Shown here in pieces: positions 1-51,149 of a stretch of DNA of 51,149 nt (position 1 is its first letter; each line of letters starts with the position of its first letter). Source of the stretch: an uncultured Clostridia bacterium (GTDB lineage: Bacteria; Bacillota; Clostridia; Oscillospirales; Oscillospiraceae); assembly GCA_946061515.1 (NCBI GenBank), contig CAMGRL010000012.1:1-51149 (forward strand), in the 5' to 3' direction. The translations under genes and the position numbers were made by a program. The notes below the pieces were generated by a model. That model did not search any database. It had not been told where the DNA came from and saw nothing but the letters and a program-made list of their open reading frames with translations.

Positions 1-9
1 CTTCTTCCC

Positions 10-72
10 CTGAATAGAACAATGCCGCCTAGCTCTTAACTAAGCGGCATTGGCCTGTTCAGGCTGGTTTTT
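10..72 (+). terminator. Rho-independent terminator of a gene left of the window
   Basis: An imperfect long hairpin with core arms AATGCCGC and GCGGCATT and outer arms CTGAA and TTCAG is followed by a run of five T at 68-72. The T run lies on the + strand, so it most likely ends a rightward gene that lies before the window. It may also be read as a weak hairpin by the leftward pncB transcript. Confidence 0.7.
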
Positions 73-75
73 CGA

Positions 76-1536
76 TTATTCCGCCTTGTGCCCGGCGTCG
101 GACAGCATCTTGTCCTTCAGGGCCATGAGCTTGGGGGACAGGTCCACATAGTACTGGTGGGGGTAGTCAAAACGCTTGACCTCCGGCCAGAGGGTGCTGA
201 CCTGATAGGCGCAGTAGGTCTTGATCTCCTTAAGGGTGGGCAGCTTGTACACCAGCTCACCGTTTTGGAAGATGGGGACCATCATCTCGTAGGCCCGGAA
301 GTTCTCCATGGTCTTGCGCTTCCAGCGGGCCTGGGGGTCGCAGATCTCCAGCGGCTGGCTGTCGTCCACGGTCTCGTCGTGCATGCAGATGTAGTCCGCC
401 TCGGCCATGCCGGTCTCCCGGTTGTAGAAACGGTAGAATTTCTTAAAGCCGGGGTTTGTGATTTTGCCCACGTTTTCACTGACCTTGATTTTGGGGATAA
501 TGTTTCCGTCCCCGTCCTCCACGGCGCAGAGCTTGTAGACCCCACCGAACACCGGCGCGCTCTTGGAGGTGATGAGCCGCTCGCCCACGCCGAAAGCGTC
601 GATCTTCGCACCCTGGCGGAACAGCTCGGTGATGAGCCGCTCGTCCAGCGAGTTGGAGACGGTGATGGTGCAGTCCGTCCAGCCCGCCTCGTCCAGCATG
701 ACCCGGGCCTTCTGGGTCAGATAGGCCATATCGCCGGAGTCAAGACGGATGCCGCACTTGGTGATGCCCATGGGCTTGAGCACCTCGTTGAAGGCGCGGA
801 TAGCGTTGGGGATGCCGGATTTCAGGGTGTTAAAGGTGTCCACCAGCAGCACCGCGTTGGTGGGATAGGCCTTGCAGTAAGTGACAAAGGCGTCGTACTC
901 CGTGTCGAACATCTGTACCCAGGAGTGGGCCATGGTCCCTGCGGCGGGAACGCCGTAGATCTGGTCGGAAACGGTGCAGGCGGTACCTGCGCAGCCGCCG
1001 ATAAAGGCGGCCCTGGCTCCGGTCACGGCGCCGGCGATGCCTTGGGCCCGGCGGGAACCGAATTCCAGCACGGCGCGGCCGTCAGCCGCCCGGCAGATGC
1101 GGTTGGCCTTGGTGGCGATCAGGCTCTGGTGGTTAAACTCCAGCAGCAGATAGGTCTCCAGCAGCTGGGCCTGAATGGCCGGGGCGCGGACAGTAAAGAC
1201 CGGTTCCCTGGGGAAGATAGGCGTGCCCTCCGGCACGGCCCAGATATCGCCGGTAAACTTGAAGTTCCGCAAATATTCGAGGAACTCCTCGTCAAAGATG
1301 CCTCTGCCGCGGAGATAGGCAATATCCTCCTCGTCAAAGTGCAGATTCTGAACATAGTCGATGATCTGCTCCAGCCCTGCCGCAATGGCGAAGCCGCCGC
1401 CGTCCGGTACCTCCCGGAAGAATACGTCAAAATAGGTCATGCGATCCTGCATACCGCTCACAAAGTAGCCGTTGCCCATCGTAAGCTCGTAAAAATCGCA
1501 CAGCATGGTCAGATTGATGCCGTTAGCGCTTTTCAT
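76..1536 (-). CDS. pncB: Nicotinate phosphoribosyltransferase
   Basis: This cytoplasmic enzyme joins nicotinate to PRPP to form nicotinate mononucleotide, the Preiss-Handler entry to NAD. The 486-residue product has the expected family length. Visible family blocks are EFGSRRAQG (158-166), GTMAHSW (200-206, with the conserved His at 204), LVDTFNT (231-237) and IRLDSGD (263-269, phosphoribosyl-binding region). The ATG at 1536 was chosen because AGGAGG lies 6 bases upstream and the product then begins with the usual NLTMLCDFYELTM stretch; an in-frame ATG at 1614 falls inside the promoter. The gene is transcribed alone and diverges from galK. The family assignment is secure; the symbol follows the family name. 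Confidence 0.95.
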   Translation of the reverse strand: MKSANGINLTMLCDFYELTMGNGYFVSGMQDRMTYFDVFFREVPDGGGFAIAAGLEQIIDYVQNLHFDEEDIAYLRGRGIFDEEFLEYLRNFKFTGDIWAVPEGTPIFPREPVFTVRAPAIQAQLLETYLLLEFNHQSLIATKANRICRAADGRAVLEFGSRRAQGIAGAVTGARAAFIGGCAGTACTVSDQIYGVPAAGTMAHSWVQMFDTEYDAFVTYCKAYPTNAVLLVDTFNTLKSGIPNAIRAFNEVLKPMGITKCGIRLDSGDMAYLTQKARVMLDEAGWTDCTITVSNSLDERLITELFRQGAKIDAFGVGERLITSKSAPVFGGVYKLCAVEDGDGNIIPKIKVSENVGKITNPGFKKFYRFYNRETGMAEADYICMHDETVDDSQPLEICDPQARWKRKTMENFRAYEMMVPIFQNGELVYKLPTLKEIKTYCAYQVSTLWPEVKRFDYPHQYYVDLSPKLMALKDKMLSDAGHKAE

Positions 1537-1563
1537 GCTCTGCCTCCTGTAACCATCATTAGA

Positions 1564-1579
1564 AAAGGGAGATCCCTTT
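1564..1579. promoter_or_regulatory. Inverted repeat at the pncB transcription start (possible operator)
   Basis: The arms AAAGGGA and TCCCTTT are perfect and separated by two bases. They sit just downstream of the pncB -10 box, where the transcript would start. An operator for a niacin-responsive repressor is possible, but no such repressor is encoded nearby, so the role is unproven. Confidence 0.3.
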
Positions 1580-1585
1580 GGCACT

Positions 1586-1614
1586 ATTATATGCTTTGCC
1601 GCAAGGGAACGCAA
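1586..1614 (-). promoter_or_regulatory. Promoter of pncB
   Basis: Read on the - strand, TTGCGT (1609-1614) and TATAAT (1586-1591) are separated by 17 bases. The start codon lies about 50 bases downstream. Confidence 0.7.
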
Positions 1615-1674
1615 GAAATTTGTGACTATTGTTTATCTTTTGACGGAAGAGTGATAAATATGCGCTTTTTTCGA

Positions 1675-1703
1675 TTGACTTTATCCGCGAATTAGTTTAT
1701 CTT
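1675..1703 (+). promoter_or_regulatory. Promoter of galK
   Basis: TTGACT (1675-1680) and TATCTT (1698-1703) are 17 bases apart, about 40 bases before the galK ATG. Confidence 0.6.
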
Positions 1704-1744
1704 GATAAAAGTGGAGAAGTAGGAATATTGAAAGAGGCTGGAAT

Positions 1745-2824
1745 ATGAGGAAAGAATTTTTTACGCCGGGCAGGACGGAGCTTGCCGGCAACCACACGGA
1801 TCATCAGAAAGGCAGAATCCTCGCCTCCGCGGTGGATCTTGGTCTGCACGCCGTATGCGAGGCCAACGGGAGCAGCACCATCCGTATCCATTCTCAGGGC
1901 TTCAACAGCTTTGAGGTCAGGATCAATCACCAGAATATCCGCACTACCGAGTTCGGCACACCCAAGGCGCTGGTCAGGGGTCTTGTGGCAGTGTTTAACG
2001 AACTGGGCCTGAATATCGGCGGTTTTAATGCGGAGATCAAAAGCACCCTGCCCGCGGGCTCGGGGCTCAGCTCCTCCGCCGCCTTCGCCGTGCTGATCGG
2101 AAAGATCCTCAACAGCTTTTTCAACGACGGGAAGCTGGAGCCCATCGTCATTGCCAGGGCCGCCCAACAGGCGGAGAACAAGTATTTCGGCAAGCCCTGC
2201 GGCCTGATGGATCAGCTCACCTGCGCCATGGGCCACACCATCTATGTGGATTTCAAGACCAATGAGATAGAGCCCATCCAGGCCGACTTCGGCCCCATGG
2301 GGCTGACCATGTGCCTGACCGACACCGGCGGCAGCCACGCCGGGCTGGACACCTCTTATGCCCGCATCCCCTCGGATATGATCTACATCGCCAACCTCTT
2401 CGACAAGGGCGTTCTGGGCGACGTGGACCCGGAGGAGTTTCGGAGCAAGGGCTGGGACCCGGCAAACCGCCCTGTCCGCCGTGCCATGCACTTCTTTGAC
2501 GAGAATGAGCGCGTGCCCCAGATGCGCGACGCGCTGAAGGCCGGCGACGGCAACACCTATATGCGCCTGATGAACGAGTCCGGCCGCTCTTCGGAGAAAC
2601 TGCTGAACAACATCATCACCAGCGCCACCGGCGACACCAAACTGGCCCAGGGCCTGGACCGGAGCGAGCGGCTGCTGAAGGGCCGGGGCGCCTGGCGGGT
2701 CCACGGCGGAGGCTTTGCCGGCTGCGTGCAGGCCCTGATGCCCACGGACTATTTCCCCACTTACAAGGCCGCCATGGAGGAAGAGTTCGGCCCGGACACC
2801 TGCCGGGAGATCAAATTGGTATAA
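1745..2824 (+). CDS. galK: Galactokinase (GHMP kinase)
   Basis: The enzyme phosphorylates galactose to galactose 1-phosphate at the head of the Leloir pathway. The 359-residue product starts directly at the galactokinase signature (GRTELAGNHTDH, 9-20), followed by the GHMP ATP-binding loop LPAGSGLSSSAAF (102-114) and the C-terminal motif RVHGGGFAG (318-326). It is somewhat shorter than the usual 380-430 residues because it lacks an N-terminal extension. AGAGG precedes the ATG. No galT or galE is present in the window, so the remainder of the pathway must lie elsewhere. Another GHMP sugar kinase is conceivable, but the N-terminal signature favours galactose or a galactose-related sugar. Confidence 0.9.
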   Translation: MRKEFFTPGRTELAGNHTDHQKGRILASAVDLGLHAVCEANGSSTIRIHSQGFNSFEVRINHQNIRTTEFGTPKALVRGLVAVFNELGLNIGGFNAEIKSTLPAGSGLSSSAAFAVLIGKILNSFFNDGKLEPIVIARAAQQAENKYFGKPCGLMDQLTCAMGHTIYVDFKTNEIEPIQADFGPMGLTMCLTDTGGSHAGLDTSYARIPSDMIYIANLFDKGVLGDVDPEEFRSKGWDPANRPVRRAMHFFDENERVPQMRDALKAGDGNTYMRLMNESGRSSEKLLNNIITSATGDTKLAQGLDRSERLLKGRGAWRVHGGGFAGCVQALMPTDYFPTYKAAMEEEFGPDTCREIKLV

Positions 2825-2832
2825 AGCAGAGA

Positions 2833-2865
2833 AAAACGGTATCCGATTTGGATACCGTTTTTGTT
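2833..2865. terminator. Bidirectional terminator between galK and vanY-like gene 1
   Basis: The arms AAAACGGTATCC and GGATACCGTTTT form a perfect stem with a 5-base loop. Flanking A and T runs allow it to act on both strands, ending galK rightward and the carboxypeptidase gene leftward. Confidence 0.85.
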
Positions 2866-2873
2866 ATGCCTTT

Positions 2874-3668
2874 TTATTTGTATAGGTCAAGGAACTCCTC
2901 CAGGCAGAGACCGTGCTCCATAATGTAGGTAGCGGCCTCCACGCCCACATAGCGGAAATGCCAGGGCTCATAGATGATCCCGGTCACATCCTCCTTGCCG
3001 TCCGGGTAGCGGACGATAAAGCCGTATTCCTGGCAGTGCTGGCTCATCCACTGGTACATGGCGGTGTTTTCCAGACTGCGGTCCTTGGACTCGTAATAGC
3101 GGTCGGTGATGTCGCAGGCCAGGCCGGTCTGATGCTCGCTGGTGCCCGGAGGCGCGACGATGGTCTTGGCCACTTCTTCGCCGTACTGGGCCACCTTGCG
3201 GTTATACAGATACTGCTGGGTGGCGTAGTCCCGGTAGCCGGAGGACAGGTATACGCTCAGACCCTCCGCTCTGGCGGCGGCCACAAACTCCTTCATGGGC
3301 TCAATAATGCGGGTGTCCAGAGGCTGGCCCTCCAGCGTCTCGGTGGTGGGCGTGTACTCGCCGATGGGATTGTCCAGATTGGCCAGGATGTATTCCCAGC
3401 TGGTGATGTCGATCTGCGGCAGGTCACTGTTTACCGGCTCCGGGGTCTCCTCCGGCACTTCGCTCTCCACTGGCTCCTGAGAAACGGCAGGACTCTCCTC
3501 CGGGGCGGCAGACGGCGCAGGGGTCTCCACCGGCGCGGCACTCTCCGCCGGGGCCTTGTTCATATCCATGCTCTTGGGTGCGGCCATAAAACTCATATAG
3601 GAACAAACAGCGAAAACAACAAGCAATATCAGCCCGAAAATGATACGGACGACACGTTTTCCACTCAT
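2874..3668 (-). CDS. VanY-like D-alanyl-D-alanine carboxypeptidase (M15B), paralog 1
   Basis: This is a predicted membrane-anchored zinc peptidase that trims the terminal D-Ala of peptidoglycan stem peptides outside the cell. The 264-residue product has one N-terminal membrane segment (about 5-27), a Pro/Glu/Ser-rich spacer (about 30-80), and an M15B domain with SSGYRDYATQQ, SEHQTGLACDIT (zinc His and Asp) and EPWHFRYVG (final zinc His). The start at 3668 has AGGAGG 6 bases upstream and lies behind a good promoter. A paralog of equal length lies directly upstream, separated by a repeat element. No VanS/VanR or ligase genes are nearby, so a glycopeptide-resistance role is not supported; wall maturation is more likely. 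Confidence 0.88.
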   Translation of the reverse strand: MSGKRVVRIIFGLILLVVFAVCSYMSFMAAPKSMDMNKAPAESAAPVETPAPSAAPEESPAVSQEPVESEVPEETPEPVNSDLPQIDITSWEYILANLDNPIGEYTPTTETLEGQPLDTRIIEPMKEFVAAARAEGLSVYLSSGYRDYATQQYLYNRKVAQYGEEVAKTIVAPPGTSEHQTGLACDITDRYYESKDRSLENTAMYQWMSQHCQEYGFIVRYPDGKEDVTGIIYEPWHFRYVGVEAATYIMEHGLCLEEFLDLYK

Positions 3669-3714
3669 AATAAACCTCCTGGAAAGTACCGGTGTATTTG
3701 CGGCATCTCTGAAT

Positions 3715-3743
3715 ATAATAGCATTGCCGCCCCCGCCGGTCAA
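3715..3743 (-). promoter_or_regulatory. Promoter of vanY-like gene 1
   Basis: On the - strand, TTGACC (3738-3743) and TATTAT (3715-3720) are 17 bases apart. This gives the paralog its own promoter downstream of the repeat element. Confidence 0.65.
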
Positions 3744-3778
3744 CCTCTTTTTCCTCGAAGGCTTAGGGAAGGTTTAAC

Positions 3779-3935
3779 CTATTCTGCGATAAAACGCTTT
3801 AGAATTTTAGCGAGGCAGAATTGTGTCAGACGAGGCGCTTTCCGCAGCGAATAATGGACAACTATTTGCAAGGAAAGCAACGAAGGATGGCGCAATTCTG
3901 ACCGCTAAAAAACAAATGGTTTTATTGAAGAATAG
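3779..3935. repeat. 157 bp near-palindromic element, copy 1 (MITE-like)
   Basis: The element starts CTATTCTGCGATAAAAC and ends GTTTTATTGAAGAATAG, which are inverted copies except for three bases. The inner arms also pair: TTTTAGCG with CGCTAAAA, CAGAATTG with CAATTCTG, and GCTTTCC with GGAAAGC, so nearly the whole unit can fold on itself. A second copy of exactly the same length lies at 47663-47819 with 7 differences (about 95.5% identity). The right end lies 2 bases from the stop codon of vanY-like gene 2. No clear target-site duplication is seen at this copy. Confidence 0.85.
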
Positions 3936-3937
3936 TA

Positions 3938-4729
3938 TTAGTTGTACAGCGCCAGAAACTCCTCCAGGCACAGGCCGTTTTCCATGATATAGGCGGCAGC
4001 CTCCGTGCCCACATAGCGGAAATGCCAGGGCTCATAGATGATTCCGGTCACATCCTCCTTGCCCTTGGGATAGCGCAGGATGAAGCCGTATTCCTGACAG
4101 TGGGCCAGCAGCCATTGGTAGGTCTCCGTGGCCTCGCACTCGTCCTGGGTTTTGGGGTTGCGGTAAATGTCGGTGATGTCACAGCAAAGCCCGGTCTGGT
4201 GCTCGCTGGTACCCGGCGGCGCCACGATCTTTGCGGCGGTCTCATAGCTGCCGGTGGAATTGAGCTTGGCGTTGAAATTTGCCTGCTGCTCGGAAAAGGA
4301 GCGATAACCGGAGGACAGATAAACCGGCAGGCCCTGGTCCCGGGCGCCCTGGGCAAAGGCGGAGAGCGCGTCCGCGATCCGGGCGTCTACAGAAGCCAGA
4401 TCGCCTACAAATTGGGTCTCCGGCGCAAAATCCGCGCCGATGGCGTTTTCCGCATTGACCAGAATCAGCTCCCAGCTGTTGATATCCACATTGGGAAGTG
4501 CAGGCTCCGGGGATTCCTCCGGCAGAGGCGTCTCCTGCGGCTCCGCCTCCTGGGGTTCGGGGGTCTCCGAAACCGGGACCGGCGTAGGAGAGACAGGCGC
4601 GGCCGTGGGCGGCGGGCTGAAGCTGTCCCCGCTTTTCGGCGCGGTGAGGAAATAATGATACAGGGCAAAAGCGAACAGAACCAGCAGTGCCAGGCCGAAA
4701 AGCCTGCGCAGTATACGCTTGATCTTCAT
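3938..4729 (-). CDS. VanY-like D-alanyl-D-alanine carboxypeptidase (M15B), paralog 2
   Basis: This is a second membrane-anchored M15B carboxypeptidase of 263 residues. It has an N-terminal membrane segment (about 8-26), a Pro/Glu/Thr-rich spacer, and the catalytic domain with SSGYRSFSEQQANF, PPGTSEHQTGLCCDIT and EPWHFRYVG. The C-termini of both paralogs are almost identical (NGLCLEEFL and HGLCLEEFL), which suggests local duplication, while the spacers have diverged. The start at 4729 has GGAGG 7 bases upstream; an upstream in-frame ATG at 4759 would precede the predicted transcription start. Its stop codon almost touches a 157 bp repeat element. Confidence 0.88.
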   Translation of the reverse strand: MKIKRILRRLFGLALLVLFAFALYHYFLTAPKSGDSFSPPPTAAPVSPTPVPVSETPEPQEAEPQETPLPEESPEPALPNVDINSWELILVNAENAIGADFAPETQFVGDLASVDARIADALSAFAQGARDQGLPVYLSSGYRSFSEQQANFNAKLNSTGSYETAAKIVAPPGTSEHQTGLCCDITDIYRNPKTQDECEATETYQWLLAHCQEYGFILRYPKGKEDVTGIIYEPWHFRYVGTEAAAYIMENGLCLEEFLALYN

Positions 4730-4749
4730 GGCAGCACCTCCATTTACAC

Positions 4750-4779
4750 AGGATATCAAGCGCCGCGGTAATAAGTCAA
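4750..4779 (-). promoter_or_regulatory. Promoter of vanY-like gene 2
   Basis: On the - strand, TTGACT (4774-4779) and TATCCT (4750-4755) are 18 bases apart. The resulting leader would be very short, which supports the downstream ATG at 4729. Confidence 0.55.
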
Positions 4780-4862
4780 CTTAATTTTTCTGAAAAAGCC
4801 CGCAGGGAGACCGATATGGGGCAAAGGAAAATATCTTTTGCAGCGCGTAAAATTTACAAGCG

Positions 4863-4891
4863 TTGACAAATTACGACAATATCACTATAAT
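4863..4891 (+). promoter_or_regulatory. Perfect-consensus sigma-A promoter
   Basis: TTGACA (4863-4868) and TATAAT (4886-4891) are exactly 17 bases apart. Both hexamers match consensus fully, so strong constitutive transcription of the zinc-ribbon/DUF2085 pair is expected. Confidence 0.85.
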
Positions 4892-4949
4892 AAAACTACC
4901 CATTCTCCGTGCAATGAGAAAGGGAAAAGAGAGAAAAGGAGAAATCGTA

Positions 4950-5246
4950 ATGGCATACTGCAAGAACTGCGGAGCAGAGATTCAGGATCAGGCGGTTGTC
5001 TGTCCTCATTGCGGAGTAGCACAGGAGACGAAGCCTGCAGTGGTTGACAATGGAGGCTTTGGCTGGGGACTTCTCGGCTTCTGCATTCCTCTGGTAGGTC
5101 TCATTCTGTACCTTGTATGGAAAGACGAAAAGCCCAGAACGGCGAAGGCTGCCGGTAAGGGTGCATTGATCTCAGTAATCATTTGCGTTGCATTTTATGT
5201 GCTGATGATGATTATTGGCGTTGGTGCGGCAATGACGGGATATTAA
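4950..5246 (+). CDS. Zinc-ribbon membrane protein
   Basis: The 98-residue protein opens with a zinc ribbon, CKNCGAEIQDQAVVCPHCG (CxxC-x11-CxxC), followed by a short linker and two hydrophobic stretches (about 33-50 and 66-92). This is the common zinc_ribbon_2-plus-membrane architecture, in which the ribbon faces the cytoplasm; no specific function is known. AAAGGAG precedes the ATG at 4950. The DUF2085 gene follows after a single base, so the two are translationally linked. Base composition is more AT-rich than the surroundings, which hints at a separate origin. Confidence 0.75.
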   Translation: MAYCKNCGAEIQDQAVVCPHCGVAQETKPAVVDNGGFGWGLLGFCIPLVGLILYLVWKDEKPRTAKAAGKGALISVIICVAFYVLMMIIGVGAAMTGY

Positions 5247-5247
5247 A

Positions 5248-5610
5248 GTGAAACAAAAGCTTTATAAATGGCTGCCCATTATTTTTGGCTGCCATTGCAG
5301 AAGCGATCGTTCATTTTTCTATCATGGGGAACAATTCCCGATTTGCGCAAGATGTACAGGAGAACTGTTGGGGATCATTTTCTCCCTGTTCTCCTGTTTC
5401 TTCTTCCGCTTACCGGTCTGGCTTTCTGTTCTCTTTATGCTGCCGCTGTGTGTGGACGGCTTTGTCCAACTGAAAACGAGCTATGAAAGCACCAACATAA
5501 AAAGAGTTGTTACCGGTTTTTTCTTTGGCTACGGACTTTTTATGCTCTTTATCATTTCCGCCATCTTTGCTTATGAGTATGGACACAGCCTCGGAGAGAT
5601 GCTGCGCTGA
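5248..5610 (+). CDS. DUF2085 family membrane protein
   Basis: This is a 120-residue integral membrane protein of unknown function. It carries the DUF2085 hallmarks: an N-terminal Cys/His motif (CHCRSDRSFFYHG), FPICARCTGELLG, and a later DG plus SxNxxRxxTG. About three membrane helices are visible (about 40-52, 56-72 and 90-110). The GTG start lies one base after the preceding stop, so translation is probably coupled. The conserved Cys and His residues suggest metal binding, but this is inference. Confidence 0.78.
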   Translation: MKQKLYKWLPIIFGCHCRSDRSFFYHGEQFPICARCTGELLGIIFSLFSCFFFRLPVWLSVLFMLPLCVDGFVQLKTSYESTNIKRVVTGFFFGYGLFMLFIISAIFAYEYGHSLGEMLR

Positions 5611-5630
5611 AAAACGGAAAAGCAGATAAG

Positions 5631-5655
5631 CAGAGCCGGGAAAATCCCGGCTCTG
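5631..5655 (+). terminator. Terminator-like hairpin after DUF2085
   Basis: The arms CAGAGCCGGG and CCCGGCTCTG pair perfectly around a 5-base loop. Only TTCGTATT follows, so the U-tract is weak. The following stretch to about 5810 shows no convincing gene. Confidence 0.6.
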
Positions 5656-5814
5656 TTCGTATTAAATCGCCGGAAAGGCCTTTTTGACTTTGCTTGCGAT
5701 AGAGCTTGCTGCAAACCCAGCTTTTTGACGCCTGCGGCGCACGAAAAATGCGCGGAACGAAGTAAATAGTGTTTTTTCCGACACACACGCCGGGAAAACA
5801 GATCAAATACAGAC

Positions 5815-5838
5815 AGCCCGCCGGTTTCCCGGCGGGCT
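5815..5838 (-). terminator. Hairpin downstream of nifJ
   Basis: The arms AGCCCGCCGG and CCGGCGGGCT form a stable GC-rich stem 25 bases beyond the nifJ stop. No good U-tract follows on the - strand, so it may protect the 3' end more than terminate. Confidence 0.5.
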
Positions 5839-5862
5839 TGTTGTGCTTATATGGCTTGCGGA

Positions 5863-8800
5863 TTACTCGTAGAGAGCTTTGAGCTTCATCAGGTGCTCGT
5901 AGCGCTCCTTGGCGTTGGCCTCGTTCTTGGCGAACAGGTCGGTCGCCCTCTCGGGGAACTCGCGGGTCAGACGGCTGTAACGGGCCTCGTTCATCAGGAA
6001 CTCCTGGTAACCGCCGGCAGGCTCCTTGCTGTCGAGCGTGAAGGGCTTCTCGGCGTTGGGGTTGAAGCGGAACAGGTTCCAGTAGCCGCACTTGACAGCC
6101 TTGTCCATCTCCAGCTGGCAGTTGGTCATGCCGCCCTTGATGCTGTGCATCTCGCAGGGAGCGTAGGCGATGATGAGGGAGGGACCCTTGTGGGCCTCAG
6201 CCTCGGCAATGGCCTTCATGGTCTGGAGCTGGTTTGCGCCCATGGCGATCTGGGCAACATAGACATAGCCGTAGGTCATAGCCATCTCGGCCAGAGCCTT
6301 GGACTTGGTCTCCTTACCGGCAGCTGCGAACTGAGCAACCTGGCCGATGTTGGAAGCCTTAGAGGCCTGTCCGCCGGTGTTGGAGTAGACCTCAGTGTTG
6401 AACACGAAGATGTTCACGTCCTCGCCGGAGGCCAGAACATGGTCAACACCGCCGTAGCCGATGTCGAATGCCCAGCCGTCGCCGCCGAAGATCCAGCAGG
6501 ACTTCTTGTTCAGGAAATCCTTGCCCTTGAGAACCTTCTCAGCGTGCTCGCAGCAGGCGCCGTTGGCTTCCAGCAGAGCGACCAGACGCTTGCTGGGCTC
6601 CTGGTTGGCGTTGCCGTCGTCGTAGGTGGCCAGGTAATCCTCGGCAGCCTTCTTGATGTCGGCGTTGGAGGCGTTGGCAGCGATGAACTCCACAGAGGGC
6701 TTCAGATCGTCGCGGATCTTCTTCTGGCCCAGGAACATGCCGAGGCCGTGCTCTGCGTTATCCTCAAACAGGGAGTTTGCCCATGCGGGGCCGTGGCCTT
6801 CCTTGTTGACGGTGTAGGGAGAAGTGGCAGCAGGTCCGCCCCAGATGGAGGAGCAGCCGGTTGCGTTGGAGATGAGCATGTGGTCGCCGAAGAGCTGGGT
6901 GACGAGACGGGCATAGCTGGTCTCGGCGCAGCCTGCGCAGGAGCCGGAGAACTCCAGGTAGGGCTGAGCAAACTGGCTGAACTTGGGATTCTCGGCCTTG
7001 AAGAGCTCCTTCTTCTCGGCAACATTGGCGACCATGTAGTCGAAGACTTCCTGCTGATCCAGCTGGCTCTCCATGGGAACCATCTCGATGGCGTGGACAG
7101 CGCACTGGCCTACGCAGACGCCGCAGCCCATGCAGTCCAGAGCGGAAACGGCCATGCTGAACTTGTAGTCGCAGCCCTTGATGCCCTTGATGTCGGCCAG
7201 CTTGGTCTGGGCGGGAGCGGCAGCGGCTTCCTCAGCGGTGAGGGCGAAGGGACGGATGGTAGCGTGGGGGCAGACGAATGCGCACTTGTTGCACTGGATG
7301 CACTTCTCGGCGTCCCACTTGGGAACGGAGACAGCGATGCCGCGCTTCTCGTATGCGGCTGCGCCCAGCTCGAAGGTGCCGTCGGCGTGATCCACGAAAG
7401 CGGAGACGGGCAGAGAGTCGCCGTCCATCTTGTCCACGGGATCAAGGATGCTGGTGACCATCTTGACGGTCTTCTCACGGCCGGTCTTGGCCTTGGCCTC
7501 GGTGTGGTCAACAGCGTTGGCCCACTCGGCGGGAACTTCCACCTTGACGTAGGCGGTGGCGCCGGCGTCGATGGCGGCGTAGTTCATGTCGACCACGTCC
7601 TGGCCCTTCTTCAGGTAGGAGTGGAGGGCGGCGTCCTTCATGTACTGGATGGCCTCTGCCTCGGGCATGACCTTGGCCAGAGAGAAGAAGGCGGACTGAA
7701 GGATGGTGTTGGTACGCTTGCCCATGCCGATCTTCTTGGCAAGGTCGATAGCGTTGATCATGTAAAGCTGGATGTTGTTGTTGGCGATGTAGCGCTTGGA
7801 GGCAGCATCCAGATGATGCTCCAGCTCCTCAAAGCTCCACTGGCAGTTGACCAGGAACACGCCGCCGGGCTTGACGTCGCGGACAATGGGGAAGCCCTTG
7901 GTGATGTAGGAGGGCACGTGGCAGGCCACGAAGTCGGCCTTATTAATATAGTAGGGGCTCTTGATCAGCTTGTCGCCGAAGCGCAGATGGCTGACGGTCA
8001 CGCCGCCGGTCTTCTTGGAGTCGTACTGGAAGTAAGCCTGAACGTACTTGTCGGTGTGGTCGCCGATGATCTTGATGGAGTTCTTGTTTGCGCCGACGGT
8101 GCCGTCGCCGCCCAGACCCCAGAACTTGCACTCGATGGTGCCTTCTGCGGCGGTAGCGGGAGCGGGAACTTCCTCAAGGGACAGGTTGGTGACGTCGTCA
8201 ACGATGCCGATGGTGAACTGACGTTTGGGAGCGGCCTTGGCCAGCTCGTTGTAAACGGCGAACACGGAGGCGGGAGGCGTGTCCTTGGAACCCAGACCGT
8301 AGCGGCCGCCGATGACGGTGACGTCGGTCTTGCCGGCGTTGGCCAGAGCGGTGACAACATCCAGGTACAGAGGCTCGCCCTGCGCGCCGGGCTCCTTGGT
8401 GCGGTCCAGAACGGCGAGCTTCTTGCAGCTTGCGGGGATGGCGGCCAGGAGCTTCTCCGGGCAGAAGGGGCGGAACAGGCGGACCTTGACCAGGCCGACC
8501 TTCTCGCCGTGGGCGTTCATGTAGTCGATGACTTCCTCTGCCACGTCGCAGATGGAGCCCATGGCTACGATGACGCGGTCAGCGTCGGGAGCGCCGTAGT
8601 AGTTGAAGAGCTGGTAGTCGGTGCCGAGCTTGGCATTGACCTTGCCCATGTACTCCTCGACGATGGCGGGAACGGCGTTGTAGTAGGTGTTGGAGGCCTC
8701 ACGGTTCTGGAAGAAGATATCTCCGTTCTCGTGAGAACCGCGCATTACGGGGTGCTGGGAGTTGAGGGCGCGGGCACGGAAAGCCTCAACGGCGTCCATG

Positions 8801-9387
8801 TCGCACATGTCCTTCAGGTCCTCGTAATCCCAAACTTCGATCTTCTGCAGCTCGTGGGAGGTGCGGAAGCCGTCGAAGAAGTTCAGGAAGGGAACGCGGC
8901 CCTTGATGGCGGCCAAATGGGCCACGGGGGACAGGTCCATGACTTCCTGGACGTTGCTCTCAGCCAGCATGGCAAAACCGGTCTGGCGGCAGGCCATAAC
9001 GTCGCTGTGATCGCCGAAGATGTTCAGGGTGTGGCTGGCCAGAGTACGTGCGCTGACGTGGAACACGCCGGGCAGCAGCTCGCCTGCGATCTTGTACATG
9101 TTGGGGATCATCAGCAGCAGGCCCTGAGAAGCGGTGTAAGTGGTGGTCAGAGCACCGGCATTCAGGGAGCCGTGAACAGCGCCGGCGGCGCCTGCCTCAG
9201 ACTGCATCTCCTGGACCTTGACGGTAGAACCGAAAATGTTCTTTCTGCCGTTGGCGGACCACTGGTCAACATAGTCGGCCATGGGGCTGGAGGGAGTGAT
9301 GGGGTAGATTGCTGCGACTTCGGTGAATGCGTAGGATACATGGGCGGCAGCAGTGTTACCGTCCATGGTTTTGAAGTGTCTCTGCAT
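5863..9387 (-). CDS. nifJ: Pyruvate:ferredoxin (flavodoxin) oxidoreductase
   Basis: This single-chain enzyme oxidises pyruvate with CoA to acetyl-CoA, CO2 and reduced ferredoxin, the core step of anaerobic energy metabolism. In order: the N-terminal TPP domain (YPITPSSPMADYVD near residue 28), the central domains, two 4Fe-4S ferredoxin motifs (CIQCNKCAFVCPH near 695 and CMGCGVCVGQC near 752), the CAGCAETSY cluster site near 817, and the C-terminal TPP/Mg motif near 1000 (NTEVYSNTGGQASK). With the start at 9387 the product has 1174 residues, normal for the family. In-frame ATGs at 9399, 9405 and 9444 are alternatives; only a GGAG at 9400-9403 is visible, so the exact start is uncertain. Confidence 0.95.
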   Translation of the reverse strand: MQRHFKTMDGNTAAAHVSYAFTEVAAIYPITPSSPMADYVDQWSANGRKNIFGSTVKVQEMQSEAGAAGAVHGSLNAGALTTTYTASQGLLLMIPNMYKIAGELLPGVFHVSARTLASHTLNIFGDHSDVMACRQTGFAMLAESNVQEVMDLSPVAHLAAIKGRVPFLNFFDGFRTSHELQKIEVWDYEDLKDMCDMDAVEAFRARALNSQHPVMRGSHENGDIFFQNREASNTYYNAVPAIVEEYMGKVNAKLGTDYQLFNYYGAPDADRVIVAMGSICDVAEEVIDYMNAHGEKVGLVKVRLFRPFCPEKLLAAIPASCKKLAVLDRTKEPGAQGEPLYLDVVTALANAGKTDVTVIGGRYGLGSKDTPPASVFAVYNELAKAAPKRQFTIGIVDDVTNLSLEEVPAPATAAEGTIECKFWGLGGDGTVGANKNSIKIIGDHTDKYVQAYFQYDSKKTGGVTVSHLRFGDKLIKSPYYINKADFVACHVPSYITKGFPIVRDVKPGGVFLVNCQWSFEELEHHLDAASKRYIANNNIQLYMINAIDLAKKIGMGKRTNTILQSAFFSLAKVMPEAEAIQYMKDAALHSYLKKGQDVVDMNYAAIDAGATAYVKVEVPAEWANAVDHTEAKAKTGREKTVKMVTSILDPVDKMDGDSLPVSAFVDHADGTFELGAAAYEKRGIAVSVPKWDAEKCIQCNKCAFVCPHATIRPFALTAEEAAAAPAQTKLADIKGIKGCDYKFSMAVSALDCMGCGVCVGQCAVHAIEMVPMESQLDQQEVFDYMVANVAEKKELFKAENPKFSQFAQPYLEFSGSCAGCAETSYARLVTQLFGDHMLISNATGCSSIWGGPAATSPYTVNKEGHGPAWANSLFEDNAEHGLGMFLGQKKIRDDLKPSVEFIAANASNADIKKAAEDYLATYDDGNANQEPSKRLVALLEANGACCEHAEKVLKGKDFLNKKSCWIFGGDGWAFDIGYGGVDHVLASGEDVNIFVFNTEVYSNTGGQASKASNIGQVAQFAAAGKETKSKALAEMAMTYGYVYVAQIAMGANQLQTMKAIAEAEAHKGPSLIIAYAPCEMHSIKGGMTNCQLEMDKAVKCGYWNLFRFNPNAEKPFTLDSKEPAGGYQEFLMNEARYSRLTREFPERATDLFAKNEANAKERYEHLMKLKALYE

Positions 9388-9448
9388 TTCTATGTTCATC
9401 TCCATTGCAAAATATTGACTATCTCGGCCCGTTATACGAGCCATTGAC

Positions 9449-9477
9449 AGTTTAACATCAAATCGTCAACTTGTAAA
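9449..9477 (-). promoter_or_regulatory. Possible promoter of nifJ
   Basis: On the - strand, TTTACA (9472-9477) and TAAACT (9449-9454) are 17 bases apart. The match is moderate. Confidence 0.35.
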
Positions 9478-9584
9478 CATGCAAGCTCAATAAAATTCCT
9501 GCAAATAATTCAAATTTTGCCCATTCTTTATGACTGAACTGACAAAGTGTCGTTATAGGGAAAATAAATTGTGCGTTTTTTTAC

Positions 9585-9613
9585 TTGTGCTTTTTGAAGT
9601 AATGGTTTATAAT
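9585..9613 (+). promoter_or_regulatory. Promoter of the yloU-fakA operon
   Basis: TTGTGC (9585-9590) and TATAAT (9608-9613) are 17 bases apart, about 50 bases before the Asp23-family gene. Confidence 0.6.
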
Positions 9614-9662
9614 CTTACAATCGGTCTATATGACCGTGAATGATGAAAGGAGATCGTCAGCT

Positions 9663-10013
9663 ATGGTGAACATCATCAACGACTATGGGAAAATAAGCAT
9701 CACCAGCGAGGTCTTTACCTATCTTGCGGGCGACGCTGCCACCAGCTGCTTCGGCGTCAAAGGCATGGCCGGCCGCAGCAAGGAAGGCGGGCCGCTGCAG
9801 CTGCTGCGCCGGGAATCCATGTCCAAGGGCGTGGAAGTGAAGTTCAACGACGACGGCAGTCTGTCCCTTGAACTGCATATCGGTGTGGACCACGGCGTGA
9901 ACATGGCCGCCGTTTCCCGCAGCATTATGAACGAGGTCAGCTACAAGCTGTCCAAATCCACCGGAGTCCCTGTGAAGAACGTGGATGTCTATATAGATAC
10001 AATAATCGGATAA
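9663..10013 (+). CDS. Asp23/Gls24 family envelope stress response protein (YloU-like)
   Basis: The 116-residue product is a compact Asp23 domain with the typical start (YGKISITSEVFTYLAGDAA) and the later VEVKFNDDGSLSLELHIGVDHGVN. Family members are cytosolic proteins linked to envelope or alkaline stress. The YloU subgroup is regularly found immediately before a DAK2/FakA-type gene, as here (30 bases apart). AAAGGAG lies about 10 bases before the ATG at 9663. The molecular function of YloU itself is not established. Confidence 0.85.
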   Translation: MVNIINDYGKISITSEVFTYLAGDAATSCFGVKGMAGRSKEGGPLQLLRRESMSKGVEVKFNDDGSLSLELHIGVDHGVNMAAVSRSIMNEVSYKLSKSTGVPVKNVDVYIDTIIG

Positions 10014-10043
10014 GCTTTCGCTGATCCCCGGAGGTGCTTTCAC

Positions 10044-11723
10044 TTGAGAGATTATATCGACGCCGCCGCGTTTAAGGAAATGATCCTGTGTGCGGACGCG
10101 GCCCTGCACGAAAATATTCAAAAGGTAAACGAACTGAACGTATTCCCCGTGCCCGACGGAGATACCGGCACGAACATGGGCCTTACGCTCAACAACGCGG
10201 CCACCGAGCTGCGCAAGAAGAACTTTGTCTCCCTGGACGCCGCGGCCGACTGCGTGGCCTCCGCCCTGCTGCGGGGCGCCCGAGGCAATTCCGGCGTTAT
10301 CCTGTCCCTGCTGTTCCGGGGCATTTCCCGCCGGCTCAAGGGACTTGAGTCTGCCGGGACCGTGGAATTTGCCGGCGCCATGTCTGACGGCGTGGAGGCC
10401 GCTTACAAAGCGGTCATGAAGCCTGCCGAGGGCACTATCCTCACCGTCTCCCGTCTGGCGGCTGCCGCCGCCGTGGAAGCGGCCAACGCCGGGGCCAGCC
10501 TGGAAAACGCGCTGGTCTGCGCCATCAAGGCCGGCGACGAGGCCCTGGAAAACACCGTGAACATGAACCCCGTGCTGAAAAAGGCCGGCGTCATCGACGC
10601 GGGCGGCATGGGCTACATGATCATTCTCAAAGCCATGCTGGCCTCCCTGCGAGGCGAGGTCACCGCGCCCGAAGAGGGCGGCGACTTCAGCGCCTTTGCG
10701 GAGAGCAGCGCCTTTGACGTGTTCGACACTGAGGACATCACCTTTGCCTTTGACACCGTGTTCATCGTCCGCAAGAAAACGCCGGATGTGGATCTGGAGC
10801 CGTTGCGCAAGTACCTGTCCAGCATCGGCGATTCTCTGGTCATCGGCGATGACGACGAGGCCTTCAAGGTCCATGTGCACACCAATATCCCCGGCAACGC
10901 CCTGAACGAGGCCCAGAAGTACGGCACCCTGGAGCTGGCAAAGATCGAGAACATGCGCACCCAGCACGAGGATCTGCTGGCCGGCAAGAAGGCCCAGAGC
11001 ACCGACGATCTGGAGCAGATCGAGAAGGAGCTGGAGGAGCAGGAAAATGCCGTTGCCGCACCGGAGAAGGAGTTCGGCGTGGTGACCGTCTGCGCCGGAG
11101 CGGGCATGGAGGCCCTGTTCCGGGAGCTGGGCGCCGACGGTATCGTCACCGGCGGACAGACCATGAACCCCTCCACCGACGATATCCTGAAGGTCATCAA
11201 CAAGACCCCCGCCTCCACCGTGTTTGTGTTCCCCAACAATAAAAATATCACCATGGCGGCGGAGCAGTGCATCCCCCTGACCGAGAAAAAGGTCATTGTC
11301 ATGCCCACCAAGACCGTGCCCCAGGGCGTGTCCGCCCTGCTGAACTTCAACCCCGACGAGGGGGAAGAGCAGATGGTCTCCACTATGCAGGAAGCCATCT
11401 CCAATGTGCACACCGCCATGATCACCTACGCGGCCCGGGATTCCGATTTTGACGGGCACAACATCCATGCGGGCGAGTATCTGGCCCTGCTGGACGGCGC
11501 GCTCATCGGCAGCTACACCAATATCAAGACCCTGTTCAAGGAACTGAGCTGGGCCTTTGACGAGTTCGACCCGGAGTTCATCACCGTGTATTACGGCGAG
11601 GACGTGAAAGAGGACGAGGCAAACGAGTCCGCCCAGACCATTATCGGCTGCTTCCCCGACGCGGACGTCAGCGTAGTCAGCGGCGGCCAGCCGGTGTACT
11701 ATTACATGATCTCAGTGGAATAA
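10044..11723 (+). CDS. fakA: DAK2 domain protein, fatty acid kinase subunit A-like (YloV)
   Basis: FakA-type proteins supply the ATP-binding DAK2 domain that phosphorylates fatty acids held by FakB (DegV) partners, feeding exogenous fatty acids into phospholipid. The 559-residue product has the DAK2 nucleotide motif NVFPVPDGDTGTNM (32-45), GARGNSGVILSLLFRG, a Glu-rich linker (about 325-345) and a C-terminal DegV-like half. Translation begins at TTG 10044, with GGAGG 9 bases upstream, giving the usual family N-terminus. It is operonic with the Asp23 gene. No fakB is in the window. The acyl-kinase role comes from family knowledge. Confidence 0.88.
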   Translation: MRDYIDAAAFKEMILCADAALHENIQKVNELNVFPVPDGDTGTNMGLTLNNAATELRKKNFVSLDAAADCVASALLRGARGNSGVILSLLFRGISRRLKGLESAGTVEFAGAMSDGVEAAYKAVMKPAEGTILTVSRLAAAAAVEAANAGASLENALVCAIKAGDEALENTVNMNPVLKKAGVIDAGGMGYMIILKAMLASLRGEVTAPEEGGDFSAFAESSAFDVFDTEDITFAFDTVFIVRKKTPDVDLEPLRKYLSSIGDSLVIGDDDEAFKVHVHTNIPGNALNEAQKYGTLELAKIENMRTQHEDLLAGKKAQSTDDLEQIEKELEEQENAVAAPEKEFGVVTVCAGAGMEALFRELGADGIVTGGQTMNPSTDDILKVINKTPASTVFVFPNNKNITMAAEQCIPLTEKKVIVMPTKTVPQGVSALLNFNPDEGEEQMVSTMQEAISNVHTAMITYAARDSDFDGHNIHAGEYLALLDGALIGSYTNIKTLFKELSWAFDEFDPEFITVYYGEDVKEDEANESAQTIIGCFPDADVSVVSGGQPVYYYMISVE

Positions 11724-11737
11724 ATCAATAAAAATGT

Positions 11738-11765
11738 AAGCGCCCGCCATTCCTGGCGGGCGCTT
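11738..11765 (+). terminator. Terminator-like hairpin after fakA
   Basis: The perfect 11-base arms AAGCGCCCGCC and GGCGGGCGCTT are separated by 6 bases. Few T residues follow, so termination may be inefficient. Confidence 0.6.
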
Positions 11766-11788
11766 GCTGTTCCCGGGCGGCCTGAAAA

Positions 11789-11908
11789 AGGCTCCCCTTG
11801 TCAGGGGAGCTGTCACGGCAAAGCCGTGACTGAGGGGTAGTCAAAGGTAGCGATGAGGCAAACCCCTCCGCTTCGCTTCGCTCAGCACCTCCCCTGTTAG
11901 GGGAGGCT
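11789..11908. repeat. Gene-less hairpin repeat related to the DUF559 element
   Basis: The left end is GCTCCCC-6 bases-GGGGAGC (11791-11810), then a GTCACGGC-aaa-GCCGTGAC hairpin (11812-11830), then TGAGGGG. The right end is CACC followed by the stem CCTCCCC-GGGGAGG (11888-11906) and CT. The same succession of stems borders the DUF559 gene near 50.5-51.0 kb; here only about 24 bases lie between the ends. It looks like a non-autonomous (MITE-like) relative of that element. Confidence 0.7.
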
Positions 11909-11944
11909 GTACGCCGCGCGGTAAAAGCCTTCCCCGTTTTTCCC

Positions 11945-12036
11945 GTCATTCTGAACCGCGAAGCGGTGAAGAATCCCGCGAACAGAAGTGCCTTCTTCTG
12001 CCCCCGGCAGCGGCGGACCGCAATTCTCAGAATGAC
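11945..12036. repeat. 92 bp element with GTCATTCTGA inverted ends
   Basis: GTCATTCTGA at 11945-11954 and TCAGAATGAC at 12027-12036 are perfect 10-base terminal inverted repeats around 72 bases, with an inner ACCGC-gaa-GCGGT hairpin. Similar CATTCTGA...AAGAATCC units are widespread intergenic repeats in gut Firmicutes (recalled, not searched). Together with the preceding repeat it fills most of the 400-base gap between fakA and the UPF0291 gene; no coding sequence is seen there. Confidence 0.6.
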
Positions 12037-12091
12037 AGCTTTTTGCTTTTGGTTCCCGACGGGTGCTTGTCCGGCTTTCCGGAATTGTACA

Positions 12092-12121
12092 GCAGGCAGG
12101 AGAAATAAAACTCCTGCCTGC
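12092..12121 (-). terminator. Hairpin downstream of the UPF0291 gene
   Basis: GCAGGCAGGAG and CTCCTGCCTGC form a perfect 11-base stem with an AT-rich 8-base loop, directly after the leftward UPF0291 gene. No U-tract follows on the - strand. Confidence 0.5.
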
Positions 12122-12126
12122 CCGTT

Positions 12127-12333
12127 TTACTGACCCTTTTTCGGCAATTTGTGCTTTTTCCCGTCGGGGGTCTGGATATAGGTGTTTTCCAGCACAGCAA
12201 TGGTGCTTCTGCGCCAGTCCTCGATGTATTCTTTCCTTAATGCGTCGCGCTCTGAAAGCTCTTCTGCCGTCAGCTCGCGCTGCTTGGCCAGGCGGGCCAG
12301 CTCGTTGATCCGGTCAATTTTTTTCTGTTCCAT
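12127..12333 (-). CDS. UPF0291/DUF896 family protein (YnzC-like)
   Basis: The 68-residue protein contains the DUF896 pattern almost throughout: an N-terminal helix ending in INELARLAKQRELTAEE, then RDALRKEYIEDWR and a basic tail ending in LPKKGQ. Such proteins are small two-helix cytoplasmic proteins of unknown function. GAGGAG precedes the ATG, and the gene begins 3 bases after the yfbR stop, so the two are cotranscribed. Confidence 0.9.
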   Translation of the reverse strand: MEQKKIDRINELARLAKQRELTAEELSERDALRKEYIEDWRRSTIAVLENTYIQTPDGKKHKLPKKGQ

Positions 12334-12336
12334 GTT

Positions 12337-12927
12337 TTACTCCTCTATGGTCCCCAGCTCGTCCAGCGTCAGCTCAAAAGCGGGGATGAAATGCTCCAGG
12401 AAATACTGTACCTCCGGCAGGGGGCTCGCCTCCAGAATAGCCCGGGTCTGCTTCTCTGCCGAGAGGAACTCATCGTTGCCGGTCTTGCGCTCCTCAATAC
12501 ATTTAATGTAGGCGGAGAGCTTGTCCGCCGCCTTGACCAGGTCGTGGAGCCGTTCCTGGGTTTCCCCGGTGAGCAGCGGCTCATAGGCGCCCCGGATCTC
12601 TTCGGGCAGGGTAGCCAACAGCTTTTGACAGGCCAGCTCCTCCACCTGCTTGTAGGCCCCCATGATCTCCGGGCTGTGATACTTGATGGGGGTGGGCAGG
12701 TCGCCGGTCAAAATCTCCGAGCAGTCGTGGTACAGGGCCACGGCGGCGCACTCGTTGGGGTCGCAGGGGATGTGGTACACGTCCCGGCGGATGACGCCCA
12801 GGGCGTGGGCGATCACCGCCGCCATGTGGCTGTGCTCCTGGATGTTCTCCGGCAGGGCGTTTCGCATCAGGCTCCAGCGGCCGATATAGCGCATACGGGA
12901 TATATAGGCAAAGAAATTGTCGCTCAT
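12337..12927 (-). CDS. yfbR: HD-domain 5'-deoxynucleotidase (YfbR-like)
   Basis: The 196-residue product closely resembles E. coli YfbR (199 residues), a cytoplasmic metal-dependent phosphatase acting on deoxyribonucleoside 5'-monophosphates. Visible matches are ISRMRYIGRWSLMRN at the start, ENIQEHSHMAAVIAHAL (first metal His), LYHDCSEILTGDLPTPIKY (HD motif) and KAADKLSAYIKCIEE. The start at 12927 gives the family N-terminus and has GGAG upstream. It is first in a two-gene operon with the UPF0291 gene. Nucleotide-pool control is the likely role. Confidence 0.9.
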   Translation of the reverse strand: MSDNFFAYISRMRYIGRWSLMRNALPENIQEHSHMAAVIAHALGVIRRDVYHIPCDPNECAAVALYHDCSEILTGDLPTPIKYHSPEIMGAYKQVEELACQKLLATLPEEIRGAYEPLLTGETQERLHDLVKAADKLSAYIKCIEERKTGNDEFLSAEKQTRAILEASPLPEVQYFLEHFIPAFELTLDELGTIEE

Positions 12928-12958
12928 AAGTTTCTCCGTTTCTGTTTTGGTGGGGCCC

Positions 12959-12987
12959 ATTGTATCACGGGCGGGAGGGCATTGCAA
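12959..12987 (-). promoter_or_regulatory. Promoter of yfbR
   Basis: On the - strand, TTGCAA (12982-12987) and TACAAT (12959-12964) are 17 bases apart. Confidence 0.6.
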
Positions 12988-13075
12988 TACAGACCATCGG
13001 GGACGGAGCTCTGCGTTCCGTCCTTCCGGGAGAGGCATGATGACACGGTCTGCAAGCGCAAAAGGGCTTGCGGAT

Positions 13076-13474
13076 TTAACCGTCATGGCCGGACCGGCGG
13101 AATGTTCTGGACAGAAGCAGCGTTCCTATCGTTAATGCGGTGATGGGAATGTTCTGGGGAGAGATGACCAGAAAGAAGAATACCTTCAGGGACTGACCGA
13201 TCATGATCTGCGCGTTGTTTGAACGGACATATGCGGCAGATAAGAGGAGCAGCAGAAGGTAATTCAGAATAAGCAGGATAAAAAGTGCGGGGCATAATTT
13301 CTTCAGCTTGTTTGCGTATTGGCCCTGCGCGTTCTTCCTCTGCTTGTTTATCGCGTACAATGCGATAAAGTCACTTACCAGGAGAGCAACAAAAATAATA
13401 GCATAACACAGGAATAAAATTTTGAGCACCAATGCAAAACCCCTCCGATCTTCAAAGCCGAACAGCTGTTCCAT
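13076..13474 (-). CDS. Small membrane protein of unknown function
   Basis: I do not recognise this 132-residue protein. It has three clear hydrophobic segments (about 15-40, 62-82 and 96-122) and a basic cytoplasmic loop between the first two (NKQRKNAQGQYANKLKK). Codon use is more AT-rich than that of the neighbours. Its reality is supported by a strong promoter only 20 bases upstream; the ribosome binding site is weak. It diverges from typA. Confidence 0.6.
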   Translation of the reverse strand: MEQLFGFEDRRGFALVLKILFLCYAIIFVALLVSDFIALYAINKQRKNAQGQYANKLKKLCPALFILLILNYLLLLLLSAAYVRSNNAQIMIGQSLKVFFFLVISPQNIPITALTIGTLLLSRTFRRSGHDG

Positions 13475-13501
13475 CCTGAATAGGGCTTCTTTGTTTACTA
13501 T

Positions 13502-13530
13502 ATTATATAAGTTTTCCCATTTCGGGTCAA
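13502..13530 (-). promoter_or_regulatory. Promoter of the small membrane protein gene
   Basis: On the - strand, TTGACC (13525-13530) and TATAAT (13502-13507) are 17 bases apart. Confidence 0.7.
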
Positions 13531-13568
13531 GACAGGAAGAAAAAACAAGGAAAGCCGGGGAAACAGTG

Positions 13569-13597
13569 TTGCAATTTTATAGGGAAGGTGTTAAAAT
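13569..13597 (+). promoter_or_regulatory. Promoter of typA
   Basis: TTGCAA (13569-13574) and TAAAAT (13592-13597) are 17 bases apart, about 60 bases before the typA start. Confidence 0.6.
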
Positions 13598-13658
13598 TCA
13601 GTTTTGTGTTGAAAATAAAGAGAAACAGATATTTTTTTACTCAGGGAGCTGCAATTTT

Positions 13659-15479
13659 ATGGATAAACTCAGAAACGTCGCCATTATCGCCCACGTTGAC
13701 CACGGCAAGACCACCCTGGTGGATGAGATGCTCAAGCAGTCCGGCGTGTACCGGGAAAATCAGGAAGTGGTGGAGCGCGTGATGGACTCCAACGACCTGG
13801 AGCGCGAGCGCGGCATCACCATCATGGCCAAGAACACCGCCGTATGGTACGGCGACACCAAGATCAATATCGTAGACACCCCGGGCCACGCCGACTTCGG
13901 CGGCGAGGTGGAGCGCATTCTGAAGATGGTCAACGGCGTTATCCTGCTGGTGGACGCCGCCGAGGGCCCCATGCCCCAGACCCGTTTCGTCCTCAGCCGG
14001 GCGTTGGAAATGGGCCACCGGGTCATCGTGGTGGTCAACAAGATCGACCGCCCCGACCAGCGCATCCACGAGGTCATCGACGAGGTGCTGGAGCTGCTGA
14101 TGGATCTGGACGCCACCGACGAGCAGCTGGATTCCCCCATGCTCTTCTGCTCCGGCCGTCAGGGCACGGCCAGCTATTCCCCCGACGCTGTGGGCACAGA
14201 CTTAAAGCCCCTGTTCGAGACCATTTTAGAGTACATCCCCGCACCGGAGATGGACGAGGACGCCCCCTTCCAGATGCTGGTCAGCAGCATAGATTATAAT
14301 GAATATGTGGGCCGCATTGCCATCGGCCGCATTGAGCGGGGCGTGATCCGCCAGAACCAGGAGATCGAGGTCTGCAACTACCACGATCCGGACGCCGCCC
14401 CCGCGCGGGCCAAGGCCGTCTCCCTGTACCAGTTTGACGGGCTGAACCGGGTCCCCGTCACCGAGGCGGGCGCCGGAAACATCATCGCCATGAGCGGCAT
14501 CGGCGAGATCACCATCGGCGACACCATCTGCGCCAAGGGCTTTGCGGAGCCTCTGGCCTTCGTGAAGATCGGCGCGCCCACCCTGGAGATGACCTTCTCC
14601 GTAAACGACAGCCCCTTTGCCGGCCGTGAGGGCAAGTTTGTCACCTCCCGCCAGATCCGGGACCGCCTGATGCGGGAGACCCTGAAGGACGTGTCCCTGA
14701 GAGTCACCGACGTGCCCGACAGCACCGACAGCTTCAACGTGGCGGGCCGGGGCGAAATGAGCCTGTCCATCCTGATCGAGACCATGCGCCGCGAGGGTTA
14801 TGAGTTCCAGGTGTCTCCTCCCCGCGTGCTGTACCAGGAGATCGACGGCAAGATCTGCGAGCCTGTGGAGCGTGTGGTTGTGGACGTGCCCCAGGACTAT
14901 ATGGGCTCCGTCATGGAGAAGCTGGGCGCGCGCAAGGGCGAATTTGTGGAGATGACCCCTGTGGGCAGCCGCATGAAGATGGAATTTCTTGTCCCCTCCC
15001 GGGGCCTCTTCGGCTACCGGAACGAGTTTTTGACCGACACCAAGGGCGAGGGCATCCTGGCCTCCGTGTTCGAGCGCTATGAGCCCTACAAGGGCGACAT
15101 TGCCCGCCGCAACACCGGCTCTCTCATCGCCTTTGAGACCGGCGAGGCCGTGGCCTACGGCCTGTGGAACGCCCAGGATCGCGGTGCCCTGTTCATCTCG
15201 CCGGGCACCAAGGTCTACGCCGGCATGATCGTAGGCGTCTGCCCCAAGAGCGACGATGTGCCCGTCAACGTCTGCCGCACCAAGCACCTGACCAACACCC
15301 GCGCCTCCGGCTCCGACGAGGCCCTGCGCCTGATCCCGCCCCGCCAGCTCAGTCTGGAGCAGTGCCTGGAATTTCTGGCCGACGACGAGCTGCTTGAGGT
15401 GACGCCCAAGAACCTGCGCCTGCGCAAGAGCATCCTGGATCACAGCCTGCGCATGAAGACCCTGATGCGCAACCGGTAA
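13659..15479 (+). CDS. typA: Translational GTPase TypA/BipA
   Basis: TypA is a ribosome-binding GTPase of the EF-G family that helps 50S assembly and growth under stress or cold. The 606-residue product has the normal length. G1 is AHVDHGKTT (11-19), the switch region RERGITI, G3 DTPGHADFGGE and G4 NKID; the EF-G-like C-terminal domains follow (MGSVMEKLGARKGEF, FGYRNEFLTDTKGEG). The ATG at 13659 gives the standard MDKLRNVAIIAHVDHG start, with GGAG 11 bases upstream; longer in-frame extensions have no support. It is transcribed alone. Confidence 0.96.
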   Translation: MDKLRNVAIIAHVDHGKTTLVDEMLKQSGVYRENQEVVERVMDSNDLERERGITIMAKNTAVWYGDTKINIVDTPGHADFGGEVERILKMVNGVILLVDAAEGPMPQTRFVLSRALEMGHRVIVVVNKIDRPDQRIHEVIDEVLELLMDLDATDEQLDSPMLFCSGRQGTASYSPDAVGTDLKPLFETILEYIPAPEMDEDAPFQMLVSSIDYNEYVGRIAIGRIERGVIRQNQEIEVCNYHDPDAAPARAKAVSLYQFDGLNRVPVTEAGAGNIIAMSGIGEITIGDTICAKGFAEPLAFVKIGAPTLEMTFSVNDSPFAGREGKFVTSRQIRDRLMRETLKDVSLRVTDVPDSTDSFNVAGRGEMSLSILIETMRREGYEFQVSPPRVLYQEIDGKICEPVERVVVDVPQDYMGSVMEKLGARKGEFVEMTPVGSRMKMEFLVPSRGLFGYRNEFLTDTKGEGILASVFERYEPYKGDIARRNTGSLIAFETGEAVAYGLWNAQDRGALFISPGTKVYAGMIVGVCPKSDDVPVNVCRTKHLTNTRASGSDEALRLIPPRQLSLEQCLEFLADDELLEVTPKNLRLRKSILDHSLRMKTLMRNR

Positions 15480-15518
15480 TTTTTCACTGTAATTTACCGT
15501 TTGGTAACAGAATAATGG

Positions 15519-15547
15519 TTGACTTCCTGACGAAGAGATGTTAATAT
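15519..15547 (+). promoter_or_regulatory. Promoter of rpsO
   Basis: TTGACT (15519-15524) and TAATAT (15542-15547) are 17 bases apart. The leader that follows is about 105 bases long. Confidence 0.65.
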
Positions 15548-15555
15548 AAGCCAGT

Positions 15556-15655
15556 ATGCGCCCGTACGCTCAGCTTCGGGGTCATGCCGCCGCTGCGGTA
15601 GCCTTTCCGCCCGATGCTTGGCTGCAGGGTATAGCTTAAAGCAAGAAAGGGGATA
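15556..15655 (+). promoter_or_regulatory. Structured 5' leader of rpsO (possible S15 autoregulatory RNA)
   Basis: The leader is GC-rich with several short self-complementary stretches and ends in a good ribosome binding site. S15 commonly represses its own mRNA by binding the leader, but the folds differ between phyla. I cannot assign a known S15 leader class by eye. Confidence 0.35.
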
Positions 15656-15661
15656 ATCATT

Positions 15662-15928
15662 ATGATTACCAAAGAAAAGAAGACCGAAGTTATCAACAGC
15701 AACGCCACCCACGAGGGCGACACCGGTTCTCCCGAGGTCCAGATCGCCATTCTGTCCGAGCGTATCCTGGAGCTGACCGAGCATCTGAAGAAGCACCCCA
15801 ACGACGACCACAGCCGTCTGGGCATGTACAAGATGGTCGGTAAGCGCCGCCGCCTGCTGGACTACCTGGCCAAGAAGGACATCGAGCGTTACCGCGCGAT
15901 CATCGCCAAGCTGAACATCCGCAAGTAA
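15662..15928 (+). CDS. rpsO: Small ribosomal subunit protein uS15
   Basis: uS15 binds the central domain of 16S rRNA early in 30S assembly. The 88-residue product is full length with the conserved [43 protein letters not shown] and a basic C-terminus. AAAGGGG lies upstream of the ATG. It precedes pnp in the usual rpsO-pnp order, but a terminator separates the two. Confidence 0.97.
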
Positions 15929-15971
15929 TTTCCTGTTCAGCTCTTTACTGAGGGTTATGAAGGTTTTTTAT

Positions 15972-15999
15972 GGGGACAATAGTATAATATTGTCCCCTT
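15972..15999 (+). terminator. Terminator of rpsO
   Basis: GGGGACAATA and TATTGTCCCC pair perfectly around 6 bases, followed by a pyrimidine-rich stretch. Some read-through into pnp is plausible, as in other bacteria. The 150-base stretch to pnp shows no gene, but could be a structured pnp leader. Confidence 0.65.
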
Positions 16000-16146
16000 C
16001 CCTTTGCCCTTAGTTGCCCCAGGAAGACAAAACCAGGGAGCTTCCGACGGATTAGTATTTGCAGCGGCACCGGAGCCTATCCGATCCCGCTTCAAGTGCT
16101 ATGACGCCGGCAGCTCCGCAGAAACAAAGAAGGAGAAGCAAAAGGC

Positions 16147-18267
16147 ATGATCATTACCAACAAGCAGTTCCCCAATTACAAAAAGTACGAAATGATGTAT
16201 GAAGGCCGCCCCCTGTCCATGGAAGTGGGCAAGATGGCCGAGCTGTGCAACGCGGCTGTTCTGGTGAAGTACGGCGAGACCACCGTGCTGGTCACCTGCA
16301 CCGCCTCCGCCCGTCCCAAAGACGGCATCGACTACTTCCCCCTCGCCGTGGACTTCAACGAGAAGCTCTACGCCGTGGGCCGCATCCCCGGCAGCTTTAT
16401 GCGCCGTGAGGGCAAGCCCAGCCTGCCCGCGGTCCTGGCCTCCCGCCTGATCGACCGCCCCATGCGCCCCCTCTTCCCCAGCGACCTGCGCAACGACGTG
16501 GTCATCGCCTGCGAAGTGCTGTCCGTTGACCGGGACTGCTCGCCGGAGATCACCGCCATGATCGGCGCCTCCGCCGCGGTCTCCATCTCCGACGTGCCCT
16601 TCAACGGCCCCATCGCCGGCATCGTTCTGGGCTGGGACGGCGAGAAGTACCTCTTCAATCCCACCCAGGAAGAGCGCAAGACCAACCGCATGACCACCAC
16701 CATCGCCGCCACCCACAAGAAGATCGTCATGATCGAGTCTGAGGCCGACCAGGTCCCCGACAATGTGATGTACGAAGGCATCGTTCAGGCCCACGAGCAT
16801 CTCCAGCCCGTCCTTGACCTGATCGACAAGATGGTAGCCGAGATCGGCAAGCCCAAGTTTGAGTATGAGCACGCCTCCTTCGACGAGGAGCTGCTCCAGA
16901 AGCTGGTGGACAACGAGTTCGAGTCCATGGAATACTGCATGGACACCGACGACAAGAACGTCCGTGAAGCCCGTGTCAACGACTGGATCAGCATGGTCGA
17001 GGAGAAATACGGCGAAGAGCACCCCGACCTGATGCAGTACATGGACGAGATCCTGTACAAGCTGCAGAAGAAGGTCGTCAAGAAGTGGCTGCTGGCCGGC
17101 AAGCGTGTGGATGGACGCCAGATGAACGAAATCCGTCCCCTGGCTGCCGAAGTGGGCGTCATCCCCGTTGTTCACGGCTCCGCTCTGTTCACCCGCGGCC
17201 AGACGCAGGTGCTGTCCATCGCCACTCTTGCCACTCTCAGCGAGGCCCAGAAGCTGGACACCATCTGGGAAGAGGAAGAGAAGCGCTTCATGCACCACTA
17301 CAATATGCCCTCCTACTCCACCGGCGAGGCCCGTGCCAGCCGCAGCACCGGACGCCGCGAATACGGCCACGGCGCACTGGTCGAGAAGGCGCTGGAGTGC
17401 GTCATCCCCGAGGTTGAGGACTTCCCCTACGCCATCCGCGTAGTCTCCGAGGTTCTGTCCTCCAACGGCTCCACCTCCCAGGGCTCCATCTGCGGCACCA
17501 CCCTGGCCCTGATGGACGCCGGCGTTCCCCTGAAGGCCCCCGTGGCCGGTATCTCCTGCGGCCTGATCCAGGACGGCGACGACTTCACCACCTTCATTGA
17601 TATCCAGGGCGTGGAAGACTTCCACGGCGAGATGGACTTCAAGGTGGCCGGCACCAAGCAGGGCATCACCGCCATCCAGATGGACCTGAAGAACGACGGA
17701 TTGAAGCACGAGATCATCAAGGAAGCCTTCTCCATCACCAAGGAGGCCCGCTTCCAGATCCTGGACGCCATTATGCTCAAGGCCATCCCCGAGCCCCGCA
17801 AGGAGCTGGCCAAGTCCGCCCCCAAGATGATCCAGATGAAGATCAACCCCGACAAGATCCGCGAGGTCATCGGCTCCGGCGGCAAGGTCATCCAGAAGAT
17901 CACCGCCGACACCGGCTGCAAGATCGACATCAACGACGACGGCACCATCTTCATCGCCAGCTCCGACATCGAAGCCTGCCGCGCCGCCCGCAAGACCATC
18001 GAGGACATCGTGTTCGAGCCTGAAGTGGGCGCGCTGTATTACGGCGAGGTCAAGCGCGTGATCTCCAACCTGGGCGCTTTTGTGGAACTGGCTCCCGGCA
18101 AGGACGCCATGTGCCACATCAAGGACCTGGAGTTCAAGCGCACCGAGAAGGTCGAGGACGTGCTCAACGTGGGCGACAAGACCTGGGTCAAGTTCACCGG
18201 CATCGACGAGAAGGGCCGCTGGAACATCTCCCGCAAGGACGCGCTCAAAGAGCGCGGCGAAGCCTGA
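16147..18267 (+). CDS. pnp: Polyribonucleotide nucleotidyltransferase (PNPase)
   Basis: PNPase degrades RNA 3' to 5' using phosphate and takes part in mRNA turnover. The 706-residue protein shows the full architecture: RNase PH domain 1 (FMRREGKP, RLIDRPMRPLFP), the alpha-helical linker, RNase PH domain 2 (KRVDGRQMNEIRPL, TSQGSICGTTLALMDAG), a KH domain (REVIGSGGKVIQKI) and a C-terminal S1 domain (YYGEVKRVISNLGAFVEL). AAGGAG lies upstream of the ATG. The S1 tail is short, ending KERGEA. It forms the usual pair with rpsO. Confidence 0.97.
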   Translation: MIITNKQFPNYKKYEMMYEGRPLSMEVGKMAELCNAAVLVKYGETTVLVTCTASARPKDGIDYFPLAVDFNEKLYAVGRIPGSFMRREGKPSLPAVLASRLIDRPMRPLFPSDLRNDVVIACEVLSVDRDCSPEITAMIGASAAVSISDVPFNGPIAGIVLGWDGEKYLFNPTQEERKTNRMTTTIAATHKKIVMIESEADQVPDNVMYEGIVQAHEHLQPVLDLIDKMVAEIGKPKFEYEHASFDEELLQKLVDNEFESMEYCMDTDDKNVREARVNDWISMVEEKYGEEHPDLMQYMDEILYKLQKKVVKKWLLAGKRVDGRQMNEIRPLAAEVGVIPVVHGSALFTRGQTQVLSIATLATLSEAQKLDTIWEEEEKRFMHHYNMPSYSTGEARASRSTGRREYGHGALVEKALECVIPEVEDFPYAIRVVSEVLSSNGSTSQGSICGTTLALMDAGVPLKAPVAGISCGLIQDGDDFTTFIDIQGVEDFHGEMDFKVAGTKQGITAIQMDLKNDGLKHEIIKEAFSITKEARFQILDAIMLKAIPEPRKELAKSAPKMIQMKINPDKIREVIGSGGKVIQKITADTGCKIDINDDGTIFIASSDIEACRAARKTIEDIVFEPEVGALYYGEVKRVISNLGAFVELAPGKDAMCHIKDLEFKRTEKVEDVLNVGDKTWVKFTGIDEKGRWNISRKDALKERGEA

Positions 18268-18295
18268 TCTCCGTCAGGACAAAATCGTCATTTTC

Positions 18296-18327
18296 AACGA
18301 GGAACGGATTTCCGTTCCTCGTTTTTT
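18296..18327 (+). terminator. Terminator of pnp
   Basis: A perfect 13-base stem, AACGAGGAACGGA with its complement and a 2-base gap, is followed by six T residues. Confidence 0.9.
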
Positions 18328-18451
18328 CTTTCGCTTCCGGACAGATATTTCTCAAAATGAAAAATTTTACTAATTTCTGTGACGCTGATACTATTATTAT
18401 CCAGGTAATTTTGTACAATATAGTCAAATTGACGGTTCGGAGGCTATTGAA

Positions 18452-19525
18452 ATGGAAAACGCCATCTTTCATTTTCCCCTTGCAGGAAAGCCGGTCTCCT
18501 GCGAAAAATACGGCTTTGGGCATATCAACTACACCTTCCTTGTGGTGACGGATCAGGGAAAGCGCTATATTCTTCAGGGCATCAACGGAAATGTCTTCCC
18601 CAATGTGCGCGGGATGATGGAAAACATCGCCGCGGTCACTGACTTTGTGGGCCGGCGGGAGTCTGACCCCAGAGGGACGCTGCACATTGTCCCCGCGGAG
18701 GACGGCGACATCATGTACACCGACGAAAAGGGCCAGAGCTGGCGGGTCTACGACTTTGTGGAGGACAGCATCTGCCTTCAGGCGGCGGAGAGCCAGGAGG
18801 ACTTTTACCAGAGCGCCGTGGCCTTCGGCCGGTTTCAGGACATGCTGACCCGGTTCCCGGCGGACACGCTGTATGAGACCATCCCCAATTTCCACAACAC
18901 GCCGGAGCGGTACAAGACCTTTCACCGGGTGCTGGAGGCGGATGTCTGCGGCAGAGCCGTTTTGGCCCGAGAGGAAATTGACTTTGTTCTGTCCCGGGAA
19001 CAGGCCGGGGGAGAGCTCCAGCACATGAGAGACAGGGGCGAGCTGCCTCTGCGCGTCACCCACAACGACACCAAGCTCAACAACGTCATGCTGGACGCAA
19101 AAACCAGAAAGGCCCTCTGCGTCATCGACCTGGACACGGTCATGCCTGGCCTGGCGGCCTATGACTTCGGCGACTCTATCCGCTTCGGCGCCGCCACCGC
19201 CGCGGAGGATGAGAAAGACCTGGATAAAATGAGCATGGATCTGGAACTTTACCGAACCTTCGTAAGAGGCTTTATCCGCTCCTGCCCCAGTCTGACCGAA
19301 AAGGAGCGGGAGACGCTGCCCCTGGGCGCAATGACCATGACCCTGGAGTGCGGCCTGCGCTTTCTTACGGACTATCTGGATGGGGACCACTACTTCGCCA
19401 TCCATCGGCCGGAGCACAATCTGGACCGGGCCCGCACCCAGTTCAAGCTTGTCCGGGATATGGAGGCCAAATGGGAGGACATGTGCCGCATTATCCGGGA
19501 GGAGACGCCGGAAGACAAGGGGTGA
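18452..19525 (+). CDS. Phosphotransferase resembling N-acetylhexosamine 1-kinase (NahK/LnpB)
   Basis: The 357-residue protein has the aminoglycoside-phosphotransferase fold: a glycine-rich start (YGFGHINYTFLV), the catalytic loop VTHNDTKLNNVML and the metal-binding loop IDLDTVMPGLAAYDFGDSIRFG. These blocks and the length match what I recall of bifidobacterial NahK (359 residues), which makes GlcNAc/GalNAc 1-phosphate in the lacto-N-biose pathway. CGGAGG lies 8 bases before the ATG. A PocR/AraC regulator and an ABC sugar importer follow. No lacto-N-biose phosphorylase is in the window, so the substrate (an N-acetylhexosamine or a related sugar) is inferred. Confidence 0.75.
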   Translation: MENAIFHFPLAGKPVSCEKYGFGHINYTFLVVTDQGKRYILQGINGNVFPNVRGMMENIAAVTDFVGRRESDPRGTLHIVPAEDGDIMYTDEKGQSWRVYDFVEDSICLQAAESQEDFYQSAVAFGRFQDMLTRFPADTLYETIPNFHNTPERYKTFHRVLEADVCGRAVLAREEIDFVLSREQAGGELQHMRDRGELPLRVTHNDTKLNNVMLDAKTRKALCVIDLDTVMPGLAAYDFGDSIRFGAATAAEDEKDLDKMSMDLELYRTFVRGFIRSCPSLTEKERETLPLGAMTMTLECGLRFLTDYLDGDHYFAIHRPEHNLDRARTQFKLVRDMEAKWEDMCRIIREETPEDKG

Positions 19526-19550
19526 CAAATCCCGGAAACCGTGATACAAT
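19522..19550 (+). promoter_or_regulatory. Promoter of the AraC-family regulator
   Basis: GTGACA (19522-19527) overlaps the kinase stop codon; TACAAT (19545-19550) follows after 17 bases. Confidence 0.5.
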
Positions 19551-19588
19551 ACGGATAATAGAAAAATCTGACGGGTGGGATCGGCGCA

Positions 19589-20440
19589 ATGAATGTGCTT
19601 TTCAACAATGAACGGCTTCTCAGGCTGATAACCAATTTGCACACGCTGACAGGCATCTGGGCAAACTTCTTTGACGTCAACGGCAAGGACATACAGATCA
19701 TCGGTTCCCAAAATCCCTTTTGCCAGCGGATCAACGCCACACCGGAAGGACACGCCCGCTGCGAGGCCTGCGATGCTGCGGCGGTGAAAAAATGCTCCGC
19801 GCTGCGGGGGATCAATGTCTACCGCTGCCATGCGGGCATCTGCGAAGTGGTTCTGCCCATACTGGAAAGCGGCATTCCCATCGCTTATCTGGTTTTCGGC
19901 CAGCTGCTGGACGATTCGCCCATAGACAAGCAGTGGGAAGTTACCCGGAGTACACTGGACTGGTACAAGGGGGATATGGAGGAGCTGCACGACAGCTTTC
20001 TGGCCATGAACCAGTATACCCGGGAGGAGATTGAGGCCTACGCCGAACTGCTGGAGGCGCTGACTTCGTATATCCAGCTGGAGGGCATCATCCATTCGGC
20101 GGAATATACGGATGTGCAGCGGTTGGAGATGTATCTGGACCAGCACTACATGGAGCCGCTGTCCCTGAAGAAGATCTCGACCGACCTGCATATGGGCACC
20201 ACAAAGCTCTGTGCCCTGGCGAAAAGGCTCTCCGGCGGCAGCACTCTGACCCATGTCATTGCCGAGCGGCGCATCAACGCGGCCAAAAATCTGCTCGTCC
20301 GGAGCGACGCGCCGGTATCCGCCGTGGCGGAGGAAGTGGGCTTCAGCGACTATAACTACTTTACGAAAATCTTCAAGGCTCTCACCGGCCTTACCCCCAG
20401 TGCTTTTCGTAAGAAAAATCGCAGCGGTGATGGGCAATGA
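19589..20440 (+). CDS. PocR-domain AraC family transcriptional regulator
   Basis: The 283-residue protein couples an N-terminal PocR-type sensory domain (about 5-165) to a C-terminal AraC double helix-turn-helix (about 175-278, with ISTDLHMGTTKLCALAKRLSG and VSAVAEEVGFSDYNYFTKIFKALTGLTPSAFRK). The sensor is Cys-rich (45, 58, 61, 69, 80 and 85), as is usual for PocR domains, which may bind a small molecule or metal. It sits between the sugar kinase and the ABC importer and probably activates both; their promoters have -10 boxes but poor -35 boxes, which fits activator dependence. The ATG at 19589 has only a weak GGTGGGA upstream. Confidence 0.85.
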   Translation: MNVLFNNERLLRLITNLHTLTGIWANFFDVNGKDIQIIGSQNPFCQRINATPEGHARCEACDAAAVKKCSALRGINVYRCHAGICEVVLPILESGIPIAYLVFGQLLDDSPIDKQWEVTRSTLDWYKGDMEELHDSFLAMNQYTREEIEAYAELLEALTSYIQLEGIIHSAEYTDVQRLEMYLDQHYMEPLSLKKISTDLHMGTTKLCALAKRLSGGSTLTHVIAERRINAAKNLLVRSDAPVSAVAEEVGFSDYNYFTKIFKALTGLTPSAFRKKNRSGDGQ

Positions 20441-20746
20441 CAAATCTGCGCGATTTCCTTACGATTTTTCTCAAGTGTAAAATTTTTCTATAATGCGAAA
20501 AATACTTTCTATAATTATCAATTTTCACTAAGTATAATAAACACAGCCCCGGACTTTTTTGGCCAATCTGTTTTGAATGCACAAAAAAGCCTGAACAGGT
20601 CGAAAATTTGATCCGGTACGCGCAGCAAGGGGATCCCCTTGCTCACCTTTTTTCAAAAAGGTGATGAGCTTTTCCGCCGGAAACAGCGCGGCGGAACCCA
20701 ATCCTTATGTCGGCAAAATTTTTTATAAAATTTTAAGGAGGAAAAC
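20441..20746 (+). promoter_or_regulatory. AT-rich promoter region and multi-hairpin leader of the ABC operon
   Basis: There is no gene in this 306-base gap. The first part has three TATAAT boxes (20489, 20510 and 20533) without good -35 boxes. The second part holds three hairpins in series: an 18-base perfect palindrome (20625-20642), CACCTTTTT/AAAAAGGTG (20644-20663) and TTCCGCC/GGCGGAA (20672-20696), then an AT palindrome and AAGGAGG. It could be an activator-controlled, structured leader or an inserted repeat. Confidence 0.5.
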
Positions 20747-22063
20747 ATGAAAAAACTTCTTGCACTGCTTCTTGCACTGACCATGGTCTTTGCACTCTGC
20801 GCCTGCGGCCAGACCGCAGCCCCCGCAGAATCTGCGGCCCCCGCTGAGGAATCCGCAGCACCCGAGGCTCCTGCCGCAGATGAGATCACCCTGGACGTCA
20901 TCATCTGCCAGTACGGCCCCAACACCCAGGACTGGTTCCTCGGAACCGGCATGAACGGCACCAACTTCGTGGACAAGTTTGAAGCCGAGAACCCCGGCAT
21001 CAAGCTGAACCTTGAAGTTGTCTCCTGGAACGACGTCTACACCGTTGTCGATACCCGTATCGCCAGCGGCCAGGCTCCCGACATCCTGAACATCGACGTT
21101 TTTGCCAACTACGCCAACGAAGGCCTGCTGGAGCCTGTCTCCCAGTATTGCCCGGAAGAGCTCTACAACGATTTCTTCCCCTCCTTCATTGAGCAGTCTG
21201 TGATCGACGGCACCGTTTGGGCAGTTCCCGACCTGGCTTCCGCCCGCGCACTGTACTACAACGTGGATATGTTCGAGGAAGTGGGCATTGAAGTTCCCAC
21301 CACCTGGGCAGAGCTGGAAGACGCCAGCCAGGCCATCATCGACTACTACGGCGGCGATGTGTACCCCTGGGGTATTGATATGACCACCGACGAAGGCCAG
21401 GCTGCTTTCGCCTACTACACCTGGGGCAACGGCGGCGGCTTTGTTGACGCCGACGGCAACTGGGCCCTGAACAGCCCGGAGAACGTTGAGGCTATCGAGT
21501 ACGCTCTCAGCCTGTACAGCAACGGCTACACCAACCCCCAGCCCGCCACCCAGACCCGCTATGACCTGCAGGATATGTTCGCTGCCGGCAAGCTGGCCAT
21601 GGTTATCGCACCCAACTCCCTGCCCACCTACGCCGCTGACAAGGATTCCACCGTCAACATGGCTACTGCCGCTATCCCCGCAAACGAAGGCAAGACCTCT
21701 TCCTCCGTCGGCGTTATGGACCGCGTGATGGCCTTCAAGGACGAGAGCGCTCCCGACCAGGCTGCCCGCGATGAAGCCATCGGCAAGTTCCTCACCTTCT
21801 TCTATGATCCCGAGAACTATGTGGGCTGGGTCAGCATGGAAGGCTTCCTGCCCGCAGTCAACTCCGCTGTTGAAGCTCTGGTCGCAGCCGATCCCAGCTT
21901 CGAGGCATGGCTCGACGTTCTGGGCTCCTGCCAGTTCTACCCCACCGCAAAGGCAGAGTGGGATGCTGTCAAGCAGGGTGTTATCACTGCTGAGCAGAAC
22001 GCACTGGCCGGCGCCTCCGTACAGGATGAGCTGGACGCCCTCCAGGCAGAAATCGCCGGCTGA
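20747..22063 (+). CDS. ABC transporter sugar-binding lipoprotein (CUT1, MalE-like)
   Basis: This 438-residue extracellular solute-binding protein captures sugar for the two permeases that follow. It has a lipoprotein signal (KKLLALLLALTMVFALCAC, lipidated Cys at 20), then an Ala/Pro/Glu-rich tether to about 45, and the family 1 binding fold (VDKFEAENPGIKLNLEVVSW; ALYYNVDMFEEVGIEVPTTWAEL). The strong AAGGAGG and a terminator directly after the gene suggest that it is made in excess over the permeases. The ligand cannot be read from the sequence; the adjacent kinase suggests an amino sugar or a milk/mucin-type disaccharide. Confidence 0.9.
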   Translation: MKKLLALLLALTMVFALCACGQTAAPAESAAPAEESAAPEAPAADEITLDVIICQYGPNTQDWFLGTGMNGTNFVDKFEAENPGIKLNLEVVSWNDVYTVVDTRIASGQAPDILNIDVFANYANEGLLEPVSQYCPEELYNDFFPSFIEQSVIDGTVWAVPDLASARALYYNVDMFEEVGIEVPTTWAELEDASQAIIDYYGGDVYPWGIDMTTDEGQAAFAYYTWGNGGGFVDADGNWALNSPENVEAIEYALSLYSNGYTNPQPATQTRYDLQDMFAAGKLAMVIAPNSLPTYAADKDSTVNMATAAIPANEGKTSSSVGVMDRVMAFKDESAPDQAARDEAIGKFLTFFYDPENYVGWVSMEGFLPAVNSAVEALVAADPSFEAWLDVLGSCQFYPTAKAEWDAVKQGVITAEQNALAGASVQDELDALQAEIAG

Positions 22064-22096
22064 TCTTTCGCCGGGATAAAGAATAAGTGATCCCTT

Positions 22097-22128
22097 GGGG
22101 CCGGAGAGCTCTCCGGCCCCGTTTTTTT
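22097..22128 (+). terminator. Intra-operon terminator between binding protein and permeases
   Basis: A 24-base perfect palindrome (GGGGCCGGAGAG and its complement) is followed by GTTTTTTT. It should stop most transcripts after the binding-protein gene, a known way to set a high ratio of binding protein to permease. Confidence 0.88.
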
Positions 22129-22218
22129 CAAAGAATATTGAAGGTATAGTATGACCTGCGGAGCAAGCCTCGGGAAGAACAATGTTTTTTGAAAAGAATA
22201 AATGAGAGAAGGGTGAGG

Positions 22219-23103
22219 ATGAACGAAAGATTAGGAAAACGGGTAGGGCCGTATCTCTGGCTCCTGCCAAGCATTGTGTTGATGGCGATTTTTGTGGTAT
22301 TCCCCATCGCCATCGTGTTTAAGCTGTCCTTCAGCGAAGTGTCGAAATCCGGCGTGGTCGGCGGATTTGTGGGCTTTAAGAACTTTGCTGACGCAGTTTC
22401 CCTGCCGGCCTTCAAAACGGTGATGCTCAATACCCTCGTCTGGGTAGTCGCTGTTGTGGGCTTTTCGACCATCATCGGCTTTATTATTGCCATGGTGCTC
22501 AACCAGAAATTCAGGGGCAGAAAGATCGCCCGGGCCATTCTGGTGTTCCCCTGGGCCACCTCCCTGGTCATTCAGGCCTCCGTCTGGAATTACATCATCA
22601 AGTTTGAATACGGCAACCTGAACAACATCCTGCTGAATCTGGGCATCATCAAGCAGGCCATCAACTGGCGCGCCACTTATATGATCGAGTTTATGTGGGA
22701 GTGCGGCGTGGGTATCTTTGTGACCATACCCTTCGTCACCTTCTGTGTCCTCTCCGGACTCCAGTCCATCGACGGCTCCCTCTACGAGGCGGCGGAGATC
22801 GACGGGGCCAGCTTCTGGGATAAGCTTTTCAATGTCACGATCCCGCTGGTAAAGCCCTCTCTGACGGTCAGCACGGTCTTGAATATCATCTATGTATTCA
22901 ACTCCTTCCCCATCATCTATACCATGACGAAAGGCGCGCCCGCAAACAAGACGGATACGCTGATCACCTACCTGTATATGCTCAGCTTTTACGACAGAAA
23001 GAAAGGCCCGGCGACGGCCCTGTCGGTCATCGGCTTCCTGATCCTGTGTATATGCGCCGGGGTATACATGCTGAGCGTGATGAGAAAGGAGGATGAGCAG
23101 TGA
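22219..23103 (+). CDS. ABC sugar transporter permease (MalF-like)
   Basis: This 294-residue inner-membrane permease has about six helices and the EAA loop that docks the ATPase (EAAEIDGASFWDKLFNVTIPLVKPSL). The ATG at 22219 was preferred: it has an AAGGGTGAGG purine stretch upstream and gives the usual RVGPYLWLLPSIVLM start. It overlaps the next permease by 4 bases. No ATP-binding subunit gene lies nearby; CUT1 systems often share a common MsmK-type ATPase encoded elsewhere. Confidence 0.9.
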   Translation: MNERLGKRVGPYLWLLPSIVLMAIFVVFPIAIVFKLSFSEVSKSGVVGGFVGFKNFADAVSLPAFKTVMLNTLVWVVAVVGFSTIIGFIIAMVLNQKFRGRKIARAILVFPWATSLVIQASVWNYIIKFEYGNLNNILLNLGIIKQAINWRATYMIEFMWECGVGIFVTIPFVTFCVLSGLQSIDGSLYEAAEIDGASFWDKLFNVTIPLVKPSLTVSTVLNIIYVFNSFPIIYTMTKGAPANKTDTLITYLYMLSFYDRKKGPATALSVIGFLILCICAGVYMLSVMRKEDEQ

Positions 23104-24692
23104 ACTCTTCTTCCACGGTAAAGAAAAACCGCCTTGCTTTGGCATTGATGCTGGTGGTCGTGGCGGCGGTGGCCATTCTGCTCAGCCTGCCTGCCTTCCG
23201 CTTCAATTCCTGCGTTTATACCAAGAAATCCCCCAATACCTTCGTGGGTGACGAGACTTATCAGGCGGTATCCGCTGAAGTGCAGCAGATTGCCGAGGAG
23301 TTTCGCGCCGGCGGAATTGAAGTGACCGTCAACGAGACGGTGACCGAGCGCACCAACTCCAAGGGGGAGACCACCTCCCTGGTGACCTTCACCATCAACG
23401 AAGAATTTACAAAGAACGGCTGGTCCTTCCTTGGGGCGGGACTGACCTCCTCCTGGGTGCTGATGGGGATCCTGGCCTGCCTTGTGCTCTCGGTGGTCTG
23501 CGCGCTGCTGGGAACACTGCCCTGCATGGACACGCCCTACAGGGCGCTGGACAGCCGGGCCCGGACGCTGAGGAGCGCGGCCTGTTGGCTGGTGCTGGCT
23601 GCGTTTTTGCTGGTTCCCGTGTTCTTTATGACCAATACATACACGCTCTCCCGCCGTGTCACCCTGTACTGCGGCGGTATAGCGACGGAGGGCAAGGAGG
23701 CGCTGTTCGCCAGGCTGGACAGCTTCCTGTTCGGCGGCGCGGCAGGAGAAAACATCGACGCGGCGCTGAAGGATCTGAGATTTTCCAACCTATACACGCT
23801 GTGGGCGATCCTGCCCTGCATGCTGGTGGCGATCATTGCCGGCGTCCAGCTTCGCTTCGGCGCGATACAGCATACGCTGCTCCGCGGTCTGCTGTACGGC
23901 TTTGTGATCGTTCTGTGCCTGTTCATCCTCTACCCCTATTATGTGATGCTCATCACGGCCTTCCGCTCCAACGCAGAGACCACGGATATGTATTTCCAGC
24001 ATATCTTCCCCACAGAGTGGAAGTTTGAGAACCTGAAGCACATTATCAACCAGGGCGTGCCGCGCTATCTGCTCAACTCCGCACTGATTGCCGGCGGCGC
24101 CACGGCCATAGCCCTGATTTGCGGCATCCCCGCGGCCTACGCCATGGCCCGTATGAAGTTCAAGGGCAAGAAGATCTTCCTGGGCTTCGTGATCATGAGC
24201 CAGATGTTCTCCCCTGTGGTTCTGCTCATCGGTATCTCCCAGCTTATGGGCACACTGGGTCTGAATGACTCCATCCTGGGCCTGATGCTGATCAACGCGG
24301 CCTTCAACCAGGCCTTTGCCATCTGGCTGCTGCGCGGTACCTTTGTGGCCATCTCCCCTGAAATGGAGCAGGCCGCCCGTATTGACGGCTGCACGGTGTT
24401 CGGTTCTCTGTGGCACATTCTGCTGCCCATGGCAGCCCCCGGCATCGTCACCACGCTGATCTTTGTATTTATCAACTCCTGGAATGAATACACGATCTCC
24501 ACGGTGCTGATCTCCACGGCAGCAAACCGCCCCATCACTGTGGGTATCACCCAGTTCTCCTCCTTCAACATGATCGAGTGGCAGTACCTGTTCGCGGCGT
24601 CTCTGCTGGCGACCATCCCTGTGGTCATCCTCTTCATGTTCATCGAGAAGCACCTGACTGCCGGCCTGACCTCCGGCGGCGTCAAGGGATAA
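23100..24692 (+). CDS. ABC sugar transporter permease (MalG-like) with a long N-terminal extension
   Basis: The C-terminal half (about 258-530) is an ordinary MalG-type permease with the EAA loop EQAARIDGCTVFGSLWHILLPMAAPGI. The first roughly 255 residues are extra: a membrane helix (about 10-31), an external region (about 32-112, beta-rich with many Thr and Glu), a second helix (about 115-138), a third (about 158-178), another external stretch (about 180-228) and a fourth helix (about 232-250). Typical MalG proteins are near 280 residues. Translation starts at GTG 23100 inside the malF stop (GTGA overlap). There is no frameshift, so the extension is a true fusion or insertion. Confidence 0.88.
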   Translation: MNSSSTVKKNRLALALMLVVVAAVAILLSLPAFRFNSCVYTKKSPNTFVGDETYQAVSAEVQQIAEEFRAGGIEVTVNETVTERTNSKGETTSLVTFTINEEFTKNGWSFLGAGLTSSWVLMGILACLVLSVVCALLGTLPCMDTPYRALDSRARTLRSAACWLVLAAFLLVPVFFMTNTYTLSRRVTLYCGGIATEGKEALFARLDSFLFGGAAGENIDAALKDLRFSNLYTLWAILPCMLVAIIAGVQLRFGAIQHTLLRGLLYGFVIVLCLFILYPYYVMLITAFRSNAETTDMYFQHIFPTEWKFENLKHIINQGVPRYLLNSALIAGGATAIALICGIPAAYAMARMKFKGKKIFLGFVIMSQMFSPVVLLIGISQLMGTLGLNDSILGLMLINAAFNQAFAIWLLRGTFVAISPEMEQAARIDGCTVFGSLWHILLPMAAPGIVTTLIFVFINSWNEYTISTVLISTAANRPITVGITQFSSFNMIEWQYLFAASLLATIPVVILFMFIEKHLTAGLTSGGVKG

Positions 24693-24716
24693 AAAACAAC
24701 CGAATAAAACAAAAAC

Positions 24717-24748
24717 GATCCCCCGGACTTTCGTCCGGGGGATCATTT
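24717..24748 (+). terminator. Terminator of the ABC operon
   Basis: The 12-base arms GATCCCCCGGAC and GTCCGGGGGATC close on a 4-base loop and are followed by ATTTTG. Confidence 0.85.
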
Positions 24749-24752
24749 TGCG

Positions 24753-24919
24753 TTAAGTAAACGATGATTAAATCGGCAAGAGCGAATCGCAAGAAAATTT
24801 GCGTTCTGATGATGGCACTTTTTTGCAGGAATACTTTGTGTATTGCAAGAAAAAGTGACGAAATCAGGGCGGAAATTTTCCGCCAAACGCCGAAGGCGAT
24901 TTGTTCAGCGTTTACTTAA
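24753..24919. repeat. 167 bp element with TTAAGTAAACG inverted ends (MITE-like)
   Basis: TTAAGTAAACG at 24753-24763 and CGTTTACTTAA at 24909-24919 are perfect inverted ends; the pairing continues imperfectly to about 25 bases (AAATCG on both sides). Internal stems include CGCAA/TTGCG, CACTTTTTTGCA with TGCAAGAAAAAGTG, and GGCGGAAA/TTTTCCGCC. No coding sequence is seen. A related end occurs at 51091-51121. It lies just before the 3' end of the leftward SGNH gene. Confidence 0.7.
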
Positions 24920-24932
24920 GGGGAAAGCGACG

Positions 24933-25589
24933 TTATTTTACCAGTTCCGGTACCAGGGTGGCCAGGACCTCCGCAAGTTGCCTGTGGCCCCGGCGTGTCA
25001 GGTGCATACAGTCCAGCTTGTTAAACTCCGCAATGCCCTCCGCGTCCAGGAAAGCGCAGCCCTGCCTTTCGGCCAGATCCCGATAATGGGGCGCCAGGCC
25101 CCGGGTTTTCTCCAGACAGTCCGGGCCCATGGTGGCGATGAAAGGATGGTCCAGTATGCCGTTGCCAATGTGGGGCGGGCAGATCACAAGAATATTGGGC
25201 TTTCCGCCGCGCCAGGCCTCCACGGTTTTGGCCTTGAAAACCAGGCGCTCCATACCGAAGCCGATACAGGCCGCATTGGCGCCGAAGCGCTCTTTGGCGT
25301 CGTTAGTGCCCAGCATGATGATCAGCAGGTCCACCGGCTCGTGACTCTTCAGACAGGAATAGATCATGTCCAGACCGGACATGGACTCCTGCAGGGGATC
25401 CGGAAACACGGTGGTGCGCCCTGATAGACCTTCCTCAATTACAAGATAGTCTTCTCCCAAGGCTTTCTGCAGCAGGCAGGTCCAGCGCTCGTCCTCGTTG
25501 AAGCGGTCGCCCCCGTCGGCGCAGTCGGCCGGGTCGGCGCAGTAGCCGTGGGTGTTGGAATCGCCGAAACAGACAATGTGCTTTTTCAT
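24933..25589 (-). CDS. SGNH/GDSL-type esterase
   Basis: The 218-residue cytoplasmic hydrolase has the four SGNH blocks: FGDSNTHG (catalytic Ser about residue 11), a Gly in the GLSGRTT region, GTND (Asn of the oxyanion hole) and DCMHLTRRGH (catalytic Asp and His). There is no signal peptide. Such enzymes often deacetylate sugars or xylan fragments. It starts 3 bases after the stop of the ROK-like kinase, so both are cotranscribed, which suggests removal of an O-acyl group from an imported sugar. The substrate is not identifiable. Confidence 0.85.
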   Translation of the reverse strand: MKKHIVCFGDSNTHGYCADPADCADGGDRFNEDERWTCLLQKALGEDYLVIEEGLSGRTTVFPDPLQESMSGLDMIYSCLKSHEPVDLLIIMLGTNDAKERFGANAACIGFGMERLVFKAKTVEAWRGGKPNILVICPPHIGNGILDHPFIATMGPDCLEKTRGLAPHYRDLAERQGCAFLDAEGIAEFNKLDCMHLTRRGHRQLAEVLATLVPELVK

Positions 25590-25591
25590 CT

Positions 25592-26971
25592 TTATGGAAT
25601 CTCCGGCAGGGACGCGGCGGCGGCGGACTGGCCCACGCGGCGGAAGCGCTCGTCCGGCAGGGCGATGTTGATCTTATTGCAGACTTCGGGGTACTCGCTG
25701 GCCAGGACCTTGCGGCAGGTGTCCAGCAGGGTGTCGCCGCCCTTGCCGGACATGACCCGGCCCAGAAGCAGCACGCTGCGGAAGCCGTAGAGATCGTGAT
25801 AAAGAACCAGGGTGTGGGCCAGATAAGTGCCGATACAGCGGTAAATGGCGGCGGCCCGGTCGTCGCCCTCCTCCATCAGCTTCTGGACCACCTTCAGCTT
25901 TTCGGCAGGGGACAGGGCGGCGTCCAGCTCGATGCCTGCGGCAGGGGCCAGCTTGATCACGCTGTCCTGAGAGAAGTATTTCACGCCGCAGCCGATGTCG
26001 TGGGACCACTCGTCCTCCATGGCGCCGGGGTTTGCGTCCACGGGGACAAAGGCCAACTCATTGAGCCAGCCGGTGATCCGTCCCTGCTCGTCCACATAGC
26101 CCACAGCCTCACTGGTGCCCATGGCGATGCCCAGAATGTTGGTGTCCTCAAGGCTGATGGCGCCCGCCAGGGCAGACACATCGCCGTCGTTCACCACGCT
26201 GTAGGGGATGGGACCGAAGGTGTCCGTAATGGCGCGGATATAGATGTCCTTGACCTTCTGGTCAAACAGATCCTTGGGCACCTGCAGGAACAGAGAGGCG
26301 GCCATAGTGCGGTTATTGATGAAAATACCGGCAGAGGAAACGCCCACGGCATCTACCCGGGGCATATGGGAAGCGGCGGACTTCAATGCGGCCACAATGC
26401 CCTCATAGTGATAATCCGGGTCGCTGTTGATTTTGGGGAACCAGACCACCTCTTCCGAATAGACCGTCTCCCCATCGATCACGGCGGAGACTTTACGGTC
26501 GCTCCCGCCGGCGTCAAAGCCAATGCGGCAGCCCTCCATGTGGCCGCCCATAGATTTGGGAGAATCCTTGGCCTGGGGCAGCTCGTCCACAAGTACGACC
26601 TCAAAGGGATGCTCAAACACACCGGCCATGTAGTCCCAGTCAAACTCCTGCTCGCCACCGGCGCTGTAGGCGGCGGAGAGATAGTCATAAGTGTCCTGAT
26701 CGCCGCTGACGTAGATTTTGAAGCCGCCTTTCATCCACAGGATGGTCTTTACCAGGCGGTTGATGTAGTAATGGTCTGCTTTGCGCATTTCTTCCGTGCC
26801 GTGGATGAAGGTGCGGCATACCGCCATCTCACCGCCGGCCCGCTCCACCGCGATACCCACGGGCTTTTTCGCGTCCTTCAGAAATGCCTGATTGAATTTA
26901 TACAGGGGGATGAAGCCGGGGTCCAGTTCGGGTATGTTCTCTACGTTCAGTTTTATTCCGAGATATTCCAT
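25592..26971 (-). CDS. ROK-like/ASKHA sugar kinase
   Basis: The 459-residue protein contains the ATPase-fold motifs of the hexokinase/ROK group: GCRIGFDAGGSDRKVSAVIDG (phosphate 1, about 148-168), SVVNDGDVSALAGA (catalytic region) and LGIAMGTSEAVGYVD (phosphate 2). It is longer than classical ROK kinases (about 300) because of an N-terminal region of about 145 residues. AAGGAGG lies upstream of the ATG. It forms an operon with the SGNH esterase and is close to the ABC importer, so it probably phosphorylates a hexose delivered by it; the sugar is unknown. No ROK DNA-binding domain is visible. Confidence 0.8.
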   Translation of the reverse strand: MEYLGIKLNVENIPELDPGFIPLYKFNQAFLKDAKKPVGIAVERAGGEMAVCRTFIHGTEEMRKADHYYINRLVKTILWMKGGFKIYVSGDQDTYDYLSAAYSAGGEQEFDWDYMAGVFEHPFEVVLVDELPQAKDSPKSMGGHMEGCRIGFDAGGSDRKVSAVIDGETVYSEEVVWFPKINSDPDYHYEGIVAALKSAASHMPRVDAVGVSSAGIFINNRTMAASLFLQVPKDLFDQKVKDIYIRAITDTFGPIPYSVVNDGDVSALAGAISLEDTNILGIAMGTSEAVGYVDEQGRITGWLNELAFVPVDANPGAMEDEWSHDIGCGVKYFSQDSVIKLAPAAGIELDAALSPAEKLKVVQKLMEEGDDRAAAIYRCIGTYLAHTLVLYHDLYGFRSVLLLGRVMSGKGGDTLLDTCRKVLASEYPEVCNKINIALPDERFRRVGQSAAAASLPEIP

Positions 26972-27007
26972 AACTTCCTCCTTGATTGTGTTTAAAATGT
27001 TCTTTAA

Positions 27008-27036
27008 TTATACCATGGACAGCATTTTCTGTCATC
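27008..27036 (-). promoter_or_regulatory. Promoter of the ROK-like kinase operon with an internal inverted repeat
   Basis: On the - strand, ATGACA (27031-27036) and TATAAT (27008-27013) are 17 bases apart. The spacer holds an inverted repeat, GACAG-6 bases-CTGTC (27019-27034), a good position for a repressor site. Confidence 0.55.
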
Positions 27037-27055
27037 CCTGCTAATCTTTCGCAGA

Positions 27056-27081
27056 GAAAAACCCGAAGGGTCTCCTTCGGG
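27056..27081 (-). terminator. Terminator of ttcA
   Basis: CCCGAAGG and CCTTCGGG form a stem with a 4-base loop; on the - strand it is followed by TTTTTCTC. The stem starts 11 bases after the ttcA stop. Confidence 0.85.
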
Positions 27082-27091
27082 CATTTTCGCG

Positions 27092-27841
27092 TTATTTCCC
27101 TCTGGGCATGCGGCCGTCGACAGTCTCCCAGCCGGGGAGGGGCAGGCGTTGCATGGCGCCGAAGACCTTTGATTTCATGTCCGGGTACTGGGCGCTCATG
27201 GTTTTCAAAAGCTGCTTGATCTCATAGCGCTTGCTGCCCTTGTCCTGGGGGCAGGGGTTTTCCACCACCGGCAGCTGAAGCTCTTGGGCCAGGTTGCTGA
27301 TTTTCAGCTCCCCGGCGTAGATCATGGGCCGGATCTGGGTGACGCCGGAGCGGTCCAGATAGGTGACGGGCCGAAAGCAGCTGAGCCGCCCCTCAAACAG
27401 CAGCGACAGCATGAAGGTCTCCACCGCGTCGTCAAAATGGTGGCCCAGGGCCAGCTTGTTGATGCCCCGCTGCCGGATGGCGTCGTTCAGCGCGCCCCGG
27501 CGCATCTTGGCACAGAGAGAGCAGGGATTGTCCTCCTTGCGCACGTCGAAAACCACCTCTTTGATGTCGGTTTTCAGACAGGTATAGGGGATGTCAAGCT
27601 CCCGGCAGAGCTCCGCCACCGGGGTAAAGTCCATGCCCTCAAAGCCCAGCTCAATGGTGATGGCGTCCAGATCAAAGTGCCTGGGATAGTAGCCTTGCAG
27701 GTGGTGGAGAGCCAGCAGCAGCAAAAGACTGTCCTTTCCGCCGGAGACACCCACGGCGATTTTGTCGCCCTCTTCGATCATGTTATAGTCGTCCACCGCA
27801 CGGCGGATCACACCGGTAAATTCGTTTAAAATTTTGTCCAT
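27092..27841 (-). CDS. ttcA: tRNA 2-thiolation enzyme, TtcA family
   Basis: The 249-residue protein belongs to the TtcA/TuiI ATP-pyrophosphatase group that thiolates tRNA. The PP-loop is GVSGGKDSLLLLLAL (about 32-46); a CSLCAK (CxxC) motif and a later Cys (NPCPQ) would ligate a 4Fe-4S cluster. E. coli TtcA makes 2-thiocytidine at position 32; the exact position in Clostridia is not certain. ATG 27841 is favoured over a TTG two codons earlier because GAGG lies 7 bases upstream. It appears monocistronic. Confidence 0.85.
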   Translation of the reverse strand: MDKILNEFTGVIRRAVDDYNMIEEGDKIAVGVSGGKDSLLLLLALHHLQGYYPRHFDLDAITIELGFEGMDFTPVAELCRELDIPYTCLKTDIKEVVFDVRKEDNPCSLCAKMRRGALNDAIRQRGINKLALGHHFDDAVETFMLSLLFEGRLSCFRPVTYLDRSGVTQIRPMIYAGELKISNLAQELQLPVVENPCPQDKGSKRYEIKQLLKTMSAQYPDMKSKVFGAMQRLPLPGWETVDGRMPRGK

Positions 27842-27943
27842 AGTCAAGCCTCAGAAAAAATAAAAATGGAAATAAGATTCAGAGAGATTTCAGGAGATTC
27901 CGGGAGAAATCAAGAGATTTAGAAATCAGAATTAAAATTGCTG

Positions 27944-27972
27944 TTGACAGGCCGGAAAAGCTGTGGTATAAA
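27944..27972 (+). promoter_or_regulatory. Promoter of rplM-rpsI
   Basis: TTGACA (27944-27949) and TATAAA (27967-27972) are 17 bases apart. The roughly 70-base leader that follows could contain an L13 autoregulatory structure, but I could not assign one. Confidence 0.75.
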
Positions 27973-28052
27973 AATAAAGCGCGCTTGGCGTTTATTGTAA
28001 ACTCCTGCGCCTGAATTGTCAAAACATTTAATTCTATATGGAGGCACAAAAT

Positions 28053-28481
28053 ATGTCTACGACCATGGTAACCAAGGAGACCGTTACCCGCAAATGGTAC
28101 GTCCTTGACGCAGCCGGCAAGCCCCTGGGCAAGACCGCTGCTCTCGCCGCCGACCTGCTGCGCGGCAAGCTCAAGACCGATTATACCCCCCACGTTGACT
28201 GCGGCGACTATGTCATCATCATCAACGCGAAGGACGCAGTTCTCACCGGCAAGAAGCTGGAGCAGAAGTACTACCGTACCCACTCCGGTTATCCCGGCGG
28301 ACTGAAAGAGACCCAGTACAAGACCCTGATGAAGACCAAGCCCGAGCTGGCTATGCGTCTGGCCGTCCGCGGCATGCTGCAGAAGAACACCATCGCGCAG
28401 TGGCAGCTCAAGCGCCTGAGAGTTTTCGCCGGCGCAGAGCACACCCATGCAGCCCAGAAGCCCGAAGTTTGGGATCGCTAA
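28053..28481 (+). CDS. rplM: Large ribosomal subunit protein uL13
   Basis: uL13 is an early 50S assembly protein. The 142-residue product is full length: [17 protein letters not shown], a [17 protein letters not shown] core and the [12 protein letters not shown] motif, ending [14 protein letters not shown] lies 8 bases before ATG 28053; an in-frame ATG at 28038 would overlap that site. It is followed after 16 bases by rpsI, the universal pairing. Confidence 0.97.
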
Positions 28482-28497
28482 GAGGAGGTAAAGAAAT

Positions 28498-28908
28498 ATG
28501 GCAACCTATAAGTGCAAGAAGCCCTATATGTACGGCACCGGACGCAGAAAGTCCTCCGTCGCACGCGTTCACCTCATCCCCAACGGCACTGGTGTGATCA
28601 CCATCAACGGCCGTGATATCGACGACTACTTCGGTCTGGACACCCTGAAGCTCATCGTGCGTCAGCCCCTGGTCACCACCGGCACTGTCGGCAAGGTCGA
28701 CATCGAGGCTACCGTCTCCGGCGGCGGCGTTTCCGGTCAGGCCGGCGCTATCCGCCACGGCATCGCCCGAGCCCTCCTGGTTGTGGACGAGAGCTACCGC
28801 GCTTCCCTGAAGGCCGCAGGCTTCCTGACCCGCGACCCGAGAATGAAAGAGCGTAAGAAATACGGTCTCAAGGCAGCCCGTCGCGCTCCCCAGTTCAGCA
28901 AGCGTTAA
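28498..28908 (+). CDS. rpsI: Small ribosomal subunit protein uS9
   Basis: uS9 contacts the P-site tRNA with its C-terminal tail, here ending APQFSKR. The 136-residue product shows [13 protein letters not shown] near the N-terminus and the [19 protein letters not shown] block. GAGGAGG lies before the ATG. It is cotranscribed with rplM and closed by a terminator. Confidence 0.97.
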
Positions 28909-28924
28909 TCGAATACCGCTTATT

Positions 28925-28957
28925 ACAGCGCCGCGAAGTTTTTGCGGCGCTGTTTTC
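28925..28957 (+). terminator. Terminator of rplM-rpsI
   Basis: ACAGCGCCGC and GCGGCGCTGT form a perfect stem, followed by TTTTC. The next gene begins 20 bases later and may rely on read-through. Confidence 0.8.
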
Positions 28958-28972
28958 TTAAAGGAGAAAAAG

Positions 28973-29596
28973 ATGAACACAAAGACAGCACTGATCGTTA
29001 TCGACATGCAGAAGGGCTTTATCAATGAGGCCTCCGCCCAGTGCATCCGGGGCGCGAAGGCCACGGTGCCAGCCTGTGCCGCGGTCATCAACCACTGCCG
29101 GGAGCGGGATATCCCCGTGTTTTTTGTCACCCGCCGTTACCGGGCGGACGGCAGTGATGTGGAGCACACCCGCTTTGAATCCTGGCGGGAGGGCGGCAGG
29201 GCCATGTCGCCCGGCTGTCCGGAGGAGATCTCCGCCGGCATGCCGGAGGAGTTCGGCCTCTGCAGCAAGGATTACCGGATCATCAAGCCCCGCTACTCCG
29301 CTTTTTTCCACACGGAGCTGGACCTGATATTGCGCCGCCTGGGCGTAGATACCATTGTCCTTGCGGGTACCACCACCCCCAACTGCATCCGCACCACCTG
29401 TTATGACGGCATTTCCCTGGAGTACAACGTGGCCGTACTCAGCGACTGTACCTCCTCCAATACGGAGGAGATCCAGCGGAGCAATCTGCGGGACATGGCC
29501 AATGTGGGCGCGCAGATCATGACAAGTGAGGACTTCATCTCCGGCAGGGAGATCCGGGACACCGTAAGCCTTGCCCGGGAGAATGTGGAAAGATAA
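28973..29596 (+). CDS. Isochorismatase-family cysteine hydrolase
   Basis: The 207-residue cytoplasmic enzyme carries the family's Asp-Lys-Cys triad: D11 in LIVIDMQ, K105 in RIIKPRYSAFF and C138 in TTTPNCIRTT, with the usual cis-peptide region AGTTT before the Cys. Family members hydrolyse nicotinamide, N-carbamoyl compounds or isochorismate. The FFHTELDLILRRLGVDTIVLAG block fits amidohydrolase members generally. AAAGGAG precedes the ATG. The substrate is not determinable from context. Confidence 0.85.
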   Translation: MNTKTALIVIDMQKGFINEASAQCIRGAKATVPACAAVINHCRERDIPVFFVTRRYRADGSDVEHTRFESWREGGRAMSPGCPEEISAGMPEEFGLCSKDYRIIKPRYSAFFHTELDLILRRLGVDTIVLAGTTTPNCIRTTCYDGISLEYNVAVLSDCTSSNTEEIQRSNLRDMANVGAQIMTSEDFISGREIRDTVSLARENVER

Positions 29597-29610
29597 AGCG
29601 CAGCAGTGTA

Positions 29611-29667
29611 ACAACAAAGAATCCCGCATCAAGAGGCAGTTTCCTCTTGATACGGGATTTTTGTTGT
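29611..29667. terminator. Bidirectional terminator between the cysteine hydrolase and DUF4179 genes
   Basis: Two 16-base arms starting ATCCCG and ending CGGGAT (one mismatch, 29621-29658) are flanked by ACAACAAA and TTTGTTGT, extending the stem and giving T runs on both strands. Confidence 0.88.
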
Positions 29668-29678
29668 ACTGAAAGCGT

Positions 29679-30740
29679 TTATTTGCTGAGCTGTACGCCG
29701 TTGATGACCAGGGTTTCGATGCTGTCCGTGTCCACAAGGCGGTTAAACACAAAGCGAAGGGTCTTGTCATGGGCTGAGCCCTTGCTGGCGTTATAACTGC
29801 CGCCGTCAATGACCACATATTCACTGCCATCGGTGTAAACGATGCGCAGTTCGTTGATCTTTAGGTTATAGGAAATGTCCGGCGTAGGCACCGGGGAGGC
29901 CGGATCGGCCTGCGCCCCCTCCTGGGGGAGGATGGCTTCGGCGTCCGGCATTCCGATCTCAATACCGATGGGAGATACGCTGGCGCGCAGATTGCCGCCG
30001 GTGAAGGTCAGCGCGCCCACCTTGGCCTCCGCCGGAATACTGACCTGGGCGGCGGGACCGGCGGTTTCAGCGTCCAGCCAGAGCGTGATCACCATCACCA
30101 GTCCCTCGTCGGCCGCCACCGGCGCAAAGGGAGAGATGTAGGCCACAAAGGTCCGCCGGGTTTCGCTGCGCAGCGTCTCGTCCTCCAGCGTCTCGTCCGA
30201 TAAAATCTGGCCCTGCTCCGTTTCGTAGACCAGGGTATAGGGAGGAAATTCCCCGCGCTCGGCGTAATAGATGTCTTTGGCCTCAAGCCCATTGGGATTT
30301 TCCACGGTATAGCGGATGCAGGCCAGGCCGTTTTGGTCCATAACCGCGCTGTCGATGGTGAAGGTGAAATCGCCAAGCTCCACCACAGTCCCCACCTGGG
30401 CGATATACTCCCCGATCAGATTTTCCGCCAGGTCCGGATCCACATCCACCCGTTCGTAGCCCTCCCGGCTGGATACGCCTGTGCCGAAGGCGGATTTAAT
30501 AAAGCCGGTGTGCACCCCCACGGCAAAGGCTGTGACAGTCAGCAGCGACATGATGACCGCGGCCACCAGAAGAGTTTTGATCCAGCGGCTTGTTGTTTTG
30601 TGCGGCGTTGGGTTTTCCCATCCTGTCCGGCCAAGCTGCCGGAGCTGCTCATAGGTGCGCCCCAGCCGCTGCTGCAGCTCAGGAGGGATGTCCGCCTCCC
30701 GGCGAAAGGCCTCGTACAGTTTATTCTCATCTATGCCCAT
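29679..30740 (-). CDS. DUF4179 domain protein, probable anti-sigma factor
   Basis: The 353-residue protein has a cytoplasmic N-terminus (1-53, LYEAFRREADIPPELQQRL typical of such regulators), one membrane helix (about 54-76) and a large external DUF4179-type domain. Genes of this kind typically follow an ECF sigma gene and hold the sigma factor at the membrane. Here its ATG directly abuts the sigma stop codon (TAAATG), with AAGGAG inside the sigma gene, so the two are translationally coupled. The external signal is unknown. Confidence 0.82.
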   Translation of the reverse strand: MGIDENKLYEAFRREADIPPELQQRLGRTYEQLRQLGRTGWENPTPHKTTSRWIKTLLVAAVIMSLLTVTAFAVGVHTGFIKSAFGTGVSSREGYERVDVDPDLAENLIGEYIAQVGTVVELGDFTFTIDSAVMDQNGLACIRYTVENPNGLEAKDIYYAERGEFPPYTLVYETEQGQILSDETLEDETLRSETRRTFVAYISPFAPVAADEGLVMVITLWLDAETAGPAAQVSIPAEAKVGALTFTGGNLRASVSPIGIEIGMPDAEAILPQEGAQADPASPVPTPDISYNLKINELRIVYTDGSEYVVIDGGSYNASKGSAHDKTLRFVFNRLVDTDSIETLVINGVQLSK

Positions 30741-31268
30741 TTAAACGCACTCCTTTCCTTCCAGAATACCGGCAAGCTGTTCCCGCCCGCGTTTCAGCCG
30801 GCTGGTCACCGTGCCCAGAGGCAGCCCCAGCATCTCCGCGATCTCCCGCGCCTTATAGCCCTCGCTGTAATGCAGGATCATTACCACCCGGTAAGGCGGG
30901 CTGAGGGGGCGAATCAGGGATTCAAAATCCAGATCGTCCGGGGCCGGACTTATGGCCGCGGTCTCCGGAAGCAGCTCCAGGGGCACAATGTTTTTTCTCT
31001 GGCGCTTGATGTCCGTACACTTGTTGATCAGTATGCGGGTGAGCCAGGTCTTGAAGGTTTCCGGTTTTCTCAAAGTGGAGAGATGCTCCCAGCAGGAGAT
31101 CACCGTTTCCGAGATGGCGTCCTCAATGTCCATAGGCTCGCTGAAAAATCCCCTTGCCACCTTGTACAGGCTTTGACGGTGTGCCTCGATCAGGGCGATA
31201 AAGGCTTCCGTATCGCCGGAACGGGCGCTTTTGATCAGATCTCTCGTGATAATCACTCTCCTTTGCAC
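30741..31268 (-). CDS. ECF-type RNA polymerase sigma factor
   Basis: The 175-residue protein has region 2 (LIKSARSGDTEAFIALIEAHRQSLYKVARGFF ... DIEDAISETVISCWEHL ... FKTWLTRILINKCTDIKRQ, near 10-90) and region 4 (LSPPYRVVMILHYSEGYKAREIAEMLGLPLGTVTSRLKRGREQL, near 118-168). It is paired with a membrane DUF4179 partner. The start is uncertain: GTG 31268 is the longest; AAAGGAG lies just inside the reading frame, hinting at a start near 31256 or 31253 (GTG or ATT). I did not find a convincing promoter, as expected if the gene is self-controlled. Confidence 0.88.
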   Translation of the reverse strand: MQRRVIITRDLIKSARSGDTEAFIALIEAHRQSLYKVARGFFSEPMDIEDAISETVISCWEHLSTLRKPETFKTWLTRILINKCTDIKRQRKNIVPLELLPETAAISPAPDDLDFESLIRPLSPPYRVVMILHYSEGYKAREIAEMLGLPLGTVTSRLKRGREQLAGILEGKECV

Positions 31269-31389
31269 ACAGGCCTTGTGTGTTTACATTCATTAGACGG
31301 CAAAGAGCCTGGTTTTATTGCCTTGGCGCAATTTTCTCCCTGATCAGCTGCTTCAAGCCCATTTTTCCATAATTTCCATAAGTTGAAAT

Positions 31390-31418
31390 AAGGGCAGCGG
31401 TCAATTCCCGCTGCCCTT
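31390..31418 (-). terminator. Terminator of the aminotransferase gene
   Basis: AAGGGCAGCGG and CCGCTGCCCTT pair perfectly around 7 bases, 14 bases beyond the stop. On the - strand TATTTC follows, a modest U-tract. Confidence 0.65.
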
Positions 31419-31431
31419 GTTTGTGCGATTT

Positions 31432-32625
31432 TTAGTGTGTCTCGTTGTATTTCTTTATGGCCACGGCCAGAATGTCCATGGCCCGCGCGATGTCCTCTTT
31501 GTTGATCACATAGGCCATGCGGACCTCGTTCAGGCCCTTGCCGGGAGTGGCGTAGAAAGGCTCACCGCAGGAGAACATCACGGTCTCTCCGTTGTCCTCA
31601 AACTCGTTGAGCAGCCAGAGCTGGAATTTGTCCGCGTCGTCCACGGGCAGGGCCGCCATCACATAGAAAGCGCCCTTGGGCTCCTTACAGACCACGCCGG
31701 GGATCTGGGAAAGCTTACTCATCAGGGTATCCCGGCGGAGCTTGTATTCCTCGCGCACGGAGGCGAAGTAATCTTTGTCCACGGAGTAGAGCGCCGCCGC
31801 GGCCACCTGGTCGGTGGTGGAGGCGCAGAGCCGGCACTGGCACCACTTCATGGCCTGCTGCATAAACTCCTTGTTCTTGGAGATGAGCAGACCGATGCGT
31901 GCGCCGCAGGCGGAAAAGCGCTTGGAGACGGAGTCGATAACGATCACGTTGTCTTCATAGCCGGGGTACTGGAGGGCGCTGGTCAGGGGCTCGCCGCCGT
32001 AGGTGAACTCGCGGTACACCTCGTCGCAGATGATGAACAGATCGTGCTCTTTGGCAATGTCCAGCATGAGCTTCAGCTCTTCCGGAGACTGCACAGCGCC
32101 GGTGGGGTTGCCCGGGTTGGTGATCATGATGGCACGGGTATGTTCGTTGATGAGGGGTTCAATGCGCTCTCTCACGGCGTAGCGGTAGCCCTCCTCCGGG
32201 TAGGTGGTCAGGGGCCGGATGGTGGCGCCCGCCAGGGTGACAGAGGTGTGGTAGTTGGGATAGAAGGGCTCGGGAATGATGATCTCATCGCCGTCGTCCA
32301 GAATGGTGGCCATGGTCATCTGCAAAGCCTCGCTGCCGCCGGTGGTGACAAGGATGTTCTCGTCCGCCAGCTCAACGCCGATGTTGCCATAGTAGCCGCG
32401 CACCGCGTCCAGCAGCACAGGGAGGCCCCGGGAAGGGGCATAGGCCAGGACCGGCTCGGAAAATTCGCGCATGGCCTGAAAATAGGCATCGGGCGTAATG
32501 ATATCGGGCTGGCCGATGTTCAGGTGGTATATTTTGATGCCGCGTTTTACCGCCTCCGCCGCGTAGCCGTTAAACTTACGCATGGGGGACAGACCGCATT
32601 TTTCCATTTTTGAAGAGATTTTCAC
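31432..32625 (-). CDS. PLP-dependent aminotransferase, class I/II (AspC-like)
   Basis: The 397-residue enzyme transfers amino groups between amino acids and 2-oxo acids using pyridoxal phosphate. Visible motifs are NIGQPDI near 37, the PLP-phosphate contact GGSEALQ, NPGNPTGAV (Asn/Pro around the cofactor), CDEVYREF (Asp to pyridine N) and SVSKRFSACGARIG with the Schiff-base Lys near 234. GTG 32625 was chosen as start: AAGGA is upstream and the predicted promoter fits; an in-frame ATG six codons later lacks a binding site. Aspartate is a likely substrate by family, but aromatic or branched amino acids are possible. Confidence 0.88.
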   Translation of the reverse strand: MKISSKMEKCGLSPMRKFNGYAAEAVKRGIKIYHLNIGQPDIITPDAYFQAMREFSEPVLAYAPSRGLPVLLDAVRGYYGNIGVELADENILVTTGGSEALQMTMATILDDGDEIIIPEPFYPNYHTSVTLAGATIRPLTTYPEEGYRYAVRERIEPLINEHTRAIMITNPGNPTGAVQSPEELKLMLDIAKEHDLFIICDEVYREFTYGGEPLTSALQYPGYEDNVIVIDSVSKRFSACGARIGLLISKNKEFMQQAMKWCQCRLCASTTDQVAAAALYSVDKDYFASVREEYKLRRDTLMSKLSQIPGVVCKEPKGAFYVMAALPVDDADKFQLWLLNEFEDNGETVMFSCGEPFYATPGKGLNEVRMAYVINKEDIARAMDILAVAIKKYNETH

Positions 32626-32658
32626 GCCAAATCACATCCTTAAAAAAACATAAACTAT

Positions 32659-32687
32659 TTTATATCACATTTTTCCGCTTTATTCAA
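32659..32687 (-). promoter_or_regulatory. Promoter of the aminotransferase gene
   Basis: On the - strand, TTGAAT (32682-32687) and TATAAA (32659-32664) are 17 bases apart. Confidence 0.6.
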
Positions 32688-32714
32688 GTACTGTGCGAAA
32701 ATAAACAAGGCGGC

Positions 32715-32743
32715 TTGTAAGCCGGGGCCGGATTTGATAAAAT
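32715..32743 (+). promoter_or_regulatory. Promoter of addBA
   Basis: TTGTAA (32715-32720) and TAAAAT (32738-32743) are 17 bases apart, 30 bases before the addB start. Confidence 0.55.
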
Positions 32744-32773
32744 GGATAAAAAGAAATGCTTCGGAGGACAGAT

Positions 32774-35700
32774 ATGCTCAGACTTTTCACCGGCAAGGCG
32801 GGCACCGGCAAAACCGCCGCCGTCATATCGGAGATCGACGCCTTTGTGCGCCAGGGCCGAGGGGGCAGTATGCTCATCGTGCCCGAGCAGTACAGCCACG
32901 AGGCGGAGCGGGAGCTGTGCCGCCGCTGCGGCGACAGCCTGTCGCTGTACGCGGAGGTGTTCAGCTTTACGGGGCTGGCCCGGCGGATCATGTCCCGGCA
33001 GGGGGGCGCGGCGGCCAGCATGCTGGATAAGGGCGGACGGATGCTGTGCATGGCCCTGGCGCTGGACCAGGTCTATTCCCGGCTGAAGGTTTACGGCGCG
33101 GCCCGCCGCAAAGCGGAAATGCAGGGGATGCTGCTCTCCGCGGTGGACGAGCTGAAGTCCGCCGGGGTGGGCGCGGAGGCCCTGCTCTCCGCCGGGGAGC
33201 GCTGCGGCGGCGCTCTGGGCGACAAGCTCTGCGACATGGCTCTGGTGCAGGAGGCCTATGACGCGGCGGTGGCCAACGGCCGCGCCGACCCGGCAGACCG
33301 GCTGGATGTACTGGCCGCCCAGATTGCGGACAGCGACATCGGGCCGGAAAACCATATTTATATCGACGGCTTTATTGATTTCACCCACCAGGAGCTGAAT
33401 GTCATCCGCGCACTGATGAAAAAGGGCGCGGAGCTTACGGTCTGCCTGACGGTGGACGAGCTGCAGGGGGATAACGAGATCTTTGAACTGTCCCGCCGCG
33501 CGGGACGGATACTCTCATCTTATGCCGGGGAACTGGGCATAGAATGTGTGCAGGAACATTTTGCCGCGCCCTCCGGCAAAGCGCCGGCCCTGGGCTTTTT
33601 TGCCGACAACATGTTCAGCTATTCCTCGGCCCGGTTCCAGGAGAAAAGCGAAGCGGTGGAGCTTTATTCGGCGGAGAGCCTGACCGCCGAGTGCGAATTT
33701 GCCGCCGCCAAAGCCATTGCGCTGGTCAGGGACGGGGGCTGCCGCTGGCGGGATATCGCCGTGGCGGTCCGGGGCTTTGAGGATTACCGCACCGCCCTGG
33801 AGAGCATCTTCCGGCACTATGAGGTGCCTCTGTTTGTGACGAAAAAGAGCGAGCTGCTGTCAAAGCCCCTGCCGGCGCTGATCAGCGGGGCCTATGAGAT
33901 CCTCCAGGGCGGCTGGGATGTGGACGATGTGCTCAGCTACATGGGCACCGGCCTGTCCGGCCTGAACAGGGAGGAATGTGACCTGCTGGGGGACTATGTC
34001 TTTAAATGGCAGCTTCGGGCCGGGGCCTGGAAGCGCAGCGGGGACTGGCGGCAGCACCCGGACGGCTACGGGGGAGACTACGACGAGGAGGCCCTGGCCC
34101 GGCTGGAGACCATCAACGCCCTGCGCCGCCGTCTGGCAGAGCCGCTGCTGAAGCTGGAGAAAAGCGGAGAGCTGGCGGAGACTGCCGCCGGTCAGGCCGC
34201 GGCGCTGGCGGAATATCTCCGGGAGCTGAAGCTGCCGGAGCAGCTTTCACGCCGGAGTGCGGAACTGGAGCGGAGCGGCCGGGAGAGCCTGGCCCAGGAG
34301 TATGCCCAGCTCTGGGATATTATCGTCTCCGCCCTGGAACAGAGCGCGGAGATCTTAGGGGACATGGAGATGGATATGACGGCCTTCAGCAGGTTGTTTG
34401 TCACCATGCTCTCCCAATATGACGTGGGCAGCATCCCGGTGTCGCTGGACCGGGTCTCTGCCGGAGATTTTGACCGTATGCGCCGCAGGAACATCAAGCA
34501 TCTGATCGTCCTGGGGGCCACGGATCAGCGCCTGCCCCGGGCCGAGGAGGACGGGGGCATCTTCTCCGACGAGGAGCGCAGGCGGCTTTTAGAGATGGAT
34601 ATCGACATCGGCGGCGCGGGAGAGGGCGAGCTGTGGCGGGAATTTTCCCTGATCTACAACTGCCTGAGCCTGCCGTCGGAGAGTCTGAGCATGTGCTATC
34701 CCCTTTTTGACGCTGACGGAGCGGCCCTCCGTCCGGCCTTCGTGTTCAACCGGGCCAAGGCCCTTTTTGACCTGCCTGTGCGCCATGCGGATATCGGCGA
34801 GGGCCGCATGTCCGCCCCCGCCCCGGCGCTGAGCCTGGCGGCCCACGCCCTGAACGGCGGCAGCCCCCGGGAAAAGGCGGCGGCGGAGGTCTTCCGGGAT
34901 AAGGAGCCGGAGCGCTTTGAGAAACTGAGCGCCGCCGCGCAGATGAGCCGGGGGCGGCTGTCCCCCGCCGCGGTGGAGGCCCTGTACGGGAAAAAGCTCC
35001 GGCTGAGCGCCTCCCGGATCGACCGCTTTTCCACCTGCAAGTTCGCCTACTTCTGCCAGTATGGCCTGAAGGCCAAGCCCTATGAGCCGGCGGGCTTCAA
35101 GCCTCCGGAGATCGGCACCTTCATGCACTGGGTGCTGGAGGGCACCGCCCGGGACGCAGCGGAGCGGGGCGGCTTTGCCCAGGTGTCTGACGAGGAGCTG
35201 AAAAAAATCACCCAACACCATGTGGAGGAATATGTCCACACGGAGCTGAACGATTTTCAGGAGAAATCCCCGCGCTTTATCTATCTGTTCAAACGCCTTA
35301 CCGCAGACGTGTACCAGGTGGTGCGCGAGATGGCGGCGGAGCTGAGAAAATCGGACTTTGTCCCCCTGGACTTTGAGCTGGACTTTTCCAAAGCGGCGGA
35401 TATCCCACCGGTGGAGCTGGGCGGCGGCGAAGGGGCCCTGACCCTGACCGGTGTGGCCGACCGTGTGGACGGCTGGCTGCATGAGGGGAAGCTGTATCTG
35501 CGGGTGGTAGATTATAAGACCGGCCGGAAAAAATTCTCCCTGTCCGACGTCTGGTACGGTATGGGCCTGCAAATGCTGCTCTACCTCTTTGCTCTGGAAA
35601 AGGACGGGGCGGGCCGCTACGGCCGTGAGATCGTCCCTGCCGGGGTGATGTATGTGCCGGCAAGGAACGTGATGCTCTCCGCCTCCCGGGACGAGGAGGA

Positions 35701-36106
35701 TGAGACGCTGGAAGACAAACGGGCAGAGGAGGCCCGGCGCAGCGGCATCGTTCTGGACGATCCGGCGGTGAAGGAGGCCTGGGAACACGGGGAGGATAAA
35801 CGCTATATCCCCATCCGCTTCCGCTACGGGAAGCCCACGGCGGACAGCATCGCCTCCGCCGAAAGACTGGGCCTGCTGGGAAAGCATATCCGGGAAAAGC
35901 TCACAGAGATGGCCGCCCAGCTGAGACAGGGCAGCATCTCCGCCGATCCCTATTACCGCAGCCAGCAGGAGAACGCCTGCCTCAACTGCGACTTTTCCGA
36001 CGCCTGCCATTTTACCGACGGGCAAAACGGCGAACGCTGCCGCTATATGCCCAAGCTGGGCGCGGACCAGGTCTGGGATATGCTTGAGGAGGAGCAGAGG
36101 CGATGA
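32774..36106 (+). CDS. addB: ATP-dependent helicase/nuclease subunit B
   Basis: AddB is half of the AddAB complex, which resects double-strand DNA ends for homologous recombination. The 1110-residue protein has an N-terminal Walker A (GKAGTGKT, 7-14), an inactive-looking helicase core that in this family scans for Chi, and a C-terminal PD-(D/E)xK nuclease (VVDYKTG). The iron-sulfur cysteines are visible as CKFAYFC before the nuclease and CLNCDFSDAC near the end. ATG 32774 has CGGAGG 6 bases upstream. It overlaps addA by 4 bases (ATGA), so the subunits are coupled. Confidence 0.94.
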   Translation: MLRLFTGKAGTGKTAAVISEIDAFVRQGRGGSMLIVPEQYSHEAERELCRRCGDSLSLYAEVFSFTGLARRIMSRQGGAAASMLDKGGRMLCMALALDQVYSRLKVYGAARRKAEMQGMLLSAVDELKSAGVGAEALLSAGERCGGALGDKLCDMALVQEAYDAAVANGRADPADRLDVLAAQIADSDIGPENHIYIDGFIDFTHQELNVIRALMKKGAELTVCLTVDELQGDNEIFELSRRAGRILSSYAGELGIECVQEHFAAPSGKAPALGFFADNMFSYSSARFQEKSEAVELYSAESLTAECEFAAAKAIALVRDGGCRWRDIAVAVRGFEDYRTALESIFRHYEVPLFVTKKSELLSKPLPALISGAYEILQGGWDVDDVLSYMGTGLSGLNREECDLLGDYVFKWQLRAGAWKRSGDWRQHPDGYGGDYDEEALARLETINALRRRLAEPLLKLEKSGELAETAAGQAAALAEYLRELKLPEQLSRRSAELERSGRESLAQEYAQLWDIIVSALEQSAEILGDMEMDMTAFSRLFVTMLSQYDVGSIPVSLDRVSAGDFDRMRRRNIKHLIVLGATDQRLPRAEEDGGIFSDEERRRLLEMDIDIGGAGEGELWREFSLIYNCLSLPSESLSMCYPLFDADGAALRPAFVFNRAKALFDLPVRHADIGEGRMSAPAPALSLAAHALNGGSPREKAAAEVFRDKEPERFEKLSAAAQMSRGRLSPAAVEALYGKKLRLSASRIDRFSTCKFAYFCQYGLKAKPYEPAGFKPPEIGTFMHWVLEGTARDAAERGGFAQVSDEELKKITQHHVEEYVHTELNDFQEKSPRFIYLFKRLTADVYQVVREMAAELRKSDFVPLDFELDFSKAADIPPVELGGGEGALTLTGVADRVDGWLHEGKLYLRVVDYKTGRKKFSLSDVWYGMGLQMLLYLFALEKDGAGRYGREIVPAGVMYVPARNVMLSASRDEEDETLEDKRAEEARRSGIVLDDPAVKEAWEHGEDKRYIPIRFRYGKPTADSIASAERLGLLGKHIREKLTEMAAQLRQGSISADPYYRSQQENACLNCDFSDACHFTDGQNGERCRYMPKLGADQVWDMLEEEQRR

Positions 36107-39100
36107 GTGAATTTAAACCCACAGCGGCCCAATACGCCGCTATCCATACAAGAGGCAGCGCCGTGCTGGTGTCCGCTGGGGCGGGCAGCGGCAAGACAAG
36201 AGTGCTCACCGAGCGGCTCATGTCCTACATCACCGACCCCGAGAACTCGGCGGATATCGACAGCTTCCTGATCATCACCTTCACCCGGGCAGCCGCCGGG
36301 GAACTGCGGGGCAGGATCATGGAGGAGCTGGCTCAGGCCCTGGCCAGGGACCCGGGCAGCCGCCGTCTGCGGCGGCAGAGCGCCCTGTGCCAGAAGGCCC
36401 AGATCGGCACCATACACAGCTTCTGCGCCAAGGTGCTCCGGGAGTACAGCCATGTTCTGGGTCTTGCCCCGGATTTCAAGATCGCGGATGAGGACGGGGC
36501 CGCCGCCATGAAGCGCGCCGCCCTGGAGCGGGTGCTGGACACCTGCTACGAAAAACCGGAAGCACACCGAGGCTTCACTCTCCTTGCGGACACGGTGGGC
36601 GCGGGCCGGGACGACAGCCGCCTTGCCGAGCTGGTGCTGACCCTGCACAGCAAAATGCAGAGCCACGCCCGCCCGGAAAAATGGGCCCGGGAACAGGTAG
36701 AGCTGCTCCACTCCGGCGCGTCGGACGCGGCGGAGACCCCCTGGGGGGCCGAGGTGCTGAACGCGGCAAAGCGCTCCGCCGCCTATTGGAGCGGGGAGCT
36801 GGATCGGCTCATGGCTCTGATGCAGGGGGAGGAAAAGATCTGCAAGGCCTACCTGCCCGCCCTGGCTGAGGCGGGGGACGCCATCCGGGAGCTGCAGCGC
36901 CGGCTGGACATGGGCTGGGACAAGGCCAGAGAAATTCTGCCCATCACCTTCCCCCGGCTGGGGATTTTGAGAAATCCCCCGGACCCGGAACTGGCCGCTC
37001 TGGTGAAATCCCGCTGGGACGCCTGCAAAAAGGACATGAAGGCCCTGGGCGACAGCCTGTACTCCGACTCGGAAAAGCTCCTGCGGGAGATGGCCTACAC
37101 CGCGCCGGCCATGGAGGCCCTGCTGGAGCTGACCTTGGACTTTGACCGGGCGTTTTCCAAAGAAAAACGCCGCGCCGGCCTGGTGGATTACGCGGATCTG
37201 GAGCACATGACCGCCCGGCTCCTTACCGAGGAGGACGGCAGCCCCAGCGCGCTGGCGGTGCAGCTCTCCCAGCGCTATACGGAGATCATGGTGGACGAAT
37301 ACCAGGACGTGAGCCGGGTGCAGGACGCCATCTTCCACGCCATCTCCCGGGAGGGAAAAAATCTTTTCCTGGTGGGGGACGTGAAGCAGTCCATCTACCG
37401 CTTTCGTCTGGCGGACCCGGAGATCTTCACGGAAAAATATCTGCGCTACGCGGACGATGATTCCGCTGCGGCCGGAGAGCCCCGGCGCATTATCCTCAGC
37501 GAGAACTTCCGTTCCCGCCGGGAGGTGCTGGAGGCGGCAAACGGGGTGTTTGGCTGCTGCATGTCCAGGGGCTTAGGCGATATCGACTATGATGACAAAG
37601 CAAAGCTCATCCCCGGTGCCCAATATCCGGGCAGCGTGCCTCCGACGGAGCTGATGCTGCTGGAGCTGAGCGGCGCGGCGGAGGACGAGGAGTCTCCGGA
37701 CAAGACGGCCCTGGAGGCCGCCATGGTGGCGGAGAAGATAAGAGAGCTGGTGGATTCCGGCCAGACGGTGACGGACCACGGCATACAGCGGTCTATCGAA
37801 TACGGCGACATCGCCATACTGCTCCGCTCGGTAAACAATGTGGGCGGGGTGTACCGCCGTACCCTTGCCCAGTACGGCGTGCCGGTGGGCTCCGGCCAGG
37901 GCGGAGGCTTTTTCAGCTCGGTGGAAATCTCCACCATGATGTCCATGCTGGCCGTTATCGACAATCCCCACCAGGACATCCCCCTGATCGCCGTGCTGCG
38001 CTCCCCCTGCTTCGGCTTCAGCGCCGATGCACTGTCCGCCATACGCACGGAGGACCGGGAGCAGGACTTCTACACCGCCCTCTGCGCCGCGGTGGAGCAC
38101 GACGAAAAATGCCGCAGCTTTGCGGAAAAACTGAAAGAGCTGCGCAATATTGCGGCGGACATGTCCGCCGGTGAGCTGGTGTGGCGGCTGCTGGACGAGC
38201 TGGATCTGCTGGCCCTCTGCAGCGCCATGGCCGACGGAGAGCAGCGCCGGGCAAACCTGATGGAGCTTATCGAGCTGGCCCAGCGCTTTGAGAGCAGCGG
38301 CTACCGGGGACTGCACCGCTTTGTGCTGTGGCTTCGCCGCCAGGCGGAAAAGGGGCTGGAGCCCTCCACCGGCGGCGCGGAGGAGAGCGCGGTGCAGATC
38401 ATGTCCATTCATAAATCCAAGGGCATGGAATTTCCGGTGGTCTTCCTCTGCGACACGGCCCGGCGCTTTAACAAGCAGGACAGCCGGGACACGGTGCTGG
38501 TCCACCCGGAGCTGGGCCTTGGCCCCAAGGTCACGGACCTGGAACGGCGGGTGGAATACCCCAGCCTGGCCCGAAACGCCATTAAGCTCCGTCTGGAGCG
38601 GGAGATGCTGTCGGAGGAGATGCGGCTTTTGTATGTGGCCCTGACCCGGGCCAAGGAGCGGCTTTTCATGACGGCGGCGGTGAAAAACGCGGAGCAGCTT
38701 GTGGAAAAGACCGGGGCCGCTGTGAGCCTGCCCATGTCGCCGGAGCTGCTGGCCTCGGCCTCTTCTCCCCTTGTGTGGCTCATCAACGCCCAGTGCGTCT
38801 GCGGCGACAGGCTGAAGCTGTGCATCCGAAACCCGGGAAGAAAGGAATCTGCTTCAGCGGTGGAGAGGCCGGAGGAAAACAAGGCCGATGAAGAAAGCCG
38901 GAAAGAGCTGGAGCGCAGATTGTCCTTCAGCTACCCCCACCGGGAGGCGGAGGCCCTGCCCTCCAAGGTCACGGCCACCGGACTGAAAGGTCACCGGCAG
39001 CCCGACGAGGACGCGGAAGATATCTCCCCCAAGGGGGTGCGGAGCTTCCGCATGCCGGACTTTACCAGAAAGGACAAGCCCGTCACCGGCGCGGAGCGGG

Positions 39101-39606
39101 GCACCGCCACCCACCTGGTGCTGCAGTACATGGACTTCGCCAAAACAGGCAGTCTGGAAGAGATCAGGGGAGAGATCGAACGGCTGCGCGCGGCCCGCTT
39201 CCTCTCGGACCGGGAGGCGGCCGCCGTGGACGCCGGGGCCATATTCAAGCTGTTTGCCTCCGAATTGGGAAAACGGATGCTGGGGGCCGACAGCATACAA
39301 CGGGAGTTCAAATTCTCCCTGCTCTGCGACACGGGGCAGGTCTTCGGCACGGCCGCCGGGGAGCAGCTGCTGCTCCAGGGCGTTGTGGACTGCTGCATTG
39401 AGGAAAAGGGACAGCTCACGGTGATCGACTACAAGACCGACAGGGTGAAAACCCCGGAGGAGATCGCTCAGCGCGCCCGGCACTATACCATTCAGCTTCA
39501 AAGCTACGCCGCCGCCATGGAGCGGATCTGCGGAAAGCCGGTAAAGGAATGCGTGCTGTATTTCCTGAACGCGGGCAAAGCCGTAAGCCTGCTTCCGGAA
39601 AAATAA
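36103..39606 (+). CDS. addA: ATP-dependent helicase/nuclease subunit A
   Basis: AddA is the UvrD-like 3'-5' helicase and second nuclease of AddAB. The 1167-residue protein shows the superfamily 1 motifs in order: SAGAGSGKT (24-32), FTRAAAGELRGRI, VDEYQDVSRVQ, LVGDVKQSIYRFR, SENFRSR, SIHKSKGMEFPVVF and LLYVALTRAKERL, then the C-terminal nuclease motif VIDYKTDRVK. The length is normal for the family. It begins inside the addB stop. Long overlapping frames on both strands here are composition artefacts. No terminator is evident before rpmE. Confidence 0.95.
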   Translation: MSEFKPTAAQYAAIHTRGSAVLVSAGAGSGKTRVLTERLMSYITDPENSADIDSFLIITFTRAAAGELRGRIMEELAQALARDPGSRRLRRQSALCQKAQIGTIHSFCAKVLREYSHVLGLAPDFKIADEDGAAAMKRAALERVLDTCYEKPEAHRGFTLLADTVGAGRDDSRLAELVLTLHSKMQSHARPEKWAREQVELLHSGASDAAETPWGAEVLNAAKRSAAYWSGELDRLMALMQGEEKICKAYLPALAEAGDAIRELQRRLDMGWDKAREILPITFPRLGILRNPPDPELAALVKSRWDACKKDMKALGDSLYSDSEKLLREMAYTAPAMEALLELTLDFDRAFSKEKRRAGLVDYADLEHMTARLLTEEDGSPSALAVQLSQRYTEIMVDEYQDVSRVQDAIFHAISREGKNLFLVGDVKQSIYRFRLADPEIFTEKYLRYADDDSAAAGEPRRIILSENFRSRREVLEAANGVFGCCMSRGLGDIDYDDKAKLIPGAQYPGSVPPTELMLLELSGAAEDEESPDKTALEAAMVAEKIRELVDSGQTVTDHGIQRSIEYGDIAILLRSVNNVGGVYRRTLAQYGVPVGSGQGGGFFSSVEISTMMSMLAVIDNPHQDIPLIAVLRSPCFGFSADALSAIRTEDREQDFYTALCAAVEHDEKCRSFAEKLKELRNIAADMSAGELVWRLLDELDLLALCSAMADGEQRRANLMELIELAQRFESSGYRGLHRFVLWLRRQAEKGLEPSTGGAEESAVQIMSIHKSKGMEFPVVFLCDTARRFNKQDSRDTVLVHPELGLGPKVTDLERRVEYPSLARNAIKLRLEREMLSEEMRLLYVALTRAKERLFMTAAVKNAEQLVEKTGAAVSLPMSPELLASASSPLVWLINAQCVCGDRLKLCIRNPGRKESASAVERPEENKADEESRKELERRLSFSYPHREAEALPSKVTATGLKGHRQPDEDAEDISPKGVRSFRMPDFTRKDKPVTGAERGTATHLVLQYMDFAKTGSLEEIRGEIERLRAARFLSDREAAAVDAGAIFKLFASELGKRMLGADSIQREFKFSLLCDTGQVFGTAAGEQLLLQGVVDCCIEEKGQLTVIDYKTDRVKTPEEIAQRARHYTIQLQSYAAAMERICGKPVKECVLYFLNAGKAVSLLPEK

Positions 39607-39631
39607 AACAGCCGGAAAAGCAAGAAAATCC

Positions 39632-39660
39632 TTGCATTAACGGCTGTACTGTGTTACAAT
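39632..39660 (+). promoter_or_regulatory. Promoter of rpmE
   Basis: TTGCAT (39632-39637) and TACAAT (39655-39660) are 17 bases apart. Confidence 0.65.
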
Positions 39661-39730
39661 TCAGCTTGCGCCATGTAACTATGCCTTTGCGCACAATCAT
39701 GGCAGCACATGATGTGAGGAGTTTTTACCA

Positions 39731-39931
39731 ATGAAGGAAGGAATCCATCCCAAGTATCAGCAGACCACCATCAGATGCGCCTGCGGCGCCGTCATCGAGA
39801 CCGGCTCCACCAAGCAGAACATCACCGTTGAGATCTGCTCCAACTGCCACCCCTTCTACACCGGCAAGCAGAAGCTGGTCGACACCAGCGGCCGTGTTGA
39901 TAAGTTCAACAAGAAGTACGGCATCAAGTAA
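39731..39931 (+). CDS. rpmE: Large ribosomal subunit protein bL31 (zinc-binding type)
   Basis: bL31 bridges the central protuberance of the 50S and the 30S head. The 66-residue product begins [10 protein letters not shown] and keeps the zinc cysteines C16, C18, C36 and C39 (CAC, CSNC), marking the zinc-dependent form. GAGGAG lies 10 bases upstream. It ends with a strong terminator. Confidence 0.96.
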
Positions 39932-39943
39932 TTTTGCTTATGA

Positions 39944-39984
39944 CAATGACAAAGCCTGCGTCGTAGACGCAGGCTTTTGTCATT
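39944..39984. terminator. Bidirectional terminator between rpmE and rsmE
   Basis: AAAGCCTGCGTC and GACGCAGGCTTT close on a 3-base loop (39951-39977); flanking ATGAC/GTCAT extends the stem, and a TTTTG follows on the + strand. Confidence 0.85.
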
Positions 39985-40008
39985 TCTATTCGCCAATTTT
40001 GTTTTTGC

Positions 40009-40740
40009 TTAGGACAGGTTTCCGGTGGCGTACATCAGCGCGGAGACAGCCACCACCGGCGCGGTCTCGCAGCGGAGGATGCGCTCGCCCATGGAGCAGA
40101 TGTGCAGTCCCACAATGCGGGCCAGATCCGCCTCGAAGGGGGCAAAGCCGCCCTCCGGCCCGGTGACGATGGCGGCGGTCTTTACATCGGAATTGGCTTC
40201 CAGCACCGTGTTCAGCGCCTCCCGCTCCCCGGTCTCATACATGAAGAGGCCAAGCTCCTTCTGGTTTGCCACGTTCAGCGCGTCGGCGTATTCTCCGGCC
40301 CAGCTCACCTGCGGGATGATCCCCCGGCCGGACTGCTTGGCGGCCTCCTCGGCGATGCGCTGCCAGCGCTCCAGCTTCTTTTCCGGTTTGTCCGGCTTGG
40401 CCACGCAGCGGTCGGACTGGAAGAACATGATCTCCGAAGCCCCGGCCTCCACGCATTTTTGAATGATATAGTCGGTTCTGTCCCCCTTGGGAAGGCCGCA
40501 GAGCACCGTCACCTGTACGGTCGGCTCCGCCGGGCAGGGGACGACCTCGATCACCTCGGCCTCAACCTGCTCCCTGTCCGCCTTCACTAAGCGGCACTTA
40601 TAGTCAGTGCCTTTCCCGTCGCAGATGATCATGTCCTCGCCGGGGCGCAGACGCAGCACGCGCACATGCTCGGCGTCACGGCCGGTCATGATCGCCATGC
40701 CGCCCATGATGTTGGTTCCCGCCATAAAAAATCTTGGCAT
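40009..40740 (-). CDS. rsmE: 16S rRNA (uracil-1498-N3)-methyltransferase
   Basis: RsmE methylates U1498 at the decoding centre of 16S rRNA. The 243-residue SPOUT-fold enzyme shows the N-terminal PUA-like part (MPRFFMAG..., HVRVLRLRPGE) and the C-terminal knot with KGDRTDYIIQKCVEAGASEI, ERWQRIAEEAAKQSGR, TGPEGGFAPFEADLA and MGERILRCETAPVVA (AdoMet site). CGGAGG lies upstream of the ATG. It is normally near prmA and dnaJ; here it stands alone. Confidence 0.95.
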   Translation of the reverse strand: MPRFFMAGTNIMGGMAIMTGRDAEHVRVLRLRPGEDMIICDGKGTDYKCRLVKADREQVEAEVIEVVPCPAEPTVQVTVLCGLPKGDRTDYIIQKCVEAGASEIMFFQSDRCVAKPDKPEKKLERWQRIAEEAAKQSGRGIIPQVSWAGEYADALNVANQKELGLFMYETGEREALNTVLEANSDVKTAAIVTGPEGGFAPFEADLARIVGLHICSMGERILRCETAPVVAVSALMYATGNLS

Positions 40741-40778
40741 AGAAATCCTCCGTTCCCTGGTGTTATGTCCTTTTTCTG

Positions 40779-40807
40779 ATTATCTCACATCTTTCACCGC
40801 TTTGCAA
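40779..40807 (-). promoter_or_regulatory. Promoter of rsmE
   Basis: On the - strand, TTGCAA (40802-40807) and GATAAT (40779-40784) are 17 bases apart. Confidence 0.6.
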
Positions 40808-40854
40808 TAGCTCTCATATACTGTAAAGGACGAAAAACTTTTTCAAAGCGAGTG

Positions 40855-41031
40855 ATGAAGATGGATAGGGAATGGCAAAAGCGCTTTTCCGGCTTTGAAG
40901 AGGTGTGGAAGCGGGTGGCCGACAGCAAGGAGGGAAGGCCCTCCTGCCCCTGCCGGGCCCCGGACACGGCAAAGCTCATGCCCAAAAAGGAAAAGAAAAG
41001 CGCCGCCGTGCGCTTCTGCCCCAAAGGATAA
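40855..41031 (+). CDS. Small unrecognised protein (58 residues)
   Basis: An open frame begins with ATG AAG ATG GAT and ends TAA at 41029-41031. The product has an aromatic, amphipathic start (DREWQKRFSGFEEVWKRVAD), then two Cys clusters (SCPC, RFCPK) around a Lys-rich stretch. Codon choice matches the host, with G/C-ending codons throughout. The ribosome binding site is weak, and no clear promoter is seen. I do not recognise the family. It lies between rsmE and the AAA+ gene and is followed by a long hairpin. Confidence 0.45.
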   Translation: MKMDREWQKRFSGFEEVWKRVADSKEGRPSCPCRAPDTAKLMPKKEKKSAAVRFCPKG

Positions 41032-41035
41032 ACAT

Positions 41036-41081
41036 ACGGGCCGTCAAGGCGTCGAGCTTTGTTGACGCCTTGATGGCCCGT
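41036..41081 (+). terminator. Long hairpin after the small ORF
   Basis: ACGGGCC-g-TCAAGGCGTC and GACGCCTTGA-t-GGCCCGT pair over 17 bases plus one mismatch, with a 10-base loop. There is no U-tract (GAGAAATT follows). It begins 4 bases after the stop codon, so it may protect the mRNA or end transcription weakly. Confidence 0.5.
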
Positions 41082-41091
41082 GAGAAATTCC

Positions 41092-41119
41092 TTGACCGGG
41101 GATGGATTTGGATTATAAT
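41092..41119 (+). promoter_or_regulatory. Promoter of the AAA+ ATPase gene
   Basis: TTGACC (41092-41097) and TATAAT (41114-41119) are 16 bases apart. Confidence 0.65.
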
Positions 41120-41155
41120 AATTAAAGTAAGAAAAATATACAGGAGATGAGCCTC

Positions 41156-42568
41156 ATGCCCACCACATGGAACCGCTCGCCGGAGGAATTTCATAAAATC
41201 TATATCGCCAATACCGACGCGTTTTACCGCATCGGCAGCAGTCTGGCAGAGGAGCTGGACAAGTTTGTGACTCAGTGCGCTCTGGGACTCTGGAGCCGGG
41301 CCGGGGGCGTCACCCAGCGCCATGTGGACATGGCAAATCAGATCTACTCTAAAAACCGCCCCAAGCCCCAGTGGCTGCTGTGGACCCTCACCAGCTCCGT
41401 CTGCGAGAGCGAGGTGTTTTTACCCCCGGTATTCTTCTGGGATCTGGCGGAGAGCGACGCCAAACGGGGAAGGGAGTCCTCCCGCACCTTTATCCGTATG
41501 CTCACCAACATCCTGCTCTACCTTGCCGCCACGGACGACGATGTGACCTACGCCGAGGCGGAGTATATCACCGAGTGCACGGACAAGCTCACTGCCATCT
41601 GCGACACCAGCGGCGTGAGAAAGAGCAAGGAGGCCCTGAATCCGCTGGACTATGTGACCAGCGGGGAGCCCAGCTTTACCGAGAAGCACGGTCTTCAGAC
41701 CCAGAGCGCCGGCGGGGAGGAAAAGAGCACTCAGGGCAAGACGGAGGAACAGCCCAGACCCAGCCTGGAAGAGCTGATGGAGCAGCTGGACGCCCTGGTG
41801 GGCCTGGACGAGGTGAAAAAGGACGTCAAGAGCCTGGTAAACCTGATGAAGGTGCGAAAGCTCCGGCAGGAAAACGGCCTGCCCGTGCCCCCCATGTCCC
41901 TGCACATGGTATTCATGGGCAATCCCGGCACCGGCAAGACCACGGTGGCCCGGCTCATCAGCGGCCTGTACGCCGCCATCGGCGTTCTGAGCAAGGGCCA
42001 GCTTGTGGAGGTGGACCGCTCCGGCCTGGTGGCCGGCTATGTGGGCCAGACCGCCTTAAAGACCCAGGAGGTCATCAAATCCGCCCTCGGCGGCGTGCTG
42101 TTCATCGACGAGGCCTATTCCCTGTCCTCCGGCGGAGAGAACGACTTCGGCCGGGAGGCTATCGAGACCATTCTGAAGGCCATGGAGGACCACCGGGACG
42201 ATCTGATCGTCATCGTGGCGGGCTACAGCGGGCCCATGGGCGACTTTCTCTCCTCCAACCCCGGCCTGGAATCCCGCTTCAATAAATATTTCACTTTCCC
42301 GGACTACACCGGCGAGCAGCTCATGGCCATTTTCGGCGCCCAGTGCGACAAGAACGGCTATACCCTGACGGAGGAGAGCGAAAAGGCGGCCCGGGAGCTG
42401 TTCGACCGGCTCTATGAGGAGCGGAACGAAAACTTCGGCAACGGCCGTGACGTGCGCAACCGCTTTGAAGACATGATCGTCCGCCAGTCCAACCGGGTGG
42501 CCATGATGGAAAACCCCAGCAAGGATGACCTGATGGCCGTTTTGCCGGAGGACCTGGAGGAGGAATAA
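41156..42568 (+). CDS. CbbX/SpoVK-like AAA+ ATPase with a TerB-like N-terminal region
   Basis: The 470-residue protein has an all-helical N-terminal half and a C-terminal AAA+ module of the CbxX/CfqX type: Walker A GNPGTGKTT near 257, Walker B GVLFIDEAYSL, then a sensor/arginine region (SRFNKYFTFPDY) and NGRDVRNRFEDMI. The N-terminal stretch YLAATDDDVTYAEAEYITECTDKL resembles TerB-like helical motifs (inference). ATG 41156 has AGGAG 9 bases upstream; the ATG at 41147 directly abuts that site. Family members remodel partner proteins; the partner here is unknown. Confidence 0.85.
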   Translation: MPTTWNRSPEEFHKIYIANTDAFYRIGSSLAEELDKFVTQCALGLWSRAGGVTQRHVDMANQIYSKNRPKPQWLLWTLTSSVCESEVFLPPVFFWDLAESDAKRGRESSRTFIRMLTNILLYLAATDDDVTYAEAEYITECTDKLTAICDTSGVRKSKEALNPLDYVTSGEPSFTEKHGLQTQSAGGEEKSTQGKTEEQPRPSLEELMEQLDALVGLDEVKKDVKSLVNLMKVRKLRQENGLPVPPMSLHMVFMGNPGTGKTTVARLISGLYAAIGVLSKGQLVEVDRSGLVAGYVGQTALKTQEVIKSALGGVLFIDEAYSLSSGGENDFGREAIETILKAMEDHRDDLIVIVAGYSGPMGDFLSSNPGLESRFNKYFTFPDYTGEQLMAIFGAQCDKNGYTLTEESEKAARELFDRLYEERNENFGNGRDVRNRFEDMIVRQSNRVAMMENPSKDDLMAVLPEDLEEE

Positions 42569-42573
42569 TACAG

Positions 42574-42642
42574 GAGGGCCAGACCTACGCCTTTGATACG
42601 GACCAAAGCTCGCTGGATAAGATGAGGCAGCTCCTGCGGTGA
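42574..42642 (+). other. Possible remnant of a coding sequence
   Basis: In the frame beginning at 42574 the DNA reads EGQTYAFDTDQSSLDKMRQL followed by LR and a stop. It looks protein-like in composition but has no start codon and is out of frame with the AAA+ gene that stops 6 bases earlier. It may be the tail of a deleted gene, or chance. Confidence 0.2.
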
Positions 42643-42696
42643 GCCGCCAGTGAAAGCAGGGAAAATGGAACAATTTGCAGTTCCCCATCAAGCGAA

Positions 42697-42745
42697 GGAC
42701 CCCGCAAGCCGTGCGTCAGGTATCGGCTTGCGGGGTCCCTCTTTT
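42697..42745 (+). terminator. Terminator of the AAA+ gene
   Basis: The 15-base arms GGACCCCGCAAGCCG and CGGCTTGCGGGGTCC enclose 12 bases and are followed by CTCTTTTTG. It faces the leftward GDPD gene. Confidence 0.85.
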
Positions 42746-42748
42746 TGT

Positions 42749-43582
42749 TTACTTATAATTCACCCTGGGCTTATAAAACTCAAAGATCACAGCGTCGTTG
42801 CCCTTTTCGTTTTTCGGCTCGTGGGAGGTCCAGGCCACCTTCATGGCGCCCATTTTCTCCGCAAGGCGCACGGTCAGGGGCTTTTTGCCGATACGGTAGG
42901 CGATGAACTGGGGGCGGCACAGAATGTTGGTAAAGCCGAGGCTCATCAGAAAAGCCAGAGGCTTTTTGATGCCGTCGTAGTAAGACGCAGGCATGGCCAG
43001 TTGTCCGCGGACCAGGTCCCTGGCATGGCGGCGAAACCAGCCCACGATCATGGGGTTGAAGCTCTCGATGCAGACCTCGCCCCGGTAATCGGACAGGAGC
43101 TTATAGGTCTTTTCGCACAGCTCCCGGTTCCTTTTGCCGTTTTTCAGCTCCACGATCAGCGGCCCTCTGCCCCGGATGGTGTTCAAAACCTCGGAAAACA
43201 GGGGGATCGTATGCTCCGTGCCGCAGAGCCGGAGCTTTTTCAGCTCCTCATATGTCAGCTCATCCACCCGGGCGTTTACGCCGCAGACCCGTTCCAGCGT
43301 GTCATCGTGAAAGACCACCACCTGGCCGTCTTTGGAGAGCTGAACGTCCAGCTCCATGCCGTAGCCCGCCCGCGAGGCCAGTTCAAAGGCCTCCAGTGAG
43401 TTTTCCGGTACGCTTTTATCCCGGCTGTGCAGGCCCCTGTGGGCAAAGTTCATGCCCATAAAGGGGGCTTTCTGCCGTTTTGTGGCCCGGCCCGGGGCCA
43501 GCAGGATCAGCGGCAGACTGGCCGCTGCCACGGCGGCGCAGAGCAGGCCGCCCTTCATTCCGCTTTTTCCCTTGATACGCAC
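42749..43582 (-). CDS. Glycerophosphodiester phosphodiesterase family protein, membrane-anchored
   Basis: GDPD enzymes cleave glycerophosphodiesters to glycerol 3-phosphate and an alcohol. The 277-residue product has an N-terminal hydrophobic anchor (about 9-29), then NFAHRGLHS (catalytic His), PENSLEAFELA, ELDVQLSKDGQVVVFHDDTLER (metal acids and second His) and LIVELKNGKRN. The chosen GTG start at 43582 has GAGGTG 6 bases upstream; a GTG at 43591 overlaps that site. The catalytic domain should face outward given the anchor. Phospholipid or teichoic-acid turnover is likely. Confidence 0.85.
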   Translation of the reverse strand: MRIKGKSGMKGGLLCAAVAAASLPLILLAPGRATKRQKAPFMGMNFAHRGLHSRDKSVPENSLEAFELASRAGYGMELDVQLSKDGQVVVFHDDTLERVCGVNARVDELTYEELKKLRLCGTEHTIPLFSEVLNTIRGRGPLIVELKNGKRNRELCEKTYKLLSDYRGEVCIESFNPMIVGWFRRHARDLVRGQLAMPASYYDGIKKPLAFLMSLGFTNILCRPQFIAYRIGKKPLTVRLAEKMGAMKVAWTSHEPKNEKGNDAVIFEFYKPRVNYK

Positions 43583-43667
43583 AAAACACACCTCAATTCT
43601 CTCATAGAAAATATATGAATTTATTTTACCACAATTCCCAAAATAGTAATGAACAGAATGGAAATTT

Positions 43668-43700
43668 AGACCGCGTCCGATTTTATTCAGGACGCGGTCT
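43668..43700 (-). terminator. Terminator-like hairpin after the MFS gene
   Basis: AGACCGCGTCC and GGACGCGGTCT pair perfectly around an 11-base loop, 19 bases beyond the stop. On the - strand AAATTTC follows, so the U-tract is poor. Confidence 0.6.
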
Positions 43701-43719
43701 GTAAAGCGTTATTTATGGT

Positions 43720-45168
43720 TCAGTCACCGGAATCCAGCGCCTCAAGCCCCTTGGCATTGGGGACCTTTTTGGCCTTGACGTTTTTGACCAGGGTCGAGAA
43801 CACAATGAAGCTGAGCACGGTAAGGACCGTGGCGTAGATGGGCAGAGCCCGCCAGGCCAGAGTGGCCTTGAACACCAGACCCAGCAGAATGGGGGTGAGG
43901 GTCTGGGCGGACATGCTGGCGGTGTAGTAGTAGCCGGTGAATTTGCCGATCTTCTTGGAGGAGCACAGCTCCACCACCATGGGGAAGGAGCAGTTGTGGA
44001 CCAGGGCCATACCGAAGCCCTTTACCGCCCACACAACGAAGAGCAGGCTGGGGAAGGCATATTCGCCGTGGGCGCCGGTGGCCTGACCGGTGGGCGTGAC
44101 AAAGCACATGACCACCAGAGCCACGAAGGTGACGGCAAGACCGGAGGAGATGGTCCACTTGCGCCCGATCTTGTCCGCAATGATCCCGGCCACGCCAAAG
44201 CCCACCACGGAGGCCACGCCGCCGATGATGGTCAAGAACATGGTGGCGCTGGACACGGAGTTCAGATAATAGATGACATAGTTTCCGATATAGGTGCCAA
44301 TGGCGTTATCGGACATGAACCACAGAAATTCCGCCGCCAGAATGGCCAGCAGCATTTTCCTGTTGGCCTTGGACATGGGCTTGTCGTCGTCGATGGGGGT
44401 CTCCACCGCGGCCAGCTGCTCGCCCAGCTCCATTTCGTCCTTGATCTCTTCGGCGATCTTGTTCTCCTTGATGGTGAGAAACAGCACAAAGGCGGAGATG
44501 ACCATGAGCACAGAGGCCACGATAAAGGGGATCTCGATGGTCCAGACGTTGCGGGCCTGGTCCGGGGAGTTGATATAGTCGCTGAGCTTCAGGAAAATGC
44601 CCAGCACCGTGGCGAAAGCGCCGCCGAAGTAGCCCATGATGTTGATGACGCCGTTGGCTTTGGCCCGCAGGGGCTTGGGGGTGATGTCCGGCATGAGGGC
44701 CACGGCGGGGTTGCGGTACATCATCATGAACATCAGAACGATGGCCATCATGATGACCATGCCCAGGATGTTGTTATAATGGAAGAACAGGGGGATGAAG
44801 GGGAAAGCGATGGCCACCACCAGCGTGCCCACAAGGATATAGGGCATACGCTTGCCGATGGGGGTCTTTGTCCTGTCGGACAGGCTGCCGAAGATGGGCA
44901 GCAGGATCAGGGCCGCCAGATTGTCGCAGGCCATGATGATGCCCACGATCCACTGCACGTTCAAAATCTTGTCCGGGTCGCCCGCTTTCAGCTCCGCGGA
45001 GGAGATGTTGTACATTCTCCTGGCGAAGATGTCCGTCAGAAAGGTGGGGCACCAGGAGTCGTACACCTGCCACAGAAGCAGAATGCCGAAGAAGGCGAAG
45101 CCGATGAGGAAAGTCCGCTTGTAATTCAGCTTCAGACCCTGGTTTAATGCGCCGGTCTCTTTTTTCAT
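43720..45168 (-). CDS. MFS transporter, sugar-symporter-like
   Basis: The 482-residue membrane protein has about 12 helices in two halves. Motif A-like loops are visible (GSLSDRTKTPIGKRMPYILVG in the first half, GIIADKIGRKWTISSG in the second). The first loop closely resembles those of GPH/SLC45-type sugar symporters, so a glycoside or disaccharide is a likely cargo, though this is inference. GGGAG lies before the ATG. It starts 26 bases after the MarR gene, in the same operon. Central charged loop: EIKDEMELGEQLAAVETPIDDDKP. Confidence 0.82.
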   Translation of the reverse strand: MKKETGALNQGLKLNYKRTFLIGFAFFGILLLWQVYDSWCPTFLTDIFARRMYNISSAELKAGDPDKILNVQWIVGIIMACDNLAALILLPIFGSLSDRTKTPIGKRMPYILVGTLVVAIAFPFIPLFFHYNNILGMVIMMAIVLMFMMMYRNPAVALMPDITPKPLRAKANGVINIMGYFGGAFATVLGIFLKLSDYINSPDQARNVWTIEIPFIVASVLMVISAFVLFLTIKENKIAEEIKDEMELGEQLAAVETPIDDDKPMSKANRKMLLAILAAEFLWFMSDNAIGTYIGNYVIYYLNSVSSATMFLTIIGGVASVVGFGVAGIIADKIGRKWTISSGLAVTFVALVVMCFVTPTGQATGAHGEYAFPSLLFVVWAVKGFGMALVHNCSFPMVVELCSSKKIGKFTGYYYTASMSAQTLTPILLGLVFKATLAWRALPIYATVLTVLSFIVFSTLVKNVKAKKVPNAKGLEALDSGD

Positions 45169-45194
45169 AAATAGCTCCCTTCAAAAATATTCAA

Positions 45195-45632
45195 TTACTT
45201 TTCACATTCAGACATAAGCTCCGCGGAGATGATCTCCAGCATCTGGTCCAGCTTTTCCACGTCCTCCTTGGGGAAGCGCTCCTTGATGCGCTCCATGACC
45301 ACATGCTCATAGCTGCTGAGAAGCCCTATGTATTTATAGAATTTTTCCGACAGGACCAGGTGGTATTCCCGCCGGTCCGTGCGGGAGTTCTGCCGCTCCA
45401 GATAGCCCTTTTTGATGAGGTTGTTCACCTTGTAGGTGGCGTTGGACTGGGAGATGTTCAGAAACTCCGCGAACTGGCCCACCGTGGGCTTGTCCAGCAT
45501 GTTGATCACTTCCAGAGAGAAGGCCTCCATGGCCGAGAGGGAACCGTCCCTCTCCCGCACCAGCTCGAAGACCTGACGGTAGAAATGGAGCTTGAATTTG
45601 TCATATACGGAAATAAAATTGTCGTCGAGCAT
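45195..45632 (-). CDS. MarR family transcriptional regulator
   Basis: The 145-residue protein has a winged helix: PTVGQFAEFLNISQSNATYKVNNLIKKGYLERQNSRTDRREYHLVLSEK (about 47-95), with DxR in the wing. ATG 45632 has GGAGG 8 bases upstream; an in-frame ATG at 45662 is less likely. It is first in an operon with the MFS transporter and probably represses both. Two direct ATTTTATAC repeats (within 45651-45680) lie upstream, near a TATAAA box. Confidence 0.85.
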   Translation of the reverse strand: MLDDNFISVYDKFKLHFYRQVFELVRERDGSLSAMEAFSLEVINMLDKPTVGQFAEFLNISQSNATYKVNNLIKKGYLERQNSRTDRREYHLVLSEKFYKYIGLLSSYEHVVMERIKERFPKEDVEKLDQMLEIISAELMSECEK

Positions 45633-45648
45633 GTTGCGGCCTCCAGTC

Positions 45649-45684
45649 ATTTTATACTTCAATATTTTATACCTTTTCTATGGA
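45649..45684 (-). promoter_or_regulatory. Promoter/operator region of the marR-MFS operon
   Basis: On the - strand there are two TATAAAAT boxes 7 bases apart. They could be a -10 box and an overlapping copy, or a binding site for MarR. A good -35 was not found at 17 bases. Confidence 0.35.
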
Positions 45685-45736
45685 TTTGTAAATCAAATAA
45701 AAATAAAATCTTTCTGCAAAAAAGCTGCTTTAGGGC

Positions 45737-45765
45737 TTGCAAATCAGGAATTTTTCTGGTATTAT
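45737..45765 (+). promoter_or_regulatory. Promoter of rpsB-tsf
   Basis: TTGCAA (45737-45742) and TATTAT (45760-45765) are 17 bases apart. The leader of about 105 bases contains a GGCCGGGTTTTCCGG stretch that could fold; an S2 autoregulatory leader is possible but not assigned. Confidence 0.65.
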
Positions 45766-45876
45766 ATCAGGGCATTTCGCACGGGAGCGGACTTTCCCCC
45801 ATGTGGCCGGGTTTTCCGGTTTGGTGGAGGGGTTGAAACTCCCGGAGGAAAATAACAAAAAATTGGAGGAAATCAA

Positions 45877-46614
45877 ATGTCAGTAGTATCCATGAAGCAG
45901 CTGCTGGAAGCCGGTGTCCACTTCGGTCACCAGACCCGCCGCTGGAACCCCAAGATGGCCGAGTACATTTACTGCGAGCGTAACGGCATCTACATCATCG
46001 ACCTGCAGAAGACCGTGAAGAAGCTGGAAGAGGCTTACGACTTTGTGCGTCAGCTCTCTGAGAACGGACAGACCATCCTGTTCGTCGGCACCAAGAAGCA
46101 GGCCACCGACGCTGTGAAGGAAGAGGCTTCCCGCGTTGGCATGTACTATGTGAACGCCCGCTGGCTGGGCGGTATGCTCACCAACTTCAAGACCATGCGC
46201 ACCCGTGTTGACCGTCTGGCTCAGCTGAAGAAGATGCAGGAGGACGGCACCTTCGATATGCTGCCCAAGAAGGAAGTCATGAAGCACCTGGGCGAGATGG
46301 AAAAGCTGGAGAAGTACCTTGGCGGCGTCAAGGACATGAAGAAGCTCCCCGGCGCACTGTTCGTTGTTGACCCCCGCAAGGAGCACAACGCCATCGCAGA
46401 GGCCCGCAAGCTGCACATCCCCATCGTCGCTATCGTCGATACCAACTGCGATCCCGATGAAGTGGACTATGTTATCCCCGCAAACGATGACGCTATCCGC
46501 GCCATCCGCCTGATCTCTTCCACCATGGCAAACGCCGTGCAGGAAGGCCGTCAGGGTGTCGACGCTGTGGCTGAAGAGCCCGCAGCAGAGGCAGAGGCCC
46601 CCGTTGAGGAGTAA
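45877..46614 (+). CDS. rpsB: Small ribosomal subunit protein uS2
   Basis: uS2 joins the 30S late at the head-body junction. The 245-residue product shows [49 protein letters not shown] and [24 protein letters not shown], ending in an Ala/Glu-rich tail. TTGGAGG lies before the ATG. It is followed by tsf, as in most bacteria, with a terminator in between. Confidence 0.97.
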
Positions 46615-46626
46615 TCAAACAAACTG

Positions 46627-46655
46627 AAAGGGGCGCATTCCACGCCCCTTTTTCT
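46627..46655 (+). terminator. Terminator between rpsB and tsf
   Basis: AAAGGGGCG and CGCCCCTTT pair around 7 bases and are followed by TTCTG. It probably lets part of the transcripts continue into tsf. Confidence 0.75.
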
Positions 46656-46678
46656 GAATAATACAGGAGGGAAAAATT

Positions 46679-47605
46679 ATGGCATTTACCGCTCAGGATG
46701 TTAAGACACTCCGTGAGATGACCAACGTCGGCATGATGGACTGCAAGAAGGCCCTGACCGAGACCGACGGCGATATGGATAAGGCAGTCGAATGGCTGCG
46801 TGAAAAGGGCCTGGCCAAGGCCGCAAAGAAGGCCGGCCGCATCGCGGCCGAGGGCATGGCTTACGCTTCTGTCTGCCCCGAGTGCGGCGTGGGCGCCATG
46901 GTCGAAGTCAACTGCGAGACCGACTTCTGCGCCAAGAGCGATCTGTTTGTCGCTTTTGTTAAGGACATCTGCAAGGTCGTCATCAAGGACAACCCCGCAG
47001 ACGTTGAGGCACTGATGAACTGCAAGTACCCCGGCTCCGAGCTGACCGTGGCAGAGATCCTGCCCGAGAAGGTCATGTCCATCGGCGAGAACCTGCAGAT
47101 CCGCCGTTTCGTCCGCTTTGCGGAGAACACCACCGTGGCCTATGTCCACGCCGGCGGCAAGATCGGCGTTCTGGTGAACCTGGCTGTTGAAGGCGGCGTC
47201 GACGCCACCGAGATCGGCAAGGACGTAGCCATGCAGATCGCCGCTCTGAACCCCCGCTTCTGGGACAAGAGCAACGTCACCGAGGAAGTGCTGGCCGAGG
47301 AGAAGAAGGTCGCTCTGGCTCTGATGGACCAGGATCCCAAGATGGCTTCCAAGCCCCAGCAGGTCAAGGAGAAGATCGTCCTTGGCAAGCTGAACAAGTT
47401 CTACGAGGAGAACTGCCTGCTCCAGCAGGAGTTCGTAAAGGACAACTCCCTGACCGTGGAGAAGTATATCGCCACTGCCGCAAAGGCACTGGGCGGCTCC
47501 GTCAAGTTCGTCGACGCCGTTCGCTTCATGAAGGGCGAGGGCATCGAGAAGAAGCAGGAGGACTTCGCCGCAGAAGTCGCTGCTCAGATGAACATGGGCA
47601 AGTAA
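46679..47605 (+). CDS. tsf: Elongation factor Ts, cysteine-rich variant
   Basis: EF-Ts recharges EF-Tu with GTP. The 308-residue product starts with the UBA-like domain (VKTLREMTNVGMMDCKKALTE) and continues with the core and C-terminal domains. In the core loop the usual ETDFVAKN appears as ETDFCAKSD, and nearby cysteines form the pattern C66-x2-C69-x9-C79-x4-C84 (VCPECG, NCETDFC), which could bind zinc. ACAGGAGG precedes the ATG. It is the second gene after rpsB and ends in a strong terminator. Confidence 0.95.
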   Translation: MAFTAQDVKTLREMTNVGMMDCKKALTETDGDMDKAVEWLREKGLAKAAKKAGRIAAEGMAYASVCPECGVGAMVEVNCETDFCAKSDLFVAFVKDICKVVIKDNPADVEALMNCKYPGSELTVAEILPEKVMSIGENLQIRRFVRFAENTTVAYVHAGGKIGVLVNLAVEGGVDATEIGKDVAMQIAALNPRFWDKSNVTEEVLAEEKKVALALMDQDPKMASKPQQVKEKIVLGKLNKFYEENCLLQQEFVKDNSLTVEKYIATAAKALGGSVKFVDAVRFMKGEGIEKKQEDFAAEVAAQMNMGK

Positions 47606-47625
47606 GAAAAACCAACAAGCAATGT

Positions 47626-47660
47626 AAACCCGGCGTGACTTTCGTCACGCCGGGTTTTTA
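47626..47660 (+). terminator. Terminator of rpsB-tsf
   Basis: The 14-base arms AAACCCGGCGTGAC and GTCACGCCGGGTTT close on a 4-base loop and are followed by TTA. Confidence 0.9.
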
Positions 47661-47662
47661 TA

Positions 47663-47819
47663 CTATTCTGCGATAAAACGCTTTAGAATTTTAGCGAGGC
47701 AGAATTGTGTCAGCCGAGGAGCTTTCCGCAGCGAATAATGGATATATATTTGCAAGGAAAGCAACGAAGGTTGGCGCAATTCTGACCGCTAAAAAATAAA
47801 TGGTTTTATTGAAGAATAG
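47663..47819. repeat. 157 bp near-palindromic element, copy 2 (MITE-like)
   Basis: It has the same length and orientation as the copy at 3779-3935, with 7 differences, most of them in the central 35 bases. Here TA flanks both ends, compatible with a TA target duplication. The unit lies between the tsf terminator and the stop of the leftward methyltransferase gene (12 bases away). Confidence 0.85.
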
Positions 47820-47831
47820 TATTACATACAG

Positions 47832-48548
47832 TTATTTCTTTCTCAGCACAATGGCAATGAAATTCAGGTATTTTCCGCCGCCGGCCTCCATGGACTTCCT
47901 GTCGCTGACGGCATATTCGTTCTCCTGCTTCAGCCAGTCTGCCCATACTTCCTCGTTGCTCTCCATTTCCTGAACGGAAAGGACTTCCGCGCCCTGGCAT
48001 TGGCCCACAATTTCGCGCCAATAGTCCACGTCGTGCAGATAATCCAGCTGCTCCGGCGTCCAGGAGAGCAAAAGCTCCGGGGGAAGGGCGTCGTGGCAGT
48101 CCTTTTTCATGCCGGGAACCGCAATGTAGATATACCCGCCGCTTTTGACGAAGGGCAGGAGCTTTTCGTCCAGATACCGCCCGTCCCGCCCGAAGTAGTT
48201 GTAGGAATCCGTGCTGACAACGGCGTCAAAAAATTCCTTCTCAAAGGGCAGAGCCGTGGCGTCGGCTTTTACGGGGACGATCTGCTCCCGGCTCAGCCCC
48301 ATCGCGTCAAAGAACTTCCGGTTTTCCTCGGGCTCGCTCCACAGGTCTGCCGCGTACACGGTAAAGCCGTACTCTTTTGCAAGAAACACGCTGGTCAGGC
48401 CCTGCCCGCTTCCCAGATCGCAGACCACGGCGCCGTCGGGAATGCGGTGATTCAGCAGCAGCTCCTCTTCCAGCTTGACGGGATTGGGCCCCATGATCTT
48501 TGCCTGCAAAGCGGGCGTGTTGTATTTTTCGCTTTTACAATAATTCAT
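47832..48548 (-). CDS. Class I SAM-dependent methyltransferase
   Basis: The 238-residue enzyme has the Rossmann-type AdoMet site VVCDLGSGQGLTSVFLA (motif I, about 41-57), the acidic motif AADLWSEPEENR (binding the ribose), VKADATALPFEKEFFDAVVSTDSY (motifs II-III) and a C-terminal part ending KYLNFIAIVLRKK. This is the general small-molecule/UbiE-like type; the substrate is unknown. AAGGAG lies 9 bases before the ATG. It is third in the TetR-rsgA operon, 13 bases after rsgA. Confidence 0.85.
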   Translation of the reverse strand: MNYCKSEKYNTPALQAKIMGPNPVKLEEELLLNHRIPDGAVVCDLGSGQGLTSVFLAKEYGFTVYAADLWSEPEENRKFFDAMGLSREQIVPVKADATALPFEKEFFDAVVSTDSYNYFGRDGRYLDEKLLPFVKSGGYIYIAVPGMKKDCHDALPPELLLSWTPEQLDYLHDVDYWREIVGQCQGAEVLSVQEMESNEEVWADWLKQENEYAVSDRKSMEAGGGKYLNFIAIVLRKK

Positions 48549-48561
48549 TTTTCTGGTCTCC

Positions 48562-49620
48562 TTATTTTCTGCGGGAAGTCCGGTTTATTTTTGCGATATT
48601 CTTGAATTTCGCGTTCTTTTCGGCCAGATATCCCTCGGTGTCATCCATGTACCTGCTCTCCGTTTTCAGCTTTTGATAGGACAGCCAGCGCGCTTCGGAA
48701 AGCTCGCCCTGGGCCAGGGCAGCCCGGACGGCACAGCCGGGCTCGTTTGTATGGCCGCAGTTGCGAAAACGGCACCTGGCCGCCAGAGCTTCAATGTCGG
48801 AAAAGCTTTTCTCCAGTCCCTCTTCGCTTTCCCACAGGCCCAGCTCCCGCATTCCCGGCGTGTCGATGACCATGCCGCCCTGTTTCAGCAAAAACAGTTC
48901 CCGCCGTGTTGTTGTATGCCGGCCCCGGCCGTCGCCGCGCAGGCCATTTGTATCCAGCCGGTCCTCTTCCAGCAGCCGGTTGATCAGCGTCGATTTGCCC
49001 ACGCCGGAGGAGCCGATCAGGGCGACGGTTTTCCCTTCCACGATATAGGGCAGGAGCTTTTCATATCCGTCCGGATCCATGGCCGAGCACAGAAGGATAT
49101 CCACCCCGAAGGCGACAGACTGGACCTGCCGGATGAAATGCGCCGGGTCCGGACACAGATCGGCTTTCGTCAGGACGATGACTGGGCTTGCCCCGCTGTC
49201 CCAGGCAAGGGCCAGGCAGCGCTCCAGCCTGCGGAGATTGAAATCCTGGTTGAGGGACGTACAGATAAACACGGTGTCAATGTTGGCGGCGACCACCTGC
49301 TCTGCACAGCCCGTCCCGGCGGCTTTGCGGATAAAAACGCTTTTTCTTGGCAAAACACCGTGTATGATGGCGTGACCTTGCTGAGAATGAGGGTCGATCA
49401 TCACAAAATCACCCACGGCGGGATAGTCCGAGGGGCTTGTTGCGTGGTAACGCAGTCTGCCGGACACCTCCGCCAGCTGCTCGCCCCCTTCACTGACCAG
49501 GCGGTAGAGACCCTTCTCCTGAGAGAGGATCCGGCCGATAACAAAGCCCTCATCACAGGCCTGCGCGGCTTCCGCATATTGCCCCAGCAAGCCGTAGGCG
49601 GACATATCTACTTTGGTCAT
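48562..49620 (-). CDS. rsgA: Ribosome small subunit-dependent GTPase A (RsgA/YjeQ-like)
   Basis: RsgA is a circularly permuted GTPase that checks late 30S assembly. The 352-residue protein has an OB-like N-terminal domain, G4 LTKADL, G1 GSSGVGKST near 207, the switch region GRGRHTTT, G3 DTPGMRE and the zinc site CRFRNCGHTNEPGC. It is longer than the roughly 290-residue Bacillus type and closer to the E. coli YjeQ length. Its ATG overlaps the TetR stop by 4 bases. Control by a TetR repressor is unusual for a housekeeping GTPase, so it may be a second, specialised copy. Confidence 0.9.
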   Translation of the reverse strand: MTKVDMSAYGLLGQYAEAAQACDEGFVIGRILSQEKGLYRLVSEGGEQLAEVSGRLRYHATSPSDYPAVGDFVMIDPHSQQGHAIIHGVLPRKSVFIRKAAGTGCAEQVVAANIDTVFICTSLNQDFNLRRLERCLALAWDSGASPVIVLTKADLCPDPAHFIRQVQSVAFGVDILLCSAMDPDGYEKLLPYIVEGKTVALIGSSGVGKSTLINRLLEEDRLDTNGLRGDGRGRHTTTRRELFLLKQGGMVIDTPGMRELGLWESEEGLEKSFSDIEALAARCRFRNCGHTNEPGCAVRAALAQGELSEARWLSYQKLKTESRYMDDTEGYLAEKNAKFKNIAKINRTSRRK

Positions 49621-50252
49621 GGCCCTTTCCTTTCCTCTGTCCCGACGGCGTTCATCTGAATAAACCGCGCAATATGGCCCTCCAGCAGCGTGGTCAAGGC
49701 TGCCTTATCGTCCGCCTGGTCCCACATGCCAATGAGCAAATAGAGCGGGGCATAGTAAGCAAGGGCAAGCTGCTTCGGGTCGGCCTCCCGGAGTACGCCC
49801 TTTTTACTCATTTCGCGGAAAATGTCCTCCATATAGGCCACCGGTCCGGCCACAAGGCAGCTGTTGTATAATTCCGCCATTTCCGCGCTGCGGTATTGCT
49901 CCAGCGTCAGCATCTTACGGAAATGGGAGGCGAAGTCATCCACTGTCCAGAAAACAAACTGGGCCAGGGTAAAGCGCCGGATATTCTCCAGAGAGACGTC
50001 TTCATAGGTCTCCGGCGACTGGTCAAATTGCTCTTCCGGCACCTCGTATTGCCGGGACCGCTCCGCGTCCACCTGGAACATCCGGGCCACAATACTGTCA
50101 AAAATATCCCGTTTGTTTTTGTAGTGCTTATATAAAGCCCCTTTGGTTATGCCCAGCTCGCCAGCAATATCACTGACGGAAACCGCCTCATAGCCCTCTC
50201 GGGCAAATAAGCGGAGCGCGGCCATCAGGATCTTTTCCTTTGTGTCTGTCAT
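49617..50252 (-). CDS. TetR/AcrR family transcriptional regulator
   Basis: The 211-residue repressor has the TetR helix-turn-helix at its N-terminus (KEKILMAALRLFAREGYEAVSVSDIAGELGITKGALYKHYKNKRDIFDSI, about 5-55); the rest is a ligand-binding helical domain. ATG 50252 is preceded by GAGGAAGG. It leads an operon with rsgA and a methyltransferase. A perfect inverted repeat lies just upstream over the transcription start, and a degenerate second copy in the promoter spacer, so it almost certainly represses its own operon. Confidence 0.9.
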   Translation of the reverse strand: MTDTKEKILMAALRLFAREGYEAVSVSDIAGELGITKGALYKHYKNKRDIFDSIVARMFQVDAERSRQYEVPEEQFDQSPETYEDVSLENIRRFTLAQFVFWTVDDFASHFRKMLTLEQYRSAEMAELYNSCLVAGPVAYMEDIFREMSKKGVLREADPKQLALAYYAPLYLLIGMWDQADDKAALTTLLEGHIARFIQMNAVGTEERKGP

Positions 50253-50268
50253 GCTGTCCTTCCTCTCA

Positions 50269-50292
50269 TTTGGTAAACGAACGTTTACCAAA
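50269..50292. promoter_or_regulatory. TetR operator
   Basis: The arms TTTGGTAAACG and CGTTTACCAAA are perfect 11-base inverted repeats around two bases. The site covers the predicted transcription start of the TetR operon. A degenerate second site (GTAAAC...GTTAC, 50299-50313) lies between the -10 and -35 boxes. Confidence 0.85.
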
Positions 50293-50321
50293 AGTATAGT
50301 AAACAATCGTTACCTTGTCAA
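50293..50321 (-). promoter_or_regulatory. Promoter of the tetR-rsgA-methyltransferase operon
   Basis: On the - strand, TTGACA (50316-50321) and TATACT (50293-50298) are 17 bases apart, with operator-like sequence in the spacer. Confidence 0.8.
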
Positions 50322-50352
50322 GAGGCAATTCAAGATACCTGCCCGGGCATAC

Positions 50353-50386
50353 AGGCAAAAAAACACCCTGCCGAGAATGGCAGGGT
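50353..50386 (-). terminator. Leftward terminator between the DUF559 element and tetR
   Basis: ACCCTGCC and GGCAGGGT form a stem with a 6-base loop (50365-50386); on the - strand it is followed by GTTTTTTTGCC. It shields tetR from leftward transcription out of the DUF559 element. Confidence 0.75.
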
Positions 50387-50492
50387 TCCCTCATCAAAGG
50401 GAGGCATTGGCGTGGTGCGAAATCGCACACTATGCACAGCTTCGAACGGCGTACAAAAGTGTATCCTTAACCGTTCGGCAAATTGGAAGTTG
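50387..50492. repeat. Outer direct repeat, left copy (106 bp)
   Basis: It matches 50972-51077 at the same length with about 14 differences (87%). It begins with TCCCTCATCAAAGGGAGG, a worn version of the right-hand stem of the DUF559 element, then a GTGCG-aaat-CGCAC hairpin and CGAACGGCGTACAAAAGT. It looks like the right end of a former element copy. Confidence 0.75.
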
Positions 50493-50538
50493 TTTTCGGC
50501 TTGAGTACAGGAAATGATGAGGGTGGCGTCTACAGCCC

Positions 50539-50588
50539 AAGGCTCCCTCTGATGAGGGAGCTGTCAGCGAAGCTGACTGAGGGAGAGA
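50539..50588. repeat. Left inverted repeat of the DUF559 element
   Basis: The unit is AAGGCTCCCT-ctgat-GAGGGAGC, then the hairpin GTCAGC-gaa-GCTGAC (50563-50577), then TGAGGGAGAGA. It is an inverted counterpart of 50935-50993. The stop codon and last codons of the DUF559 gene lie inside it. Confidence 0.8.
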
Positions 50589-50932
50589 CGCTTAACGGTC
50601 AGATCAATATATTCGCATACACCACGAAAATTACGGTCAATATCCAGATTGCAAATTCTTACTACCGTTAGATTCATGGACTCCAGGTCTTTTGTGCGCA
50701 GCGCATCTTTTTCGGCCTGCTCTGCTGTATAATGTCCGCCGCCGTCAAGTTCAATGACCAGCCTTGCTCTTGCGCAATAGAAATCTGCAATGTAATTACC
50801 AATTGCTTTTTGCCTTTGAAAGCGCACCGGGTAGGTTCTCAAAAAATCATACCACAGTTTCCGTTCCCATGGGGTCATATTCTTTCGGAGTGCCTTTGCA
50901 AGAGGGATATTCTCTTTATTATAGTCTTTCAT
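50564..50932 (-). CDS. DUF559 family endonuclease-like protein
   Basis: The 122-residue protein has the DUF559 fold, related to Vsr-type PD-(D/E)xK nucleases: RKNMTPWERKLWYDFLRTYPVRFQRQK, then IADFYCARARLVIELDGGGHY (catalytic acids), and VVRICNLDIDRN. No target is known for the family. Both ends are made by repeats: GGAGG upstream of ATG 50932 belongs to the right inverted repeat, and the last seven residues (SLSQLR with its preceding Leu) and stop are in the left one. The gene is AT-richer than the host genes. It may act on its own repeat family, as transposase-like nucleases do; this is inference. Confidence 0.82.
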   Translation of the reverse strand: MKDYNKENIPLAKALRKNMTPWERKLWYDFLRTYPVRFQRQKAIGNYIADFYCARARLVIELDGGGHYTAEQAEKDALRTKDLESMNLTVVRICNLDIDRNFRGVCEYIDLTVKRLSLSQLR

Positions 50933-50934
50933 TT

Positions 50935-50993
50935 TCTCTCCCTCCGTCAAAAATCAAAGATTTTTGACACCTCCCTCATCAGAGGGAGGCTTT
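50935..50993. repeat. Right inverted repeat of the DUF559 element
   Basis: TCTCTCCCTCC is followed by the hairpin GTCAAAAATC-aaa-GATTTTTGAC (50946-50968), then ACCTCCCT-catcag-AGGGAGG and CTTT. Its outer parts are complementary to 50539-50588, while the inner hairpin differs in sequence but keeps the GTCA...TGAC base and the RAA loop. Confidence 0.8.
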
Positions 50994-51077
50994 GGTGCGG
51001 TGCGAAATCGCACACTACGCTCGGCATCGAACGGCGTACAAAAGTATACCCTTAACTGTTCGGCAAATCGGGATTTG
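50972..51077. repeat. Outer direct repeat, right copy (106 bp)
   Basis: Partner of 50387-50492. It overlaps the right inverted repeat and extends about 85 bases beyond it, so the mobile unit may include this tail. Confidence 0.75.
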
Positions 51078-51090
51078 AGGCATTCCAAAG

Positions 51091-51149
51091 CCTTCCCCTT
51101 GAGTAAACGCTGAATAATTCGACAAAATGAAAAGTACATGAAACATGAA
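51091..51149. repeat. Partial end of a second TTAAGTAAACG-type element
   Basis: CCTTCCCCTTGAGTAAACGC and the next 11 bases match the inverted complement of the right end of the 24753-24919 element with 4 differences in 31. AGTAAACG, TGA, TAA, TCG and CAA also match its left end in order. The copy is cut by the window edge. Confidence 0.45.

Follow-up and report, generated by a model that had tools for sequence, protein, structure and literature searches.

The DUF559 nuclease gene near the right end of the 51,149-nt stretch of DNA analysed here (the window, from an uncultured Oscillospiraceae genome, G000) is best explained as part of a mobile element. We put at roughly two in three the probability that the gene and the hairpin arms on either side of it form one element, IS-like or REP-like, that ends in hairpins and is mobilised by its own PD-(D/E)XK nuclease. 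That gene and arms constitute a unit which has moved in the past is well supported by comparison of copies and sites. That DUF559 is the mobilising enzyme we infer from correlation, as the simplest reading of cognate ends, of co-occurrence and of a RAYT control that failed. To our knowledge, the classification of bacterial insertion elements rests on enzyme chemistry, and a lone PD-(D/E)XK nuclease on hairpin ends belongs to none of the standard kinds; such a mobile repeat system would be of a kind not recognised so far.

The gene (50564-50932, minus strand) is framed by LE and RE, a pair of double hairpins that are inverted relative to each other but not alike. In a Pfam profile search its product matches PF04480 (DUF559) at E 1.2e-26, with 93.2 bits against a curated cut-off of 20.6. 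Further Pfam matches of this gene, the only one in the unit, are to MTES_1575 and DUF2726, and the PDB yields a single sequence match at E up to 0.1, 3hrl, an Endonuclease-Like Protein (8.7e-18). E23, D50, E61, D63 and H67 are invariant in 43 DUF559 sequences (conserved acidic active-site positions), and we presume from the superfamily motif that these residues are catalytic. The start codon is better set at the ATG at 50932, giving 122 aa, than at the mechanically chosen TTG at 50950; a Shine-Dalgarno site, GGAGGG at 50945-50940, sits 7 nt ahead of this ATG within the RE arm. At the other end, the last seven sense codons (LSLSQLR) and the stop (50564-50566) fall inside the LE arm.

Both arms follow one plan, two tandem hairpins and then an unpaired G-rich tail. 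LE (50541-50587, plus strand) reads GGC, stem 1 as CTCCCTC-TGAT-GAGGGAG, TGTC-AGC-GAA-GCT-GAC (stem 2 between TGTC and GAC) and then TGAGGGAGAG. RE (50936-50990, minus strand) keeps this plan with another, longer second stem (AAAAATC/GATTTTT) followed by GACGGAGGGAGAG, and its GGAGGGAGAG tail is the ribosome binding site. A repeat finder recovers inverted arms at 50536-50566 and 50965-50995 (31 nt, 90%) and a second inverted pair at 50574-50588 and 50935-50949. Folded as single-stranded DNA, the four strands of LE and RE give z scores of -5.1 to -8.5 (-5.1 for LE and -6.7 for RE on the strands given above), with 0/200 shuffles equally stable for each strand, and our covariance model R1, derived in part from these arms, gives 68.3 bits for LE and 59.7 bits for RE. 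Repeat finder, Pfam and sequence thus agree with the first-pass annotation of this DNA, which had described a DUF559 gene bounded by inverted hairpins that supply its ribosome binding site, its final codons and its stop. A known RNA family was rejected as the identity of the hairpins: no Rfam match reached the gathering score in 49000-51149, and only four matches below threshold, at E up to 0.1, were found in 50300-51149.

The same annotation held that outer direct repeats of 106 bp flank the unit. Such repeats exist (50387-50492 and 50972-51077, 106 nt, 87% identity by the repeat finder), but they lie outside the general unit and were rejected as element ends, the gene and its arms being found without the tail in relatives (such as L064, L066 and L069). 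The right-hand repeat (plus strand) is the RE foot with a genus-specific outer tail, which a second copy of the unit shares up to 51077, and the left-hand repeat (plus strand) is a truncated relic of another RE foot and tail. Ahead of LE lies a left outer extension (50477-50540, plus strand) that also precedes two gene-less copies, on contigs C31 and C6 of the same genome, with matches of 95% and 89% from query positions 91 and 92. The window holds a second LE/RE-like pair, gene-less and of a different hairpin subtype, at 11790-11912, where R1 scores 48.1 bits (11790-11840) and the inverted partner was recognised by eye; this pair directly follows a terminator-like hairpin.

The genome of the window carries three DUF559 genes. 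One of them, on contig C4 (L003), belongs to a second copy of the unit, with 94.5% identity over 550 bp (50528-51077) and a match that stops there on both sides. The two DUF559 genes differ by dN 0.007 and dS 0.149, i.e. a dN/dS of 0.05 (by NG86, which is saturated for distant pairs). The third gene, on C9, has a different hairpin subtype on both sides. In the relative G557, contig C72 contains the left flank of the C4 element (88%) with the element absent and other tail-like repeats there, and an 85%-identical element lies on contig C67, at a different place. Insertion sites of the unit therefore vary between copies. A scan of viral contigs returned no relative, and a phage collection gave four matches, two of them covering at least 80% of the query; one phage match, L175, was read and does not enter the counts given here. 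Single arms are also found repeated, with three matches 207 nt apart in C16:165-625 of G000 and three head-to-tail arms of ~47 nt each downstream of DUF559 at L032.

Inverted pairs of arms are present without the gene. Using a 153-nt LE-spacer-RE query we identified 17 gene-less copies, 5 in G000 and 12 in the relative G588, with two cut short at one end (the C9 copy of G000 and one in G588). At E 1e-12, 7/61 genomes of the genus have any match to this query, whether a gene-less copy, a gene-bearing unit or a single arm. Ten of the 17 spacers were tested, and nine match the C-terminal coding stretch of DUF559 with 0 to 5/500 shuffles as good (25/500 for the tenth). Because most tested spacers hold such a scrap, the gene-less copies would descend from gene-bearing ones, and most look like internal deletions of the gene-bearing element. 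Across 11 gene-less copies of G588, identity is 96% for the arms and 66% for the spacers. Column by column it is mostly 0.8-1.0 in the arms, about 0.25 on the left beyond position -5 and 0.2-0.7 on the right. For a mobile unit the first-pass annotation had expected aligned copies to have defined boundaries; this holds for the left boundary, the right one being less sharp.

These copies bear on a homing-type explanation, in which gene-less pairs are vacant targets that DUF559 cuts, with the gene then copied in by repair through the arms. The position of the gene between arms that also occur gene-less would fit this, and Vsr-fold nucleases are known among homing enzymes. We nevertheless consider homing quite unlikely, since the coding scraps in most tested copies point to descent from gene-bearing copies and since one gene-less copy occupies a site that is hairpin-free in the relatives read, which homing alone fails to explain. 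This copy, in G588, lies between two sites that we take, from their motif, to be parS-like, with what looks by eye like a ParA gene downstream. Its matched flanks are about 300 nt apart, compared with 65, 19 and 22 nt in the relatives G561, G557 and G552. Three further relatives (G548, G562, G567) have longer, unrelated gaps, and by eye the hairpin pair is in none of the six. The G588 site differs from those of its relatives by more than the gene-less unit, and no base-exact empty site was found. The G000 copies on C31 and C38 are likewise absent from the corresponding intergenic places in G557, which hold other inserts. By eye, the inserts at L278 (G557 C45) and L279 (G557 C31) comprise a small SdpI-like-looking ORF and a longer gene-like stretch, as if these were insertion hotspots.

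The proposal that the unit is mobile is thus borne out by the C4 copy, by the gene-less copies and by sites in relatives that lack the pair. No target-site duplication was detected at 14 gene-less copies, where the mean flanking direct repeat is 1.4 nt vs 1.7 nt in mismatched controls. Single-strand transposition or gene conversion between arms would be easier to reconcile with this result than ordinary DDE transposition.

Hairpins accompany DUF559 in relatives. At 89/108 DUF559 loci of this and related genomes, flanking inverted repeats score above the 99th percentile of 1230 controls drawn from the other ORFs at these loci, with a median of 19 vs 8; 4/112 loci were dropped for short flanks. 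Of the 105 loci used out of 112, 84 have a pyrimidine-stem hairpin upstream and 88 downstream within 150 bp; 77 have one on both sides, 18 on one side and 10 on neither, against a background of 46/2748 windows. Loci L061-L140, the 80 best of at least 572, resemble the window protein and hence are not independent. DUF559 homologues mostly without these repeats had been named in the first-pass annotation as a finding that would refute a mobile unit, and we observe the opposite. Moreover, GGAGGG stands 5-9 nt ahead of the start in 56/74 window-type loci, and wherever an LE arm is recognisable the frame enters it (62/62), the stop lying inside the arm in 20 cases and beyond it in 42.

To judge from 41 distinct arms, the arms conserve their structure while their sequence changes. 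Standard pair cells make up 89.7% vs 72.3% in shuffles, cells changed on both sides number 103 vs 38, and the covariation score is 0.487 vs 0.189 (0/500 shuffles as high); the covariation counts of pairs and of pair types are not above shuffles (399 and 387 of 500). Stem 2 varies freely in sequence and length with its pairing kept.

Moreover, within a genome an arm matches the partner arm of its own copy better than it matches arms of other copies (median 16, n=38, vs 9, n=78; p 2.7e-6), and by genome mean 13/14 multi-copy genomes are positive, with one tie. This comparison did not use L335 and L336, whose partner copies are absent from the set, nor L003, a near copy of L002, and the flank scores of 10/39 copies in the multi-copy set do not exceed the 99th percentile of the controls. 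Four hairpin types accompany the four DUF559 genes of G557. Similarity of DUF559 proteins correlates with similarity of arms (Mantel r 0.41 and 0.37, p 0.002, uncorrected for genome relatedness, with 4/83 dropped). Counting against such pairing, the 12 gene-less copies of G588 are CTCCCTC-type, but the only DUF559 gene detected there (L248) is followed by CTTCCCC-type arms. Taken together, one nuclease, two unlike ends, gene-less derivatives with those ends and matched ends suggest an autonomous element with non-autonomous kin.

Hairpin number also follows the gene. Among 61 genomes of the genus the median number of arms is 42 with DUF559 (n=31) and 1 without (n=30; p 6e-7), and at a completeness of at least 90 it is 36.5 (n=14) vs 1 (n=10; p 0.002). 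In 150 genomes of the family, at least five hairpins occur in 37/42 with DUF559 vs 22/108 without. Within genera, 13/15 contrasts are positive and two are ties (p 7e-4); these 15 are the contrasts that could be paired among the genomes listed, and they are the only correction of the hairpin-count p values for relatedness. The hairpin model was built partly from DUF559 flanks, each DUF559 copy can itself add about two matches, and counts top out at 'at least 96' in the genus sample and 'at least 39' in the family sample. Large-ORF matches (G601, G570:C20) were not counted as DUF559 in the genus sample, here and in the Y1_Tnp tests, and weak matches (G028, G031, G123) were counted as without DUF559 in the family sample. 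Two groups of genomes count against the relation: hairpin-rich ones (at least 15) without detected DUF559 (7/30 in the genus sample, 16/108 in the family sample) and DUF559 genomes with three hairpins or fewer (3/31 and 5/42).

The first of these groups would be expected if DUF559 were a passenger, i.e. cargo caught between two hairpins that are moved by another enzyme, whether RAYT/Y1 or some other transposase, and arms do far outnumber the gene in many genomes. However, Y1_Tnp, the sole transposase family scanned, fails to predict hairpins in the 61 genomes (p 0.19 for presence, 0.88 for strong matches), the relation between hairpins and DUF559 remains in genomes without Y1_Tnp (p 0.001), and G588 has at least 96 hairpins and no Y1_Tnp match. 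Y1/RAYT was therefore rejected as the driver. Nor need a passenger match its own arms inside one genome or recur as a bounded gene across several phyla, and we regard the passenger explanation as unlikely.

Recurrence across phyla was assessed at 19 DUF559 genes from Deinococcota, Cyanobacteriota and Pseudomonadota, chosen roughly one per lineage from 43 records of a plasmid collection; a 20th non-Bacillota locus (L312, Neisseria) was read by eye only. A C/G-stem hairpin within 200 bp is found on at least one side at 17/19 and on both sides at 11/19, against a background of 8/221 windows, and 11/19 pass the 99th-percentile inverted-repeat test. In three Deinococcus species DUF559 sits at three different places of an hpa gene cluster. 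At the oxidoreductase/hpaE junction, which is filled in strain NW-56, the two genes of D. proteolyticus overlap by 4 bp, and D. psychrotolerans has the hairpin within inverted ends of about 58 bp. Hairpins flank two DUF559 units of Sphingomonas parapaucimobilis (L283, L289) on both sides; these units lie inside operons, between sufB and sufC and between genes for transhydrogenase subunits. A Sinorhizobium query matched 117 plasmid records at 558 places, and in most of the matches listed the hairpin stretch is the matched part.

The E. coli K-12 homologue, ycjD, is itself a DUF559 gene, and a query containing this gene is matched at one place over at least 80% of its length in 3333/5426 E. coli genomes. 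Both ycjD and the Picosynechococcus gene failed the strict hairpin rule on both sides; a G/C hairpin lies about 170 bp downstream of ycjD, and the Picosynechococcus hairpins are shorter-stemmed. Two candidate empty sites from these groups were rejected. S. meliloti Ak57, compared with K101, has a deletion inside DUF559 that ends in the hairpin: most of the gene is gone and the deletion runs to the downstream hairpin (L270 vs L172). The one ycjD-less E. coli strain that was opened, CE-O153H30 (L177), is not a clean site, with tetR and RND efflux genes adjoining fabI there. An E. coli RND pump is reportedly the subject of a 2026 paper (PMC12817139).

Vsr is a repair enzyme, whereas the window-type gene is repeat-bounded and multi-copy. 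YcjD has been predicted to be a PD-(D/E)XK relative of Vsr (PMC1189080), and VsrA, a DUF559 protein of Caulobacter, is reportedly required for the DNA damage (SOS) response of a mutant lacking its cytosine methylase (PMC12907096). The statement in the first-pass annotation that DUF559 proteins have no established role is thus partly out of date. The Caulobacter report, together with a PADLOC match, weak at 5.3e-07, to a methyl-directed restriction enzyme, would suit a gene with a host function, namely a nuclease of Vsr-like type in repair or restriction whose hairpins are regulatory or by-products. We find this very improbable, given that DUF559 is present in 45/150 family genomes (weak matches included), that it reaches five copies in one genome (G581) and that repeats enclose it at most loci tested.

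Among known systems, REP/REPIN-RAYT systems (REPtrons) are close in behaviour, and the likeness to them that had been pointed out at first reading is a good one in this respect: in both, a small nuclease gene is flanked by hairpin repeats that are also found as inverted pairs and as singles, and repeat number is higher with the enzyme gene, as reported for REPINs in E. coli (PMC8049555). However, the DUF559 enzyme is PD-(D/E)XK and not Y1/HUH, there is no Y1/HUH transposase in the unit, and hairpin number is unrelated to Y1_Tnp presence in the 61 genomes, so that Y1 transposases fail to explain the repeats. The DUF559 unit further differs in its two unlike double-hairpin ends, in a gene-bearing copy that occurs twice at different loci and in the absence of the GTAG foot from the two window arms, which were the arms scanned. 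The unit thus resembles REP/RAYT in behaviour but falls outside that group. DUF559 arms recall CGTC-tagged REPs in being palindromic and in occurring in several phyla. These REPs are reportedly without a dedicated transposase or known mobiliser (PMC3733652), and 'DUF' occurs 0 times in the main text of that paper. The gene-less copies also resemble MITEs, being short and multi-copy, looking like internal-deletion derivatives and sharing both ends with a gene-bearing parent. Unlike MITEs and their parent insertion sequences, the DUF559 unit has no DDE transposase, shows no detected target-site duplication and ends in hairpins.

If the element is mobilised by its own nuclease, DUF559 may recognise the folded arms, as cruciforms or as single strands, e.g. 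on the lagging-strand template, and would then nick or cut at the ends, at the feet of the arms. The gene-bearing element could in this way be copied or moved into intergenic sites, and gene-less pairs and single arms might follow in trans. Strand movement could take the form of IS200/IS605-like single-strand transposition, double-strand excision or break-induced gene conversion between arms; the data separate incompletely from transposition a variant in which breaks stimulate gene conversion between the arms.

More broadly, we lean towards the view that bacteria of at least four phyla carry a class of mobile elements, marked by DUF559, whose one small PD-(D/E)XK nuclease works on double-hairpin ends in pairs. 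Many orphan G/C-rich palindromic repeats would then have DUF559 as their dedicated enzyme, and the system would be a counterpart of REP/RAYT that arose independently and cuts by another chemistry. We found no paper in an open-access library that links DUF559 to such repeats. If true, this would explain the origin of much dispersed intergenic hairpin DNA and would give DUF559, a family annotated as of unknown function, a role as a mobiliser, for which it is a testable candidate with a homologue in E. coli K-12.

Lastly, other repeats surround some of the units. A larger envelope around several units of the genus is visible at L003 (1363-1425) and in the flanks of L061, L001 and L209. It consists of a box like TTCGTAAAACAGTTAA and then a terminator-like hairpin on one side and of GTGCGCCCTTATCTGTTCGACAAATTGGAATTTG on the other. 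On C38 this box stands at both ends in inverted orientation, which looks like a further repeat family. Palindromes in intergenic tails, such as TTCGACAAATTCCAATTTGTCGAA at L065 and GCGCACTTCTATACA..TGTATAGAAGTGCGC at L200 (C72 of G557), appear to be a separate palindromic repeat.
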